The notes: generated by a model from the sequence alone, not told the origin. A stretch of DNA of 44,853 bases from Desulfohalobiaceae bacterium (GCA_021737615.1 JAIPDR010000005.1:1-44853), one strand, 5' to 3'. Positions 1-44,853 are shown, numbered from the stretch's first letter. Numbers and translations: made by a program.

Positions 1-8
1 AAGGTTAT

Positions 9-136
9 AGCAGAGCCTAAGAGTCCGGAGGGGGCAGGGATCCCCCATGAGCGAGCCTTAGAAAACCGAGAGCCGGAAGCGTTTAAGCGAAAGAGAGCCC
101 TGTGACCGGTTCGCATTCTTAAATGAAGTTTCATAC
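9..136 (+). repeat. intergenic repeat module X, copy 1
   Basis: This stretch of about 128 bp recurs almost unchanged at 11791-11917. By eye there are only about ten differences. Both copies start AGCAGAG and end GTTTCATAC, and both contain a G-run/CCCCC hairpin and the string GAGAGCCGGAAGCG. No open frame shared by the copies suggests a protein. In both places it is followed by a hairpin head of the H type. It is a non-coding, dispersed element of unknown function. Confidence 0.85.
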
Positions 137-137
137 G

Positions 138-180
138 AGGGGGAGAGGGGGAGGAAGGCGGAGGACGGCGGACAGAGGTT
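138..180. other. purine-rich intergenic tract
   Basis: A strongly G/A-biased tract dominated by GAGGG and GGAGG units lies between repeat module X and hairpin head H0. Nothing in it resembles a gene or a recognisable regulatory site. It is noted only so that the gap before lon is described. Confidence 0.5.
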
Positions 181-190
181 GAAAATCAGG

Positions 191-219
191 GGTCAGCTTG
201 GCCGCTGGCCGCGCTGACA
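191..219 (+). repeat. hairpin head H0 of the modular repeat family
   Basis: A 29-nt imperfect palindrome running from GGTCAGC to GCTGACA with a 3-nt loop (204-206). It has the same length and outer stem as the heads at 11491, 16978, 20984, 40959 and 44714. The inner stem differs: GGCC pairs with GGCC, instead of CTGCC with GGCAG. It is followed by ATA, like the other heads. A second short palindrome, TGACAGGCCTGTCA followed by ATATA, begins about 14 bp downstream. Confidence 0.65.
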
Positions 220-245
220 TACCCTGACTCTGACAGGCCTGTCAT

Positions 246-294
246 ATATCCGGTTTTGCCCCCCGGCGTGCCGCCGGGGGGCAAAACCGGATAT
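246..294 (-). terminator. long perfect hairpin at the 3' end of lon
   Basis: The arms 246-267 and 273-294 are perfectly complementary over 22 bp around a 5-nt loop (268-272). The stem reaches into the lon stop codon (294-296). It is GC-rich in the middle, with TTTTG/CAAAA near the base, so the U-run is inside the stem rather than after it. It probably ends or protects the tig-clpP-clpX-lon transcript. Confidence 0.75.
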
Positions 295-2747
295 CAGTGT
301 CTCTGAGGCTGATACTCTTCCTTGCGCAGGCTGTTGATCAGGGAAAAATCAGAGGCCGGTCCGCAGAAGATCTCCTCGCTCTGGACATTGACCAGGGCCT
401 GGGGCAGGACCTCATCCATATGGTCCACCTGGACGATTTCCAGATCCCGGAGGATCTCTCTGGGCACATCTTTCAAATCCTTATTGTTCTCTCTGGGTAT
501 GATGACCTTGGACACTCGCCCCCGATGAGCCGCCAGGAGTTTCTCCCGCAGGCCGCCGATGGGCAGGACCCGTCCCCGCAGGGTTATCTCGCCGGTCATG
601 GCCACTGCGTTGTCAACCGGCATATTCAACAGGGCCGAGACCAGAGCGGTGCTCATGGTGATTCCGGCCGAAGGACCGTCTTTGGGAGTGGCCCCTTCCG
701 GAATATGGATATGGATATCCACCTCCTTGTAAAACTCCGGCTTGAGCCCGAAGAGGTGCGTCCTGGAGCGGACGTAGCTCAGAGCTGCCTTGGCGGATTC
801 CTGCATGACATCGCCGATGGTCCCGGTGACTTCGATCTTGCCGGTCCCGGCCATGAGCACGGCTTCGATCATGAGCAGCTCGCCGCCCATCTCAGTCCAG
901 GCCAGCCCCACGCTCAGACCGACGCGGGCCTTGTCTTCACGCTCCTCATGGCGGTAATTGGGGACCCCCAGGTAGGAGGAAACACTATTTTTATTGACCA
1001 GGACCCTGCCTTCGGAAGCGGTTCCCTGGACGATCTTTTTGGCCACTTTACGATAGACCGAGGCCAGTTCCCGCTCCAGATTCCGCACTCCGGCCTCTCT
1101 GGTGTACTTGCGAATCACTTCCTGAACCGCCCCGTCTGAAATGTGGACCTGGTCCTCCTTAAGGCCATGTCTTTTCAGCTGCTTGGGCAAAAGAAAAGAA
1201 CGGGCGATCTTCATCTTCTCCGTCTCCAGGTAGCCGGGCAGACGGATGATCTCCATCCTGTCCCGCAGGGCCCAGGGTATGGTCTGCAGGGTATTGGCCG
1301 TGGTGATGAAGAAGACGTTGGATAAATCGTAATCAAGATCGAGATAATGATCGCTGAAGGCATAGTTCTGCTCCGGATCCAGGACCTCCAGCAGGGCGGA
1401 GGAGGGATCCCCCCGGAAATCGGTACTCATCTTGTCCACTTCATCCAGACAGATGACCGGATTGTTATACTCCTTACGCTTCAAGGACTGGAGGATCTTT
1501 CCGGGCAGGGCCCCGATATAGGTCCTTCTGTGGCCCCTGATTTCCGCTTCGTCCCGGACCCCGCCCAGGGAAAGGCGGACAAACTCCCGGTCCGTGGCCC
1601 TGGAGATGGATCTGGCCAGTGAGGTCTTTCCCACCCCGGGAGGCCCGACAAAACAGAGAATCTGGCCCTGGAGCTTTTCCACCAGGGTCTGAACCGCCAG
1701 ATACTCCAGAATCCGCTCTTTGGGCTTTTCCAGTCCGAAATGATCCTCGTCCAGAATTCTGGCCGCCTGATCGATGTCCTGGCAGGTCTCTTTGAGTTCG
1801 TCCCAGGGCAGGTCGAGGATACAATCCACATAATTCCTGACCACGGTGTATTCAGCCGAAGAAGGAGGGATCTGTTTGAGCTTTTGTATCTCCTTGCGGC
1901 CCTTTTCCCTGGCCTCTTCAGGCATGGCTTTGGCCTCGAGGCGTTCGAGCAGTTCATCGGCTTCAGCCCCTGAGTCCTGATCCGCTCCCATCTCCTTCTG
2001 GATGGCCTTCAGCTGTTCGTTTAAATAGTAATTTTTCTGATTGGCCTCCACCTGTTCCTTGACCCGGGAATTGATCTTCTGTTCCGTCTCTGAATACTCG
2101 ATCTGATTCAGAAGCAGACCGTAGGCCTCCTCCAGGCGGGTCACAGGTTCCATGATTTCCAGGACCTTCTGGGCCTTCTGAAAATCCACCTTCAGATGGG
2201 ACATGATCATGTCTGCCAGACGGCCCGGGTCTTCGATGCTGTTCAGTGACTTGACCACATCCTGAGTCAGTTTCTTATTGATGCCGGAAAATCTCTTGAT
2301 CGCACCCTGAACAAGATTGATCAAGGCCTTGACTTCGGTTCCGCTACCCGCATCTTCCTGCACCCTCTCCACCGTAACCACCGGGAAAGGCCGGTCCTGC
2401 TGCTCCAGCAAGGACTCCTGGCTGCTCCATCTGGCCCTGTAGCTGCCCTCGAACAGAACCTTGATGGTTCCATCGGGCATGCGCATCATCTGTAATATCT
2501 TACAGACGACTCCGACTTCAAACAGGTCGTCGCTTCCCGGCTCTTCGTCTCCGGGATTTTTCTGGGTCACCAGGAATATCTTTTTATTATACTTCTCAAG
2601 GGCCTGTTCCACAGCCTGAATTGATGCCTTGCGTCCGACATACAGGGGAACGATGGTCCTGGGGAACATGACCACCTCCCTCAATGTCATCAAGGGGACT
2701 TTGATTTCGGGGCTGTCATCGCCGAGTATTACTGTTTTCTCACTCAT
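294..2747 (-). CDS. lon: ATP-dependent protease Lon
   Basis: Lon (La) is a cytoplasmic AAA+ serine protease that degrades misfolded and short-lived regulatory proteins. The 817-aa length is normal for the family. Visible domains are the N-terminal LAN domain (about residues 15-215), a charged helical stretch, the AAA+ module and the C-terminal protease. The Walker A motif GPPGVGKTS is at 368-376 and the Walker B acidic pair at D435-E436. The protease contains PKDGPSAG and GGLREK, giving the Ser693/Lys736 catalytic dyad. The start is supported by GGAGG four bases before the ATG. It is the last gene of the tig-clpP-clpX-lon run, 22 bp after clpX, so the main chaperone and protease activities are probably co-expressed. 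Nothing essential is missing. Confidence 0.97.
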
Positions 2748-2769
2748 ATTTCCTCCGCCTTATTTCTTT

Positions 2770-4017
2770 CTAGGCTGTCTTGGCCTCCTGCTCATAGATG
2801 AGCAGCGGTTCAACCCCGGACTCGACCATAGCCTTGTTGATCACGCACTCCTTGACCCCCTGCAGTGAGGGCAGCCGATACATGATATCCAGCATGATGC
2901 CCTCCATGACGCTTCTCAACCCCCGGGCTCCGGTCTTTCGTTCCATGGCCAGACGGGCAATGGCATTGAGGGCGTTTTTGGAAAAACGCAACTGGACTTT
3001 ATCCAGCTCAAAGAGCTTCTTGTATTGTTTGACCAGGGCATTGACCGGTTCCGTCAAAATCCTGACCAGGTCTTCTTCTTCGAGTTCATCCAGAGCGGCC
3101 ACAATCGGAATACGGCCCACGAATTCAGGAATCAGGCCGAATTTGATCAGATCTTCGGGCTGGGCCAGACGCAGGATTTCACCTACTTTTTCCTGGCCGC
3201 TTTCAACCAGCTCGGCCCCAAAGCCCATAGCCCGCCCCTTGGTTCTTTGCCGGATTACCTTCTCCAGACCGATAAAAGCGCCGCCCATCACGAACAGGAT
3301 GTTGCTGGTATTGAGCTTGATATATTCCTGCTGGGGGTGCTTCCGCCCCCCTTTGGGTGGAATGGAGGCTTCAGTGCCTTCCATTATCTTCAACAGGGCC
3401 TGCTGCACCCCTTCTCCGGAGACATCCCTGGTGATCGAAGCACTGTCCGATTTTCTGGAAATCTTGTCGATCTCGTCGATATAGACAATCCCCTTGGAAG
3501 CGGCTTCGATATCGTAGTCGGCATTCTGCAGCAGCTGAACCAGGATGTTCTCAACATCTTCGCCCACATAACCCGCTTCGGTCAGGGTCGTGGCGTCGGC
3601 GATGGCAAAGGGAACCTTCAGGATCCTGGCCAGGGTCTGGGCCAAAAGGGTTTTCCCGCAGCCCGTGGGACCGAGGAGTAGAATGTTGCTCTTATCCAGA
3701 GTCACGTCCTGCACGGCGGCATCATGGTAGTGAACCCTTTTGTAGTGATTGTAGACGGCCACGGACAAGACCCTTTTGGCCTGGTCCTGTCCGATGATGT
3801 GATCATCCAGTTTCTTTTTCAGGTCTGAGGGCGGCAACAGCGATCCGGATTCCGATTCTTCACTGATTTTGTCATGGGTCAGAATCTCGTTGCACAGGGA
3901 TATGCACTCATCGCAGATATAGACATCCGGACCGGCAATCAAACGCTGCACTTCTTCCTGGGTCTTAGCGCAGAAAGAGCAGCACAGTTCCTGCATTTTT
4001 CCTTCTTTTTCAGTCAT
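2770..4017 (-). CDS. clpX: ATP-dependent Clp protease ATP-binding subunit ClpX
   Basis: ClpX is the AAA+ unfoldase that feeds substrates to ClpP. From the chosen start the protein has 415 residues, the usual length. An N-terminal zinc-binding domain shows C13-C16 and C35-C38. It is followed by Walker A GPTGCGKT (116-123), the substrate-gripping pore loop GYVG (149-152), Walker B DE (181-182) and an RKH loop. The frame stays open up to 4110, but that adds 31 unlikely residues. The ATG at 4017 is preceded by AGGT at suitable distance and begins [12 protein letters not shown], close to known ClpX N-termini. It lies between clpP and lon on the same strand, the standard arrangement for this operon. 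Confidence 0.96.
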
Positions 4018-4251
4018 GTGCTTACCTGTTCTGTTTGAAACCCGAGGCTGATCGGTTCGGGCCTGAATCCTTTTCGGTTCAACCCCCGTACCTTCAGCCG
4101 GGTTTGTCATTTCTTAAACAGCCTCAACGAAAACGATGATTGGTCGTAAACTTGCCCGATACGAGGCACAAAAATTTTGAAATTGCGGTGTCTTCAAATA
4201 CATGAGGATTCCAAAATCTTGCAGTGACGAAGTAGATGGGGCGTCCAAGCA

Positions 4252-4854
4252 CTAAATATCAGCCTGCATCGCTTTTCTCGAGGACAGAACCTGATCGATG
4301 ACCCCATAATTCCTGGCTTCGTCAGCGCCCATGAAGTAATCGCGGTCGGTGTCCTGTTCCACCTTTTCCAGAGACTGCGAAGTGTGTAAGGACAGAATAT
4401 CATTCAAGGCGCCCTTCAAACGGATGATCTCCCTGGCCTGGATATCGATGTCCGAGGCCTGTCCCTGGAAGCCTCCCATGGGTTGATGCAGTAAGATCCG
4501 GCTATGCGGGAGACAGTAACGCATGCCGTTCGTGCCGGCGGCCAGAAGGACCGCAGCCATGCTGGCGGCCTGGCCCAGACACAGCGTGGCCACCGGCGCG
4601 GATATGTACTGCATGGTGTCGTAAACCGCCAATCCCGCGGTCACTGAGCCGCCGGGGCTGTTGATGTAAAAATTGATTTCCTTGCTCGGATCTTCAGACT
4701 CCAGAAAAAGAAACTGCGCACAGAGCAGGTTGGCAATATGATCGTCAACAGGGGTGCCAAGAAGGATGATCCTGTCCTTTAGCAACCTCGAGTAGATATC
4801 ATAAGCCCGTTCCCCGCGACCAGTGCTCTCGATGACTATCGGTATAGTGGACAT
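4252..4854 (-). CDS. clpP: ATP-dependent Clp protease proteolytic subunit ClpP
   Basis: ClpP forms the tetradecameric barrel peptidase that works with ClpX. At 200 aa it is full length. The catalytic triad is present: Ser98 in GQAASMAA, His123 in RILLHQP and Asp172 in [15 protein letters not shown] (oxyanion region) is also intact. Met1 has a weak purine-rich ribosome site (AAGAGAG). A recurring 24-nt motif lies upstream at 4899-4922 in the orientation of the gene. The 234-bp gap to clpX holds no further gene or strong terminator, so read-through into clpX is expected. Confidence 0.96.
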
Positions 4855-4898
4855 GAATATTTCTCTCTTATTATTCTGGTTTCAAAAACAAGGCTTAT

Positions 4899-4922
4899 AC
4901 TTACTATCGTGATGAATTGAGG
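4899..4922 (-). promoter_or_regulatory. 24-nt recurring leader motif L, copy 1 (before clpP)
   Basis: Read on the minus strand this is CCTCAATTC followed by ATCACG, a variable triplet and GTAAGT. The same 24-nt pattern occurs at 8932-8955, 21080-21103 and 39371-39394 with at most a few changes. Here it lies 45 bp before the clpP start. It does not look like a sigma-70 promoter. Its role is unknown. Confidence 0.55.
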
Positions 4923-4997
4923 GTATCTTTACATTAAATCCTTTCAGTCGCTTCGATGAGGGAGCTACAGCAATGAATCCCTCCAGGGAGTATTTCA

Positions 4998-6362
4998 TTA
5001 CGCATTCTCTTCATCCGGGGATCCGCTTTCATCCGGGTTTTCGGTCTCGGCCGCCGCTTCGGGTTCTCCGGATTCTTCAGGTTCAATTTCCTGCAGCTCG
5101 GCCTTTTCATAGAGGACCTCTGCGGCCCGGTCTGCCAGGAGGCTGTCCTTGAGGGCGAACATCAGGTTGTTATCTTCGTAATGCTTTCTGAGCTGCTCCG
5201 GATCCTGCCTATTTCTAACCGCGGTCTGGTACAGGTACTGGTCCACTTCTTGTGGAGATATGCTCAAGTCTTCTTTCTTGGCAATCTCCAATAGGATCAG
5301 GTGGTTTTTGACCAATTCCTCTGCTTCCGGTCTCAGCTTTTCCTTGAGCTCCTCCGGGCTGCCCTCCGCTTCCAGGCTCTTGCCTTCCTGCTCCAGACGT
5401 TTCTGTTTGTTTTCCAGCATTCCGTCGAGCTGTCTTTCAACCATGGTTTCAGGCAAAGCAAAATCCGTCTTGGCACTGAGCTGGTCCAGGAGTTTCTTCT
5501 GGACCCTTGATTTCTCCATGTTTTCGAAATACCCATGGAAATTTTCTTCAATCTGTTTGCGCAGGCTTTCAACACTCCCGTGACCGGCAACTTTCTGGGC
5601 CAGTTCCTCATCCACCGCCGGTAGGACTCTTTCCTTGATCACGTTCAAATGGACCTGCATGGTCACGGTCTGCCCGGCCAGATCCTGATTGATGAAATCA
5701 TCGGGGAAAGTGACCTCGCCTTCTCCGGATTGACCGGGGAGCAGTCCCTTGACAATCTCCTCGAAGTCGGACAGGGCCTGGGCTTCGCCCAGAGGCAGCT
5801 CAAACTTGTCCTGCTTGATATTCTCCAGGGGCTGCCCGTTCTGAAAGGCGGCAAAATCGATGACCGCAACATCTCCGTCCCGGGGATGCCGCTCCTCCTT
5901 GACCAATTCCAGGGTGCTGTTTTCAAAGCGAATCCGTTCCAGAGCGTTGTTGACCATCTCTTCGCTAACGACCGGCTTTCTCTTTTCAGCCTGAAGCCCG
6001 TGGTATTCAGGGAGATCGATCTCAGGGACAAACTCGAAGCTGAAGGAGTAACGATAGTCTTGATCTCTAGTGATGGGCCCCGCATCCACATCGACGCCGC
6101 CCAGGGGCTCCAGTCCTATTTCGCCGAGGATCTGCGAGAAATGAACATTGAGCAGGTCCTGGGCTGCCTGGTTGTAGATCTCTTTCTTGAACTTCTGCTC
6201 CACCAAAGATCCGGGGACCTTTCCTTGCCGGAATCCCGAGAGCTTCAAATCCTTGCGCTGCATGGCCACTGCCGCTCCAATGGCCGCATTGATCTCATCT
6301 GAGCCAACCTGGACCGAGACCTGTTTTTTCACTGAGTTCACATCTTCAACCTGATACTCCAT
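4998..6362 (-). CDS. tig: trigger factor (ribosome-associated chaperone, peptidyl-prolyl isomerase)
   Basis: Trigger factor binds the ribosome exit tunnel and shields nascent chains. The N-terminal ribosome-binding domain contains GFRQGKVPG (residues 43-51). This is the usual GFRxGKVP signature with Gln where E. coli has Lys. A FKBP-type isomerase domain follows (about 155-245, DGDVAVIDF to VTFPDDF), then the helical C-terminal chaperone arms. The tail is strongly acidic (residues from about 420). At 454 aa it is slightly longer than E. coli Tig because of that tail. AGGAGG nine bases before the ATG supports the start. It is first in the run leading to clpP, clpX and lon. Confidence 0.96.
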   Translation of the reverse strand: MEYQVEDVNSVKKQVSVQVGSDEINAAIGAAVAMQRKDLKLSGFRQGKVPGSLVEQKFKKEIYNQAAQDLLNVHFSQILGEIGLEPLGGVDVDAGPITRDQDYRYSFSFEFVPEIDLPEYHGLQAEKRKPVVSEEMVNNALERIRFENSTLELVKEERHPRDGDVAVIDFAAFQNGQPLENIKQDKFELPLGEAQALSDFEEIVKGLLPGQSGEGEVTFPDDFINQDLAGQTVTMQVHLNVIKERVLPAVDEELAQKVAGHGSVESLRKQIEENFHGYFENMEKSRVQKKLLDQLSAKTDFALPETMVERQLDGMLENKQKRLEQEGKSLEAEGSPEELKEKLRPEAEELVKNHLILLEIAKKEDLSISPQEVDQYLYQTAVRNRQDPEQLRKHYEDNNLMFALKDSLLADRAAEVLYEKAELQEIEPEESGEPEAAAETENPDESGSPDEENA

Positions 6363-6404
6363 CGTGCAGATCCTCCTAACTGATTATTAAAATTATTTTT
6401 CCAG

Positions 6405-6450
6405 CAATAAAAAAAAGCCGTTTTTTGCGGGCATACCCGATAATCCCGGC
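6405..6450 (-). terminator. possible terminator or attenuator in the tig leader
   Basis: On the minus strand a small GCCG/CGGC stem encloses the hairpin CGGG-TATG-CCCG. It is followed directly by eight T residues. It lies downstream of the tig promoter and upstream of the tig start, and also downstream of the hydrolase stop at 6507. It may therefore end the hydrolase transcript, attenuate tig, or both. The stems are short, so the call is weak. Confidence 0.35.
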
Positions 6451-6461
6451 ACCGTTTTACA

Positions 6462-6496
6462 ACTATAAGTTATAACCCTCAATTCTTAGTTGTCAA
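6462..6496 (-). promoter_or_regulatory. sigma-70-type promoter for tig-clpP-clpX-lon
   Basis: On the minus strand TTGACA (6491-6496, a perfect -35) is followed after 16 bp by TATAAC (6469-6474, 5 of 6 matches to the -10 consensus). A start near 6462 would give tig a leader of about 100 nt. The promoter lies just after the stop of the upstream hydrolase gene, so tig can be transcribed independently of it. Confidence 0.65.
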
Positions 6497-6506
6497 CCCG
6501 ACATCC

Positions 6507-8669
6507 TCACAGCTCCTGATACTCTCCCTTGAGCCAGTTTTGCATGTTGTTGCAATAGAGCCTGGAAAACCTCCTGTCTGAAACCCCTCCCGGTAAATTG
6601 GAGAAAAGGGCTTGAGTCCCGAGGTCGACGACCATTCGATAGGACGGGCCGAAGGTGGTAGTCCTGTTCATGGTCCGACATATCTGCCCCTGGAGAATTG
6701 TGGCCCTGCCGCCGGGGAGCTGTATCGGCCCTCTGTCGAACCCGAACCACCCGGGCAGCTTTCCCCCGAAGAGCAGATGCGAGATCGTCACCCTTCTGGT
6801 CTGCCCATACTCCGGGACGTCTGCGGACAGCCCCCTGGCAACCGCCTGTTGCAGCAGTTCCTCTTGGTCCTTTTCCCGGAACCAGGTTGAGTCGGGATGT
6901 AAGAGGACTTGATCGAAGTTGCCGAAGTAATAGCACAAAAGGGCCGTTTCTGTCAGAAGATAGTCCATGACTTCCCGGCCCAAACCATTGTCTCCGAAAA
7001 CAGTCAGCAGGATCTCCCGGTAGATCCTCTCGAAGAGCGCGGCTCCTCTGGATTGCGGCGCATAGCTGTAGTCCCAGGCCCTGAGGATCTCAGCCTCCTT
7101 GGTTTCCGGGAGAAGCGGGGTGATGATCGGCAGCAGCCTCTCTGCCTGCAGGGAAAAAAGATCGTTTTGCATGGTCTGCATAAAGGCTATATCCAGGGGC
7201 GGACTCTGCTTTAACATCGAGGTGATCCTCCGGGCCCGGTGGTCGGCCACGGGCAGATTGATCGGATCCGCCGGCCCCAGGTGGTTCAGGTCATGATTGG
7301 CCGAGACGATGAATCCCGATTCAGGGTTCAGGACAGCCGGCAGCTCCTTTGGATCGACAAACTCCGGACCGGCAATCCCCTCTTCCCAGGCCGGCTGAGG
7401 CAGGAGGCCGCTCGCCTTGTCCACTCTCTTGAACAGCCTGCCGCTCATCTGCAGCCCGATGTTGCCCCGGACGTCGGCCAGGACAAAGCACCAGCCCCCG
7501 GACTGCATCTGCCGGTAGAGGGTCATGGCCTCCGGGACGTCCTTGGCTTCTGGAATCTGGAGATAGCTAAAATCGGAGCCCCCGCACCCCCGGGCGGCTG
7601 CCCAGGACATAACCAGGTAGTATCCCTCTTCATAAGGATCGCCTTCCAGCACCCCCAGATCGTTTTCATAGAAGACCGCCTCCTCGGTCCGGCCCTTCTT
7701 GAGCCTGATCTTCTCCCGGCGCCTGCTGAAGGGAACCCAATTTTCACCGCGCCTGTAGCAGCCGTTTCGGCAGTGTTCTATGTTATAATCGATCATGTCC
7801 ATAAAGGCATAGGTGACCCCGAAGGCCAGGTCATCGCTCCGCCCGATAAGCACTCCGGGGGCCCCGGGGAAGGCGGCCCCTTTGATCGTCTTTCCCGGAA
7901 TCCGCAAAACCACCTCCTGCCAGATGGAGGGCAGCCTGTTGACTTCCAGATGGGGGTCATTGCAGAGCAGAGGCAATCCCGAGACAGTCAGTTCCCCGGA
8001 AACGGCCCAGGCGTTACTGGCCGAAATCCGGGGCAGAAGGCCAATCCAGGTCAAGGAATCCGGGACAACCGGTTCGACGAGGCTGACTTTTTTCAAGAGG
8101 TTGTAATCGATATCGTCCCGGAGATAAGGAAACAGCTCCCTAATCCGCTCTTCGTCGACTCCCTCTTGCACCATCTGCAGAATCAGCTTTTCCATGTTCG
8201 CCTGGCTTTCAGCCAGACCGACGAACCCCATGACTTTGGCCAGAGAGATCACATCCTCGATCCGCAAAGGTTCCGGCCTGTAGCCAAGCAGCCTGAGCTC
8301 GAAGACCGGCCTGTTTTGGGTGAGAAAATAATTGAATCCGTCCACATAGGCCGTCAACTGCTTTTTCAGCTCAGGATCGAGCCTGGCGATCTGATTCTCC
8401 GGGTCAGGCAGAAAATTGATTCGTCTGGCCTTTTTGTCCATTGCAATCAGCTCGGGATGGGCCGTCAGGCATTCCGAGAGCCTGCCCTGATAGGCCAGCC
8501 TGGTCAAAAGGACCTGGAGCTGCCGGTCGCTGGCATGGACAAAGCCGTGCCCAAAGGCCAGATCTTCATAATTTCCGGCTGTGATGCAGGGAACCCCCCG
8601 GCTGTTTCTCTCGAGCCTGATGCCGCCTGCGGGACCCTTGAGGGTCATCGGGTCATTTTTTAAGCGCAT
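6507..8669 (-). CDS. penicillin acylase family Ntn-hydrolase
   Basis: Members of this family hydrolyse amide bonds between an acyl group and an amine, for example penicillins, acyl-homoserine lactones or N-acyl amino acids. They self-cleave to expose an N-terminal Ser. The 720-aa protein shows the family N-terminal pattern RNSRGVPCI...GHGFVHASDRQLQ and the processing/nucleophile region RISASNAWAVSG, with Ser218 as the likely catalytic residue. LCNDPHLEV follows, as expected for the beta subunit. There is no signal peptide, whereas most characterised members are periplasmic, so this one probably acts in the cytoplasm. It is co-directional with the GntR gene. The context suggests hydrolysis of a compound imported by the nearby peptide-type ABC transporter. 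The true substrate is unknown. Confidence 0.88.
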   Translation of the reverse strand: MRLKNDPMTLKGPAGGIRLERNSRGVPCITAGNYEDLAFGHGFVHASDRQLQVLLTRLAYQGRLSECLTAHPELIAMDKKARRINFLPDPENQIARLDPELKKQLTAYVDGFNYFLTQNRPVFELRLLGYRPEPLRIEDVISLAKVMGFVGLAESQANMEKLILQMVQEGVDEERIRELFPYLRDDIDYNLLKKVSLVEPVVPDSLTWIGLLPRISASNAWAVSGELTVSGLPLLCNDPHLEVNRLPSIWQEVVLRIPGKTIKGAAFPGAPGVLIGRSDDLAFGVTYAFMDMIDYNIEHCRNGCYRRGENWVPFSRRREKIRLKKGRTEEAVFYENDLGVLEGDPYEEGYYLVMSWAAARGCGGSDFSYLQIPEAKDVPEAMTLYRQMQSGGWCFVLADVRGNIGLQMSGRLFKRVDKASGLLPQPAWEEGIAGPEFVDPKELPAVLNPESGFIVSANHDLNHLGPADPINLPVADHRARRITSMLKQSPPLDIAFMQTMQNDLFSLQAERLLPIITPLLPETKEAEILRAWDYSYAPQSRGAALFERIYREILLTVFGDNGLGREVMDYLLTETALLCYYFGNFDQVLLHPDSTWFREKDQEELLQQAVARGLSADVPEYGQTRRVTISHLLFGGKLPGWFGFDRGPIQLPGGRATILQGQICRTMNRTTTFGPSYRMVVDLGTQALFSNLPGGVSDRRFSRLYCNNMQNWLKGEYQEL

Positions 8670-8960
8670 ATCTTCAAAACTCTTTGCCGTTTTCTAAAAT
8701 TTGAAACATTATTTGGACAAGTATCATTTTTGCTTAAATTCGAAGCACGAAATTCGCCTCCGGCTCGTAGAGCCTACGCCTCGGAGAGAAATCCGAAACC
8801 CCAGTGAAATGAGAAGAGATTTCACGGGGCAGGCAAGCACGAAATTCAAATTTTCAAACGAAGACAGGCAACAAACCCCATACCAGAAGTTGGCATAATT
8901 TGCGGTTTGTATTTGCCTTCAATAACGAAAACCTCAATTTATGACGGCCGTAAGTCTATC
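8670..8960. repeat. gene-free intergenic region with short repeats
   Basis: No credible gene is seen here. The 65-codon plus-strand frame (8701-8898) reads low-complexity repeat DNA. The 13-bp direct repeat AAGCACGAAATTC occurs at 8743-8755 and 8835-8847. Between them are two hairpins: CTCCGGCTC-GTA-GAGCC with CGGAG further on, and CCCC-A-GTGAAAT pairing with ATTTCAC-GGGG. The region looks like accumulated intergenic repeats of the kind often seen in Desulfobacterota. Confidence 0.6.
8932..8955 (+). promoter_or_regulatory. 24-nt recurring leader motif L, copy 2
   Basis: CCTCAATTTATGACG, a triplet (GCC) and GTAAGT, matching the copy at 21080-21103 in all but two or three positions. It lies immediately beyond the stop of the GntR gene (8961). 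It reads on the plus strand, where no gene follows, so here it cannot be the leader of an adjacent gene. It may be a relic. Confidence 0.5.
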
Positions 8961-9713
8961 TCAAGACGGCGGTGCGGTGTAGACGTACTCCAGGGTATGG
9001 ATATTGAATTTGTAACGGTCCCCGCGGTAAAGATAGGTGCCGAATTCGATGGGTATGCCTGCGGCGTCGAACATGGTGCACTCTAAAAGCAGACAGGGCA
9101 GCGGCGACCGGGCCCGAAACAGGGACTGCTCACTTTTGTCGGTCATAACGGCACCGAAACTCTGATTGGCCTGACTGGGAACTATGTTGTAATGCTCCTT
9201 CAGAAGCGGATAGCGGAGGCGGTTGAGATCAAAGGAAAGAAGCTCCTGAAACTCCGGGTACGGCAGATAGCTCTGCTCGATCATGACCGGCTCGCCGTTG
9301 CCCAAGAACAGGTACTGCAAAGCGATGACCCGGCCTGCGTTACCTAAATCCAGAAGCCGGGCCGGTTTTTCTTCGGCCTGAACCACTTCCGCCCTGAGGA
9401 GCTCCAGGCTCGGTGTCACCCCGTAGCGCTGCATATCGGAAAAAAAGCCGGTGGCCACTTCCATATTATACACAAACTCCCGGGGGCTTTCGGACACAAG
9501 GAATGTCCCCCTTCCCTGTTCCCGGACAACCATGCCCTCGACCACCATCTTGTTCAACGCCTTGCGGACAGTCATCCGATTGACCCCGAAACGGGCGGCC
9601 AGTTCCGTTTCCGAAGGCAGTATGTCGCCGAAGCCTACTTTTTTCCGCTGAACCAAGCCGTGCAGCCAATCGTATATCTGCAGATACTTCGGAATTCCCG
9701 TCACTCTTTTCAT
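8961..9713 (-). CDS. GntR family transcriptional regulator, HutC/UTRA subfamily
   Basis: An N-terminal winged helix-turn-helix (about residues 8-75, with ILPSETELAARFGVNRMTVRKALNKM) is followed by a UTRA effector-binding domain (about 95-240, ending YRGDRYKF). HutC-type regulators usually repress neighbouring transport or catabolic genes until a small ligand binds. The gene is divergent from the substrate-binding protein gene at 9893. A 17-bp palindrome of the GTATATAC type between them fits the known half-sites of this subfamily, so it probably controls that operon and perhaps itself. The ATG at 9713 was chosen; a GTG directly before it is also in frame. Length (250 aa) is normal. Confidence 0.93.
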   Translation of the reverse strand: MKRVTGIPKYLQIYDWLHGLVQRKKVGFGDILPSETELAARFGVNRMTVRKALNKMVVEGMVVREQGRGTFLVSESPREFVYNMEVATGFFSDMQRYGVTPSLELLRAEVVQAEEKPARLLDLGNAGRVIALQYLFLGNGEPVMIEQSYLPYPEFQELLSFDLNRLRYPLLKEHYNIVPSQANQSFGAVMTDKSEQSLFRARSPLPCLLLECTMFDAAGIPIEFGTYLYRGDRYKFNIHTLEYVYTAPPS

Positions 9714-9768
9714 CACCCGCTACATGACCTTTTTTTGAAAAAAAATTCCTTTCTTTTTCCCTATTCTC

Positions 9769-9797
9769 TTGACACCGGCACTATCTTTGTCTAAACG
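9769..9797 (+). promoter_or_regulatory. probable promoter of the peptide-type ABC transporter operon
   Basis: A perfect -35 hexamer TTGACA (9769-9774) is followed after 17 bp by TAAACG (9792-9797), a poor -10. The palindromic operator begins 2 bp further on. A weak -10 next to an operator fits a regulated promoter. The binding-protein start codon is about 95 bp downstream. Confidence 0.5.
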
Positions 9798-9798
9798 T

Positions 9799-9815
9799 AT
9801 ATACAAGTTGTATAT
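9799..9815. promoter_or_regulatory. 17-bp palindrome, likely GntR/HutC operator
   Basis: ATATACAA-G-TTGTATAT is a perfect inverted repeat in the space between the divergent GntR and binding-protein genes. HutC-subfamily regulators bind GT-N-TATAC-type palindromes. The position just after the predicted -10 suggests repression by blocking the polymerase. The site is seen directly; the regulator assignment is inference. Confidence 0.7.
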
Positions 9816-9892
9816 GACATTGATGCACGACTGTCAATTCAGACCTGTCCCTGGCTTTATCCATATTTCAACTCAAGGAAAAGGAGGTCGCG

Positions 9893-11485
9893 ATGTCCAG
9901 ATCAGCATCCAGAAAACAGGTCCGGTTCCTGCCAAGGCGCACCTTTCTCAAACTTTCGGCATTTTCATCGGCCCTGGCCCTGAGTTCGGCCCTCCGGCCC
10001 AGGATCTCCCTGGCCAAAGGCAAGACCATTCTGAAGGTCAGAGACTACGGGGACATCACCTCGCTTGACCCGGGCATCGCCTCCAACCTCTACGACGAAA
10101 ACGTCAACGCCTGCATCTACAGCAAGCTCATCTCTTACAAGCCCGGCAACAAGTGGGACTGGCAGCTCGATGCCGCCGAATCCGTCGAGCAGGTCGACCC
10201 CACGCATATCGCCTTCACCCTCAAAAAAGGGATCCGCTTCAGCAACGATTTCGGGGAAATGACCGCCGAAGACGTCAAGTACTCCTTCGAACGGATCGCC
10301 GACCCCACCTTCGAGTCCCCCATCCAGGGAGACTGGAAGCCCCTGGACCAGGTTCAGGTCAAGGACAGATACTCCGGCGTGATCGTGCTCAAGGAACCCT
10401 TCCAGGCCCTGTGGATGACCACCCTGCCCTACATGGCCGGAAATATCGTCTCCAAAAAAGCCGTCGAATCCGTGGGCGGCAAGTACACCCACGAACCGCC
10501 GGCCTGTTCCGGACCGTATGTCTTTAAAGAATGGAAGCCCAAACAACGCACCGTGCTGAAGCGGAATGAACTCTGGTCGGGTCCCGCTGCTGATTTCGAC
10601 GAAATCTGGATTCTGCCCATAGACGACGAGAAGACCGCGGAAATCGCCTTTGAAGCCGGTGACATCGACTACACCCGGATGAGCATTTCTTCGTTTCCGA
10701 AATACTCCAAAAATCCGCCGGCCAATTCGACCGTGAAAAAATACCCTTCCCTGTACTACGTCTGGGTGGGCATGAACCTGGAAAATCCCAAGCTCCAGGA
10801 CAAACGGGTCCGTCGGGCCGTGCAGTACGCCGTAGACGTCCCCTCCATTCTCCAGGCGGCCTACTTCGGCGTGGCCGAACCCGCCACCGGGATCATCCCT
10901 CCCGGCTTGTGCGGGCACAGGGAAGAATCACTGATTCCTCCCAAGGCCAACATCGAAAAAGCCAGACAACTGCTCAAAGAGGCCGGCCACCCGAACGGCA
11001 TCAGCCTGACCCTGGACGCACGCAACAAGGAAACCTACCTGACCTCGGCCCAGGTCATCCAGGCCACCCTGGCCCAGGCCGGGATCAAGCTGGAGATCAA
11101 GGTCCACGATTCCGGATCCTTCTGGTCCCTGGGCGACGACAGCAAGGGGGACCGCTGGAAAGATATCCAGCTGGTGCACAACCGGTTTTCCAGTGCGCCG
11201 GATCCGTACTACGCGGCCCAATGGTTCACGGATGACCAGATCGGAATCTGGAACTGGGAGCGATTCGACGACAAGGAGTACAACAGCCTGCACGAAAAGG
11301 CGATCAGCGAGTCGGACAGGGAGAAACGGTGCAGCATGTATAAAAGGATGCAGGACATCATGGAAGGATCAGGGGCCTACCGCTTCATCACCCATGAGGC
11401 CAACCCGGTTATCTACCGCAACACCATCAGGCCGGCCCTTCGTCCCGACGGCATGCCCCTGCTCAGATACTTTGAAAAGGCTTGA
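9893..11485 (+). CDS. Tat-exported peptide/nickel-type (family 5) substrate-binding protein
   Basis: This is the periplasmic receptor of a peptide-type ABC importer (DppA/OppA family). The N-terminus carries a twin-arginine signal, PRRTFLKLSAF, with R15 and R16 followed by a hydrophobic stretch. It would therefore be exported folded through Tat, which is less common for this family than Sec or lipoprotein export. The mature part has the SBP_bac_5 layout, including SLDPG...Y, GDWKPLDQV, LQDKRVRRAVQYAVD and GIIPPG. The 530-aa length is typical. AAAGGAGGT six bases before the ATG fixes the start. Permease and ATPase genes follow on the same strand, separated by repeats. The substrate cannot be read from sequence; peptides or acylated amines fit the neighbouring hydrolases. 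Confidence 0.93.
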   Translation: MSRSASRKQVRFLPRRTFLKLSAFSSALALSSALRPRISLAKGKTILKVRDYGDITSLDPGIASNLYDENVNACIYSKLISYKPGNKWDWQLDAAESVEQVDPTHIAFTLKKGIRFSNDFGEMTAEDVKYSFERIADPTFESPIQGDWKPLDQVQVKDRYSGVIVLKEPFQALWMTTLPYMAGNIVSKKAVESVGGKYTHEPPACSGPYVFKEWKPKQRTVLKRNELWSGPAADFDEIWILPIDDEKTAEIAFEAGDIDYTRMSISSFPKYSKNPPANSTVKKYPSLYYVWVGMNLENPKLQDKRVRRAVQYAVDVPSILQAAYFGVAEPATGIIPPGLCGHREESLIPPKANIEKARQLLKEAGHPNGISLTLDARNKETYLTSAQVIQATLAQAGIKLEIKVHDSGSFWSLGDDSKGDRWKDIQLVHNRFSSAPDPYYAAQWFTDDQIGIWNWERFDDKEYNSLHEKAISESDREKRCSMYKRMQDIMEGSGAYRFITHEANPVIYRNTIRPALRPDGMPLLRYFEKA

Positions 11486-11490
11486 TCAAT

Positions 11491-11950
11491 TGTCAGCCCT
11501 GCCTCTGGCAGTGCTGACATATAACTATTTATTTTTTATAAGAATACACAACAACACTATGAAATTATAGATATAGAATCTACGACTGCCAGTTTGATCA
11601 AAGAAGAAACTACAATTTTGAGCATTGGCACCCTCTTTGCGAATCGGGCAACAGGGTTCTCATTGCGCGACCTCGCTGGGAGGCTTCTCAGGTTTTCTTA
11701 GGCTCGCGAAATGGGGGAAACCGGACCGCGCCTACGGCTTTAAACCATAAGACTGCTGAAGATTCTCGTTCATGTAGCATCAAAGTTTACAGCAGAGTCT
11801 AAGAGTCCGGAGGGGCAGGGATCCCCCGGGAGCGAGCCTTAGAAAACCGAGAGCCGGAAGCGTCTAAGCGCAAGAGAGCCCTGTGACCGGTTCGCATTCT
11901 TTGATGGAGTTTCATACCAACTTTGCCTCTGGCAAATCTCATATAACTAT
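11491..11950 (+). repeat. composite intergenic repeat cluster between binding protein and permease
   Basis: The 498-bp gap after the binding-protein gene is almost entirely repeat DNA with no gene. In order it holds head H (11491-11519), an AT-rich tail T with TGCCAGTTTGATCA (11587-11600), and a diverged, reverse-oriented relative of module X (about 11630-11760, beginning with GCGAATCGGGCAACAGGGTT, also found inverted at 20845-20864). Module X in direct orientation follows (11791-11917), then a head-like remnant with TGCCTCTGGCA and CATATAACTATT (about 11925-11950). The head lies 6 bp after the stop codon and, with the T-rich sequence behind it, could act as a terminator that limits permease expression. 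Confidence 0.75.
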
Positions 11951-11983
11951 TGATCCAGAAGGCAGCAAGATCTGTTTCATCCT

Positions 11984-12928
11984 ATGCTCTACTACTTAAT
12001 CAAGCGGCTGGGACTGGCGATCATCATCGTGGTCCTGGCCGTGATCATTCTCTACAGCCTGATCCACATCGTTCCCGGTGATCCGGTCAGTGTCATCCTG
12101 GGCCCGAGGGCCACTCCGGAAATGAAGGAGATCCTCTACGCCAGGATGGGTCTGGATCGACCCTTTATCGTCCAGGTCTCCAGTTTCCTTCTCAATACCT
12201 TCCAGGGTGATCTGGGCTGGGATTTTTTCTCCCACCAGCCGGTGGCCAGGATCATCGCGGATCAGCTTCCCTACACCATCATCCTGGTTCTGACCGGAAT
12301 CTCCTGGGCCATCGTTCTGGGACTGCCCCTGGGCTGCTACTCCGCTCTTAATCGCAACAGCTTCCTGGACAAACTGACCGGAGTCCTCTCCGTCAGCGTG
12401 ATCGCCATCCCCTCCTTCGTGGTCTCGGTCTACACCCTGCTCATCTTCGCCGTGGTGCTCAAATGGCTGCCAGCCATCGGGGTCGGGAACGAGGGCGATT
12501 TCTGGGACCAGTTCCTGCACCTGCTGATGCCCGCCTTTTCCATAGGGCTCAGCTGGGTCGGCTACATCGCCAGGCTGGTCAGGGCCTCCATGCTCGAAGT
12601 CATGGGAGAGAACCACATCCGCATGGTCCGGGCCTTCGGCCTTCCCGAACGGCTCGTGGTCTTTCGCTACGGGCTCAAGGTGGCCATCCTGCCGACCATC
12701 TCACTGCTGGGAGTGGGCATCGGCCACCTCCTGTCCACGGCCGTGTTCGCGGAAATCGTCTTTGCCAGACCGGGCATAGGCAAACTCATCTACGATTCGG
12801 TCATCACCAGGAACTATCCGGTGGTTATGGGCTGCGTCCTGGTCACCTCCATCCTCTTTGTCCTGTGCACCACCCTGGCCGATATCATCGCCGCCGGACT
12901 CGATCCGCGGATCAGGGAGCACCTGTAA
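11984..12928 (+). CDS. peptide-type ABC transporter permease, DppB-like
   Basis: An inner-membrane permease of the DppB/OppB class. The N-terminus MLYYLIKRLGLAIIIVVLAVII is typical. Several hydrophobic segments follow, and the cytoplasmic EAA loop that contacts the ATPases is seen around VRASMLEVMGENHIRMVRAFGLP. The 314-aa length is normal. No clear ribosome site precedes the ATG. It pairs with the DppC-like gene 79 bp downstream. A strong hairpin begins at its stop codon. It should be co-transcribed with the binding-protein gene unless the repeat cluster before it stops transcription. Confidence 0.95.
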   Translation: MLYYLIKRLGLAIIIVVLAVIILYSLIHIVPGDPVSVILGPRATPEMKEILYARMGLDRPFIVQVSSFLLNTFQGDLGWDFFSHQPVARIIADQLPYTIILVLTGISWAIVLGLPLGCYSALNRNSFLDKLTGVLSVSVIAIPSFVVSVYTLLIFAVVLKWLPAIGVGNEGDFWDQFLHLLMPAFSIGLSWVGYIARLVRASMLEVMGENHIRMVRAFGLPERLVVFRYGLKVAILPTISLLGVGIGHLLSTAVFAEIVFARPGIGKLIYDSVITRNYPVVMGCVLVTSILFVLCTTLADIIAAGLDPRIREHL

Positions 12929-12973
12929 ATCCAGAGCTAATCCCCGGCTATGCCGGGGGTTAACCCTGGATTT
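12927..12973 (+). terminator. two-tier hairpin at the stop codon of the DppB-like gene
   Basis: The outer arms AAATCCAG (12927-12934) and CTGGATTT (12966-12973) enclose an inner stem CCCCGGC-TAT-GCCGGGG (12942-12958). The outer arm starts inside the TAA stop codon (12926-12928). A T-rich stretch follows. Because the next operon gene lies just downstream, it is more likely a partial terminator or mRNA-stability element than a full stop. Confidence 0.6.
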
Positions 12974-13007
12974 AATTTTAAATCTTAAATCTTGAATCTG
13001 GTTCTGT

Positions 13008-13889
13008 ATGTCCGACATCAGTATTGCCCGGCCCCTTTTGAAGGAATCCGTTCTCAAAAAGACGCTGTTCAGGCTTCTCAAGGACCCTCTCGGTTGTTTC
13101 GGCCTCTGTCTGGTCCTGGTGATCCTGTCCATCGCCCTGCTGGCCCCCTGGATCATTCCTTACGATCCGAATGCCATAGACGTCATGTCCAGGCTCGAGC
13201 CGCCGTCCAGGACCCATTTGCTGGGAACCGACCAGCTCGGCCGGGATGTCCTCTCCCGGGTGATCATGGGCAGCCGGATCGCCCTGAAAGTGGCCCTGGC
13301 CACCATAAGTCTGGCCCTGAGCCTCGGTCTGATCCTGGGGCTTATTGCCGGATACGGCCCCAAGTGGCTGGACAAGCTGATCATCCTTATCTTCGACACC
13401 TTCCGCTCCTTCCCGACGATCATGTTCGCCCTGGCCCTGGTGACCATCTTCGGACCCAGCCTGAACACCGTCATCATGGTGATCATCATCACCACCTTTC
13501 CGGTTTACGGCCGCATCGCCCGAACCCAGACCCAGGGAATGCGCCACAACGAATACATCCTGGCTGAGAAGGCCATGGGCGCGAACATGTTCAGGGTCTT
13601 AAGCGTCCACATCTTTCCGAACATCATCGGACCGCTGCTCATTGTGGCCAGTATGGACATCCCGGTGGTGGTGACCATTGAAGCCGGCTTGAGTTTTCTG
13701 GGGGTCGGGGTGCCGCCGCCGACCCCGAGCTGGGGTACGATCCTGCATAACGGCTACTCTTTTATCAGAAACACACCCTGGCTGGTCATCTCCGGCGGAT
13801 TCCCCCTGATCCTGACCACCCTGGGTTTTACCTTTCTGGGAGAATCCCTGCGCGACATCTTTGATCCGAAACTGCAGAAAGATATATAA
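13008..13889 (+). CDS. peptide-type ABC transporter permease, DppC-like
   Basis: The second permease subunit of the importer. The 293-aa protein has the DppC/OppC signatures: an N-terminal region with a membrane segment ending APWIIPYDPN, then EPPSRTHLLGTDQLGRDVLSRVI, the EAA loop with RHNEYILAEKAMGA, and the C-terminal FLGVGVPPPTPSWG...ESLRDIFDPKL. It would form the heterodimeric channel with the DppB-like protein. No strong ribosome site is seen before the ATG, but the family N-terminus fits. A GC-rich hairpin starts one base after its TAA. Confidence 0.95.
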   Translation: MSDISIARPLLKESVLKKTLFRLLKDPLGCFGLCLVLVILSIALLAPWIIPYDPNAIDVMSRLEPPSRTHLLGTDQLGRDVLSRVIMGSRIALKVALATISLALSLGLILGLIAGYGPKWLDKLIILIFDTFRSFPTIMFALALVTIFGPSLNTVIMVIIITTFPVYGRIARTQTQGMRHNEYILAEKAMGANMFRVLSVHIFPNIIGPLLIVASMDIPVVVTIEAGLSFLGVGVPPPTPSWGTILHNGYSFIRNTPWLVISGGFPLILTTLGFTFLGESLRDIFDPKLQKDI

Positions 13890-13945
13890 TTAAAGCGGGC
13901 TTCGCCCGCAACCCAAGAGGTTCCGGGTTCACCGTTCACGGTTGA
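13890..13945 (+). repeat. stop-adjacent hairpin repeat, copy 1
   Basis: TTAAAGCGGGCTTCGCCCGC (13890-13909), containing the hairpin GCGGGC-TTC-GCCCGC, begins one base after the permease stop codon. It is followed by AAGAGGTTCCGGGTTCACCG. The reverse complement of the same unit lies at about 24585-24649, again directly behind a stop codon (DUF2065 gene). It is a dispersed unit of about 55 bp. The hairpin may be a weak terminator, but no T-run follows it. Confidence 0.65.
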
Positions 13946-14011
13946 GAATAAAAGGCTTTGGGGCAATACATTTTCTTGTTTTTTATAACAGTGATTCAAT
14001 AATAAGGCACT

Positions 14012-15031
14012 ATGACTGTAAGCGTAAGCACACAGGCCCCTTCTTCAGGAAGCGGTCACCGACAGCCTGACAACCTCCTGGAAGTGAACCGCCTCAGCCT
14101 CGCTTTCCAGACCAGCCGCGGCAGCCTCAAGGCCCTGCGGGACGTGACCCTGCACGTTCCCAAAGGCTCCATCGTCGGGGTCGTGGGCGAGTCCGGCTGC
14201 GGCAAGTCGACCCTGATCTACGCCGTTATCAAGCTCCTGGCAGCCAATGCCCGGTACAACGGCGGTCAGATCCTCTTCAAGGGGCGGGATCTGCTGCCCA
14301 TGTCCCTGGACCAGATCCGGCGGATCCGGGGTTCTGAAATCTCCATGATCTTTCAGGATCCCATGACCGCCCTCAATCCGGTCCATTCCATCCGGCGCCA
14401 GATGCTGGACATCCAGTACCGGGAGCGGATCAACAGCAATGAAAAAATACAACGGGCCATTGCCATGCTGGAGAAAGTGGGCATCGTGGACGCGGCCGGG
14501 CGGCTGAAGAATTTCCCCCATCACTTCTCCGGGGGGATGCGCCAGCGCATCGCCATTGCCATGGCCCTCTTGTCCAAACCCACTTTGCTCATGGCCGACG
14601 AGCCGACCACGGCCCTGGACGCCACCCTGGAAGCCCAGATAATTCACCGCTTGCGGGAACTGCAGCAGGAAGTGAACTGCTCGATCCTATTTGTCTCGCA
14701 TCACCTGGGGCTGGTGGCCGAATTCTGCGATCGGGTCGTGGTCATGTACGCCGGCGAGGTCGTGGAAGAAGGTACGATCCGGGACATCTTTCACCGGGCC
14801 GCACACCCCTACACCAAGGCCCTGTTGGAGTGCGACCCGGCCGGCATCAAAGAAAAGACCCGGTTTTTGCCCACCATCTCAGGGGATTTTCCTGATCTGG
14901 TCAATCCGCCGCCGGGTTGCATCTTCCAGAGCCGCTGCCGCAGGGTCATGGACATCTGCGCCCAAAGAGCGCCTGACCTGACCCGGGCGGCACAGGGCCA
15001 CGTCGCCCGCTGCCACCTGGTGTCCGGGTAG
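14012..15031 (+). CDS. peptide-type ABC transporter ATP-binding protein, DppD-like
   Basis: The first of two ATPases energising the importer. Walker A is GESGCGKST (59-67). A Q-loop MIFQDPM, signature FSGGMRQRIAIAMAL and Walker B LLMADEPTTALD follow. The C-terminal oligopeptide-transporter extension contains GCIFQSRCRRVMDIC, whose cysteines are of the type that can bind a cofactor in this subfamily. The 339-aa length is normal. The C-terminal extension distinguishes it from amino-acid ABC ATPases. The partner ATPase is 500 bp downstream, beyond an inserted pseudogene and tandem repeats. Confidence 0.95.
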   Translation: MTVSVSTQAPSSGSGHRQPDNLLEVNRLSLAFQTSRGSLKALRDVTLHVPKGSIVGVVGESGCGKSTLIYAVIKLLAANARYNGGQILFKGRDLLPMSLDQIRRIRGSEISMIFQDPMTALNPVHSIRRQMLDIQYRERINSNEKIQRAIAMLEKVGIVDAAGRLKNFPHHFSGGMRQRIAIAMALLSKPTLLMADEPTTALDATLEAQIIHRLRELQQEVNCSILFVSHHLGLVAEFCDRVVVMYAGEVVEEGTIRDIFHRAAHPYTKALLECDPAGIKEKTRFLPTISGDFPDLVNPPPGCIFQSRCRRVMDICAQRAPDLTRAAQGHVARCHLVSG

Positions 15032-15142
15032 GGGCGGAATGATGCTGGATGCGGATAAGAGAAAGATCCTGGATAGATTGTTGTTTTGGAGGTCAGGATG
15101 CTGAACTTCGACTTCTAAGAAGTAACCGAAACCAGGATGAAC

Positions 15143-15471
15143 ATGAGCTATAAAAATTTGGAAATTTGGCAGGAAGCCCGAAGAATAATCATCGACATAC
15201 ATAAAATGACGATGAAGAAACTTCCCTCTTTGAGCTATATGAAGAAGGAAGTCAAATCAGACGTTCAATTAAGTCTGTTAAGTCGAATCTTGTCGAAGGT
15301 TACAGCAGAAGACGATATAAACAAGAATTCATTCATTTTTTGATTTATTCACAAGCCTCTTGTGACGAAACTACAGATCACTTGGAAACATTATATGAAA
15401 CAGAATCACTGAAAGACGAGAATCTCTACCATGATCTTCACAGCAGATTACAAACCTTAAAAAAAAAATAA
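15143..15471 (+). pseudogene. frameshifted four-helix-bundle protein (23S rRNA intervening-sequence/IVP, S23 family)
   Basis: Two frames together encode a typical four-helix-bundle (IVP) protein. The first frame reads MSYKNLEIWQEARRIIIDIH. From about 15230 the other frame reads [18 protein letters not shown] and then [16 protein letters not shown], ending at the TAA at 15469-15471. The frames join if one T is restored in TCTTTGAG (about 15229-15236), giving about 109 aa. The family has no settled biochemical function; members occur inside 23S rRNA intervening sequences and as scattered accessory genes. The segment is clearly more AT-rich than the transporter genes around it, which suggests transfer. 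It interrupts the operon between its two ATPase genes. A sequencing error cannot be excluded. Confidence 0.8.
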
Positions 15472-15531
15472 ACCTCTTTATTCAATCTGTAGATAAAACG
15501 CATAATACAGATCGAAAATATTAACCTTATT

Positions 15532-16611
15532 ATGAATAAGATAAAATCCAGAATCATGCATCCAGGGTCAAGCATCCAGAATCCAGCATCCAATATCCAG
15601 TATCAAGCATCCAGAATCCAGGATCCGGCATCCGGATCTCCCCTTTTGGAAATAGAGAATCTGCGGGTTCGATTTCAAAGCAAGAACCGGCTGCAGGCCA
15701 TGCTCGACCGGGACCCAGACCCGTTTATCGATGCCGTCTGCTCGGTATCCCTGCGCCTCGAACCCGGAGAAACCATGGCCCTGGTCGGAGAGAGCGGGGC
15801 CGGCAAGACCACCCTGGGGCGGGCCGTCATGGGCTTGAATCAGCCCCGGGAAGGGAACATACGCTTCCTGGGACAAGAACTCATCGGGCTTTCGGATAAG
15901 GCCTTCAAACCCTTCAGACGGGATCTGGCCATGATGTTTCAGGACCCTTCCGGATCGCTCAGCCCGCGCCTCCGGGTCCGCTCCCTGATCACCGAGCCCT
16001 TCAGGATCCACCACATCCGGAAAACCGACCTGCGGGCCGAGGCGGACCGCCTCCTGGACCTGGTGGGTCTTCCGCCGTCCTTTGCCGGCGTCTACGCCCA
16101 TCAACTCAGCGGCGGACAGGCCAGGCGCATCGGCGTGGCCAGAGCCCTGGCCCTGTCCCCGAAGCTGATCATTGCCGACGAGCCCACGGCAGGCCTGGAC
16201 GTCTCGGTCCAGGGAGAGATCCTGAACCTCATGAACCAGCTTCAGGAAGAGACCGGGGTCAGCTTTTTGATCATCACCCACAATTTGAACGTGGTCCGGC
16301 ACATCAGTCAGCGCATGGCCATCATGTACCTGGGCCGCTTCGTGGAATACGGCCTGACCGACGCCATCTTTGCCCGGCCCCAGCACCCCTACACCCTGGC
16401 CCTTTTATCCGCCAATCCCAACCCGGACCCGGACCAGGCCAAAAGCGAATTTGAATTACAGGGAGAGATCCCCAGTCTGATGAAGCGGCCTAAAGGCTGC
16501 GAGTTTCATCCCCGCTGTCCTTTTGCCGGAAGCAAATGCAGCCGGATCGCTCCGGAAACGACCCATTCTGGATCAGGCCACGGCGTGGCCTGCCATTATC
16601 CTCTCATGTGA
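15532..16611 (+). CDS. peptide-type ABC transporter ATP-binding protein, DppF-like
   Basis: The second ATPase of the importer. After an unusual N-terminus the domain begins LLEIENLRVRFQ at residue 38. Walker A GESGAGKTT, MMFQDPSGSLSPR, signature LSGGQARRIGVARALAL and Walker B IIADEPTAGLD are intact. The C-terminal extension includes GCEFHPRCPFA. The 359 aa are slightly long because residues from about 6 to 36 are encoded by the CATCCAG tandem repeat. No ribosome site precedes the ATG at 15532, and no convincing later ATG exists before the domain; a TTG at 15646 would remove the repeat but also lacks a ribosome site. The true start is therefore uncertain. The repeat may have been captured as a new N-terminus. 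Confidence 0.92.
   Translation: MNKIKSRIMHPGSSIQNPASNIQYQASRIQDPASGSPLLEIENLRVRFQSKNRLQAMLDRDPDPFIDAVCSVSLRLEPGETMALVGESGAGKTTLGRAVMGLNQPREGNIRFLGQELIGLSDKAFKPFRRDLAMMFQDPSGSLSPRLRVRSLITEPFRIHHIRKTDLRAEADRLLDLVGLPPSFAGVYAHQLSGGQARRIGVARALALSPKLIIADEPTAGLDVSVQGEILNLMNQLQEETGVSFLIITHNLNVVRHISQRMAIMYLGRFVEYGLTDAIFARPQHPYTLALLSANPNPDPDQAKSEFELQGEIPSLMKRPKGCEFHPRCPFAGSKCSRIAPETTHSGSGHGVACHYPLM
15547..15636 (+). repeat. degenerate ~10-bp tandem repeat (CATCCAGAAT type)
   Basis: About nine imperfect units related to CATCCAGAAT / CATCCAGCAT run through this stretch. They lie inside the open frame of the DppF-like ATPase, before its conserved domain. Read in that frame they give a heptad-like pattern with IQNPAS, IQYQAS and IQDPAS. 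There are no unique spacers between units, so this is not a CRISPR array. Confidence 0.8.
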
Positions 16612-17036
16612 AACTTCATGTCAAACCGCCGATGCTTCAAATATGGGTTTTTTTTGATCAATCCAGCTACGTTCATTAAGTTGCAAACAATATGAAAAAA
16701 ATCTGAAACCTGGTTCTTATTCAAATAATATTACATATGTCAGCGCGGCCGGCGCGCTGGTATGAAACTTCATTTGTTTGTCAAAAAAAGCAGGCCTGCT
16801 GAAGAAAAGGGATTCTTCGCTCGCGGACTCGCTCAGAATGACAGAGAAAGGATAGCCCGTGTAAAACTCATCGTCATTTTTTCGAAGTTTCTGCCTCGAT
16901 CAAACTGGCAATTATGGACTTCAACCCAATTACATAATAGCCTGGCTAAATATTCTTATATAAATTAATTAATTATATGTCAGGCCGGCCAGAGGCAGGG
17001 CTGACAAACGAACCGTATTCATAGGAGGCCTTTTGC
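16612..17036. other. 425-bp gene-free region with several repeat fragments
   Basis: No credible gene lies between the DppF-like and CocE-like genes. The plus-strand frame at 16762-16968 is a translation of repeat DNA. Contents are a short variant hairpin CAGCGCGGCCGGCGCGCTG (16741-16759) preceded by ATATGT, then TATGAAACTTCAT, which also ends module X. A widespread-looking unit GATTCTTCGCTCGC...GCTCAGAATGACAG follows (16811-16844), then an inverted T-H element (about 16873-17006). Confidence 0.7.
16873..17006 (-). repeat. modular repeat copy B (tail T plus head H), reverse orientation
   Basis: The head is at 16978-17006 (29 nt, TGTCAGG to GCTGACA). The AT-rich tail extends leftwards to about 16873. 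A 26-nt block at 16905-16930 is the exact reverse complement of 41031-41056 in copy D, and the similarity extends over most of the tail. This copy lies about 30 bp before the CocE-like gene and points away from it, so it is not that gene's terminator. Confidence 0.85.
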
Positions 17037-19079
17037 ATGTTGGAGGAACTCTGGCGACAATCAGAACCCCTGCCCCTGAATTTCAACCACCGGGTCAGGC
17101 GTGTCAAAAATATCATGATTCCCATGCGGGACGGCATCAAGCTGGCCGCCGATCTCTACGTCTCCCGGGAATTCCTGTCCAGGCAGGGACTGCCCGTGGT
17201 CATGGAATACACGCCCTACCGCAAGGATGAAATCGATGTCATCCAGCGCCGCTACGTGACCTATCTTCCGGAACACGGCTACCTGTTCGTCCGGGTCGAT
17301 GTCCGGGGGACCGGAGGGTCGGAAGGCATCAGCACGGATGAGTATCTCCCTCTGGAGCAGGAAGACGGCTACGACGTCATAGAATGGATTGCGGCCCAGC
17401 CCTGGTGCAACGGCTGCGTGAACATGATGGGCATCTCCTACGGAGGGTTCACCTGCCTCCAGGTGGCCACCCAGGCTCCGCCACACCTGACCTCGATCAT
17501 ACCCGTGGACTTCACCGACGACCGCTACACCGACGAATGCCATTACCGGGGAGGCCTGATGCGCAAGTACTATGATATCGCCTATTACGGCGGATTCATG
17601 GTGGCCTGGAACGCCCTGCCGCCGGACCCGGAATCTTCCGGTTCGGAGTGGGCCGAAAAATGGGAGCAGCATCTGGCCCACAACGAACCCTACATGCTCA
17701 AATGGTACAGACACCAGATCGACGGTCCCTATTGGCGCAAGGGCTCGGTCCGCTCCTTCCCCGAACGAATCAAATGTCCCGTCTTTATGATCGGGGGCTG
17801 GCGGGACGGCTATCCCAACCCGCCCCTGCGGCTCTACCAGGCCCTGGAAGTCCCGCGCAAGGTTTTGATCGGTCCCTGGAATCACGCCTTCCCGGACACG
17901 GCCATCCCCGGCCCGAGGATAGAGTATCTGCAGGAGGTGATCCGCTGGCTGGATTACTGGTGCAAGGGTCTTCCTACCGGGATCATGGAGGAGCCGCCGA
18001 TCACGGTCTACATGCAGCACTCCCAGAAACCGGTGGTCGATCGTCTGGACACAAAAGGCCAGTGGCGGGCGGAAACAGGCTGGCCCCCGCCCGGGGGAAG
18101 CGAAGCCTCCCTGTATCTCGGCCCGGAGAACAGCCTTTGCTCGAATCAAAACGATCAGGGCAGGGATGATTTCGAGTACAAGGCCGATGTGGGGGTCAGC
18201 GGAGGACTCTACTCCAGCGGGATCCCCTTCGGACTGCCCGGGGACCAGCGCCCGGACGAAGCCTTTTCCCTGGTCTACACCAGCCGGACCCTGGAGGATG
18301 ACCTGACCATCCTCGGCTGGCCCCGGGTCGAGATCTGGTTGGCCTCCACGGCCAGGGTCGTCGGGGTCACGGCCAGCCTCTGCGATGTGGCTCCGGACGG
18401 AAGCTCCCATCTCGTCTGCAAGGGCACCCTCAACGCCACCAGGCGGGACTCCCTGACCGAGCCCAGTCCCTTGACGCCGGGGCAGATCTATGAACTGCAC
18501 TTCGATCTGGATTGCACTGCCTGGAAATTCTCCAGAGGGAACCGGATCCGTCTGGTCATCGCCGGAGCCGACTGGCCCAATATCTGGCCCACCCCGGACC
18601 TGTGCACCAACTCCGTCTACAGGGGTCCGGAGCAGCCCTCCAGATTGATCCTGCCCACGGTTCCGGCCGGGGGCAGCGCAGAACCGCCTGTCTTTACCCC
18701 GTCTCCAGTCCCGGTGCAGCGCCACTCGGACTCGGCCCGTCCCCCGGTCTGGGAGGTGACCCGCGATGTTCTCAGCGGACGGGTGACCACGGTCATCGAC
18801 CTGAAGAGCACCTCCCGGGTCAACGGGAATACGGTCCTGGAGCGGCGCTCCAAGAGCTCTTTTGAAGTGAATCCGGAAAATCCGGCCCAGGCCAGTGCCT
18901 GGGGCCGGCACGTCAAGCGGATCATCCGGCCGAACCATGAAATGGAAGCCCGCTCGGTGATCACGGTCCAGGCCACCAGGAACCATTTCCACATCAACAT
19001 CGATCTGGAGGTCAGGATAAATCAGGCCACGACCTTCACCAAACGCTGGATGGAGAGCGTGCCCCGGGTCCTGCTCTGA
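17037..19079 (+). CDS. CocE/NonD (Xaa-Pro dipeptidyl-peptidase S15-type) hydrolase
   Basis: An alpha/beta hydrolase of the X-Pro/CocE family, which cleaves esters or amides such as cocaine, alpha-amino acid esters or acylated peptides. The nucleophile Ser134 is in GISYGGF, the acid is Asp257 in GGWRDGYPNP and the base is His283 in GPWNHAFPD. A helical cap and a C-terminal jelly-roll domain (from about residue 380) complete the 680-aa protein. No signal peptide is visible, so it is cytoplasmic. AGGAGG eight bases before the ATG supports the start. It follows the importer genes on the same strand. With the penicillin-acylase-like protein, the locus would have two different acyl/amide-cleaving enzymes. 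The substrate is unknown. Confidence 0.92.
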   Translation: MLEELWRQSEPLPLNFNHRVRRVKNIMIPMRDGIKLAADLYVSREFLSRQGLPVVMEYTPYRKDEIDVIQRRYVTYLPEHGYLFVRVDVRGTGGSEGISTDEYLPLEQEDGYDVIEWIAAQPWCNGCVNMMGISYGGFTCLQVATQAPPHLTSIIPVDFTDDRYTDECHYRGGLMRKYYDIAYYGGFMVAWNALPPDPESSGSEWAEKWEQHLAHNEPYMLKWYRHQIDGPYWRKGSVRSFPERIKCPVFMIGGWRDGYPNPPLRLYQALEVPRKVLIGPWNHAFPDTAIPGPRIEYLQEVIRWLDYWCKGLPTGIMEEPPITVYMQHSQKPVVDRLDTKGQWRAETGWPPPGGSEASLYLGPENSLCSNQNDQGRDDFEYKADVGVSGGLYSSGIPFGLPGDQRPDEAFSLVYTSRTLEDDLTILGWPRVEIWLASTARVVGVTASLCDVAPDGSSHLVCKGTLNATRRDSLTEPSPLTPGQIYELHFDLDCTAWKFSRGNRIRLVIAGADWPNIWPTPDLCTNSVYRGPEQPSRLILPTVPAGGSAEPPVFTPSPVPVQRHSDSARPPVWEVTRDVLSGRVTTVIDLKSTSRVNGNTVLERRSKSSFEVNPENPAQASAWGRHVKRIIRPNHEMEARSVITVQATRNHFHINIDLEVRINQATTFTKRWMESVPRVLL

Positions 19080-19129
19080 AATCCCTTTGAGCCGCCGGAC
19101 TTTTGGTCCGGCGGCTCAAAGGGATTTCA
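19077..19129. terminator. 24-bp perfect inverted repeat shared by two convergent genes
   Basis: The arms 19077-19100 and 19106-19129 are perfectly complementary over 24 bp around a 5-nt loop TTTTG. The left arm begins with the TGA of the hydrolase gene. The right arm ends with TCA, the TGA of the 84-aa gene on the other strand. AAATCCC/GGGATTT at the base and GCCGCCGGAC near the loop make a strong stem on both strands. It is a likely bidirectional terminator without an external T-run. Confidence 0.8.
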
Positions 19130-19381
19130 ATGGTCCTCGTCCTTTAAGAACAGACGGTGGTATTCTGGCTCGCTCAGATGCGTTTTCATGAGCCTGAAGA
19201 GCAGGTTGAAGACTTCTTCCAGTTCGGCCCGGGTCAGCCTCTTGATCAGGGTCTTAATGAGGGCGTCGTCGGAAAATTTCTGCAGATAGTAGATGATGGT
19301 CTTCTCATCGGTTTCCCGGTCCAGTCCGAAACCGACCAGACCGCTGTACTCCTCCACGAAATCATGGGAATGTTTTGCCAA
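19127..19381 (-). CDS. conserved-looking small acidic protein of unknown function
   Basis: An 84-aa soluble protein rich in charged residues and predicted helix, with DETIIYYL-like and RAELEEVFNLLFRLMKTHLSE segments. I do not recognise the family. It starts MAKHSHDF, and GAGGCGGCCTTGGCAAAAC-like sequence before the ATG contains a GGAGG-type site. It lies 36 bp downstream of the YkgJ-type gene on the same strand, so the two are probably co-transcribed. It is convergent with the CocE-like gene, sharing the terminator hairpin. The codon pattern matches its neighbours, so it is probably real. Confidence 0.7.
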   Translation of the reverse strand: MAKHSHDFVEEYSGLVGFGLDRETDEKTIIYYLQKFSDDALIKTLIKRLTRAELEEVFNLLFRLMKTHLSEPEYHRLFLKDEDH

Positions 19382-19417
19382 GGCCGCCTCCTCATCGTTT
19401 TTCTTAAAACAAGGGGA

Positions 19418-20107
19418 TCATTTCCTGTGCCGATCCCAGGCGTCCGTCTTTAAAAACCGATACCCCTCTTCTGTTTCCCTGACCTCGAGCCCGAATCCCG
19501 GGAGAGTCCGGACCAGGGAGCGTCCGAAAAGAAACTCCAGGACAAAATCGCCGGCTTTTGTTTTGTCCTGGAAAGACTTCCTTATTCCCAGATCCTGGAC
19601 GACCATGCCGGCCAGTTCTTGCAGATCCCGCTTGTCCGGTTCTGCGTTGGCCCTGATTCTGTCCGCCAGTTCAGCCACCCGGGCATAGGAGCAGTGATGT
19701 TCATGCGCATCTGCGATCTGACCCAGGGCCGAATCCGGTAAAAAGAGATCCGCCCGGGTCAATCTGTCTTCTGCGTAGACCTGCTGAATTTTGCTTGTGT
19801 CCCAGCACTCGAGCACCCGGCATTCCAGGGGCCGGGACTCGTATATCTGACAACCGCTCGTTTTGCCGTCAAAAAAGATGCAGGCGGCCTCATGACTTTT
19901 CGATCTGATCCGGACCATCTCCTCAGAGAGCCTGATAGTCCGGTCCATGACATTGTCCCGGACCAGCTCCCCTTGGCGCAGGGTCAGGAGGTGTCCCTTT
20001 TGCAAGGTACCCTGTTCATAGAGTCTTTTGTCTAGCCGGTGCAGACCCGGAGGACCCTTGCGGCAGCAAGTCCCGCAGCGCTGGCACCTGTTATTCTCTT
20101 TCTCCAT
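19418..20107 (-). CDS. YkgJ family cysteine cluster protein
   Basis: The N-terminus carries the motif CQRCGTCCRKGPPGLH. A second cysteine group follows (AACIFFDGKTSGCQIYESRPLECRVLECW), the hallmark of the YkgJ/CxxCxxCC cluster family thought to bind zinc or an iron-sulfur cluster. The cellular role is not established. The frame is open to 20134, but the ATG at 20107 has an AGGTG site close by and begins just before the cysteine motif, while the upstream ATG has none. The product is 229 aa. It is divergent from the PGPGW membrane protein gene and followed by the 84-aa gene. Confidence 0.85.
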   Translation of the reverse strand: MEKENNRCQRCGTCCRKGPPGLHRLDKRLYEQGTLQKGHLLTLRQGELVRDNVMDRTIRLSEEMVRIRSKSHEAACIFFDGKTSGCQIYESRPLECRVLECWDTSKIQQVYAEDRLTRADLFLPDSALGQIADAHEHHCSYARVAELADRIRANAEPDKRDLQELAGMVVQDLGIRKSFQDKTKAGDFVLEFLFGRSLVRTLPGFGLEVRETEEGYRFLKTDAWDRHRK

Positions 20108-20200
20108 ATCACCTGCTCGTTTACAATCATGCATTTTTAATATAATTTATTTGTATTACATCAATGGTCAGGGTCATCCTTATATTCCCCAACAAACCCG

Positions 20201-20662
20201 ATGCTTATAGAATTAATAAAAGAACACCACCAGTTGATCGGCTGGTTAGGACTGCTTTCCGTCTTGACCTTTTTCGGCAGTCTCCTGATCATACCCTGGA
20301 TAATCGCCCGCATCCCCGTCGATTATTTTCAGTATGAAAAACGGAACCCCATACACACGCAAAGCCCCCGTCCACTACTATCTAAGTCTCTTAATATATT
20401 AAAAAACATCCTGGGATGGCTGTTCATCCTGGCCGGACTGGGCATGCTCTTTCTGCCCGGCCAGGGAATGTTGACCGTTCTTATCGGGATGATGATGATC
20501 AACTTCCCGGGCAAATACAGACTGGAAAAGAAAATCCTGTGCAGACCTTCCGTGCTCAGGGCCATCAACTGGATCCGGACCAGGAGCAAGCGCCCGCCAT
20601 TGACAGTCAGCCGGAACGGAGGCCTGTGCGAGAGCAAAATTCCTGACCAGGAGGCTCTCTGA
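20201..20662 (+). CDS. PGPGW-domain membrane protein
   Basis: A 153-aa integral membrane protein. The first hydrophobic segment is at about residues 13-37. The PGPGW-type region follows, with ILKNILGWLFILAGLGMLFLPGQGMLTVLIGMMM (about 68-100) and then FPGKYRLEKKIL. The family is of unknown function. The C-terminal tail is basic and soluble. No ribosome site is obvious. The gene is divergent from the YkgJ-type gene, with an AT-rich shared upstream region (about 20108-20200). A long imperfect hairpin lies 79 bp after the stop. Confidence 0.85.
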   Translation: MLIELIKEHHQLIGWLGLLSVLTFFGSLLIIPWIIARIPVDYFQYEKRNPIHTQSPRPLLSKSLNILKNILGWLFILAGLGMLFLPGQGMLTVLIGMMMINFPGKYRLEKKILCRPSVLRAINWIRTRSKRPPLTVSRNGGLCESKIPDQEAL

Positions 20663-20740
20663 CCGCGGGAAAGCCAATGCTTCGTCGGCTGTTGGCCTCT
20701 GTGCAGTGCATCAGCCTATCCAAGAATCCGGCGATTTTCA

Positions 20741-20793
20741 ATTATCCGGTTTGAGCCTCCGGACTTCAAGTCAGGAAGCTCAAACCGGATAAT
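20741..20793 (+). terminator. long hairpin downstream of the PGPGW gene
   Basis: The arms ATTATCCGGTTTGAGC (20741-20756) and GCTCAAACCGGATAAT (20778-20793) pair perfectly over 16 bp. TCC/GGA and ACT/AGT extend the stem with mismatches to a TCA loop. The base resembles that of the lon hairpin (ATATCCGGTTTTG). No T-run follows. It is a likely terminator or a dispersed hairpin unit. Confidence 0.6.
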
Positions 20794-20821
20794 AGCCCCT
20801 TTACAGCCGGGGCTTGGAATA

Positions 20822-21012
20822 GTATACCAGCAGTCGCGCAAGAAAACCCTGTTGCCCGATTCGCAAAGAGGTGCCAATGCTCAAAACTGGAGTTTCTTCT
20901 CATTGATCAAACTGGCAGCAACCGAAATCAACAACATGAGTTAAAAGTCTAGCAGTTATTTTCATAGATATTCAATAGTTATATGTCAGCACTGCCAGAG
21001 GCAGGGCTGACG
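20822..21012 (-). repeat. modular repeat copy C (tail T plus head H), reverse orientation
   Basis: The head at 20984-21012 is identical over 28 of 29 positions to the reverse complement of the head at 11491-11519. The tail contains TTGATCAAACTGGCA and, at 20845-20864, the exact reverse complement of 11639-11658. The element therefore has two conserved blocks joined by a variable AT-rich middle. It fills the gap before hemL. The 453-bp gap (20663-21115) contains no gene. Confidence 0.85.
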
Positions 21013-21079
21013 AGAGGAATAAATTTCAATGTTGCTGAAAATTAGAGCATTGACTACCAGGATTTTCGAATAATAAGAA

Positions 21080-21103
21080 CCTCAATTTATGACGAGCGTA
21101 AGT
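21080..21103 (+). promoter_or_regulatory. 24-nt recurring leader motif L, copy 3 (before hemL)
   Basis: CCTCAATTTATGACG, AGC and GTAAGT. Its ATG (21089) is in frame with hemL and could add nine residues, but the AGGAG site further down favours the ATG at 21116. GGATTTTCGAATAA just upstream (21060-21073) also occurs before the MogA-like gene (31618-31631). Confidence 0.6.
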
Positions 21104-21115
21104 ATAGGAGCTTTT

Positions 21116-22384
21116 ATGTCTCAATCCAGTGAACTCTTTGCAAAGGCCCGGACCCTGATCCCCGGTGGCGTGAACAGCCCGGTCCGGGCCTGCAGAAGTG
21201 TCGACAGCGAACCCCTGTTCATCGCCAGCGGCAAGGGAAGCCGGATCACCACAGAGGAAGGCCGGGAACTCATCGACTATGTCATGTCCTGGGGACCGCT
21301 CCTTCTGGGCCACTGCCATCCGGAAGTCAGCGAAGCCGTTCACCGGACCGTGGACCGGGGATCCAGCTTCGGCGCCCCCTGCCGTCAGGAAATCGACCTG
21401 GCCGAATCCATCATAAAGGCCCTGCCTGCGATGGCTATGGTCAGGATGGTCAACTCGGGCACCGAGGCCACCATGACCTCCCTGCGCCTGGCCCGCTCCT
21501 ATACCGGGAAAAACAAGATCCTCAAATTCATAGGCTGCTATCATGGTCATGTGGACAGCCTGCTCGCAGAGGCCGGTTCCGGCATGGCCACGCTCGCTAT
21601 CCCGGGGACCCCGGGTGTGCCTGAAGACACGGTCAAACAGACCCTTCTGGCTCCCTACAACGATCTCGATACCGTGGAGTCCATTTTCCGGGAGCAGGGT
21701 CAGGAAATCGCCGCGGTCATTGTCGAACCGGTTGCCGGCAACATGGGCCTGGTTCCGCCCCGGGAGGGATTTCTGCAGGGGTTGAGAGCCATCACCGAAA
21801 AGCACGACGCCCTTTTGATTTTCGATGAAGTCATCACCGGTTTTCGAATGTCTTTTGCCGGGGCGCAGGGTCTCTTCGGCATCAATCCTGATCTGACCTG
21901 TCTGGGAAAAATCATCGGAGGCGGGTTCCCTGTCGGCGCCTTTGGCGGGAAAAGGGAAATCATGGAGCATCTGGCCCCCAGCGGCCCGACCTACCAGGCC
22001 GGGACCCTGGCCGGGAATCCGGTGGCCATGGCCGCCGGTTCCGCGACCCTGAACATTCTCTCCCGGATGGACTATGACAACCTGAGCAAACGGACCGCCC
22101 GCTTCGCTTCTGAACTCAAGAAGATTCTCGAATCAAAAGGCGTTCCTGTTCAACTCAACTGTCTGGCCTCAGCCTTCACGCTTTTCTTCAGCCCGGATCC
22201 GGTTTCCGACTTTGCTTCAGCCAAGAAATCGGATAGCCGGTTGTTTGCTTCCTTTTACAACCAGATGCGCAGGAAGAACATCTATCTGGCTCCGTCCGGG
22301 TTTGAGTGCACCTTCACCTCCTTTGCGCACACGGATCAGGACCTGGAGACAACTCTTGAGGCGGCCCAAAATGTTCAATTTTAA
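21116..22384 (+). CDS. hemL: glutamate-1-semialdehyde 2,1-aminomutase
   Basis: This PLP enzyme converts glutamate-1-semialdehyde to 5-aminolevulinate, the committed precursor of haem, sirohaem and corrinoids by the C5 pathway. The 422-aa protein has the class-III aminotransferase signatures: [38 protein letters not shown] and the PLP lysine Lys265 in [25 protein letters not shown] is also present. ATG 21116 is chosen because AGGAG precedes it by six bases; an in-frame ATG at 21089 lies within the recurring leader motif. It is isolated between repeats upstream and a small hairpin terminator downstream. Confidence 0.96.
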
Positions 22385-22409
22385 AAGTTCTCTTCTGTAG
22401 TGTCCGCCG

Positions 22410-22426
22410 GGCTGAATCAGCCTTTT
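22410..22426 (+). terminator. rho-independent-like terminator after hemL
   Basis: GGCTG-AAT-CAGCC followed by TTTT, 25 bp after the hemL stop. The stem is only five pairs, so it is a weak terminator. Confidence 0.5.
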
Positions 22427-22523
22427 ATGTTTAGAGGCGAAAAAACTTTGGCAAAAGCAGGCCATCCCAATCGAGATGACGCGACCATTGCAAATACAAT
22501 TGCCGGGGCAAAAGAATCCGGGC

Positions 22524-22553
22524 TTGACAGATCCCCTGCAATCTGCGTAAAAA
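22524..22553 (+). promoter_or_regulatory. possible sigma-70 promoter for the acidic coiled-coil gene
   Basis: TTGACA (22524-22529), an 18-bp spacer, then TAAAAA (22548-22553). The -35 is perfect and the -10 matches four of six. The leader to the start at 22636 would be about 75 nt. Confidence 0.4.
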
Positions 22554-22635
22554 TTTCATAAATACGTATACTGTTGCCATATTTATAAAGACCCGAAGCA
22601 ACCTAAAGAATCTTCATTTACCCATGAGGCATGCC

Positions 22636-23400
22636 ATGAACCAAGATTCCAAACACCATGATGAGGAGGAGATCATCGAACTGACCGAGGTCTTTGACGA
22701 GGATCAGCCCGAAGAAGACCTGGATCAGGAACTCAAGGATTTCCTTAGCGGCGCAGAGGATGAGGATTTCCGGACTCCGGCCGCTTCAGGTGAAAGAGAA
22801 TCACAGGACATGGATTCTGATCTTGATTCTTTTTTCGACCACGACGAGGCCGACGCAGAGATGAGCGAGGACTGGACCTTCCGGAATGATCAGGAAAGCC
22901 GGGATACCGCCTTTCAGGAAACCGACCTCGAACTCGGGGATGGACCCGAAGAAGAAGACACTGAAGAGACTGCTGAGCTGGAAAGCATGTTTGCCGATCT
23001 AGAACAGAATCAAGGATCTGCTTTTCAGAAGGAAACCCTTGAGGACCGGCTCCGGGAAACAAGCGGACATCAGGATCTCCTGGAAAGATTTGAAGGCCTG
23101 GAATCCAGGATCTCCTTACTATCCGAGAAGATTGAGACCCTGGAAAACGAACGGCAAGCCCTTCAAGAAACCGGACCGGCCAAAAATGAACTCAAAGCAG
23201 AAATCTCCGAATTATCCGGGCAGGTAGAAAGTCTCAAAAGGGACCATCTGGAGCTCTTGGAGTCAAAACCGAGCCACAGCGATCTTGACGAACTAAAGGC
23301 TCGATTGCGGGAAGAGCTGCTCAACGAGATCAGAAAAGCCGTCCCCGGGGCCGCCGCAGAAATCATCCGCGAGGAGATCGAAAGAATGCGTAAGGAGTGA
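22636..23400 (+). CDS. acidic coiled-coil protein of unknown function
   Basis: The first ~140 residues are extremely rich in Glu and Asp and look disordered. The second half forms a long heptad-rich coiled coil (about residues 135-235, with LESRISLLSEKIETLENERQ-like periodicity) and ends EEIERMRKE. There is no signal peptide or membrane segment. No family is recognised; a structural or adaptor role is only a guess. The ATG at 22636 has GAGG at six bases and is preferred over the in-frame ATG at 22624, which has no site. The product is 254 aa. It is the first gene before the 61-aa protein and ubiE, but a terminator-like structure separates them. Confidence 0.75.
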   Translation: MNQDSKHHDEEEIIELTEVFDEDQPEEDLDQELKDFLSGAEDEDFRTPAASGERESQDMDSDLDSFFDHDEADAEMSEDWTFRNDQESRDTAFQETDLELGDGPEEEDTEETAELESMFADLEQNQGSAFQKETLEDRLRETSGHQDLLERFEGLESRISLLSEKIETLENERQALQETGPAKNELKAEISELSGQVESLKRDHLELLESKPSHSDLDELKARLREELLNEIRKAVPGAAAEIIREEIERMRKE

Positions 23401-23477
23401 AAAGAATTGAATATTTAATGTTGAAAATCTGAAGCCTGCTGCAGGTTCGGGTTGAAGAATTGATCTTCAATCGTAAA

Positions 23478-23577
23478 TCTTAAAAAAGGGGGGTGCTTCA
23501 CAGGTTTCTCTCTTTTCCCGTCCGGTGCCCTTGCCAAGTGGCGGCCAAGGTCATTTCCCCTCCGGACGGGTTTTTTT
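23478..23577 (+). ncRNA. structured leader or small RNA ending in a strong terminator
   Basis: CCCGTCCGG (23519-23527) pairs with CCGGACGGG, which is followed at once by seven T residues ending at the in-frame ATG at 23578. The loop of about 37 nt contains a second pairing, CCTTG with CAAGG. The sequence upstream (GGGGGGTGCTTCACAGG) is not repeated elsewhere in the window. It could terminate the preceding gene, be a small RNA, or attenuate the 61-aa-ubiE operon. It matches no riboswitch consensus I can recall. Confidence 0.45.
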
Positions 23578-23592
23578 ATGGAGTACAGAATG

Positions 23593-23778
23593 GACAAAAT
23601 CCAAAAAATGGCCTTGCAGACGACCAAGGAAATCGTGGTCAAATTCATCGAGATCGGCAGGATCTCACCAGGAAATTTCGAGCAGTTCTTCTCCTCAATC
23701 TACCATGAGGTTCTGAATACCATCATGGATCAACAACCTTCAGATCCCGGACCCGATCTCCATGAACAGGGGGACTGA
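23593..23778 (+). CDS. small conserved-looking protein translationally overlapped with ubiE
   Basis: A 61-aa soluble helical protein, MDKIQKMALQTTKEIVVKFI and onward, of unknown family. The frame opens at 23578, but that ATG lies in the terminator T-run. The ATG at 23593 has GGAG at six bases and is preferred. Its 3' end overlaps the ubiE start by 17 bp, so translation is probably coupled. The fixed position before ubiE suggests a link to quinone metabolism or simple co-regulation; the sequence itself gives no function. Confidence 0.7.
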   Translation, partial: DKIQKMALQTTKEIVVKFIEIGRISPGNFEQFFSSIYHEVLNTIMDQQPSDPGPDLHEQGD

Positions 23779-24475
23779 ACTCACCGACCCGGGGGAGCAC
23801 GGGCGACGGGTGGCCTCGATGTTCAACCGGATCTCCCCCTGGTATGATCTGCTGAATCACAGCCTCAGCCTGGGCCTGGATTTGTACTGGAGAAAGAAAC
23901 TGCTACAAACGGTCCGGCTGCAGGCAGGCGGCAGGGTCCTTGACCTGGCTGCCGGGACCATGGACGTCTCCAGGCAGCTTCAAAAACAGGGCCGCTGCTC
24001 CGGGATCCTGGCCATGGACTTTTCCCGGCCCATGCTCCAAAAGGGACGCAAAAAGGTAGACCCGGACCATGTCCTGCCCTTGACTGCCGATGCCAGGCAC
24101 ATCCCCCTGCCGGAGGCTAGTGTCGATTGTGTGACCATTGCCTTCGGTATCAGGAACATCCTGCCCAGGGAGAAGGCCTACGCCGAAATCTTCCGTGTGT
24201 TAACTCCCGGCGGCAGGCTGTGCATACTTGAATTCGGCTCTGGCCGGCAAAAAATCTGGGGCGGGATTTACAATCTGTATCTGCAGAGAATCCTCCCCGG
24301 CATCGGCCGCCTGATTTCCAGGGATCCATCAGCCTACGGCTATCTCGCGGAGACCATCAGAGAATTCCCGTCTGCTGAAGACCTTAAAAAGGAACTCCTG
24401 GAATCCGGTTTCCGGCGGGCAAAGCATCGCTCTCTGACCTCGGGGATCGTCTGTCTGCACATCGCGGACAAGTAA
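23762..24475 (+). CDS. ubiE: demethylmenaquinone methyltransferase, UbiE/MenG family
   Basis: A class-I SAM methyltransferase that makes menaquinone from demethylmenaquinone in anaerobes. UbiE hallmarks are present: VASMFNRISPWYDLLNHSLSLGLD near the N-terminus, SAM motif I VLDLAAGTMDVS (about 59-70), DFSRPML, and IAFGIRNI...AYAEIFRVLTPGG. The 237-aa length is normal. The start codon lies inside the preceding 61-aa frame. In a menaquinone-respiring sulfate reducer this would be the last step of menaquinone synthesis. The gene is convergent with the DUF2065 gene, with repeat DNA between. Confidence 0.94.
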   Translation: MNRGTELTDPGEHGRRVASMFNRISPWYDLLNHSLSLGLDLYWRKKLLQTVRLQAGGRVLDLAAGTMDVSRQLQKQGRCSGILAMDFSRPMLQKGRKKVDPDHVLPLTADARHIPLPEASVDCVTIAFGIRNILPREKAYAEIFRVLTPGGRLCILEFGSGRQKIWGGIYNLYLQRILPGIGRLISRDPSAYGYLAETIREFPSAEDLKKELLESGFRRAKHRSLTSGIVCLHIADK

Positions 24476-24584
24476 TGCAACGCTTTTAGCCATTAGCTGT
24501 CAGCTTTTGCATGAGCCCGCAAACGAATGATATCTCCGCCAGGACTTATTGCAGAACGAACGTCTTTTTCTTAGCCGTGAACCC

Positions 24585-24649
24585 TCTTAACCTCTTGTTG
24601 TGAACCGTGAACCTGGAACCTTTTGGGCGGCGGGCGAAGCCCGCTTTAA
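24585..24649 (-). repeat. stop-adjacent hairpin repeat, copy 2
   Basis: The reverse complement of the unit at 13890-13945. GCGGGCGAAGCCCGCTTTAA (24630-24649) includes the stop codon of the DUF2065 gene. The neighbouring strings GTGAACCGTGAACC and GGAACCTTTTGGG match the GGTTCC and GGTTCACGG parts of copy 1. The 170-bp gap between ubiE and the DUF2065 gene holds nothing else. Confidence 0.6.
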
Positions 24650-24846
24650 AGCTGTCTGCCCAAATAAACCAGCCCCAGGCCGATCAACAGGGCCGCGACT
24701 CCGATCCGACGCAGGGCAGCCGGGGGCTGTTCAATAAGGATTTTCAGAACCCTGGGCATACGTTCGGCAAATAAAAAGTAGGGCAGGCCCTCCAGGATGA
24801 GGGCCAGGCCAAGGGCGATAATCAACAGCGGCAAATCGAATCTCAT
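24646..24846 (-). CDS. DUF2065 family small membrane protein
   Basis: A 66-aa protein with two hydrophobic helices (about residues 4-24 and 45-63). The typical DUF2065 pattern is present: GLALILEGLPYFLFAERMPRV followed by a conserved IGVAALLIGLGLVYL. The function is unknown. The frame extends upstream, but the ATG at 24846 has AGGG at seven bases and lies two bases after the holB stop, indicating translational coupling. In many proteobacteria DUF2065 genes sit near purA or hfl genes; here purA is two genes upstream. Confidence 0.85.
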   Translation of the reverse strand: MRFDLPLLIIALGLALILEGLPYFLFAERMPRVLKILIEQPPAALRRIGVAALLIGLGLVYLGRQL

Positions 24847-24848
24847 AA

Positions 24849-25691
24849 TCATTCCCTGATCCAAACCCAGATCTTGACCGCAAGCCACTCCAGGACAATG
24901 ACAGGGTTGGTCTGATAGTTCAGGATCTCCAGAGCCTTGTCCAACAAACCGTCCACCCGGCCAAAGGAGGCCCGCTGGAAATTCTCCTGCCAGAATTGCT
25001 GGGCAGGGTCTTCTGCCTTTCCGGACACGGCCTGGAGCAGGGTCCGCTGACAGCGGAGCACAACGGAGCGGACCATGTTCCGGTCCAGCTCTTTTTTCCG
25101 GCCGGTATGCTCAAACAGCCCCTGCCCGGTCCGCCAGAACTCAAGCAAAAGCCCCTCCCACTTCAGAACAGTGTCTTCTTCCGCCGCCGCCTTTTTCCGC
25201 CAAGCAAGGCTCAGGACCATGCTTCTGGAGACCAGGGTGGGCAACAGACGACTGCGCAGGGGGACCAGGAGCACGAAGACGTTTCCCGGGAAAGGCTCCT
25301 CCAGGGATTTCAAGAGGCTGTTCGCGGCGGACACGGTCAACCCCTGGGCCTCGTTGAAAACGAAACAGCGCGGCCCGCCATATTCCGGTTTTTCCCCCAT
25401 CATGCGCCTGATCTGCCTGACCTCGTCTATCTTGACAGAGTCCTGGCTGCCGTCGAAAAAATAGACGTCCCTGAAGACCCCTGCCTGGATCTGACGGCAG
25501 GTCGAGCATGAGAGGCAGGGCGGCTTTTCCTCCCGACAGTTCAGCAGGGCCGCCCAGTACGATCCGAGAGCTGTCCTGTCTTTTTCGCAGCCCCCTTCCA
25601 GAAGCAGGACGTTGGGAGGGGTTCTTTGCAACCTGTGCAGATATCCAAGGAGACGTTCCTGGTTGGCAGGAAGAAAATTTCCGATTTCCAA
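24849..25691 (-). CDS. holB: DNA polymerase III delta' subunit
   Basis: Delta' is the stator of the clamp loader. The protein shows the zinc-binding loop C-x8-C-x2-C-x2-C around NCREEKPPCLSCSTCR. It also has VRQIRRMMGEKPEYGG, NSLLKSLEEP and LVSRSMVL (SRC-like position). Walker A is degenerate (LLLEGGCEKDR), as expected for a non-ATPase delta' subunit. The start is a TTG (25691) that gives the usual N-terminal spacing. It lies within a CCAATTTCCGATTT microrepeat (about 25678-25708), so it is uncertain. The gene is 280 aa, downstream of purA and coupled to the DUF2065 gene. Confidence 0.88.
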   Translation of the reverse strand: MEIGNFLPANQERLLGYLHRLQRTPPNVLLLEGGCEKDRTALGSYWAALLNCREEKPPCLSCSTCRQIQAGVFRDVYFFDGSQDSVKIDEVRQIRRMMGEKPEYGGPRCFVFNEAQGLTVSAANSLLKSLEEPFPGNVFVLLVPLRSRLLPTLVSRSMVLSLAWRKKAAAEEDTVLKWEGLLLEFWRTGQGLFEHTGRKKELDRNMVRSVVLRCQRTLLQAVSGKAEDPAQQFWQENFQRASFGRVDGLLDKALEILNYQTNPVIVLEWLAVKIWVWIRE

Positions 25692-25773
25692 TTTCCGATT
25701 TCCAATTTTAAAACTGAACAGATTCCAGGCCTGTTATTTGTTCATATCCGGACTGTGAAAGTGTATTCAACCA

Positions 25774-27057
25774 TCACCTGAACAGCGTCTGCTCCCGGTC
25801 AGGACCTACAGAGACCATGGTCACCCTGACCCCCAGGATATCTTCCAGGCGCTCGATATAGTTCCGGGCCGCCGCGGGAAGCAGGTCCCAGGAACGAACG
25901 CCGGAGATATCCTCCTCCCAGCCGGGAAGAGACTGGTAGACCGGCTCCACTCCGGCCAATCCGTTTTCCTTCTGGGGAGGATACAAAACCTGCCTCCCTT
26001 CGTATTTATAGGCCACGCACAGTTTGAGCTCGGGCAAACCGCTCAAGACGTCCAGTTTGGTCAGGGCGATGCCGGTCGGGGTGTTCAGGCGGACCGACTC
26101 CCCCAGAAGGACGAGATCCAGCCAGCCGCATCTTCTCTTTCTGCCGGTGGTGGCTCCGAATTCTGTCCCCTTGCCCTGCAGATAATCACCGGTTTCGTCC
26201 TTGAGCTCGGTGGGGAACGGGCCGGCCCCGACCCGTGTGGTGTAGGCCTTGACTACTGCCAGGATCCGTTCCGGTATCCCGGGCCCGCAGCCGCTTCCGG
26301 CCGGGGCGTTGCCCGCGACCGTGTTCGATGAAGTGACGAAAGGATAGGTGCCGTGATCAAGGTCCAGATGGGTCCCCTGGGCCCCTTCAAACAGGACCTT
26401 CCCCCCGTTCTTGACTTCCTGATCGATCTCGGTGGAGACATCGGCCAGATAGGGAACAAGTCTCCGGGCAAAAGGGCGGATCGTTTCGAAGACCTCCCCG
26501 GGCGACAGGGGCGGGACCTGGAAGAGATGCTCAAAGAGGGCGTTCTTTTCCGGAAGGGCCTTGGCAATTTTCTGCCGCATCAGCTCCGGGTCGGCGACAT
26601 CCGCCGCCCTGATCCCGATTCTGGCTGCCTTGTCTTCATAAGCCGGTCCGATTCCCCGGCCGGTGGTTCCGATCTTGTCAGCCCCCGTCTTTTTCTCTTC
26701 CCGCAGGGTATCCAGCCGCTTATGGTAGGGCATGATCAACTGCGTCTTGTAACTGACCTTCAACCGTTCGGGACCGGCAGAGATCCCGAGTTCATTCAAT
26801 GTGTCCACCTCGGCGCAGAAGACTTCCGGATCAAGGACCACCCCGTTGCCGATGAGACATTTCTTGTCTTCATGGAGAATCCCGGAAGGGATCAGATGGA
26901 GAATCAACTTCCTGCTGCCGACAACCAGGGTGTGTCCGGCGTTGTTTCCTCCCTGGAAACGAACAATCACATTGGCATCTTCAGTCAAAAGATCAACCAC
27001 CTTCCCCTTACCCTCATCACCCCACTGGGCCCCGATGACAACTGTATTCTCTGTCAT
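25774..27057 (-). CDS. purA: adenylosuccinate synthetase
   Basis: PurA joins IMP and aspartate using GTP, the first committed step to AMP. Motifs are QWGDEGKGK at the N-terminus, [33 protein letters not shown] and [10 protein letters not shown]. The 427-aa length is standard. The frame continues to 27087, but the ATG at 27057 has GGGAG at seven bases and gives the family N-terminus [13 protein letters not shown]. It is downstream of the 138-aa hypothetical gene by 13 bp and followed by holB. Confidence 0.97.
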
Positions 27058-27070
27058 GCACATACTCCCG

Positions 27071-27487
27071 TCAGCCGTTCTTCCCATCCCGGTTCTTGTT
27101 TTTGTTTGTAAACTCTATGACCTTGCCGGCGCCTTTTCTCTTCTTTTCCTCGGGTTCAAAGGCCTTGCCCCCAGCCTCCTTTTTACCGGCCGGTGTCTTT
27201 TTATGCGTATGAGGCCATCCCTTTTTGGAATCGGCCCACTTCAGGTTAAACAGCTGGTTTTTCCAGTGAACCGACTGGATAATACTCAGAATGAGCACAC
27301 TCTCTTCCCATTTTTTCGTGGGCTCGAACCTCTTGACAATATCGTGATATTTTTCCCAGAGCTGCAAAAGCGAAGCTTCGTCATAGGACTGCAGCTCCTT
27401 TGCTATTTTTTTCAACCTGTTTTCCACATCATCCCCCGCTGTGTTCCCTCCCAAGGTCCAGTGACACAGGGAGACGGCTCCCAGCAT
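27071..27487 (-). CDS. hypothetical protein upstream of purA
   Basis: The protein has a folded-looking N-terminal part (to about residue 90, with a conserved-looking [19 protein letters not shown]...[13 protein letters not shown]). A Lys-rich, probably disordered tail follows ([20 protein letters not shown]-type). No family is recognised. The start is uncertain: ATG 27487 gives 138 aa, while GTG 27427 is preceded by GGGGG at a good distance and would remove a 20-residue low-quality leader. It lies directly before purA and is probably co-transcribed with it. The basic tail might bind nucleic acid, but that is speculation. Confidence 0.65.
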
Positions 27488-27635
27488 CGGCCCGGCCTGG
27501 TATTGCCAGTTCTAGTTCGGGACAATTGCCACCACCCGAGTCTTATGGTAAATACAATTTCTTCCGCAGACAAAAAAACCTATTCATTCATTTCAACATC
27601 TCTTTTGTCTGTCAAGTAAAAAAGGAGTGACGCTC

Positions 27636-28910
27636 ATGCCAACTTTACAAAAAATGTACCGCTCTCTGCAATCCGATCCCTTTCCCGCAGTCCTTAAGCT
27701 GACCCTGGGGGACCAGGAGCTGGTCTTTGCTAAACAGACCTGGGAAATAGGGGGTGAGCAGAAAGGATTGCGCTACGGGGAGAACCCTGATCAGCCGGCA
27801 GCCCTCTATCAGCTGAAACAGGGGAGTCTCGAGCTCGGACAGGTCGGTTTTCGAAGTCCCGGACAGGGTCTGGTTTCCGGCTTGAAAAACGAACAGATCA
27901 TTCAGTCCGGAAAGCACCCCGGAAAAATCAACTTGACCGATGTCGACAACGGCATCAATATCCTGCAATACCTCTCGAAGAAACCGGCCGCCATAATCCT
28001 GAAACACAACAACCCCTGCGGCGCCGCCTGGTCTGACCAGGGAATCTTCACCGCCCTGGACAAGGCCTATCACAGCGATCGTATTGCCGCATTCGGGGGA
28101 AGCGTTGTCCTCAATCAAACACTCGATCAGGAGGGGGCGAAGTTTATCAGCGATCACTACTTTGAAGTGGTGGCCGCCCCTGAGTTTGAAGCCGGGGCAG
28201 TAGATCTTCTGAAAACCCGCAAGAACCTGCGGATTCTCAAGCTACCCGGACTGGCGGAACTCGAACCCCTGGCCGCCGAGCCCTATCTGGACCTGAAGTC
28301 CCTGGTGGACGGAGGCATCATCGCCCAGTTCTCGTTTCGAAACACCATCCTTTCCGAGAACGACTGGATTCCGGCCCAGGCCGAAAAAGACGGCAGCAAC
28401 ATCCTGGCCAGAACGCCGACCGCCCAGGAATCCGAAGACCTGCTCTTCGCCTGGGCCGTTGAATCCGGGGTGACCTCCAATTCAGTGATCTTTGCCAGAA
28501 ACGGGGCCACGGTGGCCATCGGCACCGGAGAACAGGACCGGGTGGGGTGCGTGGATCTGACCATTTACAAGGCCTCTGTCAAATACGCAGACAAGTTGAC
28601 CTATGAAGAGACCGGCCTCTCCCTTTATCAGCTGAGGGCCCAGGCAAAAGAGGACGATGCTTCGGCCAAGATACTGGACGACATTTACCAGCGCACCAGG
28701 ATCGCGAAAAACGGGCTTCGGAATTCGGTCTGTGTTTCAGACGGTTTTTTCCCATTCCGGGACGGCCTTGACCTGATCATCGAACAGGAAGCCACGGCCG
28801 TTGCCCAACCCGGGGGGTCGGTCAACGACTTCGAATGCATTGAAGCCGTGACTGAAGCCGATCCGCAAGTAGCCATGGTCTTCACCGAACAACGTTCCTT
28901 TAAGCACTGA
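27636..28910 (+). CDS. purH: stand-alone AICAR transformylase (phosphoribosylaminoimidazolecarboxamide formyltransferase)
   Basis: The enzyme formylates AICAR to FAICAR in purine synthesis. The 424-aa protein corresponds to the C-terminal half of ordinary bifunctional PurH. RYGENPDQPAALY, the catalytic KH in LKHNNPCGAA, ARNGATVAIGTGEQDRVG and SVCVSDGFFPFRDGLD are visible. The N-terminal IMP-cyclohydrolase (MGS-like) domain is absent, so cyclisation must be done by another gene product. Such separation is known in Desulfovibrio-type genomes. ATG 27636 is chosen, with AGGAG eight bases upstream. It is divergent from the purA-linked hypothetical gene and starts a long plus-strand run. Confidence 0.92.
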   Translation: MPTLQKMYRSLQSDPFPAVLKLTLGDQELVFAKQTWEIGGEQKGLRYGENPDQPAALYQLKQGSLELGQVGFRSPGQGLVSGLKNEQIIQSGKHPGKINLTDVDNGINILQYLSKKPAAIILKHNNPCGAAWSDQGIFTALDKAYHSDRIAAFGGSVVLNQTLDQEGAKFISDHYFEVVAAPEFEAGAVDLLKTRKNLRILKLPGLAELEPLAAEPYLDLKSLVDGGIIAQFSFRNTILSENDWIPAQAEKDGSNILARTPTAQESEDLLFAWAVESGVTSNSVIFARNGATVAIGTGEQDRVGCVDLTIYKASVKYADKLTYEETGLSLYQLRAQAKEDDASAKILDDIYQRTRIAKNGLRNSVCVSDGFFPFRDGLDLIIEQEATAVAQPGGSVNDFECIEAVTEADPQVAMVFTEQRSFKH

Positions 28911-28936
28911 TGCCCAGTTTGAGCCTTTAGACAAGC

Positions 28937-30988
28937 ATGAAACGCGATCAAGCAAACATCACCCCGGGCTGTCTGGTGGAATACCTCCACGACAATCAGA
29001 CTCTGCTCGGATTCGTTCAGGAAGAACAGGGCCGTCAGTTCAGGGTCCTGAACCACAACAAAAGACAGGTCAAGCTGACTCTGGCCAGAGTCCTGCCCTG
29101 GGTGGGCCCTAAACTGTCAATGCAGATATCCAGGTCCGAAATACTGGAGGCCCTCAATGACCACAACCAGAAACGCCAGAGGGTTCAGGCGGAGATCGAT
29201 CCGGTGGAGCTCTGGGAATTGACCAGGGATGAAGTCTTGGAGGGCACGGCAGACTGGTTTGCCGGTCTCCTCTGGAACTATCCGGATGAGGACCAGATTG
29301 CGGCCGTGGGCCGGACCATGCTCGAAAACAAGGCCTTTTTCAAATTTCAGCCGCCCGGCTTCAAGATCTTCGATCCCGAGACGGTCCAGGCCAAGCTGGC
29401 CGAGCAGGAATCCCTGAGAAAAAAGAGGCTGCTTCTGGCCCATGGACAGTCTTTTTTCCAGGCCCTGCTGAAAAAGGACTGCAAAGACGATTCCGCAGCC
29501 TTGCCTGAACTGCCGCCGGAAGTGGCTGCAGAGCTCAGCAGGGTCCTTTTGTCCGGGATCAACGACCCCGAGAATCAGGAGTTCTTATCCCTCTGGAAAG
29601 TCCTGCGCAAAGGGCTGCCCGATGATCCCCATCTGCCCCTGCTCCTGGCCCGGGCCTGGAATATCGTTCCCAGCCACTACAATTACCTCCTTGACCAGGC
29701 CGGATATGACTGGGGAGACATCTGGGCGGAAGAATTCGAAGAGGAGATCGAGCAGCTGATTCGAACAGTAAAGGCCTCACCGCAAGAAGATAAAGAACTG
29801 GAGCTTATCAGCATAGATTCGGAAAGCACCAGGGATATCGACGATGCCTTCAGCGTTGAGCCCTCTCCCCGGGGCTTTGTCCTGAAGCTCGGTCTGGCCT
29901 GTCCGGTCATCGGCTGGGACTTCGGATCAAGACTCGACCAGAGGGTCTTCCAGAGGATGAGCAGTCTCTATCTCCCCGAAGGCTCGAGCCACATGCTTCC
30001 GGAAAGGCTGGGCACCGGCTTCTTCAGCCTGCATTCCGGGAACTCCAGGCCGATCCTTCTCATTACGGCCGAGCTGGATCAGGAGGGCAAACTCCTGGAC
30101 ATGGAGCTCAGGACGACCCGGACGACAGTTGCCGCCAACAAGACCTACGACCAGGTGGAACAAGAGCTGGACCAGGAGGACAATCCTGTTCTGAACCAGG
30201 CCCTGGAGCTGGCCGCCAAGCTCAGGCAGCAGCGCATCGAAAACGGAGCGGTCATCATTGAGCAGGAAGATCCGGACATCGTACTCAAAGCCGGGGATGA
30301 TGACTTCGAGGTCTTTCTCCAATCCCCTGAGAGCCACCCCGGTGCCCAGCTCATTGTAAGCGAGTTTATGATCCTGGCTAACCAGGCCGTGGCCGAGTGG
30401 GCAAACACTAAAGACCTGCCCCTGGTCTACCGGACCCAGGACATCACTTTGCCCGGGGACAGGGCCGGCATCTGGCGGGATCCCGTGGATATCTATCACC
30501 TGATCAGGGAGTTGAGCAGCGCAAAAATCGAGACCATACCCAAGCCCCACTCCAGTCTGGGGGTCAGCGCCTATGCCCCTGTCACCTCTCCCCTGCGCCG
30601 TTACGTTGATTTCATGAATATGGCCCAGATCCATTCTTTTTTAAGCGGCAACAAGCTCCTGTGGAGCAAAGAGGAACTCCAGGCCAAACTGCCCTACCTG
30701 ACCGCCAGGATGCAGGCCGTGGCCAACATCCAGCGCAGCCGGACAAGATACTGGAAGTTGCTTTATTTTCAAAGACATTGTAAAGTCCAGCACTGGTCGG
30801 GGGTCGTCGTGGGGATCAACGACAAACGGATTACCCTGTCCCTGCCCGGCGCCAAGATTCTGATTCAGGGTCATAGAAACATCTTCAATGAAAAAACCGG
30901 CCTCGGTGACCGCTACCGGCTCAAACTGGGGAAGGTAAGCCCCTTACACGATGAAATAAGAATAATGGATGCCTGGGAGGAATCATGA
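28937..30988 (+). CDS. RNB-domain (RNase II family) ribonuclease
   Basis: A 3'-5' exoribonuclease-type protein. The RNB catalytic signature SESTRDIDDAF is at about residue 296, with the metal-binding aspartates in place. SPLRRYVDF (about 552) is the second family hallmark. The N-terminal ~250 residues are divergent and contain a small beta-rich region, and the C-terminus ends in an S1-like fold. The 683 aa and this layout resemble the shorter RNase II-like proteins of cyanobacteria and Desulfobacterota rather than E. coli RNase R. The last codons overlap the plsY start by four bases, so the two are translationally coupled. Confidence 0.9.
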   Translation: MKRDQANITPGCLVEYLHDNQTLLGFVQEEQGRQFRVLNHNKRQVKLTLARVLPWVGPKLSMQISRSEILEALNDHNQKRQRVQAEIDPVELWELTRDEVLEGTADWFAGLLWNYPDEDQIAAVGRTMLENKAFFKFQPPGFKIFDPETVQAKLAEQESLRKKRLLLAHGQSFFQALLKKDCKDDSAALPELPPEVAAELSRVLLSGINDPENQEFLSLWKVLRKGLPDDPHLPLLLARAWNIVPSHYNYLLDQAGYDWGDIWAEEFEEEIEQLIRTVKASPQEDKELELISIDSESTRDIDDAFSVEPSPRGFVLKLGLACPVIGWDFGSRLDQRVFQRMSSLYLPEGSSHMLPERLGTGFFSLHSGNSRPILLITAELDQEGKLLDMELRTTRTTVAANKTYDQVEQELDQEDNPVLNQALELAAKLRQQRIENGAVIIEQEDPDIVLKAGDDDFEVFLQSPESHPGAQLIVSEFMILANQAVAEWANTKDLPLVYRTQDITLPGDRAGIWRDPVDIYHLIRELSSAKIETIPKPHSSLGVSAYAPVTSPLRRYVDFMNMAQIHSFLSGNKLLWSKEELQAKLPYLTARMQAVANIQRSRTRYWKLLYFQRHCKVQHWSGVVVGINDKRITLSLPGAKILIQGHRNIFNEKTGLGDRYRLKLGKVSPLHDEIRIMDAWEES

Positions 30989-31590
30989 GCACTCTTCTTG
31001 TCTGTCTCTTCTGGGTGGCTTTGACCTATGTCATCGGCTCGCTTCCCTTCGGTCTCATCGTTTCCAAGATATCGACAGGCCGGGATCCCAGATCTTCGGG
31101 CAGCCGGAGCACGGGAGCCACCAATATCGCCAGGACTTGCGGCCTGCGGTACGGCATACTGACTTTTCTCCTGGACATGGCCAAGGGCTTCATCCCCCTG
31201 ATCCTGGCCATGACCTTGAGCGACTCCCTTTTTTTTCTCAGCCTGACCGGTCTGGCCGCAATCGTCGGCCATATGTATTCGGTTTTTCTCAACGGCAGAG
31301 GCGGCAAGGGAGTGGCCACCACCATAGGGGTCTTTGCCGCCCTCGCCCCGAGCCCTCTGTTCTGGAGCCTGGTCATCTGTCTGTTTGTCATCTGGTTCAC
31401 CGGCTATGTCTCGGCAGGTTCCCTGGCCCTGAGCCTGGCCCTGCCCGTCCTGCTCATCCTGAGCTTCAATCTGTCTTTTTTTGTCCTGAGCCTGGCGGTC
31501 ATGTTTCTGGTCTTTTTCAAACACCGGGACAACATCATCCGCCTGGCCAGGGGCCGGGAAAACTCCTGGAGACTCAAACATGCCTCCTGA
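30985..31590 (+). CDS. plsY: acyl-phosphate:glycerol-3-phosphate acyltransferase
   Basis: PlsY makes lysophosphatidic acid from acyl-phosphate and glycerol-3-phosphate at the inner membrane. The 201-aa protein has several membrane helices and the three family motifs. They are GSLPFG with the following R-x4-GSRSTGATNIAR, the central DMAKGFIP, and GHMYSVFLNGRGGKGVAT. In motif 1 the usual GSGNxGATN reads GSRSTGATN, a change at two normally conserved positions. GGAGG five bases before the ATG supports the start. A 13-bp hairpin brackets the stop codon. Confidence 0.93.
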   Translation: MSTLLVCLFWVALTYVIGSLPFGLIVSKISTGRDPRSSGSRSTGATNIARTCGLRYGILTFLLDMAKGFIPLILAMTLSDSLFFLSLTGLAAIVGHMYSVFLNGRGGKGVATTIGVFAALAPSPLFWSLVICLFVIWFTGYVSAGSLALSLALPVLLILSFNLSFFVLSLAVMFLVFFKHRDNIIRLARGRENSWRLKHAS

Positions 31591-31610
31591 AAGACACGAG
31601 GCATGTTTGA
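31574..31610 (+). terminator. hairpin bracketing the plsY stop codon
   Basis: TCAAACATGCCTC (31574-31586) and GAGGCATGTTTGA (31598-31610) pair perfectly over 13 bp. The plsY TGA (31588-31590) lies in the 11-nt loop. A ribosome terminating there would cover the 5' arm, so folding could depend on translation. Confidence 0.6.
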
Positions 31611-31651
31611 ATAGAGGGGATTTTCGAATAAGAATTCAAGAATGAGTCACT

Positions 31652-32431
31652 ATGCTTACCATTTCTGCTGAAACAACGGTTAGCCTTTCACCAGGGCAGA
31701 CCAGCCTCCTCGGTCCCGGTCCTGCAGGCAACCATGCAGGCGGACTCGTCTTTTGGGAAAATAGAGTTGACCTTCCCGTGGGTGCCACCTTGGGTCCTGA
31801 AGAGGATGTCGGCCGGTTTCAGGTCGTGAACCGCCTCAGGCTGCCCGGTCCTGATCATGCCCGGAGAGGGTTTGTGGTCCGGATACTGACGCATTGCTCC
31901 TTTGGCCCGGAACCGGTTTCGCTGCAGGCCTGGTGCAAGAACTTCAGCCTGGCCTGGATCACTCTGAGCGACAAAGGGGCCAGGGGGGAGAGAACGGACG
32001 AAAGCGGTCCTGTCATTCCAGAACTTATCCAATCGGTACTGCCCCTGGATCTGGAGCGGGGCTTCATCCTGCCGGACGACAAGGCCGAGCTGAAAGGACT
32101 TCTCGTGCACCTGGCCCTGGAAGAGAAATACGACCTGATCGTGACCAGCGGGGGAACCGGAGCCGCGCCCAGGGACATCACCCCGGAAGTCACCGCTTCG
32201 ATACTGGAAAAGGACCTGCCCGGTTTCGAGCAGGCCATGGTCCGCTCCTCCCTGGCCAAGACACCCCACGCAATGATCTCCCGGGCCAGAGCCGGCCTGC
32301 TGGGCACCTGCCTGATCATCAACCTCCCGGGCAGTCCCAAAGGAGTCCGTGAAAACCTTTCGGCACTGCTCCCGGCCCTCAGGCACACTCTGGACAAGAT
32401 AAAAGGCGACCCGAGCGATTGCGCAGTATAA
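31652..32431 (+). CDS. MogA/MoaB-type molybdopterin adenylyltransferase with extra N-terminal domain
   Basis: Residues from about 97 onward form a complete MogA/MoaB domain. AWITLSDKGARGERTDESGP, VTSGGTGAAPRDITPEVT (TSGGTG at about 166-171) and INLPGSPKGVREN are clear. These proteins adenylylate molybdopterin before molybdenum or tungsten insertion. The first ~95 residues are an additional domain (with GPAGNHAGGLVFWENRVDLPVGATLG) that I cannot assign. It ends with LTHCSFG. It might be a MOSC-like or target-binding module. The start lacks a good ribosome site. The gene lies 61 bp after plsY and 17 bp before the EndoQ fusion gene. Confidence 0.88.
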   Translation: MLTISAETTVSLSPGQTSLLGPGPAGNHAGGLVFWENRVDLPVGATLGPEEDVGRFQVVNRLRLPGPDHARRGFVVRILTHCSFGPEPVSLQAWCKNFSLAWITLSDKGARGERTDESGPVIPELIQSVLPLDLERGFILPDDKAELKGLLVHLALEEKYDLIVTSGGTGAAPRDITPEVTASILEKDLPGFEQAMVRSSLAKTPHAMISRARAGLLGTCLIINLPGSPKGVRENLSALLPALRHTLDKIKGDPSDCAV

Positions 32432-32448
32432 TTGAAGATTAAATTCCT

Positions 32449-35400
32449 ATGGATCTTTTTTATTCCGACCTGCACATCCATTCCCGGTATTCCCGGGCGA
32501 CCAGCAAGAGCCTGACCCTGCGGAACCTGGCTGCCTGGGGGGCTTTAAAGGGTCTGCATGTCCTTGGCACCGGAGATTTCACCCATCCCGGCTGGCTGCA
32601 GGAGATGGACGAGAATCTGATCCAGGAGGAAAGCGGTCTCTTAAAGCTCAGGGACACCGAGGGCCTGGACCGGGAGATCCCCTGGATGCGGGGTGAGACT
32701 ATCCCCGGGAAGACCAGGTTCATGCTCTGCACTGAAATCAGCTCCATCTACAAGAGCCGGGGCGCGGTCAGAAAAATCCACAACCTGGTCTTCATGCCCA
32801 GCCTGGAAAAAGCCAAACACTTCAGCCGGCGTCTGGCTCAGGTCGGCAATCTCGAGTCCGACGGCAGACCCATCCTCGGCCTCGATGCCAGAGATCTCCT
32901 GGAAATGGTCCTGGAGAGCGATCCCCTGGCCTTTCTGGTCCCGGCCCATATCTGGACGCCGTGGTTTTCGCTTTTCGGTTCCAAATCCGGGTTTGACAGA
33001 ATCGAGGACTGTTTTCGCGATCTGAGCAAACATATCTTCGCCCTGGAAACAGGATTGTCCTCAGACCCGGAAATGAACTGGCTCTGGAGCCGGCTGGACC
33101 GCTACACCCTGATTTCCAATTCCGACGCTCACTCCGGAGAGAAACTGGCCCGGGAAGCCAGCATCTTTTCCGGAGAACCCGCCTACGAAACGGTTCTGCG
33201 GGCTATGAAGAATCAAGGACTGGGCAGCAAGTTCCTGGGCACGATCGAATTTTTTCCTGAAGAGGGCAAATATCATCTGGACGGCCACCGCAAATGCGGT
33301 GTGGTCGTGGATCCCAAAGAGGCAATGCAGCCGGGCCGTCTCTGCCCGCAGTGCAGCAAGCCCCTGACCCAGGGCGTCTTGAACAGGATCGTGACCCTGG
33401 CCGACCGGAGCCAGCCCCGGAGACCGGCTCAAAGTCCGGATTTCATCTCTCTGATCCCCCTGCAGGAGGTTTTGTCCGAAATTTTAGGGGTCGGGCCAAA
33501 GACCAAGACCGTAACCCACACCTATAAACAGCTTCTGCTTCGATTCGGATCCGAGCTTCAGATCCTGCAAAACGTCCCCCTCGACGACCTGAAATCCTTC
33601 GATCCGCTACTGGCCGAGGGGGTTGCCAGGATGCGCCGTAAAGACGTTTACAAAGAACCGGGCTTCGACGGACAGTTCGGTCGGATCACGGTCTTCACCC
33701 CCAGGGAGAGGCAGAAATTCAACCGGGGCAAGAAAAAGACAGCCGGCCCGAGGAAACAGACCCAAACCCCTCCATCGGTCCGGCAGGGGGAACTCCCGTC
33801 TGCAGCCCCTTTTTCAGACTCTGATCAGCCTGACCCGGATCCTGGTTTGAACCCTGAGCAGCAAACCGCCGTGGAAGCAGGCAGAGACCCCCTGCTGGTC
33901 CTGGCCGGACCCGGGACGGGGAAGACCAGGACATTGCTCGGGAGGGTGGAAAGGCTCATCAATCGGGGCTGCAATCCCAGGCAGATCCTGATCGTGACCT
34001 TCACCCGGGCCGCGGCCAAGGAGATAAAAGAACGGCTGGTCGAAGTCTTCGGCCCCGAACAGGGACTTCCGCTCGTGGACACCCTGCACGCCCTGGCCTT
34101 TGAAACCTGGCTGCAGACCGCCGGGCAGAGCCCGACCCTGTTGACGGAAGAAGAGGCGGAACAGATCTTTGCCCGGGCCAACAACCACCTTTCTGCCAAA
34201 GAGGCCAAACAGGCCAAAGCGCAGCTCAACCTGGCCAGGGAGAGGCGTCATATCCCGGATGATCTGGCTGCTTCTGCCCGGAACTTTTCCGAGCATAAGG
34301 ACTCCTGGAATCTGGTCGATTACTCGGATCTTCTGGAGGGCTGGCTGGAGCTGATAGAAAGCGGGGCCTACAGCAACCCCTTCAATCATGTTCTGGTGGA
34401 TGAAGTCCAGGACCTCTCACCTCTGCAGATCGAGCTGGTCACAAAACTGCTGCCGGAAAAAGGGACCGGTTTTTTCGCCATCGGCGACCCCAGGCAGTCA
34501 ATCTACTCCTTCCGGGGTGCTGTGGGTGACTGCTCCGAAACCTTCCGGAAAACCTGGCCCGGCCTCCGGGTCGTCGGCCTGAAGGAGAACTACCGCTCCC
34601 GGCAAAACCTCCTGGATTTTTCCGGCTCTCTTTTTCCGGACAGCCGGAATCTCCTGGCCAGGAACCCGGGCAAAGGCCAGCTTGTCTTCTATCATGCCCG
34701 GAATTTCAGGCAGGAGGCCCTGTGGATCGGCAGACAGATCAAAGGGCTCCTGGGCAGCACCTCCCATTCGGAAACGGACCGGGGTCATGAAGGCGGCCTC
34801 GCTCCCGGAGACATCGGCATCCTGTTCAGATTCAAGGCCCTCATCCCGCCCCTGGAACACACCCTGAAAAGTATGGGGCTGCCCTGTACCGTACCCGAGA
34901 CCGTTCCCTTCTGGGAGGACCCGCGCATCAAACACATACTCCAGGGAGCAGCCGAGTTTCTGGGCATCTCGTTCTCGGACCGGGAAGGCAATGACTCCCT
35001 GAACTGCCCCGATCATATCCTGGCCGAAGGGCCGAACGGTGTGGCCGCCTATTTTGAAGACGTCTCCCCCTTTGACCGTATTTTCTGGAAAAGCCAGCCC
35101 TTTCAGGATTTGAAAAAGGCCTATCAGCAACACGGGGGATGGGCCAATTTGATCAGCTGGATCAGGCTGGAGAGCGATCTGGCTCTGGTCAGGCAAAAGG
35201 CCCAGAAGATCCGGCTTTTGACCCTGCACGCCGCCAAGGGACTCGAATTTGAGGCCGTGTTCATCCCGGCCCTGGAACAGGGTATTCTACCCTTTGCCGG
35301 GAAGGATTTTCTGGCCGGCCGTCCCGGAACCGACGGCGATCACCCCCTGGTGGCGGAAGAAAAACGGTTGTTCTACGTCGGGCTGACCAGGGCCAGATCC

Positions 35401-35571
35401 CGTCTTTTCTTGAGCCGGGCCGACCATAGAAAGATATACAACCGCAATTACTATCTCCAGGCCAGTCCTTTTCTCGACCTCTTGCCCTTTGCAGAAGTCC
35501 GCCGGTTGCAAAGCGTCGCCCACAGCATCAAAAAAGAGAAACAACTCTCGCTGTTCAAATCCGATTCATAA
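32449..35571 (+). CDS. endonuclease Q - UvrD-like helicase fusion
   Basis: The N-terminal ~425 residues are a full endonuclease Q (PHP phosphoesterase with zinc ribbon). Visible parts are DLHIHSRYSRATS (H9, H11), VLGTGDFTHPGWL, NSDAHS, the zinc cysteines CGVV...LCPQC (from about 283) and a helix-hairpin-helix ILGVGPKT (about 341). EndoQ nicks 5' of uracil, hypoxanthine and other deaminated or abasic sites. After a basic, Pro-rich linker (about 425-465) comes an SF1A helicase. It has Walker A GPGTGKT (about 487), DEVQDL (about 650), GDPRQSIYSFRGA, TLHAAKGLEFEAVF (about 923) and LFYVGLTRARSRLFL (about 973). The protein has 1040 aa in one uninterrupted frame. In characterised systems EndoQ is a separate protein. 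Neighbours are a DHH phosphoesterase and PolA. Confidence 0.93.
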   Translation: MDLFYSDLHIHSRYSRATSKSLTLRNLAAWGALKGLHVLGTGDFTHPGWLQEMDENLIQEESGLLKLRDTEGLDREIPWMRGETIPGKTRFMLCTEISSIYKSRGAVRKIHNLVFMPSLEKAKHFSRRLAQVGNLESDGRPILGLDARDLLEMVLESDPLAFLVPAHIWTPWFSLFGSKSGFDRIEDCFRDLSKHIFALETGLSSDPEMNWLWSRLDRYTLISNSDAHSGEKLAREASIFSGEPAYETVLRAMKNQGLGSKFLGTIEFFPEEGKYHLDGHRKCGVVVDPKEAMQPGRLCPQCSKPLTQGVLNRIVTLADRSQPRRPAQSPDFISLIPLQEVLSEILGVGPKTKTVTHTYKQLLLRFGSELQILQNVPLDDLKSFDPLLAEGVARMRRKDVYKEPGFDGQFGRITVFTPRERQKFNRGKKKTAGPRKQTQTPPSVRQGELPSAAPFSDSDQPDPDPGLNPEQQTAVEAGRDPLLVLAGPGTGKTRTLLGRVERLINRGCNPRQILIVTFTRAAAKEIKERLVEVFGPEQGLPLVDTLHALAFETWLQTAGQSPTLLTEEEAEQIFARANNHLSAKEAKQAKAQLNLARERRHIPDDLAASARNFSEHKDSWNLVDYSDLLEGWLELIESGAYSNPFNHVLVDEVQDLSPLQIELVTKLLPEKGTGFFAIGDPRQSIYSFRGAVGDCSETFRKTWPGLRVVGLKENYRSRQNLLDFSGSLFPDSRNLLARNPGKGQLVFYHARNFRQEALWIGRQIKGLLGSTSHSETDRGHEGGLAPGDIGILFRFKALIPPLEHTLKSMGLPCTVPETVPFWEDPRIKHILQGAAEFLGISFSDREGNDSLNCPDHILAEGPNGVAAYFEDVSPFDRIFWKSQPFQDLKKAYQQHGGWANLISWIRLESDLALVRQKAQKIRLLTLHAAKGLEFEAVFIPALEQGILPFAGKDFLAGRPGTDGDHPLVAEEKRLFYVGLTRARSRLFLSRADHRKIYNRNYYLQASPFLDLLPFAEVRRLQSVAHSIKKEKQLSLFKSDS

Positions 35572-35668
35572 CTCACTAAAAGACCTAATTTTTCATACCT
35601 ACTTGACTTTTTAAAGTTCTGGATTAGGACTGTGTACTGTTCTTCAATTTTTTTGGTAGTGGAGATCC

Positions 35669-36724
35669 ATGTACTATTTCCGAAAACTTGAAAATAAAAC
35701 AGTTCAGCTGATGAGCCTTTTCAACAAGAAAGAGAACTGGCTCATCCTCTTGACCGGTGACCCGGATGCCCTGGCCTCGGCTATGGCCTTGAAGCGGATC
35801 CTGGCCAGACGCGTCAACACAGTGGGCATCGCCATGGTCAACCGGATATCCAGACCGGACAATCTGGCTATGGTCCGCTATCTCAATATTCCGATCAAAC
35901 AGCTTACACCGCCTTTGGCCGCTCAATACGACAGATTCGCCCTGGTGGACTCCCAACCCCACCACAATCCGGCCTTCGCCAGGTTCGATTTCTCGATTAT
36001 TTTCGATCATCATCCACTCGATCCCAAGGAAACCGCGGCAGCCCCCTTTACCGAGATCCAACCGGCTTACGGAGCCAACAGCACACTTTTGACCGAATAC
36101 TTATACAACTTAAAGATCAGGCCGGGCAAACTCCTGTCGACCGCTCTCCTCTACGGGATCAAGACCGATACCCACAGTTTCGAACTCAACTTCCACGACG
36201 CAGACATCCGGGCCTTTCGCTATCTGAGTAAATACGCCGACCATACCCTGCTTCGGAAAATAGTGCGCAGTGAATTCAGGGTGGAGTGGCTCAGTTACTT
36301 TTCCTATGCCTTTCGAAAAATGCGCCTCATCGGAGACGGTCTGACCGTGTTCATGGGCCAGGTCGATTCCACCGATATCCTGGTCATCCTTGCCGATTTC
36401 TTCCTGCGTGTCCACGACGTCTCCTGGAACATCGTCAGCGGTATCTGGGATGACAAACTGGTCATCATTTTCAGGGGAGACGGCATCAAAGTGGACATCG
36501 GCAAGCTGGCCGGAACCCTCTTCGGCGACCTGGGTTCGGCCGGCGGGAAAAAGGCCATGGGCAGAGCGGAAATCCCCCTGAGCAATCTGCACGACGAACA
36601 CCCCCAGCAGATCATCTGGGAGCGACTGCAAAACAGCAAACTAGGCGCCAAAAACGGGGACAAACCCGCTGCGCAGGAAGAAGCCCCGGAAGAAGAATTC
36701 TCCGATACCGAAACCAAAGCCTGA
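35669..36724 (+). CDS. DHH family phosphoesterase (NrnA-like)
   Basis: DHH phosphoesterases hydrolyse short oligonucleotides, pAp, cyclic dinucleotides or single-stranded DNA (RecJ branch). Motif I is GDPDALASA (D31, D33), with D94 following. The namesake DHH is at 113-115, and GIKTDTHSF supplies the next metal ligand. The C-terminal DHHA1-type region includes GDGLTVFMGQVDSTD and a GGGK-like segment GSAGGKKAMGRAEI. An acidic tail ends the 351-aa protein. The exact substrate cannot be decided. Its stop and the polA start overlap by one base (TGATG), indicating coupled translation with PolA. GGAG lies close before the ATG. Confidence 0.9.
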   Translation: MYYFRKLENKTVQLMSLFNKKENWLILLTGDPDALASAMALKRILARRVNTVGIAMVNRISRPDNLAMVRYLNIPIKQLTPPLAAQYDRFALVDSQPHHNPAFARFDFSIIFDHHPLDPKETAAAPFTEIQPAYGANSTLLTEYLYNLKIRPGKLLSTALLYGIKTDTHSFELNFHDADIRAFRYLSKYADHTLLRKIVRSEFRVEWLSYFSYAFRKMRLIGDGLTVFMGQVDSTDILVILADFFLRVHDVSWNIVSGIWDDKLVIIFRGDGIKVDIGKLAGTLFGDLGSAGGKKAMGRAEIPLSNLHDEHPQQIIWERLQNSKLGAKNGDKPAAQEEAPEEEFSDTETKA

Positions 36725-39279
36725 TGTCTATCCAAGAACGCTTCAACTGGACCCGGGAACCCCTCTTCCTCATCGACGGGACTTCCTTTCTCTACCGGGC
36801 CTTCTACGCCTACCCGGACCTGACCAGATCCGACGGATTTCCGACCAATGCCATGTATATCATGTTCCGGATCCTGTTGAAGTTCATCAGGGAGGAACAG
36901 CCCCGCTACTGCTGCTTCTTCCTGGACGGGAAAGGACCGTCCTTCCGGGAGGAAATCATGGGTTCCTACAAGGCCCAGCGCTTGAAAATGCCGGAGTCGC
37001 TGAGCCGCCAGATCCCTCCTCTGCTCGAGGGAGTCAAGCGCCTGGGCCTGCCGCGGGCAGTAGGTCAGGATGGCGAGGCGGACGATTACATTGCCAGTTA
37101 CACCCAGAGCTTCAAATCAAAAAGACCGGTGGTCATCCTGGGCTCTGACAAAGACCTTTTGCAATGCCTGGATGAGGGGGTCGTCATCTGGGATCCCGGT
37201 ACCCGCCGGGAAAAAATCGTTACCCTGCCCGATTTTAAAAAAACCGAAGAGTTGAATCCAGATCAGTGGCCGGACTTTCAGGCCCTGACCGGAGACAAGA
37301 GCGACAACATCCCCGGCGTACCCGGCATCGGCCCCAAAACGGCCCGGAAACTCCTGCAGCGCTACCCTTCTCTCGAGGCACTGCGGGACAATTTCCATCG
37401 TTTGACCAGAAAGGAACAGGAAAAACTCCAGAACCACTTGCAGGATATCTTCGTCTACCGCAGACTGACCCGACTGAAAACCGAATTGACCGAATCGGTC
37501 TCTTTGGAAGATTTTGCCTGCCGCCAGCCCGTTTTTTCCGAATTATTCGATTTTTTTCAGGAATACGAGTTCAAGACCCTGATCAGGGAAATCGAACCCT
37601 TTGCAGAAGCGCCTGCTTTGGACAAACCGTCCCGGGCACCTGTCCCGGCCGGACCCGTCCCCCTGAGGAAAACCCGGGAACTGCCGGATCTGACCGGGCA
37701 GAGAGTCGGGCTCAGGCATGATGCAAAGGACAATCAGTGGTATCTCGGCTGTGTACAGGAAGAGATCCAAACCGATCTTTCAGGAGATCTCCTCCTGGAC
37801 AGTCTCCGCAACGCTTCCGAGATCTTTGTCCCTTCCTTCAAGGAACTGCTTTCGGCGGAGCCCGGCTGGGAAGACCTTCAGGACCGAATCTTCGACCTAA
37901 GCCTCATGGCCTATCTGATCAATCCCGAAGAACGGGACTACGGCTGGAAAAGGCTCCAGACGGTCTACCTGCAGCAGACCGGCGTACATCAGGACAACCA
38001 GGGGCTGGCCGTGCTGGAAATCGGTCTTTACCTGCAGAGCCAGATCCAACACGCCGGGTTATCCGACCTGCTCACAGCCATCGAGACCCCTCTGGTCCCG
38101 GTGCTGGTGAAGATGGAAAAAACAGGCCTGGGGATCGATTTGGACGCCTTTGCAGGGTTTCTCACGGAAGTGGAAAACAGGCTCCAGGAGCTGACCGAAT
38201 CCATATACAGGCAGGCCGGTCAGGAATTCAACCTCAGATCCCCCCAGCAGCTTGCGGAAGTCCTCTTTACCAGACTGGGACTCAGATCCAGGCGCAAGAC
38301 CCCGGGCGGGCTGCCCTCGACCGCAGTACCGGTCCTGGAGAGCCTCTGCAGCGATCATCCTGTTGTCGGGGACATTCTGGAATTCAGGTCTCTTGAAAAG
38401 CTCCGCTCCACCTACCTCGACCCTCTGCCCAGACAGATCGGGGGCGACGGGCGGCTGCACACCACCTTCAACAACCTGGGGACCGCCACCGGGAGGCTGT
38501 CCAGCAGCAGGCCCAACCTGCAGAACATCCCTATCCGGGGCGAATTCGGCTACAGGATGCGCTCCTGTTTTGTGGCCGGCCAGGGCTACGCCCTGGTGGC
38601 CGCGGATTACTCGCAGATCGAACTCAGGCTCCTGGCCCACATGTCCCGGGACGAGAACCTGCTTCTGGCCTTTTCCAGGTCCGAGGACATCCACGCCCGC
38701 ACCGCAGGGCTCATCTTTGACAAGGAGCCGCAGAACATCACCCCGGATGAGAGGCGCAAGGCCAAAACCATCAACTTCGGTCTGCTCTACGGCATGGGGC
38801 CTCTGCATCTGGGCCGGGAACTCGGTCTTTCCGTCAGGGAGGCCAAGAAATTCATCGAGATCTACTTCGAACGCCTGCACAAGGTCAGGGACTTTTACCG
38901 CCAGACCGAACACAAGGCCAGGGAACAGGGCTACGTCAGCACCCTGGCCGGCCGGAGGCGTGTCCTCAAGGACCTGAACTCCAGAAACGCAAACCTGGCC
39001 GCCCAAGCCAGGCGAATGGCCATCAATACCGTGGTCCAGGGCAGTGCGGCGGATATCATCAAGATGGCCATGAACCGGGTGGACCGGGATGCTGAACTCC
39101 GCAGCTCCGGGACCAGGCTCGTACTTCAGGTCCACGACGAGCTGCTGCTGGAGGCGCCGGCACAAAAGGCTGTGGCCGCCGGGCAAAGAATCTCGGCCAT
39201 CATGTCCTCGGTTACCGAACTGAGCGTGCCCCTGGACGTCGACTGGGGAACCGGTTCAAGCTGGGCTGAAGCGCATTGA
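36724..39279 (+). CDS. polA: DNA polymerase I
   Basis: PolA fills repair gaps and removes RNA primers. The N-terminal 5' nuclease (about 1-290) shows LIDGTSFLYRAFYA, GEADDYIAS, GSDKDLLQC and GDKSDNIPGVPGIGPKTA. The middle region sits where the 3'-5' exonuclease should be but has no D-x-E motif, so proofreading is probably absent. The family A polymerase domain has motif A DYSQIELR (about 628), motif B RRKAKTINFGLLYG (about 677) and motif C VHDE (about 803). The 851-aa length is slightly short. A perfect 15-bp hairpin begins right after the stop. Confidence 0.96.
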   Translation: MSIQERFNWTREPLFLIDGTSFLYRAFYAYPDLTRSDGFPTNAMYIMFRILLKFIREEQPRYCCFFLDGKGPSFREEIMGSYKAQRLKMPESLSRQIPPLLEGVKRLGLPRAVGQDGEADDYIASYTQSFKSKRPVVILGSDKDLLQCLDEGVVIWDPGTRREKIVTLPDFKKTEELNPDQWPDFQALTGDKSDNIPGVPGIGPKTARKLLQRYPSLEALRDNFHRLTRKEQEKLQNHLQDIFVYRRLTRLKTELTESVSLEDFACRQPVFSELFDFFQEYEFKTLIREIEPFAEAPALDKPSRAPVPAGPVPLRKTRELPDLTGQRVGLRHDAKDNQWYLGCVQEEIQTDLSGDLLLDSLRNASEIFVPSFKELLSAEPGWEDLQDRIFDLSLMAYLINPEERDYGWKRLQTVYLQQTGVHQDNQGLAVLEIGLYLQSQIQHAGLSDLLTAIETPLVPVLVKMEKTGLGIDLDAFAGFLTEVENRLQELTESIYRQAGQEFNLRSPQQLAEVLFTRLGLRSRRKTPGGLPSTAVPVLESLCSDHPVVGDILEFRSLEKLRSTYLDPLPRQIGGDGRLHTTFNNLGTATGRLSSSRPNLQNIPIRGEFGYRMRSCFVAGQGYALVAADYSQIELRLLAHMSRDENLLLAFSRSEDIHARTAGLIFDKEPQNITPDERRKAKTINFGLLYGMGPLHLGRELGLSVREAKKFIEIYFERLHKVRDFYRQTEHKAREQGYVSTLAGRRRVLKDLNSRNANLAAQARRMAINTVVQGSAADIIKMAMNRVDRDAELRSSGTRLVLQVHDELLLEAPAQKAVAAGQRISAIMSSVTELSVPLDVDWGTGSSWAEAH

Positions 39280-39313
39280 ATCCAAAAATCGAGTCAGAAC
39301 TCGATTTTTGGAT
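39280..39313 (+). terminator. terminator hairpin directly after polA
   Basis: ATCCAAAAATCGAGT (39280-39294), loop CAGA, and ACTCGATTTTTGGAT (39299-39313) form a perfect 15-bp stem. The arm begins on the base after the TGA (39277-39279). The T5 tract is inside the 3' arm. Confidence 0.75.
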
Positions 39314-39370
39314 ACTTACGAATAAATGGCTAATATAAATCTTATTTTCCCAAATTCTCAAACAGATTAT

Positions 39371-39394
39371 CCTCAATTCATGACGACTGTTAGT
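39371..39394 (+). promoter_or_regulatory. 24-nt recurring leader motif L, copy 4 (before the DUF1844 gene)
   Basis: CCTCAATTCATGACG, ACT and GTTAGT. The ribosome site AAAGGAGGT begins within two bases of its end. Its ATG is not in frame with the downstream gene, so the motif is not simply a coding start. Confidence 0.6.
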
Positions 39395-39410
39395 AAAGGA
39401 GGTGGAGTTT

Positions 39411-39782
39411 ATGGTAGACGAACAAAAACCGTCCGGGACAGAACAACAGCCTGAGGCGGAGCCGTCGAAAACGGAGCGCATAGAGATCAAAGACGCCTAT
39501 CAGGCTGCATCCGCCGAGAAAAAGAAAAAATCTCCGCTGCCCAAAGTTGATTTCAACACCTTTGTCCTCTCGCTGAGCTCCTCGGTCATGGTTTATTTAG
39601 GGGAAGTCAACGATCCCGGCACCGGGGAAACGGATCAGGATCTGGACATGGCCAGACACACCATCGACATGCTGGACATGCTGGAAAAGAAAACAAAGGG
39701 GAACCTTGATCCGGATGAAGAACGGCTTTTGAAAAACATCCTCTTTGAAATGCGCATGAAGTTCATCCAAAAGACAAAATAG
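39411..39782 (+). CDS. DUF1844 domain protein
   Basis: A 123-aa soluble protein. A charged N-terminal ~40 residues precede the DUF1844 core: VDFNTFVLSLSSSVMVYLGE...MARHTIDMLDMLEKKTKGNL and then DEERLLKNILFEMRMKF. Its function is unknown. ATG 39411 follows AGGAGGT by seven bases, while an in-frame GTG at 39402 lies too close to that site. It lies between polA and argC and has its own strong terminator. The preceding recurring leader motif is 16 bp upstream of the start. Confidence 0.88.
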   Translation: MVDEQKPSGTEQQPEAEPSKTERIEIKDAYQAASAEKKKKSPLPKVDFNTFVLSLSSSVMVYLGEVNDPGTGETDQDLDMARHTIDMLDMLEKKTKGNLDPDEERLLKNILFEMRMKFIQKTK

Positions 39783-39823
39783 GCTTCAAGCGGAAGACCG
39801 CATGAAGCCTATTTTGTCTTTTA
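39776..39823 (+). terminator. strong terminator after the DUF1844 gene
   Basis: AAAATAGGCTTCA (39776-39788) pairs with TGAAGCCTATTTT (39803-39815). Inside, GCGG-AAGA-CCGC extends the stem with one A-A mismatch. The TAG stop (39780-39782) is part of the 5' arm. GTCTTTT follows. The A-rich left arm also makes it usable on the other strand. Confidence 0.85.
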
Positions 39824-39863
39824 CAAATAAATTTTTTCAAAGAAATTCCTTTTATTCATTCTT

Positions 39864-40922
39864 ATGAAGCAGACAATCCAAGTCGCCATCGTCGGAGTGA
39901 CCGGCTACACCGGCATGGAGCTCATCCGGCTCCTTGACAACCACCCTCTTTTTGAATTGCGCGTCGTTACCTCAAGGCGGGAGGCCGGGAAGCGTCTTCA
40001 GGATATCTATCCCCATCTGAGCGGTCTCAAATTCGGGGAGATGACCATAGATCCGCCCGATCCGAAGCACATCGCGGAAAAATGTTCCCTGGCCTTTCTG
40101 GCCGTGCCCCACGGCACGGCCATGGACATGGCGGCGGCTCTATACCAGAAAGGGTTGAAAGTAGTGGATCTGAGCGCCGATTTCAGGATCAGATCCAGGG
40201 AGACCTATGAAAAGTGGTATGCCCTGGACCACTCCTGTCCCCATCTCCTGGGTGAAGCGGTCTACGGCCTGGTGGAACTCTATCAGGAGGAGATCAGGCA
40301 GGCCAAGCTGGTCGCCAACCCCGGCTGCTATCCATCTTCCATCATTTTAGGTCTTTACCCTGCCCTTGCCCGTGATCTGATCGATGCAGAGAGCCTGGTC
40401 ATCGACAGCAAATCCGGCGCCACCGGGGCAGGCAGGGGGGCCCGGGAGGAAAAACTGTTCTGCGAGGTCCAGGACAATTTCCGGGCCTATGCCCTGGGAG
40501 GAGCCCACCGCCACACCCCGGAAGTGGAACAGGAACTCAGCCGGTACGCCGGCCGGGAGATCACGGTTTCCTTCAATCCCCACCTGCTCCCGGTCAACAG
40601 GGGCATTTTGAGCACCATGTACGCCGGGCTCAAGCCCGGAGTAAGCCTGCAGCAGATCCGTCAGGCCTACACTGACAGCTACCGGCACCAGGAGTGGGTA
40701 CGCATTCTAGACCCGGGTGTCCTGCCCCAGATCAAGAACGTCCGGGGAACCATGCTCTGCGACCTGGGCCTGGTGCTCGACGAGAGGACCCGCAGGCTGA
40801 TCGTGGTCTCGGCCATAGACAACCTCTGCCGCGGCGCTTCAGGGCAGGCCCTGGCCAACGCCAACCTCATGTCCGGCCTGGAGGTCTCCGCCGGCTTGAA
40901 CCTGGCTCCCCTGGTGCCTTGA
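39864..40922 (+). CDS. argC: N-acetyl-gamma-glutamyl-phosphate reductase
   Basis: ArgC reduces N-acetylglutamyl phosphate to the semialdehyde with NADPH, the third step of arginine synthesis. The Rossmann motif VGVTGYTGMEL is at the N-terminus. LAVPHGTAM, DLSADFR and the catalytic Cys155 in ANPGCYPSS are present. SKSGATGAGR, the HRHTPE histidine region and DNLCRGASGQA also fit. The 352-aa length is typical of the long form. No ribosome site is visible before the ATG. It appears monocistronic: a terminator precedes it and a repeat follows it. Confidence 0.96.
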   Translation: MKQTIQVAIVGVTGYTGMELIRLLDNHPLFELRVVTSRREAGKRLQDIYPHLSGLKFGEMTIDPPDPKHIAEKCSLAFLAVPHGTAMDMAAALYQKGLKVVDLSADFRIRSRETYEKWYALDHSCPHLLGEAVYGLVELYQEEIRQAKLVANPGCYPSSIILGLYPALARDLIDAESLVIDSKSGATGAGRGAREEKLFCEVQDNFRAYALGGAHRHTPEVEQELSRYAGREITVSFNPHLLPVNRGILSTMYAGLKPGVSLQQIRQAYTDSYRHQEWVRILDPGVLPQIKNVRGTMLCDLGLVLDERTRRLIVVSAIDNLCRGASGQALANANLMSGLEVSAGLNLAPLVP

Positions 40923-40958
40923 ATAACAGTGGTCGATGGTCGGTGGTCGGTAATCAAT

Positions 40959-41062
40959 AGTCAGCCCTGCCTCTGGCAGGCCAGACATATAATTAATTTA
41001 TATAAGAATATTTGGCCAGACTATTATGTAATTGGGTTGAAGTCCATAATTGCCAGCATTAT
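40959..41062 (+). repeat. modular repeat copy D (head H plus tail T)
   Basis: The head at 40959-40987 (29 nt) is followed by an AT-rich tail that is very similar to copy B, including the exact 26-nt match 41031-41056. The element lies between argC and the prepilin peptidase gene. Its right end runs to within about 20 bp of the peptidase start codon and supplies an in-frame upstream extension. Confidence 0.85.
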
Positions 41063-41080
41063 CGAGACCGGAACGTCGAT

Positions 41081-41866
41081 ATGAACATGAACAGCCCAAT
41101 CTGGATCAGCTATTTCCCCCTTGTTTCGACCATTTTCGGCCTTGTCCTGGGCAGCTTTTACAATGTCTGCATACACCGCTATCTGGGCCAGATATCCATC
41201 GTCAGCCCGGGATCCCACTGTCCGCAATGCGGCCATGCCCTGTCCTGGTGGGAGAACATCCCCCTATTGAGCTACGCCTTCCTCCGGGGGGCCTGCCGGG
41301 AATGCCGGCAGGCGATCAGCCTGCGCTACCCGCTGGTGGAGAGCATATCCGGGCTCTGGGCCCTGCTTTTGGCCCTGAAATTCGGCTTCGGCTGGGAGTG
41401 GCTGGTCTACCTGGCCTTTGGCGGTATTTTGATCATCATCAGCTTCATCGATCTGGACAGTTTCATCCTCCCTGACCTCTACACCATACCCGGCTCAGTC
41501 TGCGCCTTTCTGTGCGCAAGCTTATGGCTGCCCCTTGGCTGGCAGGCCTCCCTGATCGGAGCTCTGGCCGGAGGCGGGGGCTTCTGGTTGATCCAGAAGG
41601 GCTACAAGGCCCTCAAAGGCATTCAGGGCCTGGGCAGCGGAGACATCAAGCTCATGTTCCTCCTCGGGGCCCTGCTCGGCTGGCAGGCCCTGCCGATCAT
41701 GATATTCATCTCAGCTATCAGCGGCCTGGCGGTCTCGGTCTTCTATCTGCTCAAAAAAGACAGCCAGGGCCTGCAGACGGCCATCCCCTTCGGTCCCTTC
41801 CTCAGTCTGGGCGGGATGATCTACATCCTCTGCGGCCGGGAAATCTGGTCCTGGTACCTGGTCTGA
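41081..41866 (+). CDS. type IV prepilin peptidase (A24 family)
   Basis: A membrane aspartyl protease that removes leader peptides from type IV pilins or type II secretion pseudopilins and N-methylates the new end. The cytoplasmic methyltransferase loop has the zinc cysteines C47-C50 and C72-C75. The catalytic aspartates are D124 in FIDLDSF and D188 in LGSGDIKLM. About seven hydrophobic helices are seen in 261 aa. The frame is open from 41012, but those 23 residues are encoded by repeat copy D, and the family N-terminus fits the ATG at 41081. No strong ribosome site is present. No pilin or secretion genes are in the window. Confidence 0.92.
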   Translation: MNMNSPIWISYFPLVSTIFGLVLGSFYNVCIHRYLGQISIVSPGSHCPQCGHALSWWENIPLLSYAFLRGACRECRQAISLRYPLVESISGLWALLLALKFGFGWEWLVYLAFGGILIIISFIDLDSFILPDLYTIPGSVCAFLCASLWLPLGWQASLIGALAGGGGFWLIQKGYKALKGIQGLGSGDIKLMFLLGALLGWQALPIMIFISAISGLAVSVFYLLKKDSQGLQTAIPFGPFLSLGGMIYILCGREIWSWYLV

Positions 41867-41868
41867 CC

Positions 41869-42933
41869 ATGAAAACACGGCTTAAACTCTTCATCTTGGT
41901 TTTGCTCATCGTCCTGCTGGGGCTTGTCGGGGCCTGGTGGCTGTGGGACCGGGAAACAGAATCAAAGGACAGGCTGACCCTTTACGGGAACATCGAAATC
42001 CGCGACGCCCAGCTGGCCTTCAACGACCAGGAGCTTCTCAAGGAGGTCCTGGTGGAAGAAGGTGACCGTGTTTCTCCGGGGCAGGTTTTGGCCAGACTGG
42101 AAACCGACCGCCTCAAGGCCACAATCAGGGAGGCGGAGTCCAATGTCGCAGCCAGGGAGCAGGTCCTCAAACGGTTGCAGGCCGGGACCAGGCCGCAGGA
42201 GATCGAACGCCTCCGGGCCGAGGTCAGGGGTGCTGATAGCCGGGTGGGCAATGCCAGGCGCAATTATGAACGGATACGCAAGACCACTCTTAAGGGCGCT
42301 TCCACCGAGCAGGCCATGGACAACGCCGGAGCCGAGTTCAAGGCTCAAACCGCCCTGCTCGAGGCCAAAAAGCAGGCCCTCGACCTGGCCCTGGAGGGAC
42401 CCCGCCGGGAGGACATAGCCGAGGCCAAAGAACGTTTGCGGTCCTCCCGGGCCGGACTGGAGCTTCTGAAGATCAGGCTGGAAGACGCCACCCTGAAGGC
42501 CCCATCTCCAGGGGTCATTCAGAGCAGGATCCTGGAACCGGGCGAGATGGCCCTTCCCAGCAGGCCGGTTTTGACCCTGGCCCTGCCTGACCCCAAATGG
42601 GTCCGGGCCTACGTGCCTGAACCGGATCTTGGCCTTATCCAGGAAGGCCTGCCGGCCTCGGTTGTCAGCGATTCCTTCCCGGATCAATCCTTTGAGGCCT
42701 GGATCGGCTTCATTTCCCCGGTGGCCGAGTTCACCCCCAAAAACGTGGAAACCACGGACCTTCGCACCAAGCTGGTCTATGAAGTCAGGGTTTATGTCCG
42801 GGACCCGCATAACCGCCTCAGGCTGGGGATGCCGGTGACCGTGCGCCTCGATCTCGAGGGCTCCCCTGCCGCCGCCCCTTTTGCAAAAACCGGAAGTCCA
42901 GGGGCCGAAAGAACTGCGGAGACAGGATCGTGA
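41869..42933 (+). CDS. HlyD-family membrane fusion protein (YbhG/EmrA-like)
   Basis: A periplasmic adaptor anchored by one N-terminal helix (residues about 5-27). It has the biotinyl-lipoyl-like half-motifs EVLVEEGDRVSPGQVLARLE and TLKAPSPGVIQSRI, separated by a long coiled-coil hairpin (about 85-215). A beta-barrel region follows. The 354-aa protein links an inner-membrane ABC exporter to an outer-membrane channel in related systems. ATG 41869 lies two bases after the prepilin peptidase stop; the much longer frame upstream is out-of-frame peptidase DNA. The GTG start of the ABC gene overlaps its TGA. Confidence 0.92.
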   Translation: MKTRLKLFILVLLIVLLGLVGAWWLWDRETESKDRLTLYGNIEIRDAQLAFNDQELLKEVLVEEGDRVSPGQVLARLETDRLKATIREAESNVAAREQVLKRLQAGTRPQEIERLRAEVRGADSRVGNARRNYERIRKTTLKGASTEQAMDNAGAEFKAQTALLEAKKQALDLALEGPRREDIAEAKERLRSSRAGLELLKIRLEDATLKAPSPGVIQSRILEPGEMALPSRPVLTLALPDPKWVRAYVPEPDLGLIQEGLPASVVSDSFPDQSFEAWIGFISPVAEFTPKNVETTDLRTKLVYEVRVYVRDPHNRLRLGMPVTVRLDLEGSPAAAPFAKTGSPGAERTAETGS

Positions 42934-44708
42934 TCCAGGCCCGGTCCGAATCACAGCCGGCCGCGACCGATGACCCCGTCCTGGCGGTCCACAGCCTGAG
43001 CAAGGAATTCTCACCGGCCAAAGGGAAGATCGTTACCGCCCTGCGAGATATCTCTTTGAATGTCTTTGCCGGACGGGTCAGCGGTCTGGTCGGCGCAGAC
43101 GGGTCAGGAAAATCGACCCTCATCCGCATCACCGCCGGCCTGCTCAAACCCACCCGGGGAACGGCCACTGTCCTCGGTCTGGACAGCGTCCAGGACAGCT
43201 TAAGCATTCAAAGCCGGGTCGGGTACATGCCCCAAAAATTCGGCCTGTACGAGGATCTGAGCGTCAGGGAGAACTTGGAGCTCTACGCCGATCTTCAGGG
43301 TGTCCCCGCAGCTGAACGCGGTCAACGCTATCGGCGTTTGCTGGAGATGACCGCCCTCGGCCCCTTTACCAAACGCCTGGCCGGCGCCCTCTCCGGGGGC
43401 ATGAAGCAGAAACTGGGCCTGGCCTGTTCTCTAATCAAATCACCCCGGATGCTTCTTCTGGACGAACCCACCGTGGGTGTGGACCCCGTCTCCCGGCGCG
43501 AGATCTGGAAAATTGTCTACGAGCTCGTGGAAGACCAGGATATCGGAGTCCTGTTGTCCACGCCCTATCTGGACGAGGCCGAACGCTGCGACGAGGTCCT
43601 GGTTCTGCATCAGGGCCAGAAGCTTGACCAGGGTGACCGGGAGAAATTCCATCAACAGGTCCGGGGCAGGGTCCTTTGGGTGACCCCGCCGTCAGAGGTC
43701 AGTCCCAGACGGGTTCAGCGATACTTCGCCGGGAAAAAGCAGGTTCTGGACGCCACCATCCGCTCCGGGAAAATCCGGGTGGTCACGGACGGCTCCGACC
43801 CGGAGAGCCTGGCCGCACTTCTGCCCGCTGGGTGGCATCCCGATATCCAGCCGGCCAGGCCGAGCTTCGAAGACGCCTTCATGGCCATGATCCCCGGCCG
43901 GGAAGGCCGCTTTCAGCCTTCTGCAAAGACCTTGCCCTCCGGCCGGAGGAGCACACAGGAAAGAGTCATGGTCCGAACCAGGGACCTGAGCAAGGATTTC
44001 GGTGCATTCCAGGCCGTCAAGGGCTTGAGCTTCGAGGTCGGTCAGGGGGAAATCTTCGGACTGCTCGGACCGAACGGGGCCGGAAAAAGCACGACCTTCA
44101 GGATACTTTGCGGGCTCTCCCCGGCCACCTCGGGCCAGGTCAGCGTAGCCGGACAGGACCTGAGGCGCTCCCGGGCCCGGGCCCGGGCCAGTCTCGGCTA
44201 CATGGCCCAGCAATTCTCCTTGTATGCCCAGCTCAGCACCCGGGAAAACCTGCGTTTCTACGGTCGGGTCTACGGTCTCTCCCGAAAGCGTCTACAAGAG
44301 CGAATCAGCTGGGCCTTTGACGAATTCGATCTCGGGCAGTGGCAGGAGACAGTCGCCGCCGAACTCCCCGGAGGATACAAGCAGCGCCTGGCCATGGCCG
44401 CGGCCCTGCTCCATGAACCGGACATCCTCTTTCTGGACGAGCCCACTTCAGGAGTGGACCCCCTGGCCAGACGCGAATTCTGGCTCAGGATCAACGGCTT
44501 TGCCGAACAGGGGGTGACCGTGGTGGTCACCACCCATTTCATGGAGGAATCCGAATACTGTGACCGGATGCTGATCATGTCTCAGGGGCAGAGCCTGGCC
44601 CTGGGCACCCCGGCGGAAATCCGAAACCTGGTCCGCAGCGATGAAAACCCGGAGCCGAGCATCGAAGAGGCCTTCATCGCCCTGGCCCGGGGGGAAAGGG
44701 GGCAGTGA
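42930..44708 (+). CDS. double-NBD ABC-2 type exporter ATPase (YbhF/RbbA-like)
   Basis: Two ABC ATPase domains lie in one 592-aa chain. NBD1 has Walker [10 protein letters not shown] (55-63), signature LSGGMKQK and Walker [16 protein letters not shown]2 has Walker [10 protein letters not shown] (about 380), signature LPGGYKQR and Walker [16 protein letters not shown]2's signature is non-canonical, as in YbhF-type proteins. Start is GTG 42930, overlapping the HlyD stop (GTGA), so the two are coupled. In YbhGFSR-type operons two ABC-2 permeases follow; here repeat copy E comes six bases after the stop and the window ends. The exported substrate is unknown. Confidence 0.93.
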
Positions 44709-44713
44709 TCAGT

Positions 44714-44853
44714 AGTCAGCCCTGCCTCTGGCAGGCCTGACATTTAACTATCGAATATTTATTACAATATACAGGCATGCTGCTACAATAATGCTCAAGT
44801 CCACAGCTGCCAGTTTGATCGAGGAAGAAACTTCAATTTGAGTCACTGGCACT
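44714..44853 (+). repeat. modular repeat copy E (head H plus tail T), cut by window end
   Basis: The head at 44714-44742 begins six bases after the ABC gene stop. It is followed by the AT-rich tail and then TGCCAGTTTGATCGAGGAAGA (split at 44808-44828). The tail continues with CTTCAATTTGAG and CACTGGCAC, as in copy A. It is probably placed between the ATPase gene and its permease genes. Confidence 0.85.

Follow-up and report, generated by a model that had tools for sequence, protein, structure and literature searches.

A bacterial endonuclease Q fused to a UvrD-type helicase, a candidate one-chain initiator of deaminated-base repair

Endonuclease Q (EndoQ) has been presented as a mainly archaeal enzyme with few bacterial representatives (PMC8438529, PMC4357722), and its discoverers proposed two routes for the steps after the nick, one through a polymerase and flap nuclease and the other through a helicase (PMC4357722). 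In Pfu EndoQ, residues E76, H84 and H139 are essential Zn ligands, and H139, G169 and S171 act as a steric filter against T and A (PMC8307549). Archaeal EndoQ binds PCNA via a C-terminal motif and is stimulated by PCNA (PMC4858679). The EndoQs known from Thermococcales, Methanosarcina and Bacillus pumilus (TIGR00375/COG1379) are free-standing proteins of about 400 aa.

Here, a 44,853-nucleotide stretch of DNA from a Desulfohalobiaceae MAG (the window) was analyzed that carries an EndoQ of the same fold, with the same PHP ligands and pocket and 31% identity to the Pfu enzyme, which differs from known EndoQs by an added helicase and by a Cys3His instead of a Cys4 Zn site. Its C-terminal clamp-type motif is comparable to the PCNA motif of archaeal EndoQ. 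All helicase motifs are shared with the SF1A helicases UvrD, PcrA and Rep; unlike ordinary UvrDs, the fusion has an N-terminal nuclease, a shortened 2B region (in the window protein) and a C-terminal clamp-type motif not seen in 14 ordinary UvrDs tested, and it forms a separate group in the helicase tree. Fusions of the AddA/RecB type likewise combine an SF1A helicase and a nuclease in one chain, but theirs is a C-terminal RecB-family nuclease associated with double-strand ends, whereas the nuclease described here is an N-terminal, predictedly lesion-specific PHP endonuclease.

An EndoQ half and a helicase half in one reading frame

The sequence-only reading of this DNA had proposed that a single 1040-aa frame encodes EndoQ and a UvrD-like helicase, which was confirmed by the frame itself, profile searches and a fold search (Table 1). 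Residues 6-415 matched Pfu EndoQ (5zb8, residues 5-382) end to end (E 8.4e-53; 31% identity), and the EndoQ half matched TIGR00375 with an E value of 1.8e-49. In the helicase half (aa 467-990), Pfam UvrD-helicase (E 1.2e-46) and UvrD_C (E 3.6e-33) were detected, with PcrA as the best NCBIfam match (E 7.5e-62). Both halves were well folded in an AlphaFold2 model built from 36 sequences (mean pLDDT 82, pTM 0.55) and were joined by a disordered linker with pLDDT below 50 at aa 429-463; because the pTM is low, the relative placement of the halves in this model is not reliable. Foldseek matched the N half to Pfu EndoQ (5zb8, TM 0.87-0.89, rmsd about 2.5 Å), and UvrD-, PcrA- and Rep-DNA complexes were the top matches of the C half (TM up to 0.70).

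Table 1 Features of the fusion gene and its conserved neighbors in the window
Feature	Position	Strand	Basis
MoCF_biosynth (MoaB-like) protein, frequent upstream neighbor	31652..32431	+	PF00994
EndoQ-UvrD fusion gene, 1040 aa	32449..35571	+	One uninterrupted ATG frame
EndoQ half (aa 1-415), consisting of a PHP nuclease core, a Zn-binding segment and a helical C-terminal part	32449..33693	+	Whole-length PfuEndoQ match, model TM 0.87-0.89
Zinc-binding segment, aa 280-302 (H280, C283, C299, C302)	33286..33354	+	Alignments; Pfu first position is Cys
Linker, aa 416-464, disordered, fast-evolving	33694..33840	+	AF2 pLDDT, dN/dS 0.46
SF1A UvrD-type helicase half, aa 465-1024, shortened 2B region	33841..35520	+	Profiles, fold search, motif spacing
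Walker A / motif I AGPGTGKT, aa 486-493	33904..33927	+	Sequence, alignment
Walker B / motif II DEVQD, aa 651-655	34399..34413	+	Sequence, alignment
Putative beta-clamp-binding motif QLSLF, aa 1032-1036	35542..35556	+	Q1032 invariant, 36 aligned fusions
DHH-family phosphoesterase, conserved downstream neighbor in the order	35669..36724	+	PF01368
DNA polymerase I (polA), conserved downstream neighbor in the order	36724..39279	+	NF004397 above cut-off

Individual residues were compared in an alignment of the window protein with 35 complete fusions that represent about ten phyla. The PHP metal ligands of the Pfu enzyme (H8/H10, E76, H84, H139 and D193) are met by H9/H11, E96, H111, H167 and D226 in the window protein; a lack of these ligands in the N-terminal part would have refuted the earlier reading. 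Across the 36 fusions H11, E96, H111, H167 and D226 are invariant and H9 is nearly so. Equally invariant is the base-discriminating pocket of H167, G202 and S204, the latter two aligning with Pfu G169 and S171. In the separate Zn-binding domain, four candidate ligands could be placed (H280-C283-C299-C302), giving the Cys3His arrangement.

The helicase half contains the Q motif LNPEQQ followed by AGPGTGKT, TFT, DEVQD, GDPRQSIYSFRG, ENYRS, LTLHAAKGLEF and VGLTRAR. Motifs I, II, III, IV, V and VI are intact, with key residues invariant in the 36 aligned fusions. The helicase had been described as complete, which holds for its motifs but not for its 2B region: although the core is UvrD/Rep-like, motifs IV and V of the window protein are only 213 aa apart, compared to 256-317 aa in ordinary UvrDs (fusions, 125-308 aa; median 271). 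In UvrD/Rep proteins, the 2B region regulates the motor.

Two same-genus relatives have the same fused frame, with EndoQ halves that are 92% and 81% identical to that of the window. Comparison to the same-genus relative G622 gave dN/dS values of 0.09 (EndoQ half), 0.14 (helicase half), 0.46 (linker) and 0.08 (final 16 residues), the last of these having few sites behind it. Both domains are under purifying selection and, like the tail, are kept, while the linker drifts. The window comes from a MAG of 280 contigs with 5% contamination, which could suggest a chance read-through or assembly artefact without function, yet the same fusion is present in same-genus relatives and in complete genomes or isolates (e.g., Desulfonema magnum, Saccharopolyspora hirsuta and Neglectibacter timonensis) and is under purifying selection, and we regard this explanation as already refuted.

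Distribution and origin of the fusion

A count of genomes with the fused form, suggested as a check by the sequence-only reading, revealed it to be widespread. This EndoQ type was found in 253 of 395 genomes drawn from the window's phylum; among the best 150 matches listed, 98 came from frames of 887 aa or longer and the other 52 from short frames, and the helicase was in frame in all 35 long frames examined. Using a GTDB genome scan and ORF analysis, fusions were identified in named genomes of about ten phyla, with records from Desulfobacterales/Deltaproteobacteria, Chloroflexi, KSB1, Gemmatimonadetes, Planctomycetota/Pirellulaceae, Fibrobacteres, Myxococcota and Latescibacterota, and further records from Actinomycetota (Saccharopolyspora hirsuta), Bacillota (Neglectibacter timonensis, Clostridia) and one Alphaproteobacteria MAG. 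As many of these records are MAGs, single phylum labels may be wrong. One fused gene (L080:10030-10035) has a single in-frame TAA at the expected glutamine codon of the helicase Q motif, after which the frame continues. A literature search found no description of an EndoQ-helicase fusion, which agrees with the initial statement that no characterized protein is known to have this architecture; subscription papers were thinly covered and an earlier mention is not excluded.

Within 200 Bacillota genomes, two kinds of EndoQ could be distinguished. The first is about 46-52% identical to the window protein and occupies frames of at least 980 aa (23 genomes); the second is about 30-36% identical and short except for one partial match, and it is presumably the kind to which the known Bacillus-type EndoQs belong. 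Both kinds are sometimes found in one genome (e.g., G585 and G552), and in G417, G537, G502, G453 and G492 the EndoQ half has an in-frame insertion of ~30-80 residues near query residues 70-89.

In an EndoQ tree rooted on the Pfu enzyme, with free-standing EndoQs as outgroups, all 35 fusions fell into one supported clade (98/93). Short forms were nested inside it, and it follows that the helicase has been lost repeatedly. Some EndoQs in the sister group of this clade are directly followed by a separate UvrD gene (abutting in L085; also L101 and L104), and the EndoQ-UvrD gene pair is still extant. A wider EndoQ tree (86 rows) gave the same picture and placed Omnitrophota gene pairs among the fusions, i.e., as later splits. 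In the helicase tree, ordinary UvrDs formed one group, the UvrDs of early gene pairs were positioned between these and the fusions, and the remainder consisted of fusions with nested splits. The 86-row tree and the helicase tree were produced by a quick search with aLRT supports, and their roots are inferred. The trees of both halves fit a history, read from sequence comparison, in which an EndoQ-UvrD gene pair would have given rise to one ancient fusion, followed by losses and splits.

Clamp motifs, gene neighborhood and glycosylase content in Desulfovibrionales

The C-terminus of the window protein, KEKQLSLFKSDS, includes the putative beta-clamp-binding motif QLSLF, for which DnaN binding is inferred from sequence. 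A Q..L[FL] pattern was found within the last 25 residues of 29/35 phylum fusions (shuffle mean 1.2), and the wider pattern Q..L[FLIM] in 49/52 complete named fusions and 10/12 gene-pair UvrDs, compared to 0/14 ordinary UvrDs. Early free-standing EndoQs often have the same type of terminal motif, and most fusions retain a second clamp-type motif where EndoQ formerly ended (about aa 408-432). Many relatives have a QxxLF motif in the linker, which the window protein does not, and in part of the Desulfovibrionales the terminal motif is degenerate (QLxLL and similar). Beta-clamp motifs had already been noted in bacterial EndoQs (Bacillus and Desulfovibrio homologs; PMC4858679), which ruled out that such a motif is wholly new; what is new, as far as found, is the fusion together with its double-motif layout.

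Across the Desulfovibrionales, the fusion gene is part of a recurrent block (EndoQ_UvrD - DHH phosphoesterase - polA - DUF1844 - argC). At the loci sampled in this order, which represent several families, the DHH gene was downstream in 13/13 cases and polA in 12/13; a MoaB-like gene was often upstream, with no clear functional link to the fusion. Two of the genera sampled (G040 and G076) lack the polA/DHH block, which is also absent outside the order. Its absence outside had suggested an incidental neighborhood, an interpretation overturned by wider sampling within the order that showed conservation. The linkage to Pol I fits a role in flap removal and fill-in. Further upstream in the window (30969-31610, + strand), a 213-aa protein without Pfam or NCBIfam match is encoded, which is conserved between RNase II-like and MoaB-like genes in L206 and L208.

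The EndoQ half was detected in 117/120 Desulfovibrionales genomes (100/101 good genomes), and in 108 of the 117 it was part of a single frame of at least 980 aa; it was missing in G653 and G634, which are both incomplete, and in G637 (94% complete). The order was assigned through one of its genomes, G608, which contains the plasmid of the cultured Desulfohalobium retbaense DSM 5692 (100% identity across the 12 kb compared) and also encodes a fusion. UDG (PF03167) was found in 29 of the 120 genomes (15 strong matches, 14 weak at 20-28 bits) and went undetected in 91, while the same search was positive in 13/14 reference genomes and 74/80 wider phylum genomes used as controls. EndoV was not detected in 117 of the 120 genomes of the order, including all 101 good genomes, and was found in three; in the phylum sample, it was present in 29/80 genomes. 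With UDG and EndoV mostly missing, the fusion is probably the main starter of deaminated-base repair in Desulfovibrionales. Outside the order, nearly all fused genomes also have UDG; because of this coexistence, UDG replacement is not a general role of the fusions and the idea of a general UDG substitute was rejected there. A partnership with EndoV (dual incision, the second pathway of PMC4357722) is unsupported given its detection in 3/120 genomes of the order and 29/80 of the phylum.

The window's own MAG has UDG and EndoV matches, and is therefore not itself an example of replacement. These matches are on contigs of ordinary, not foreign-looking composition, which provides no support for contamination. 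The same MAG contains two near-identical PcrA-type helicase genes on different contigs (L189, G000:C226; L190, G000:C138), one with an in-frame TGA, a possible strain mixture. Two disrupted loci were also observed. In G706 (L204:2035-10468), EndoQ is decayed and split by unrelated phosphate-transport-type genes, the helicase is lost and UDG is present, making this a reciprocal case; in the complete genome G683 (L205:1927-4409), an insertion element carrying an IS481-like integrase frame interrupts the EndoQ half and no UDG was detected, a natural knock-out.

Proposed mechanism and competing explanations

We propose, with a probability of roughly 0.6, that the fusion is a one-chain excision-repair initiator for deaminated bases that hands over to Pol I. 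Its activity is inferred, as none has been measured for any fused protein. Judging from fold and residues, the EndoQ half would flip out a uracil, hypoxanthine or abasic site and nick 5' of it, as extrapolated from characterized EndoQ relatives that act on dU, dI and AP. The nick would leave a 3'-OH, and the downstream strand would carry the lesion at its 5' end, which makes unwinding toward the lesion the useful direction. Motors of the UvrD family move 3' to 5'. The tethered motor is thus envisaged to load at the nick on the undamaged strand, travel 3' to 5' toward and beyond the lesion and displace the damaged strand as a 5' flap. Pol I, for which only the gene linkage is observed, could then extend the 3'-OH and trim the flap before ligase seals, and small products might be removed by the DHH phosphoesterase. 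The enzyme would be tethered to the DnaN clamp through QLSLF and, in many relatives, also through the second motif at the EndoQ end, similar to the archaeal PIP box and PCNA. The fusion would in this way physically supply the helicase of the post-nick route proposed by the discoverers of EndoQ.

The mechanism "nick, then unwind" is inferred but has the best support: in Desulfovibrionales, the fusion is conserved and almost always forms one frame, and the EndoQ-DHH-polA order is found across several families. Counted against it are the UDG and EndoV matches in the window's MAG, the absence of polA linkage in places and the partial degeneration of the clamp motif. Since the helicase was lost several times with EndoQ retained, it is dispensable in some lineages. 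The comparison to a UvrC plus UvrD step in one chain made by the sequence-only reading is a loose one. Incision, displacement by a helicase and fill-in by Pol I are common to both this proposal and UvrABC-UvrD nucleotide excision repair, and UvrC makes two incisions. In contrast, the fusion is inferred to make a single 5' nick using a damage-specific nuclease in one chain, without UvrA or UvrB, and to target small base lesions instead of bulky ones.

The order of events could be reversed, with a clamp- or fork-bound motor exposing single-stranded DNA that the EndoQ half scans for dU and dI and nicks, making the fusion a surveillance enzyme; in a variant, the motor would act at stalled replication or transcription complexes. 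This is compatible with the two clamp-type motifs of many fusions and with general family knowledge that relatives of UvrD/PcrA act at forks and together with RNA polymerase. EndoQ is also active on dU and dI in single-stranded DNA (PMC11354406). However, it cuts duplex DNA well, which makes prior unwinding unnecessary, and single-stranded AP sites poorly (PMC6202378, PMC11354406), and the adjacency of polA points to gap repair, so that a helicase-first order appears unlikely. We are more doubtful still of a change in the target lesion of the EndoQ half (to abasic sites, oxidized pyrimidines or other), which would leave uracil repair in the order to some unrelated enzyme, for example a dU endonuclease of the ExoIII type. 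PfuEndoQ does cut AP sites and some oxidized pyrimidines (PMC8307549), the Zn site is Cys3His and not Cys4, and UDG coexists with fusions outside the order; nevertheless, the positions that keep thymine and adenine out (Pfu H139, G169 and S171) are invariant.

A defensive function has been suggested for bacterial EndoQ (PMC8307549), and the helicase half is matched by PADLOC GajB models, raising the idea of a helicase-nuclease directed against uracil- or inosine-containing invader DNA or of a Gabija-like system. These models are generic UvrD matches, however, and the gene is near-universal in the order and tied to polA, argC and purH instead of defense genes. No GajA-type neighbor was present among the annotated flanking genes of this housekeeping locus, which is syntenic across the order, and this EndoQ type was not found in scans of 72,556 plasmids, 50,697 phage records and IMG/VR. 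An anti-phage or mobile-element role is therefore without support and highly improbable. Returning to the nick-then-unwind initiator, its broadest implication can be put forward only tentatively, at slightly less than even odds: that Desulfovibrionales largely replaced UDG and EndoV by one clamp-tethered nick-and-unwind protein working with its neighbor Pol I, and that the fusion arose once and was spread or inherited across many phyla, so that a glycosylase-free repair pathway so far regarded as chiefly archaeal would be common in bacteria.

Overall, a helicase-fused type of EndoQ occurs commonly in bacteria and is almost fixed in one order of sulfate reducers, most of which lack detectable UDG and EndoV. 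An enzyme that is clamp-linked and both nicks and unwinds would also be of use as a reagent to detect deaminated bases, and the fusion makes testable both the events that follow the EndoQ nick and the way in which uracil is removed in organisms without a uracil-DNA glycosylase.
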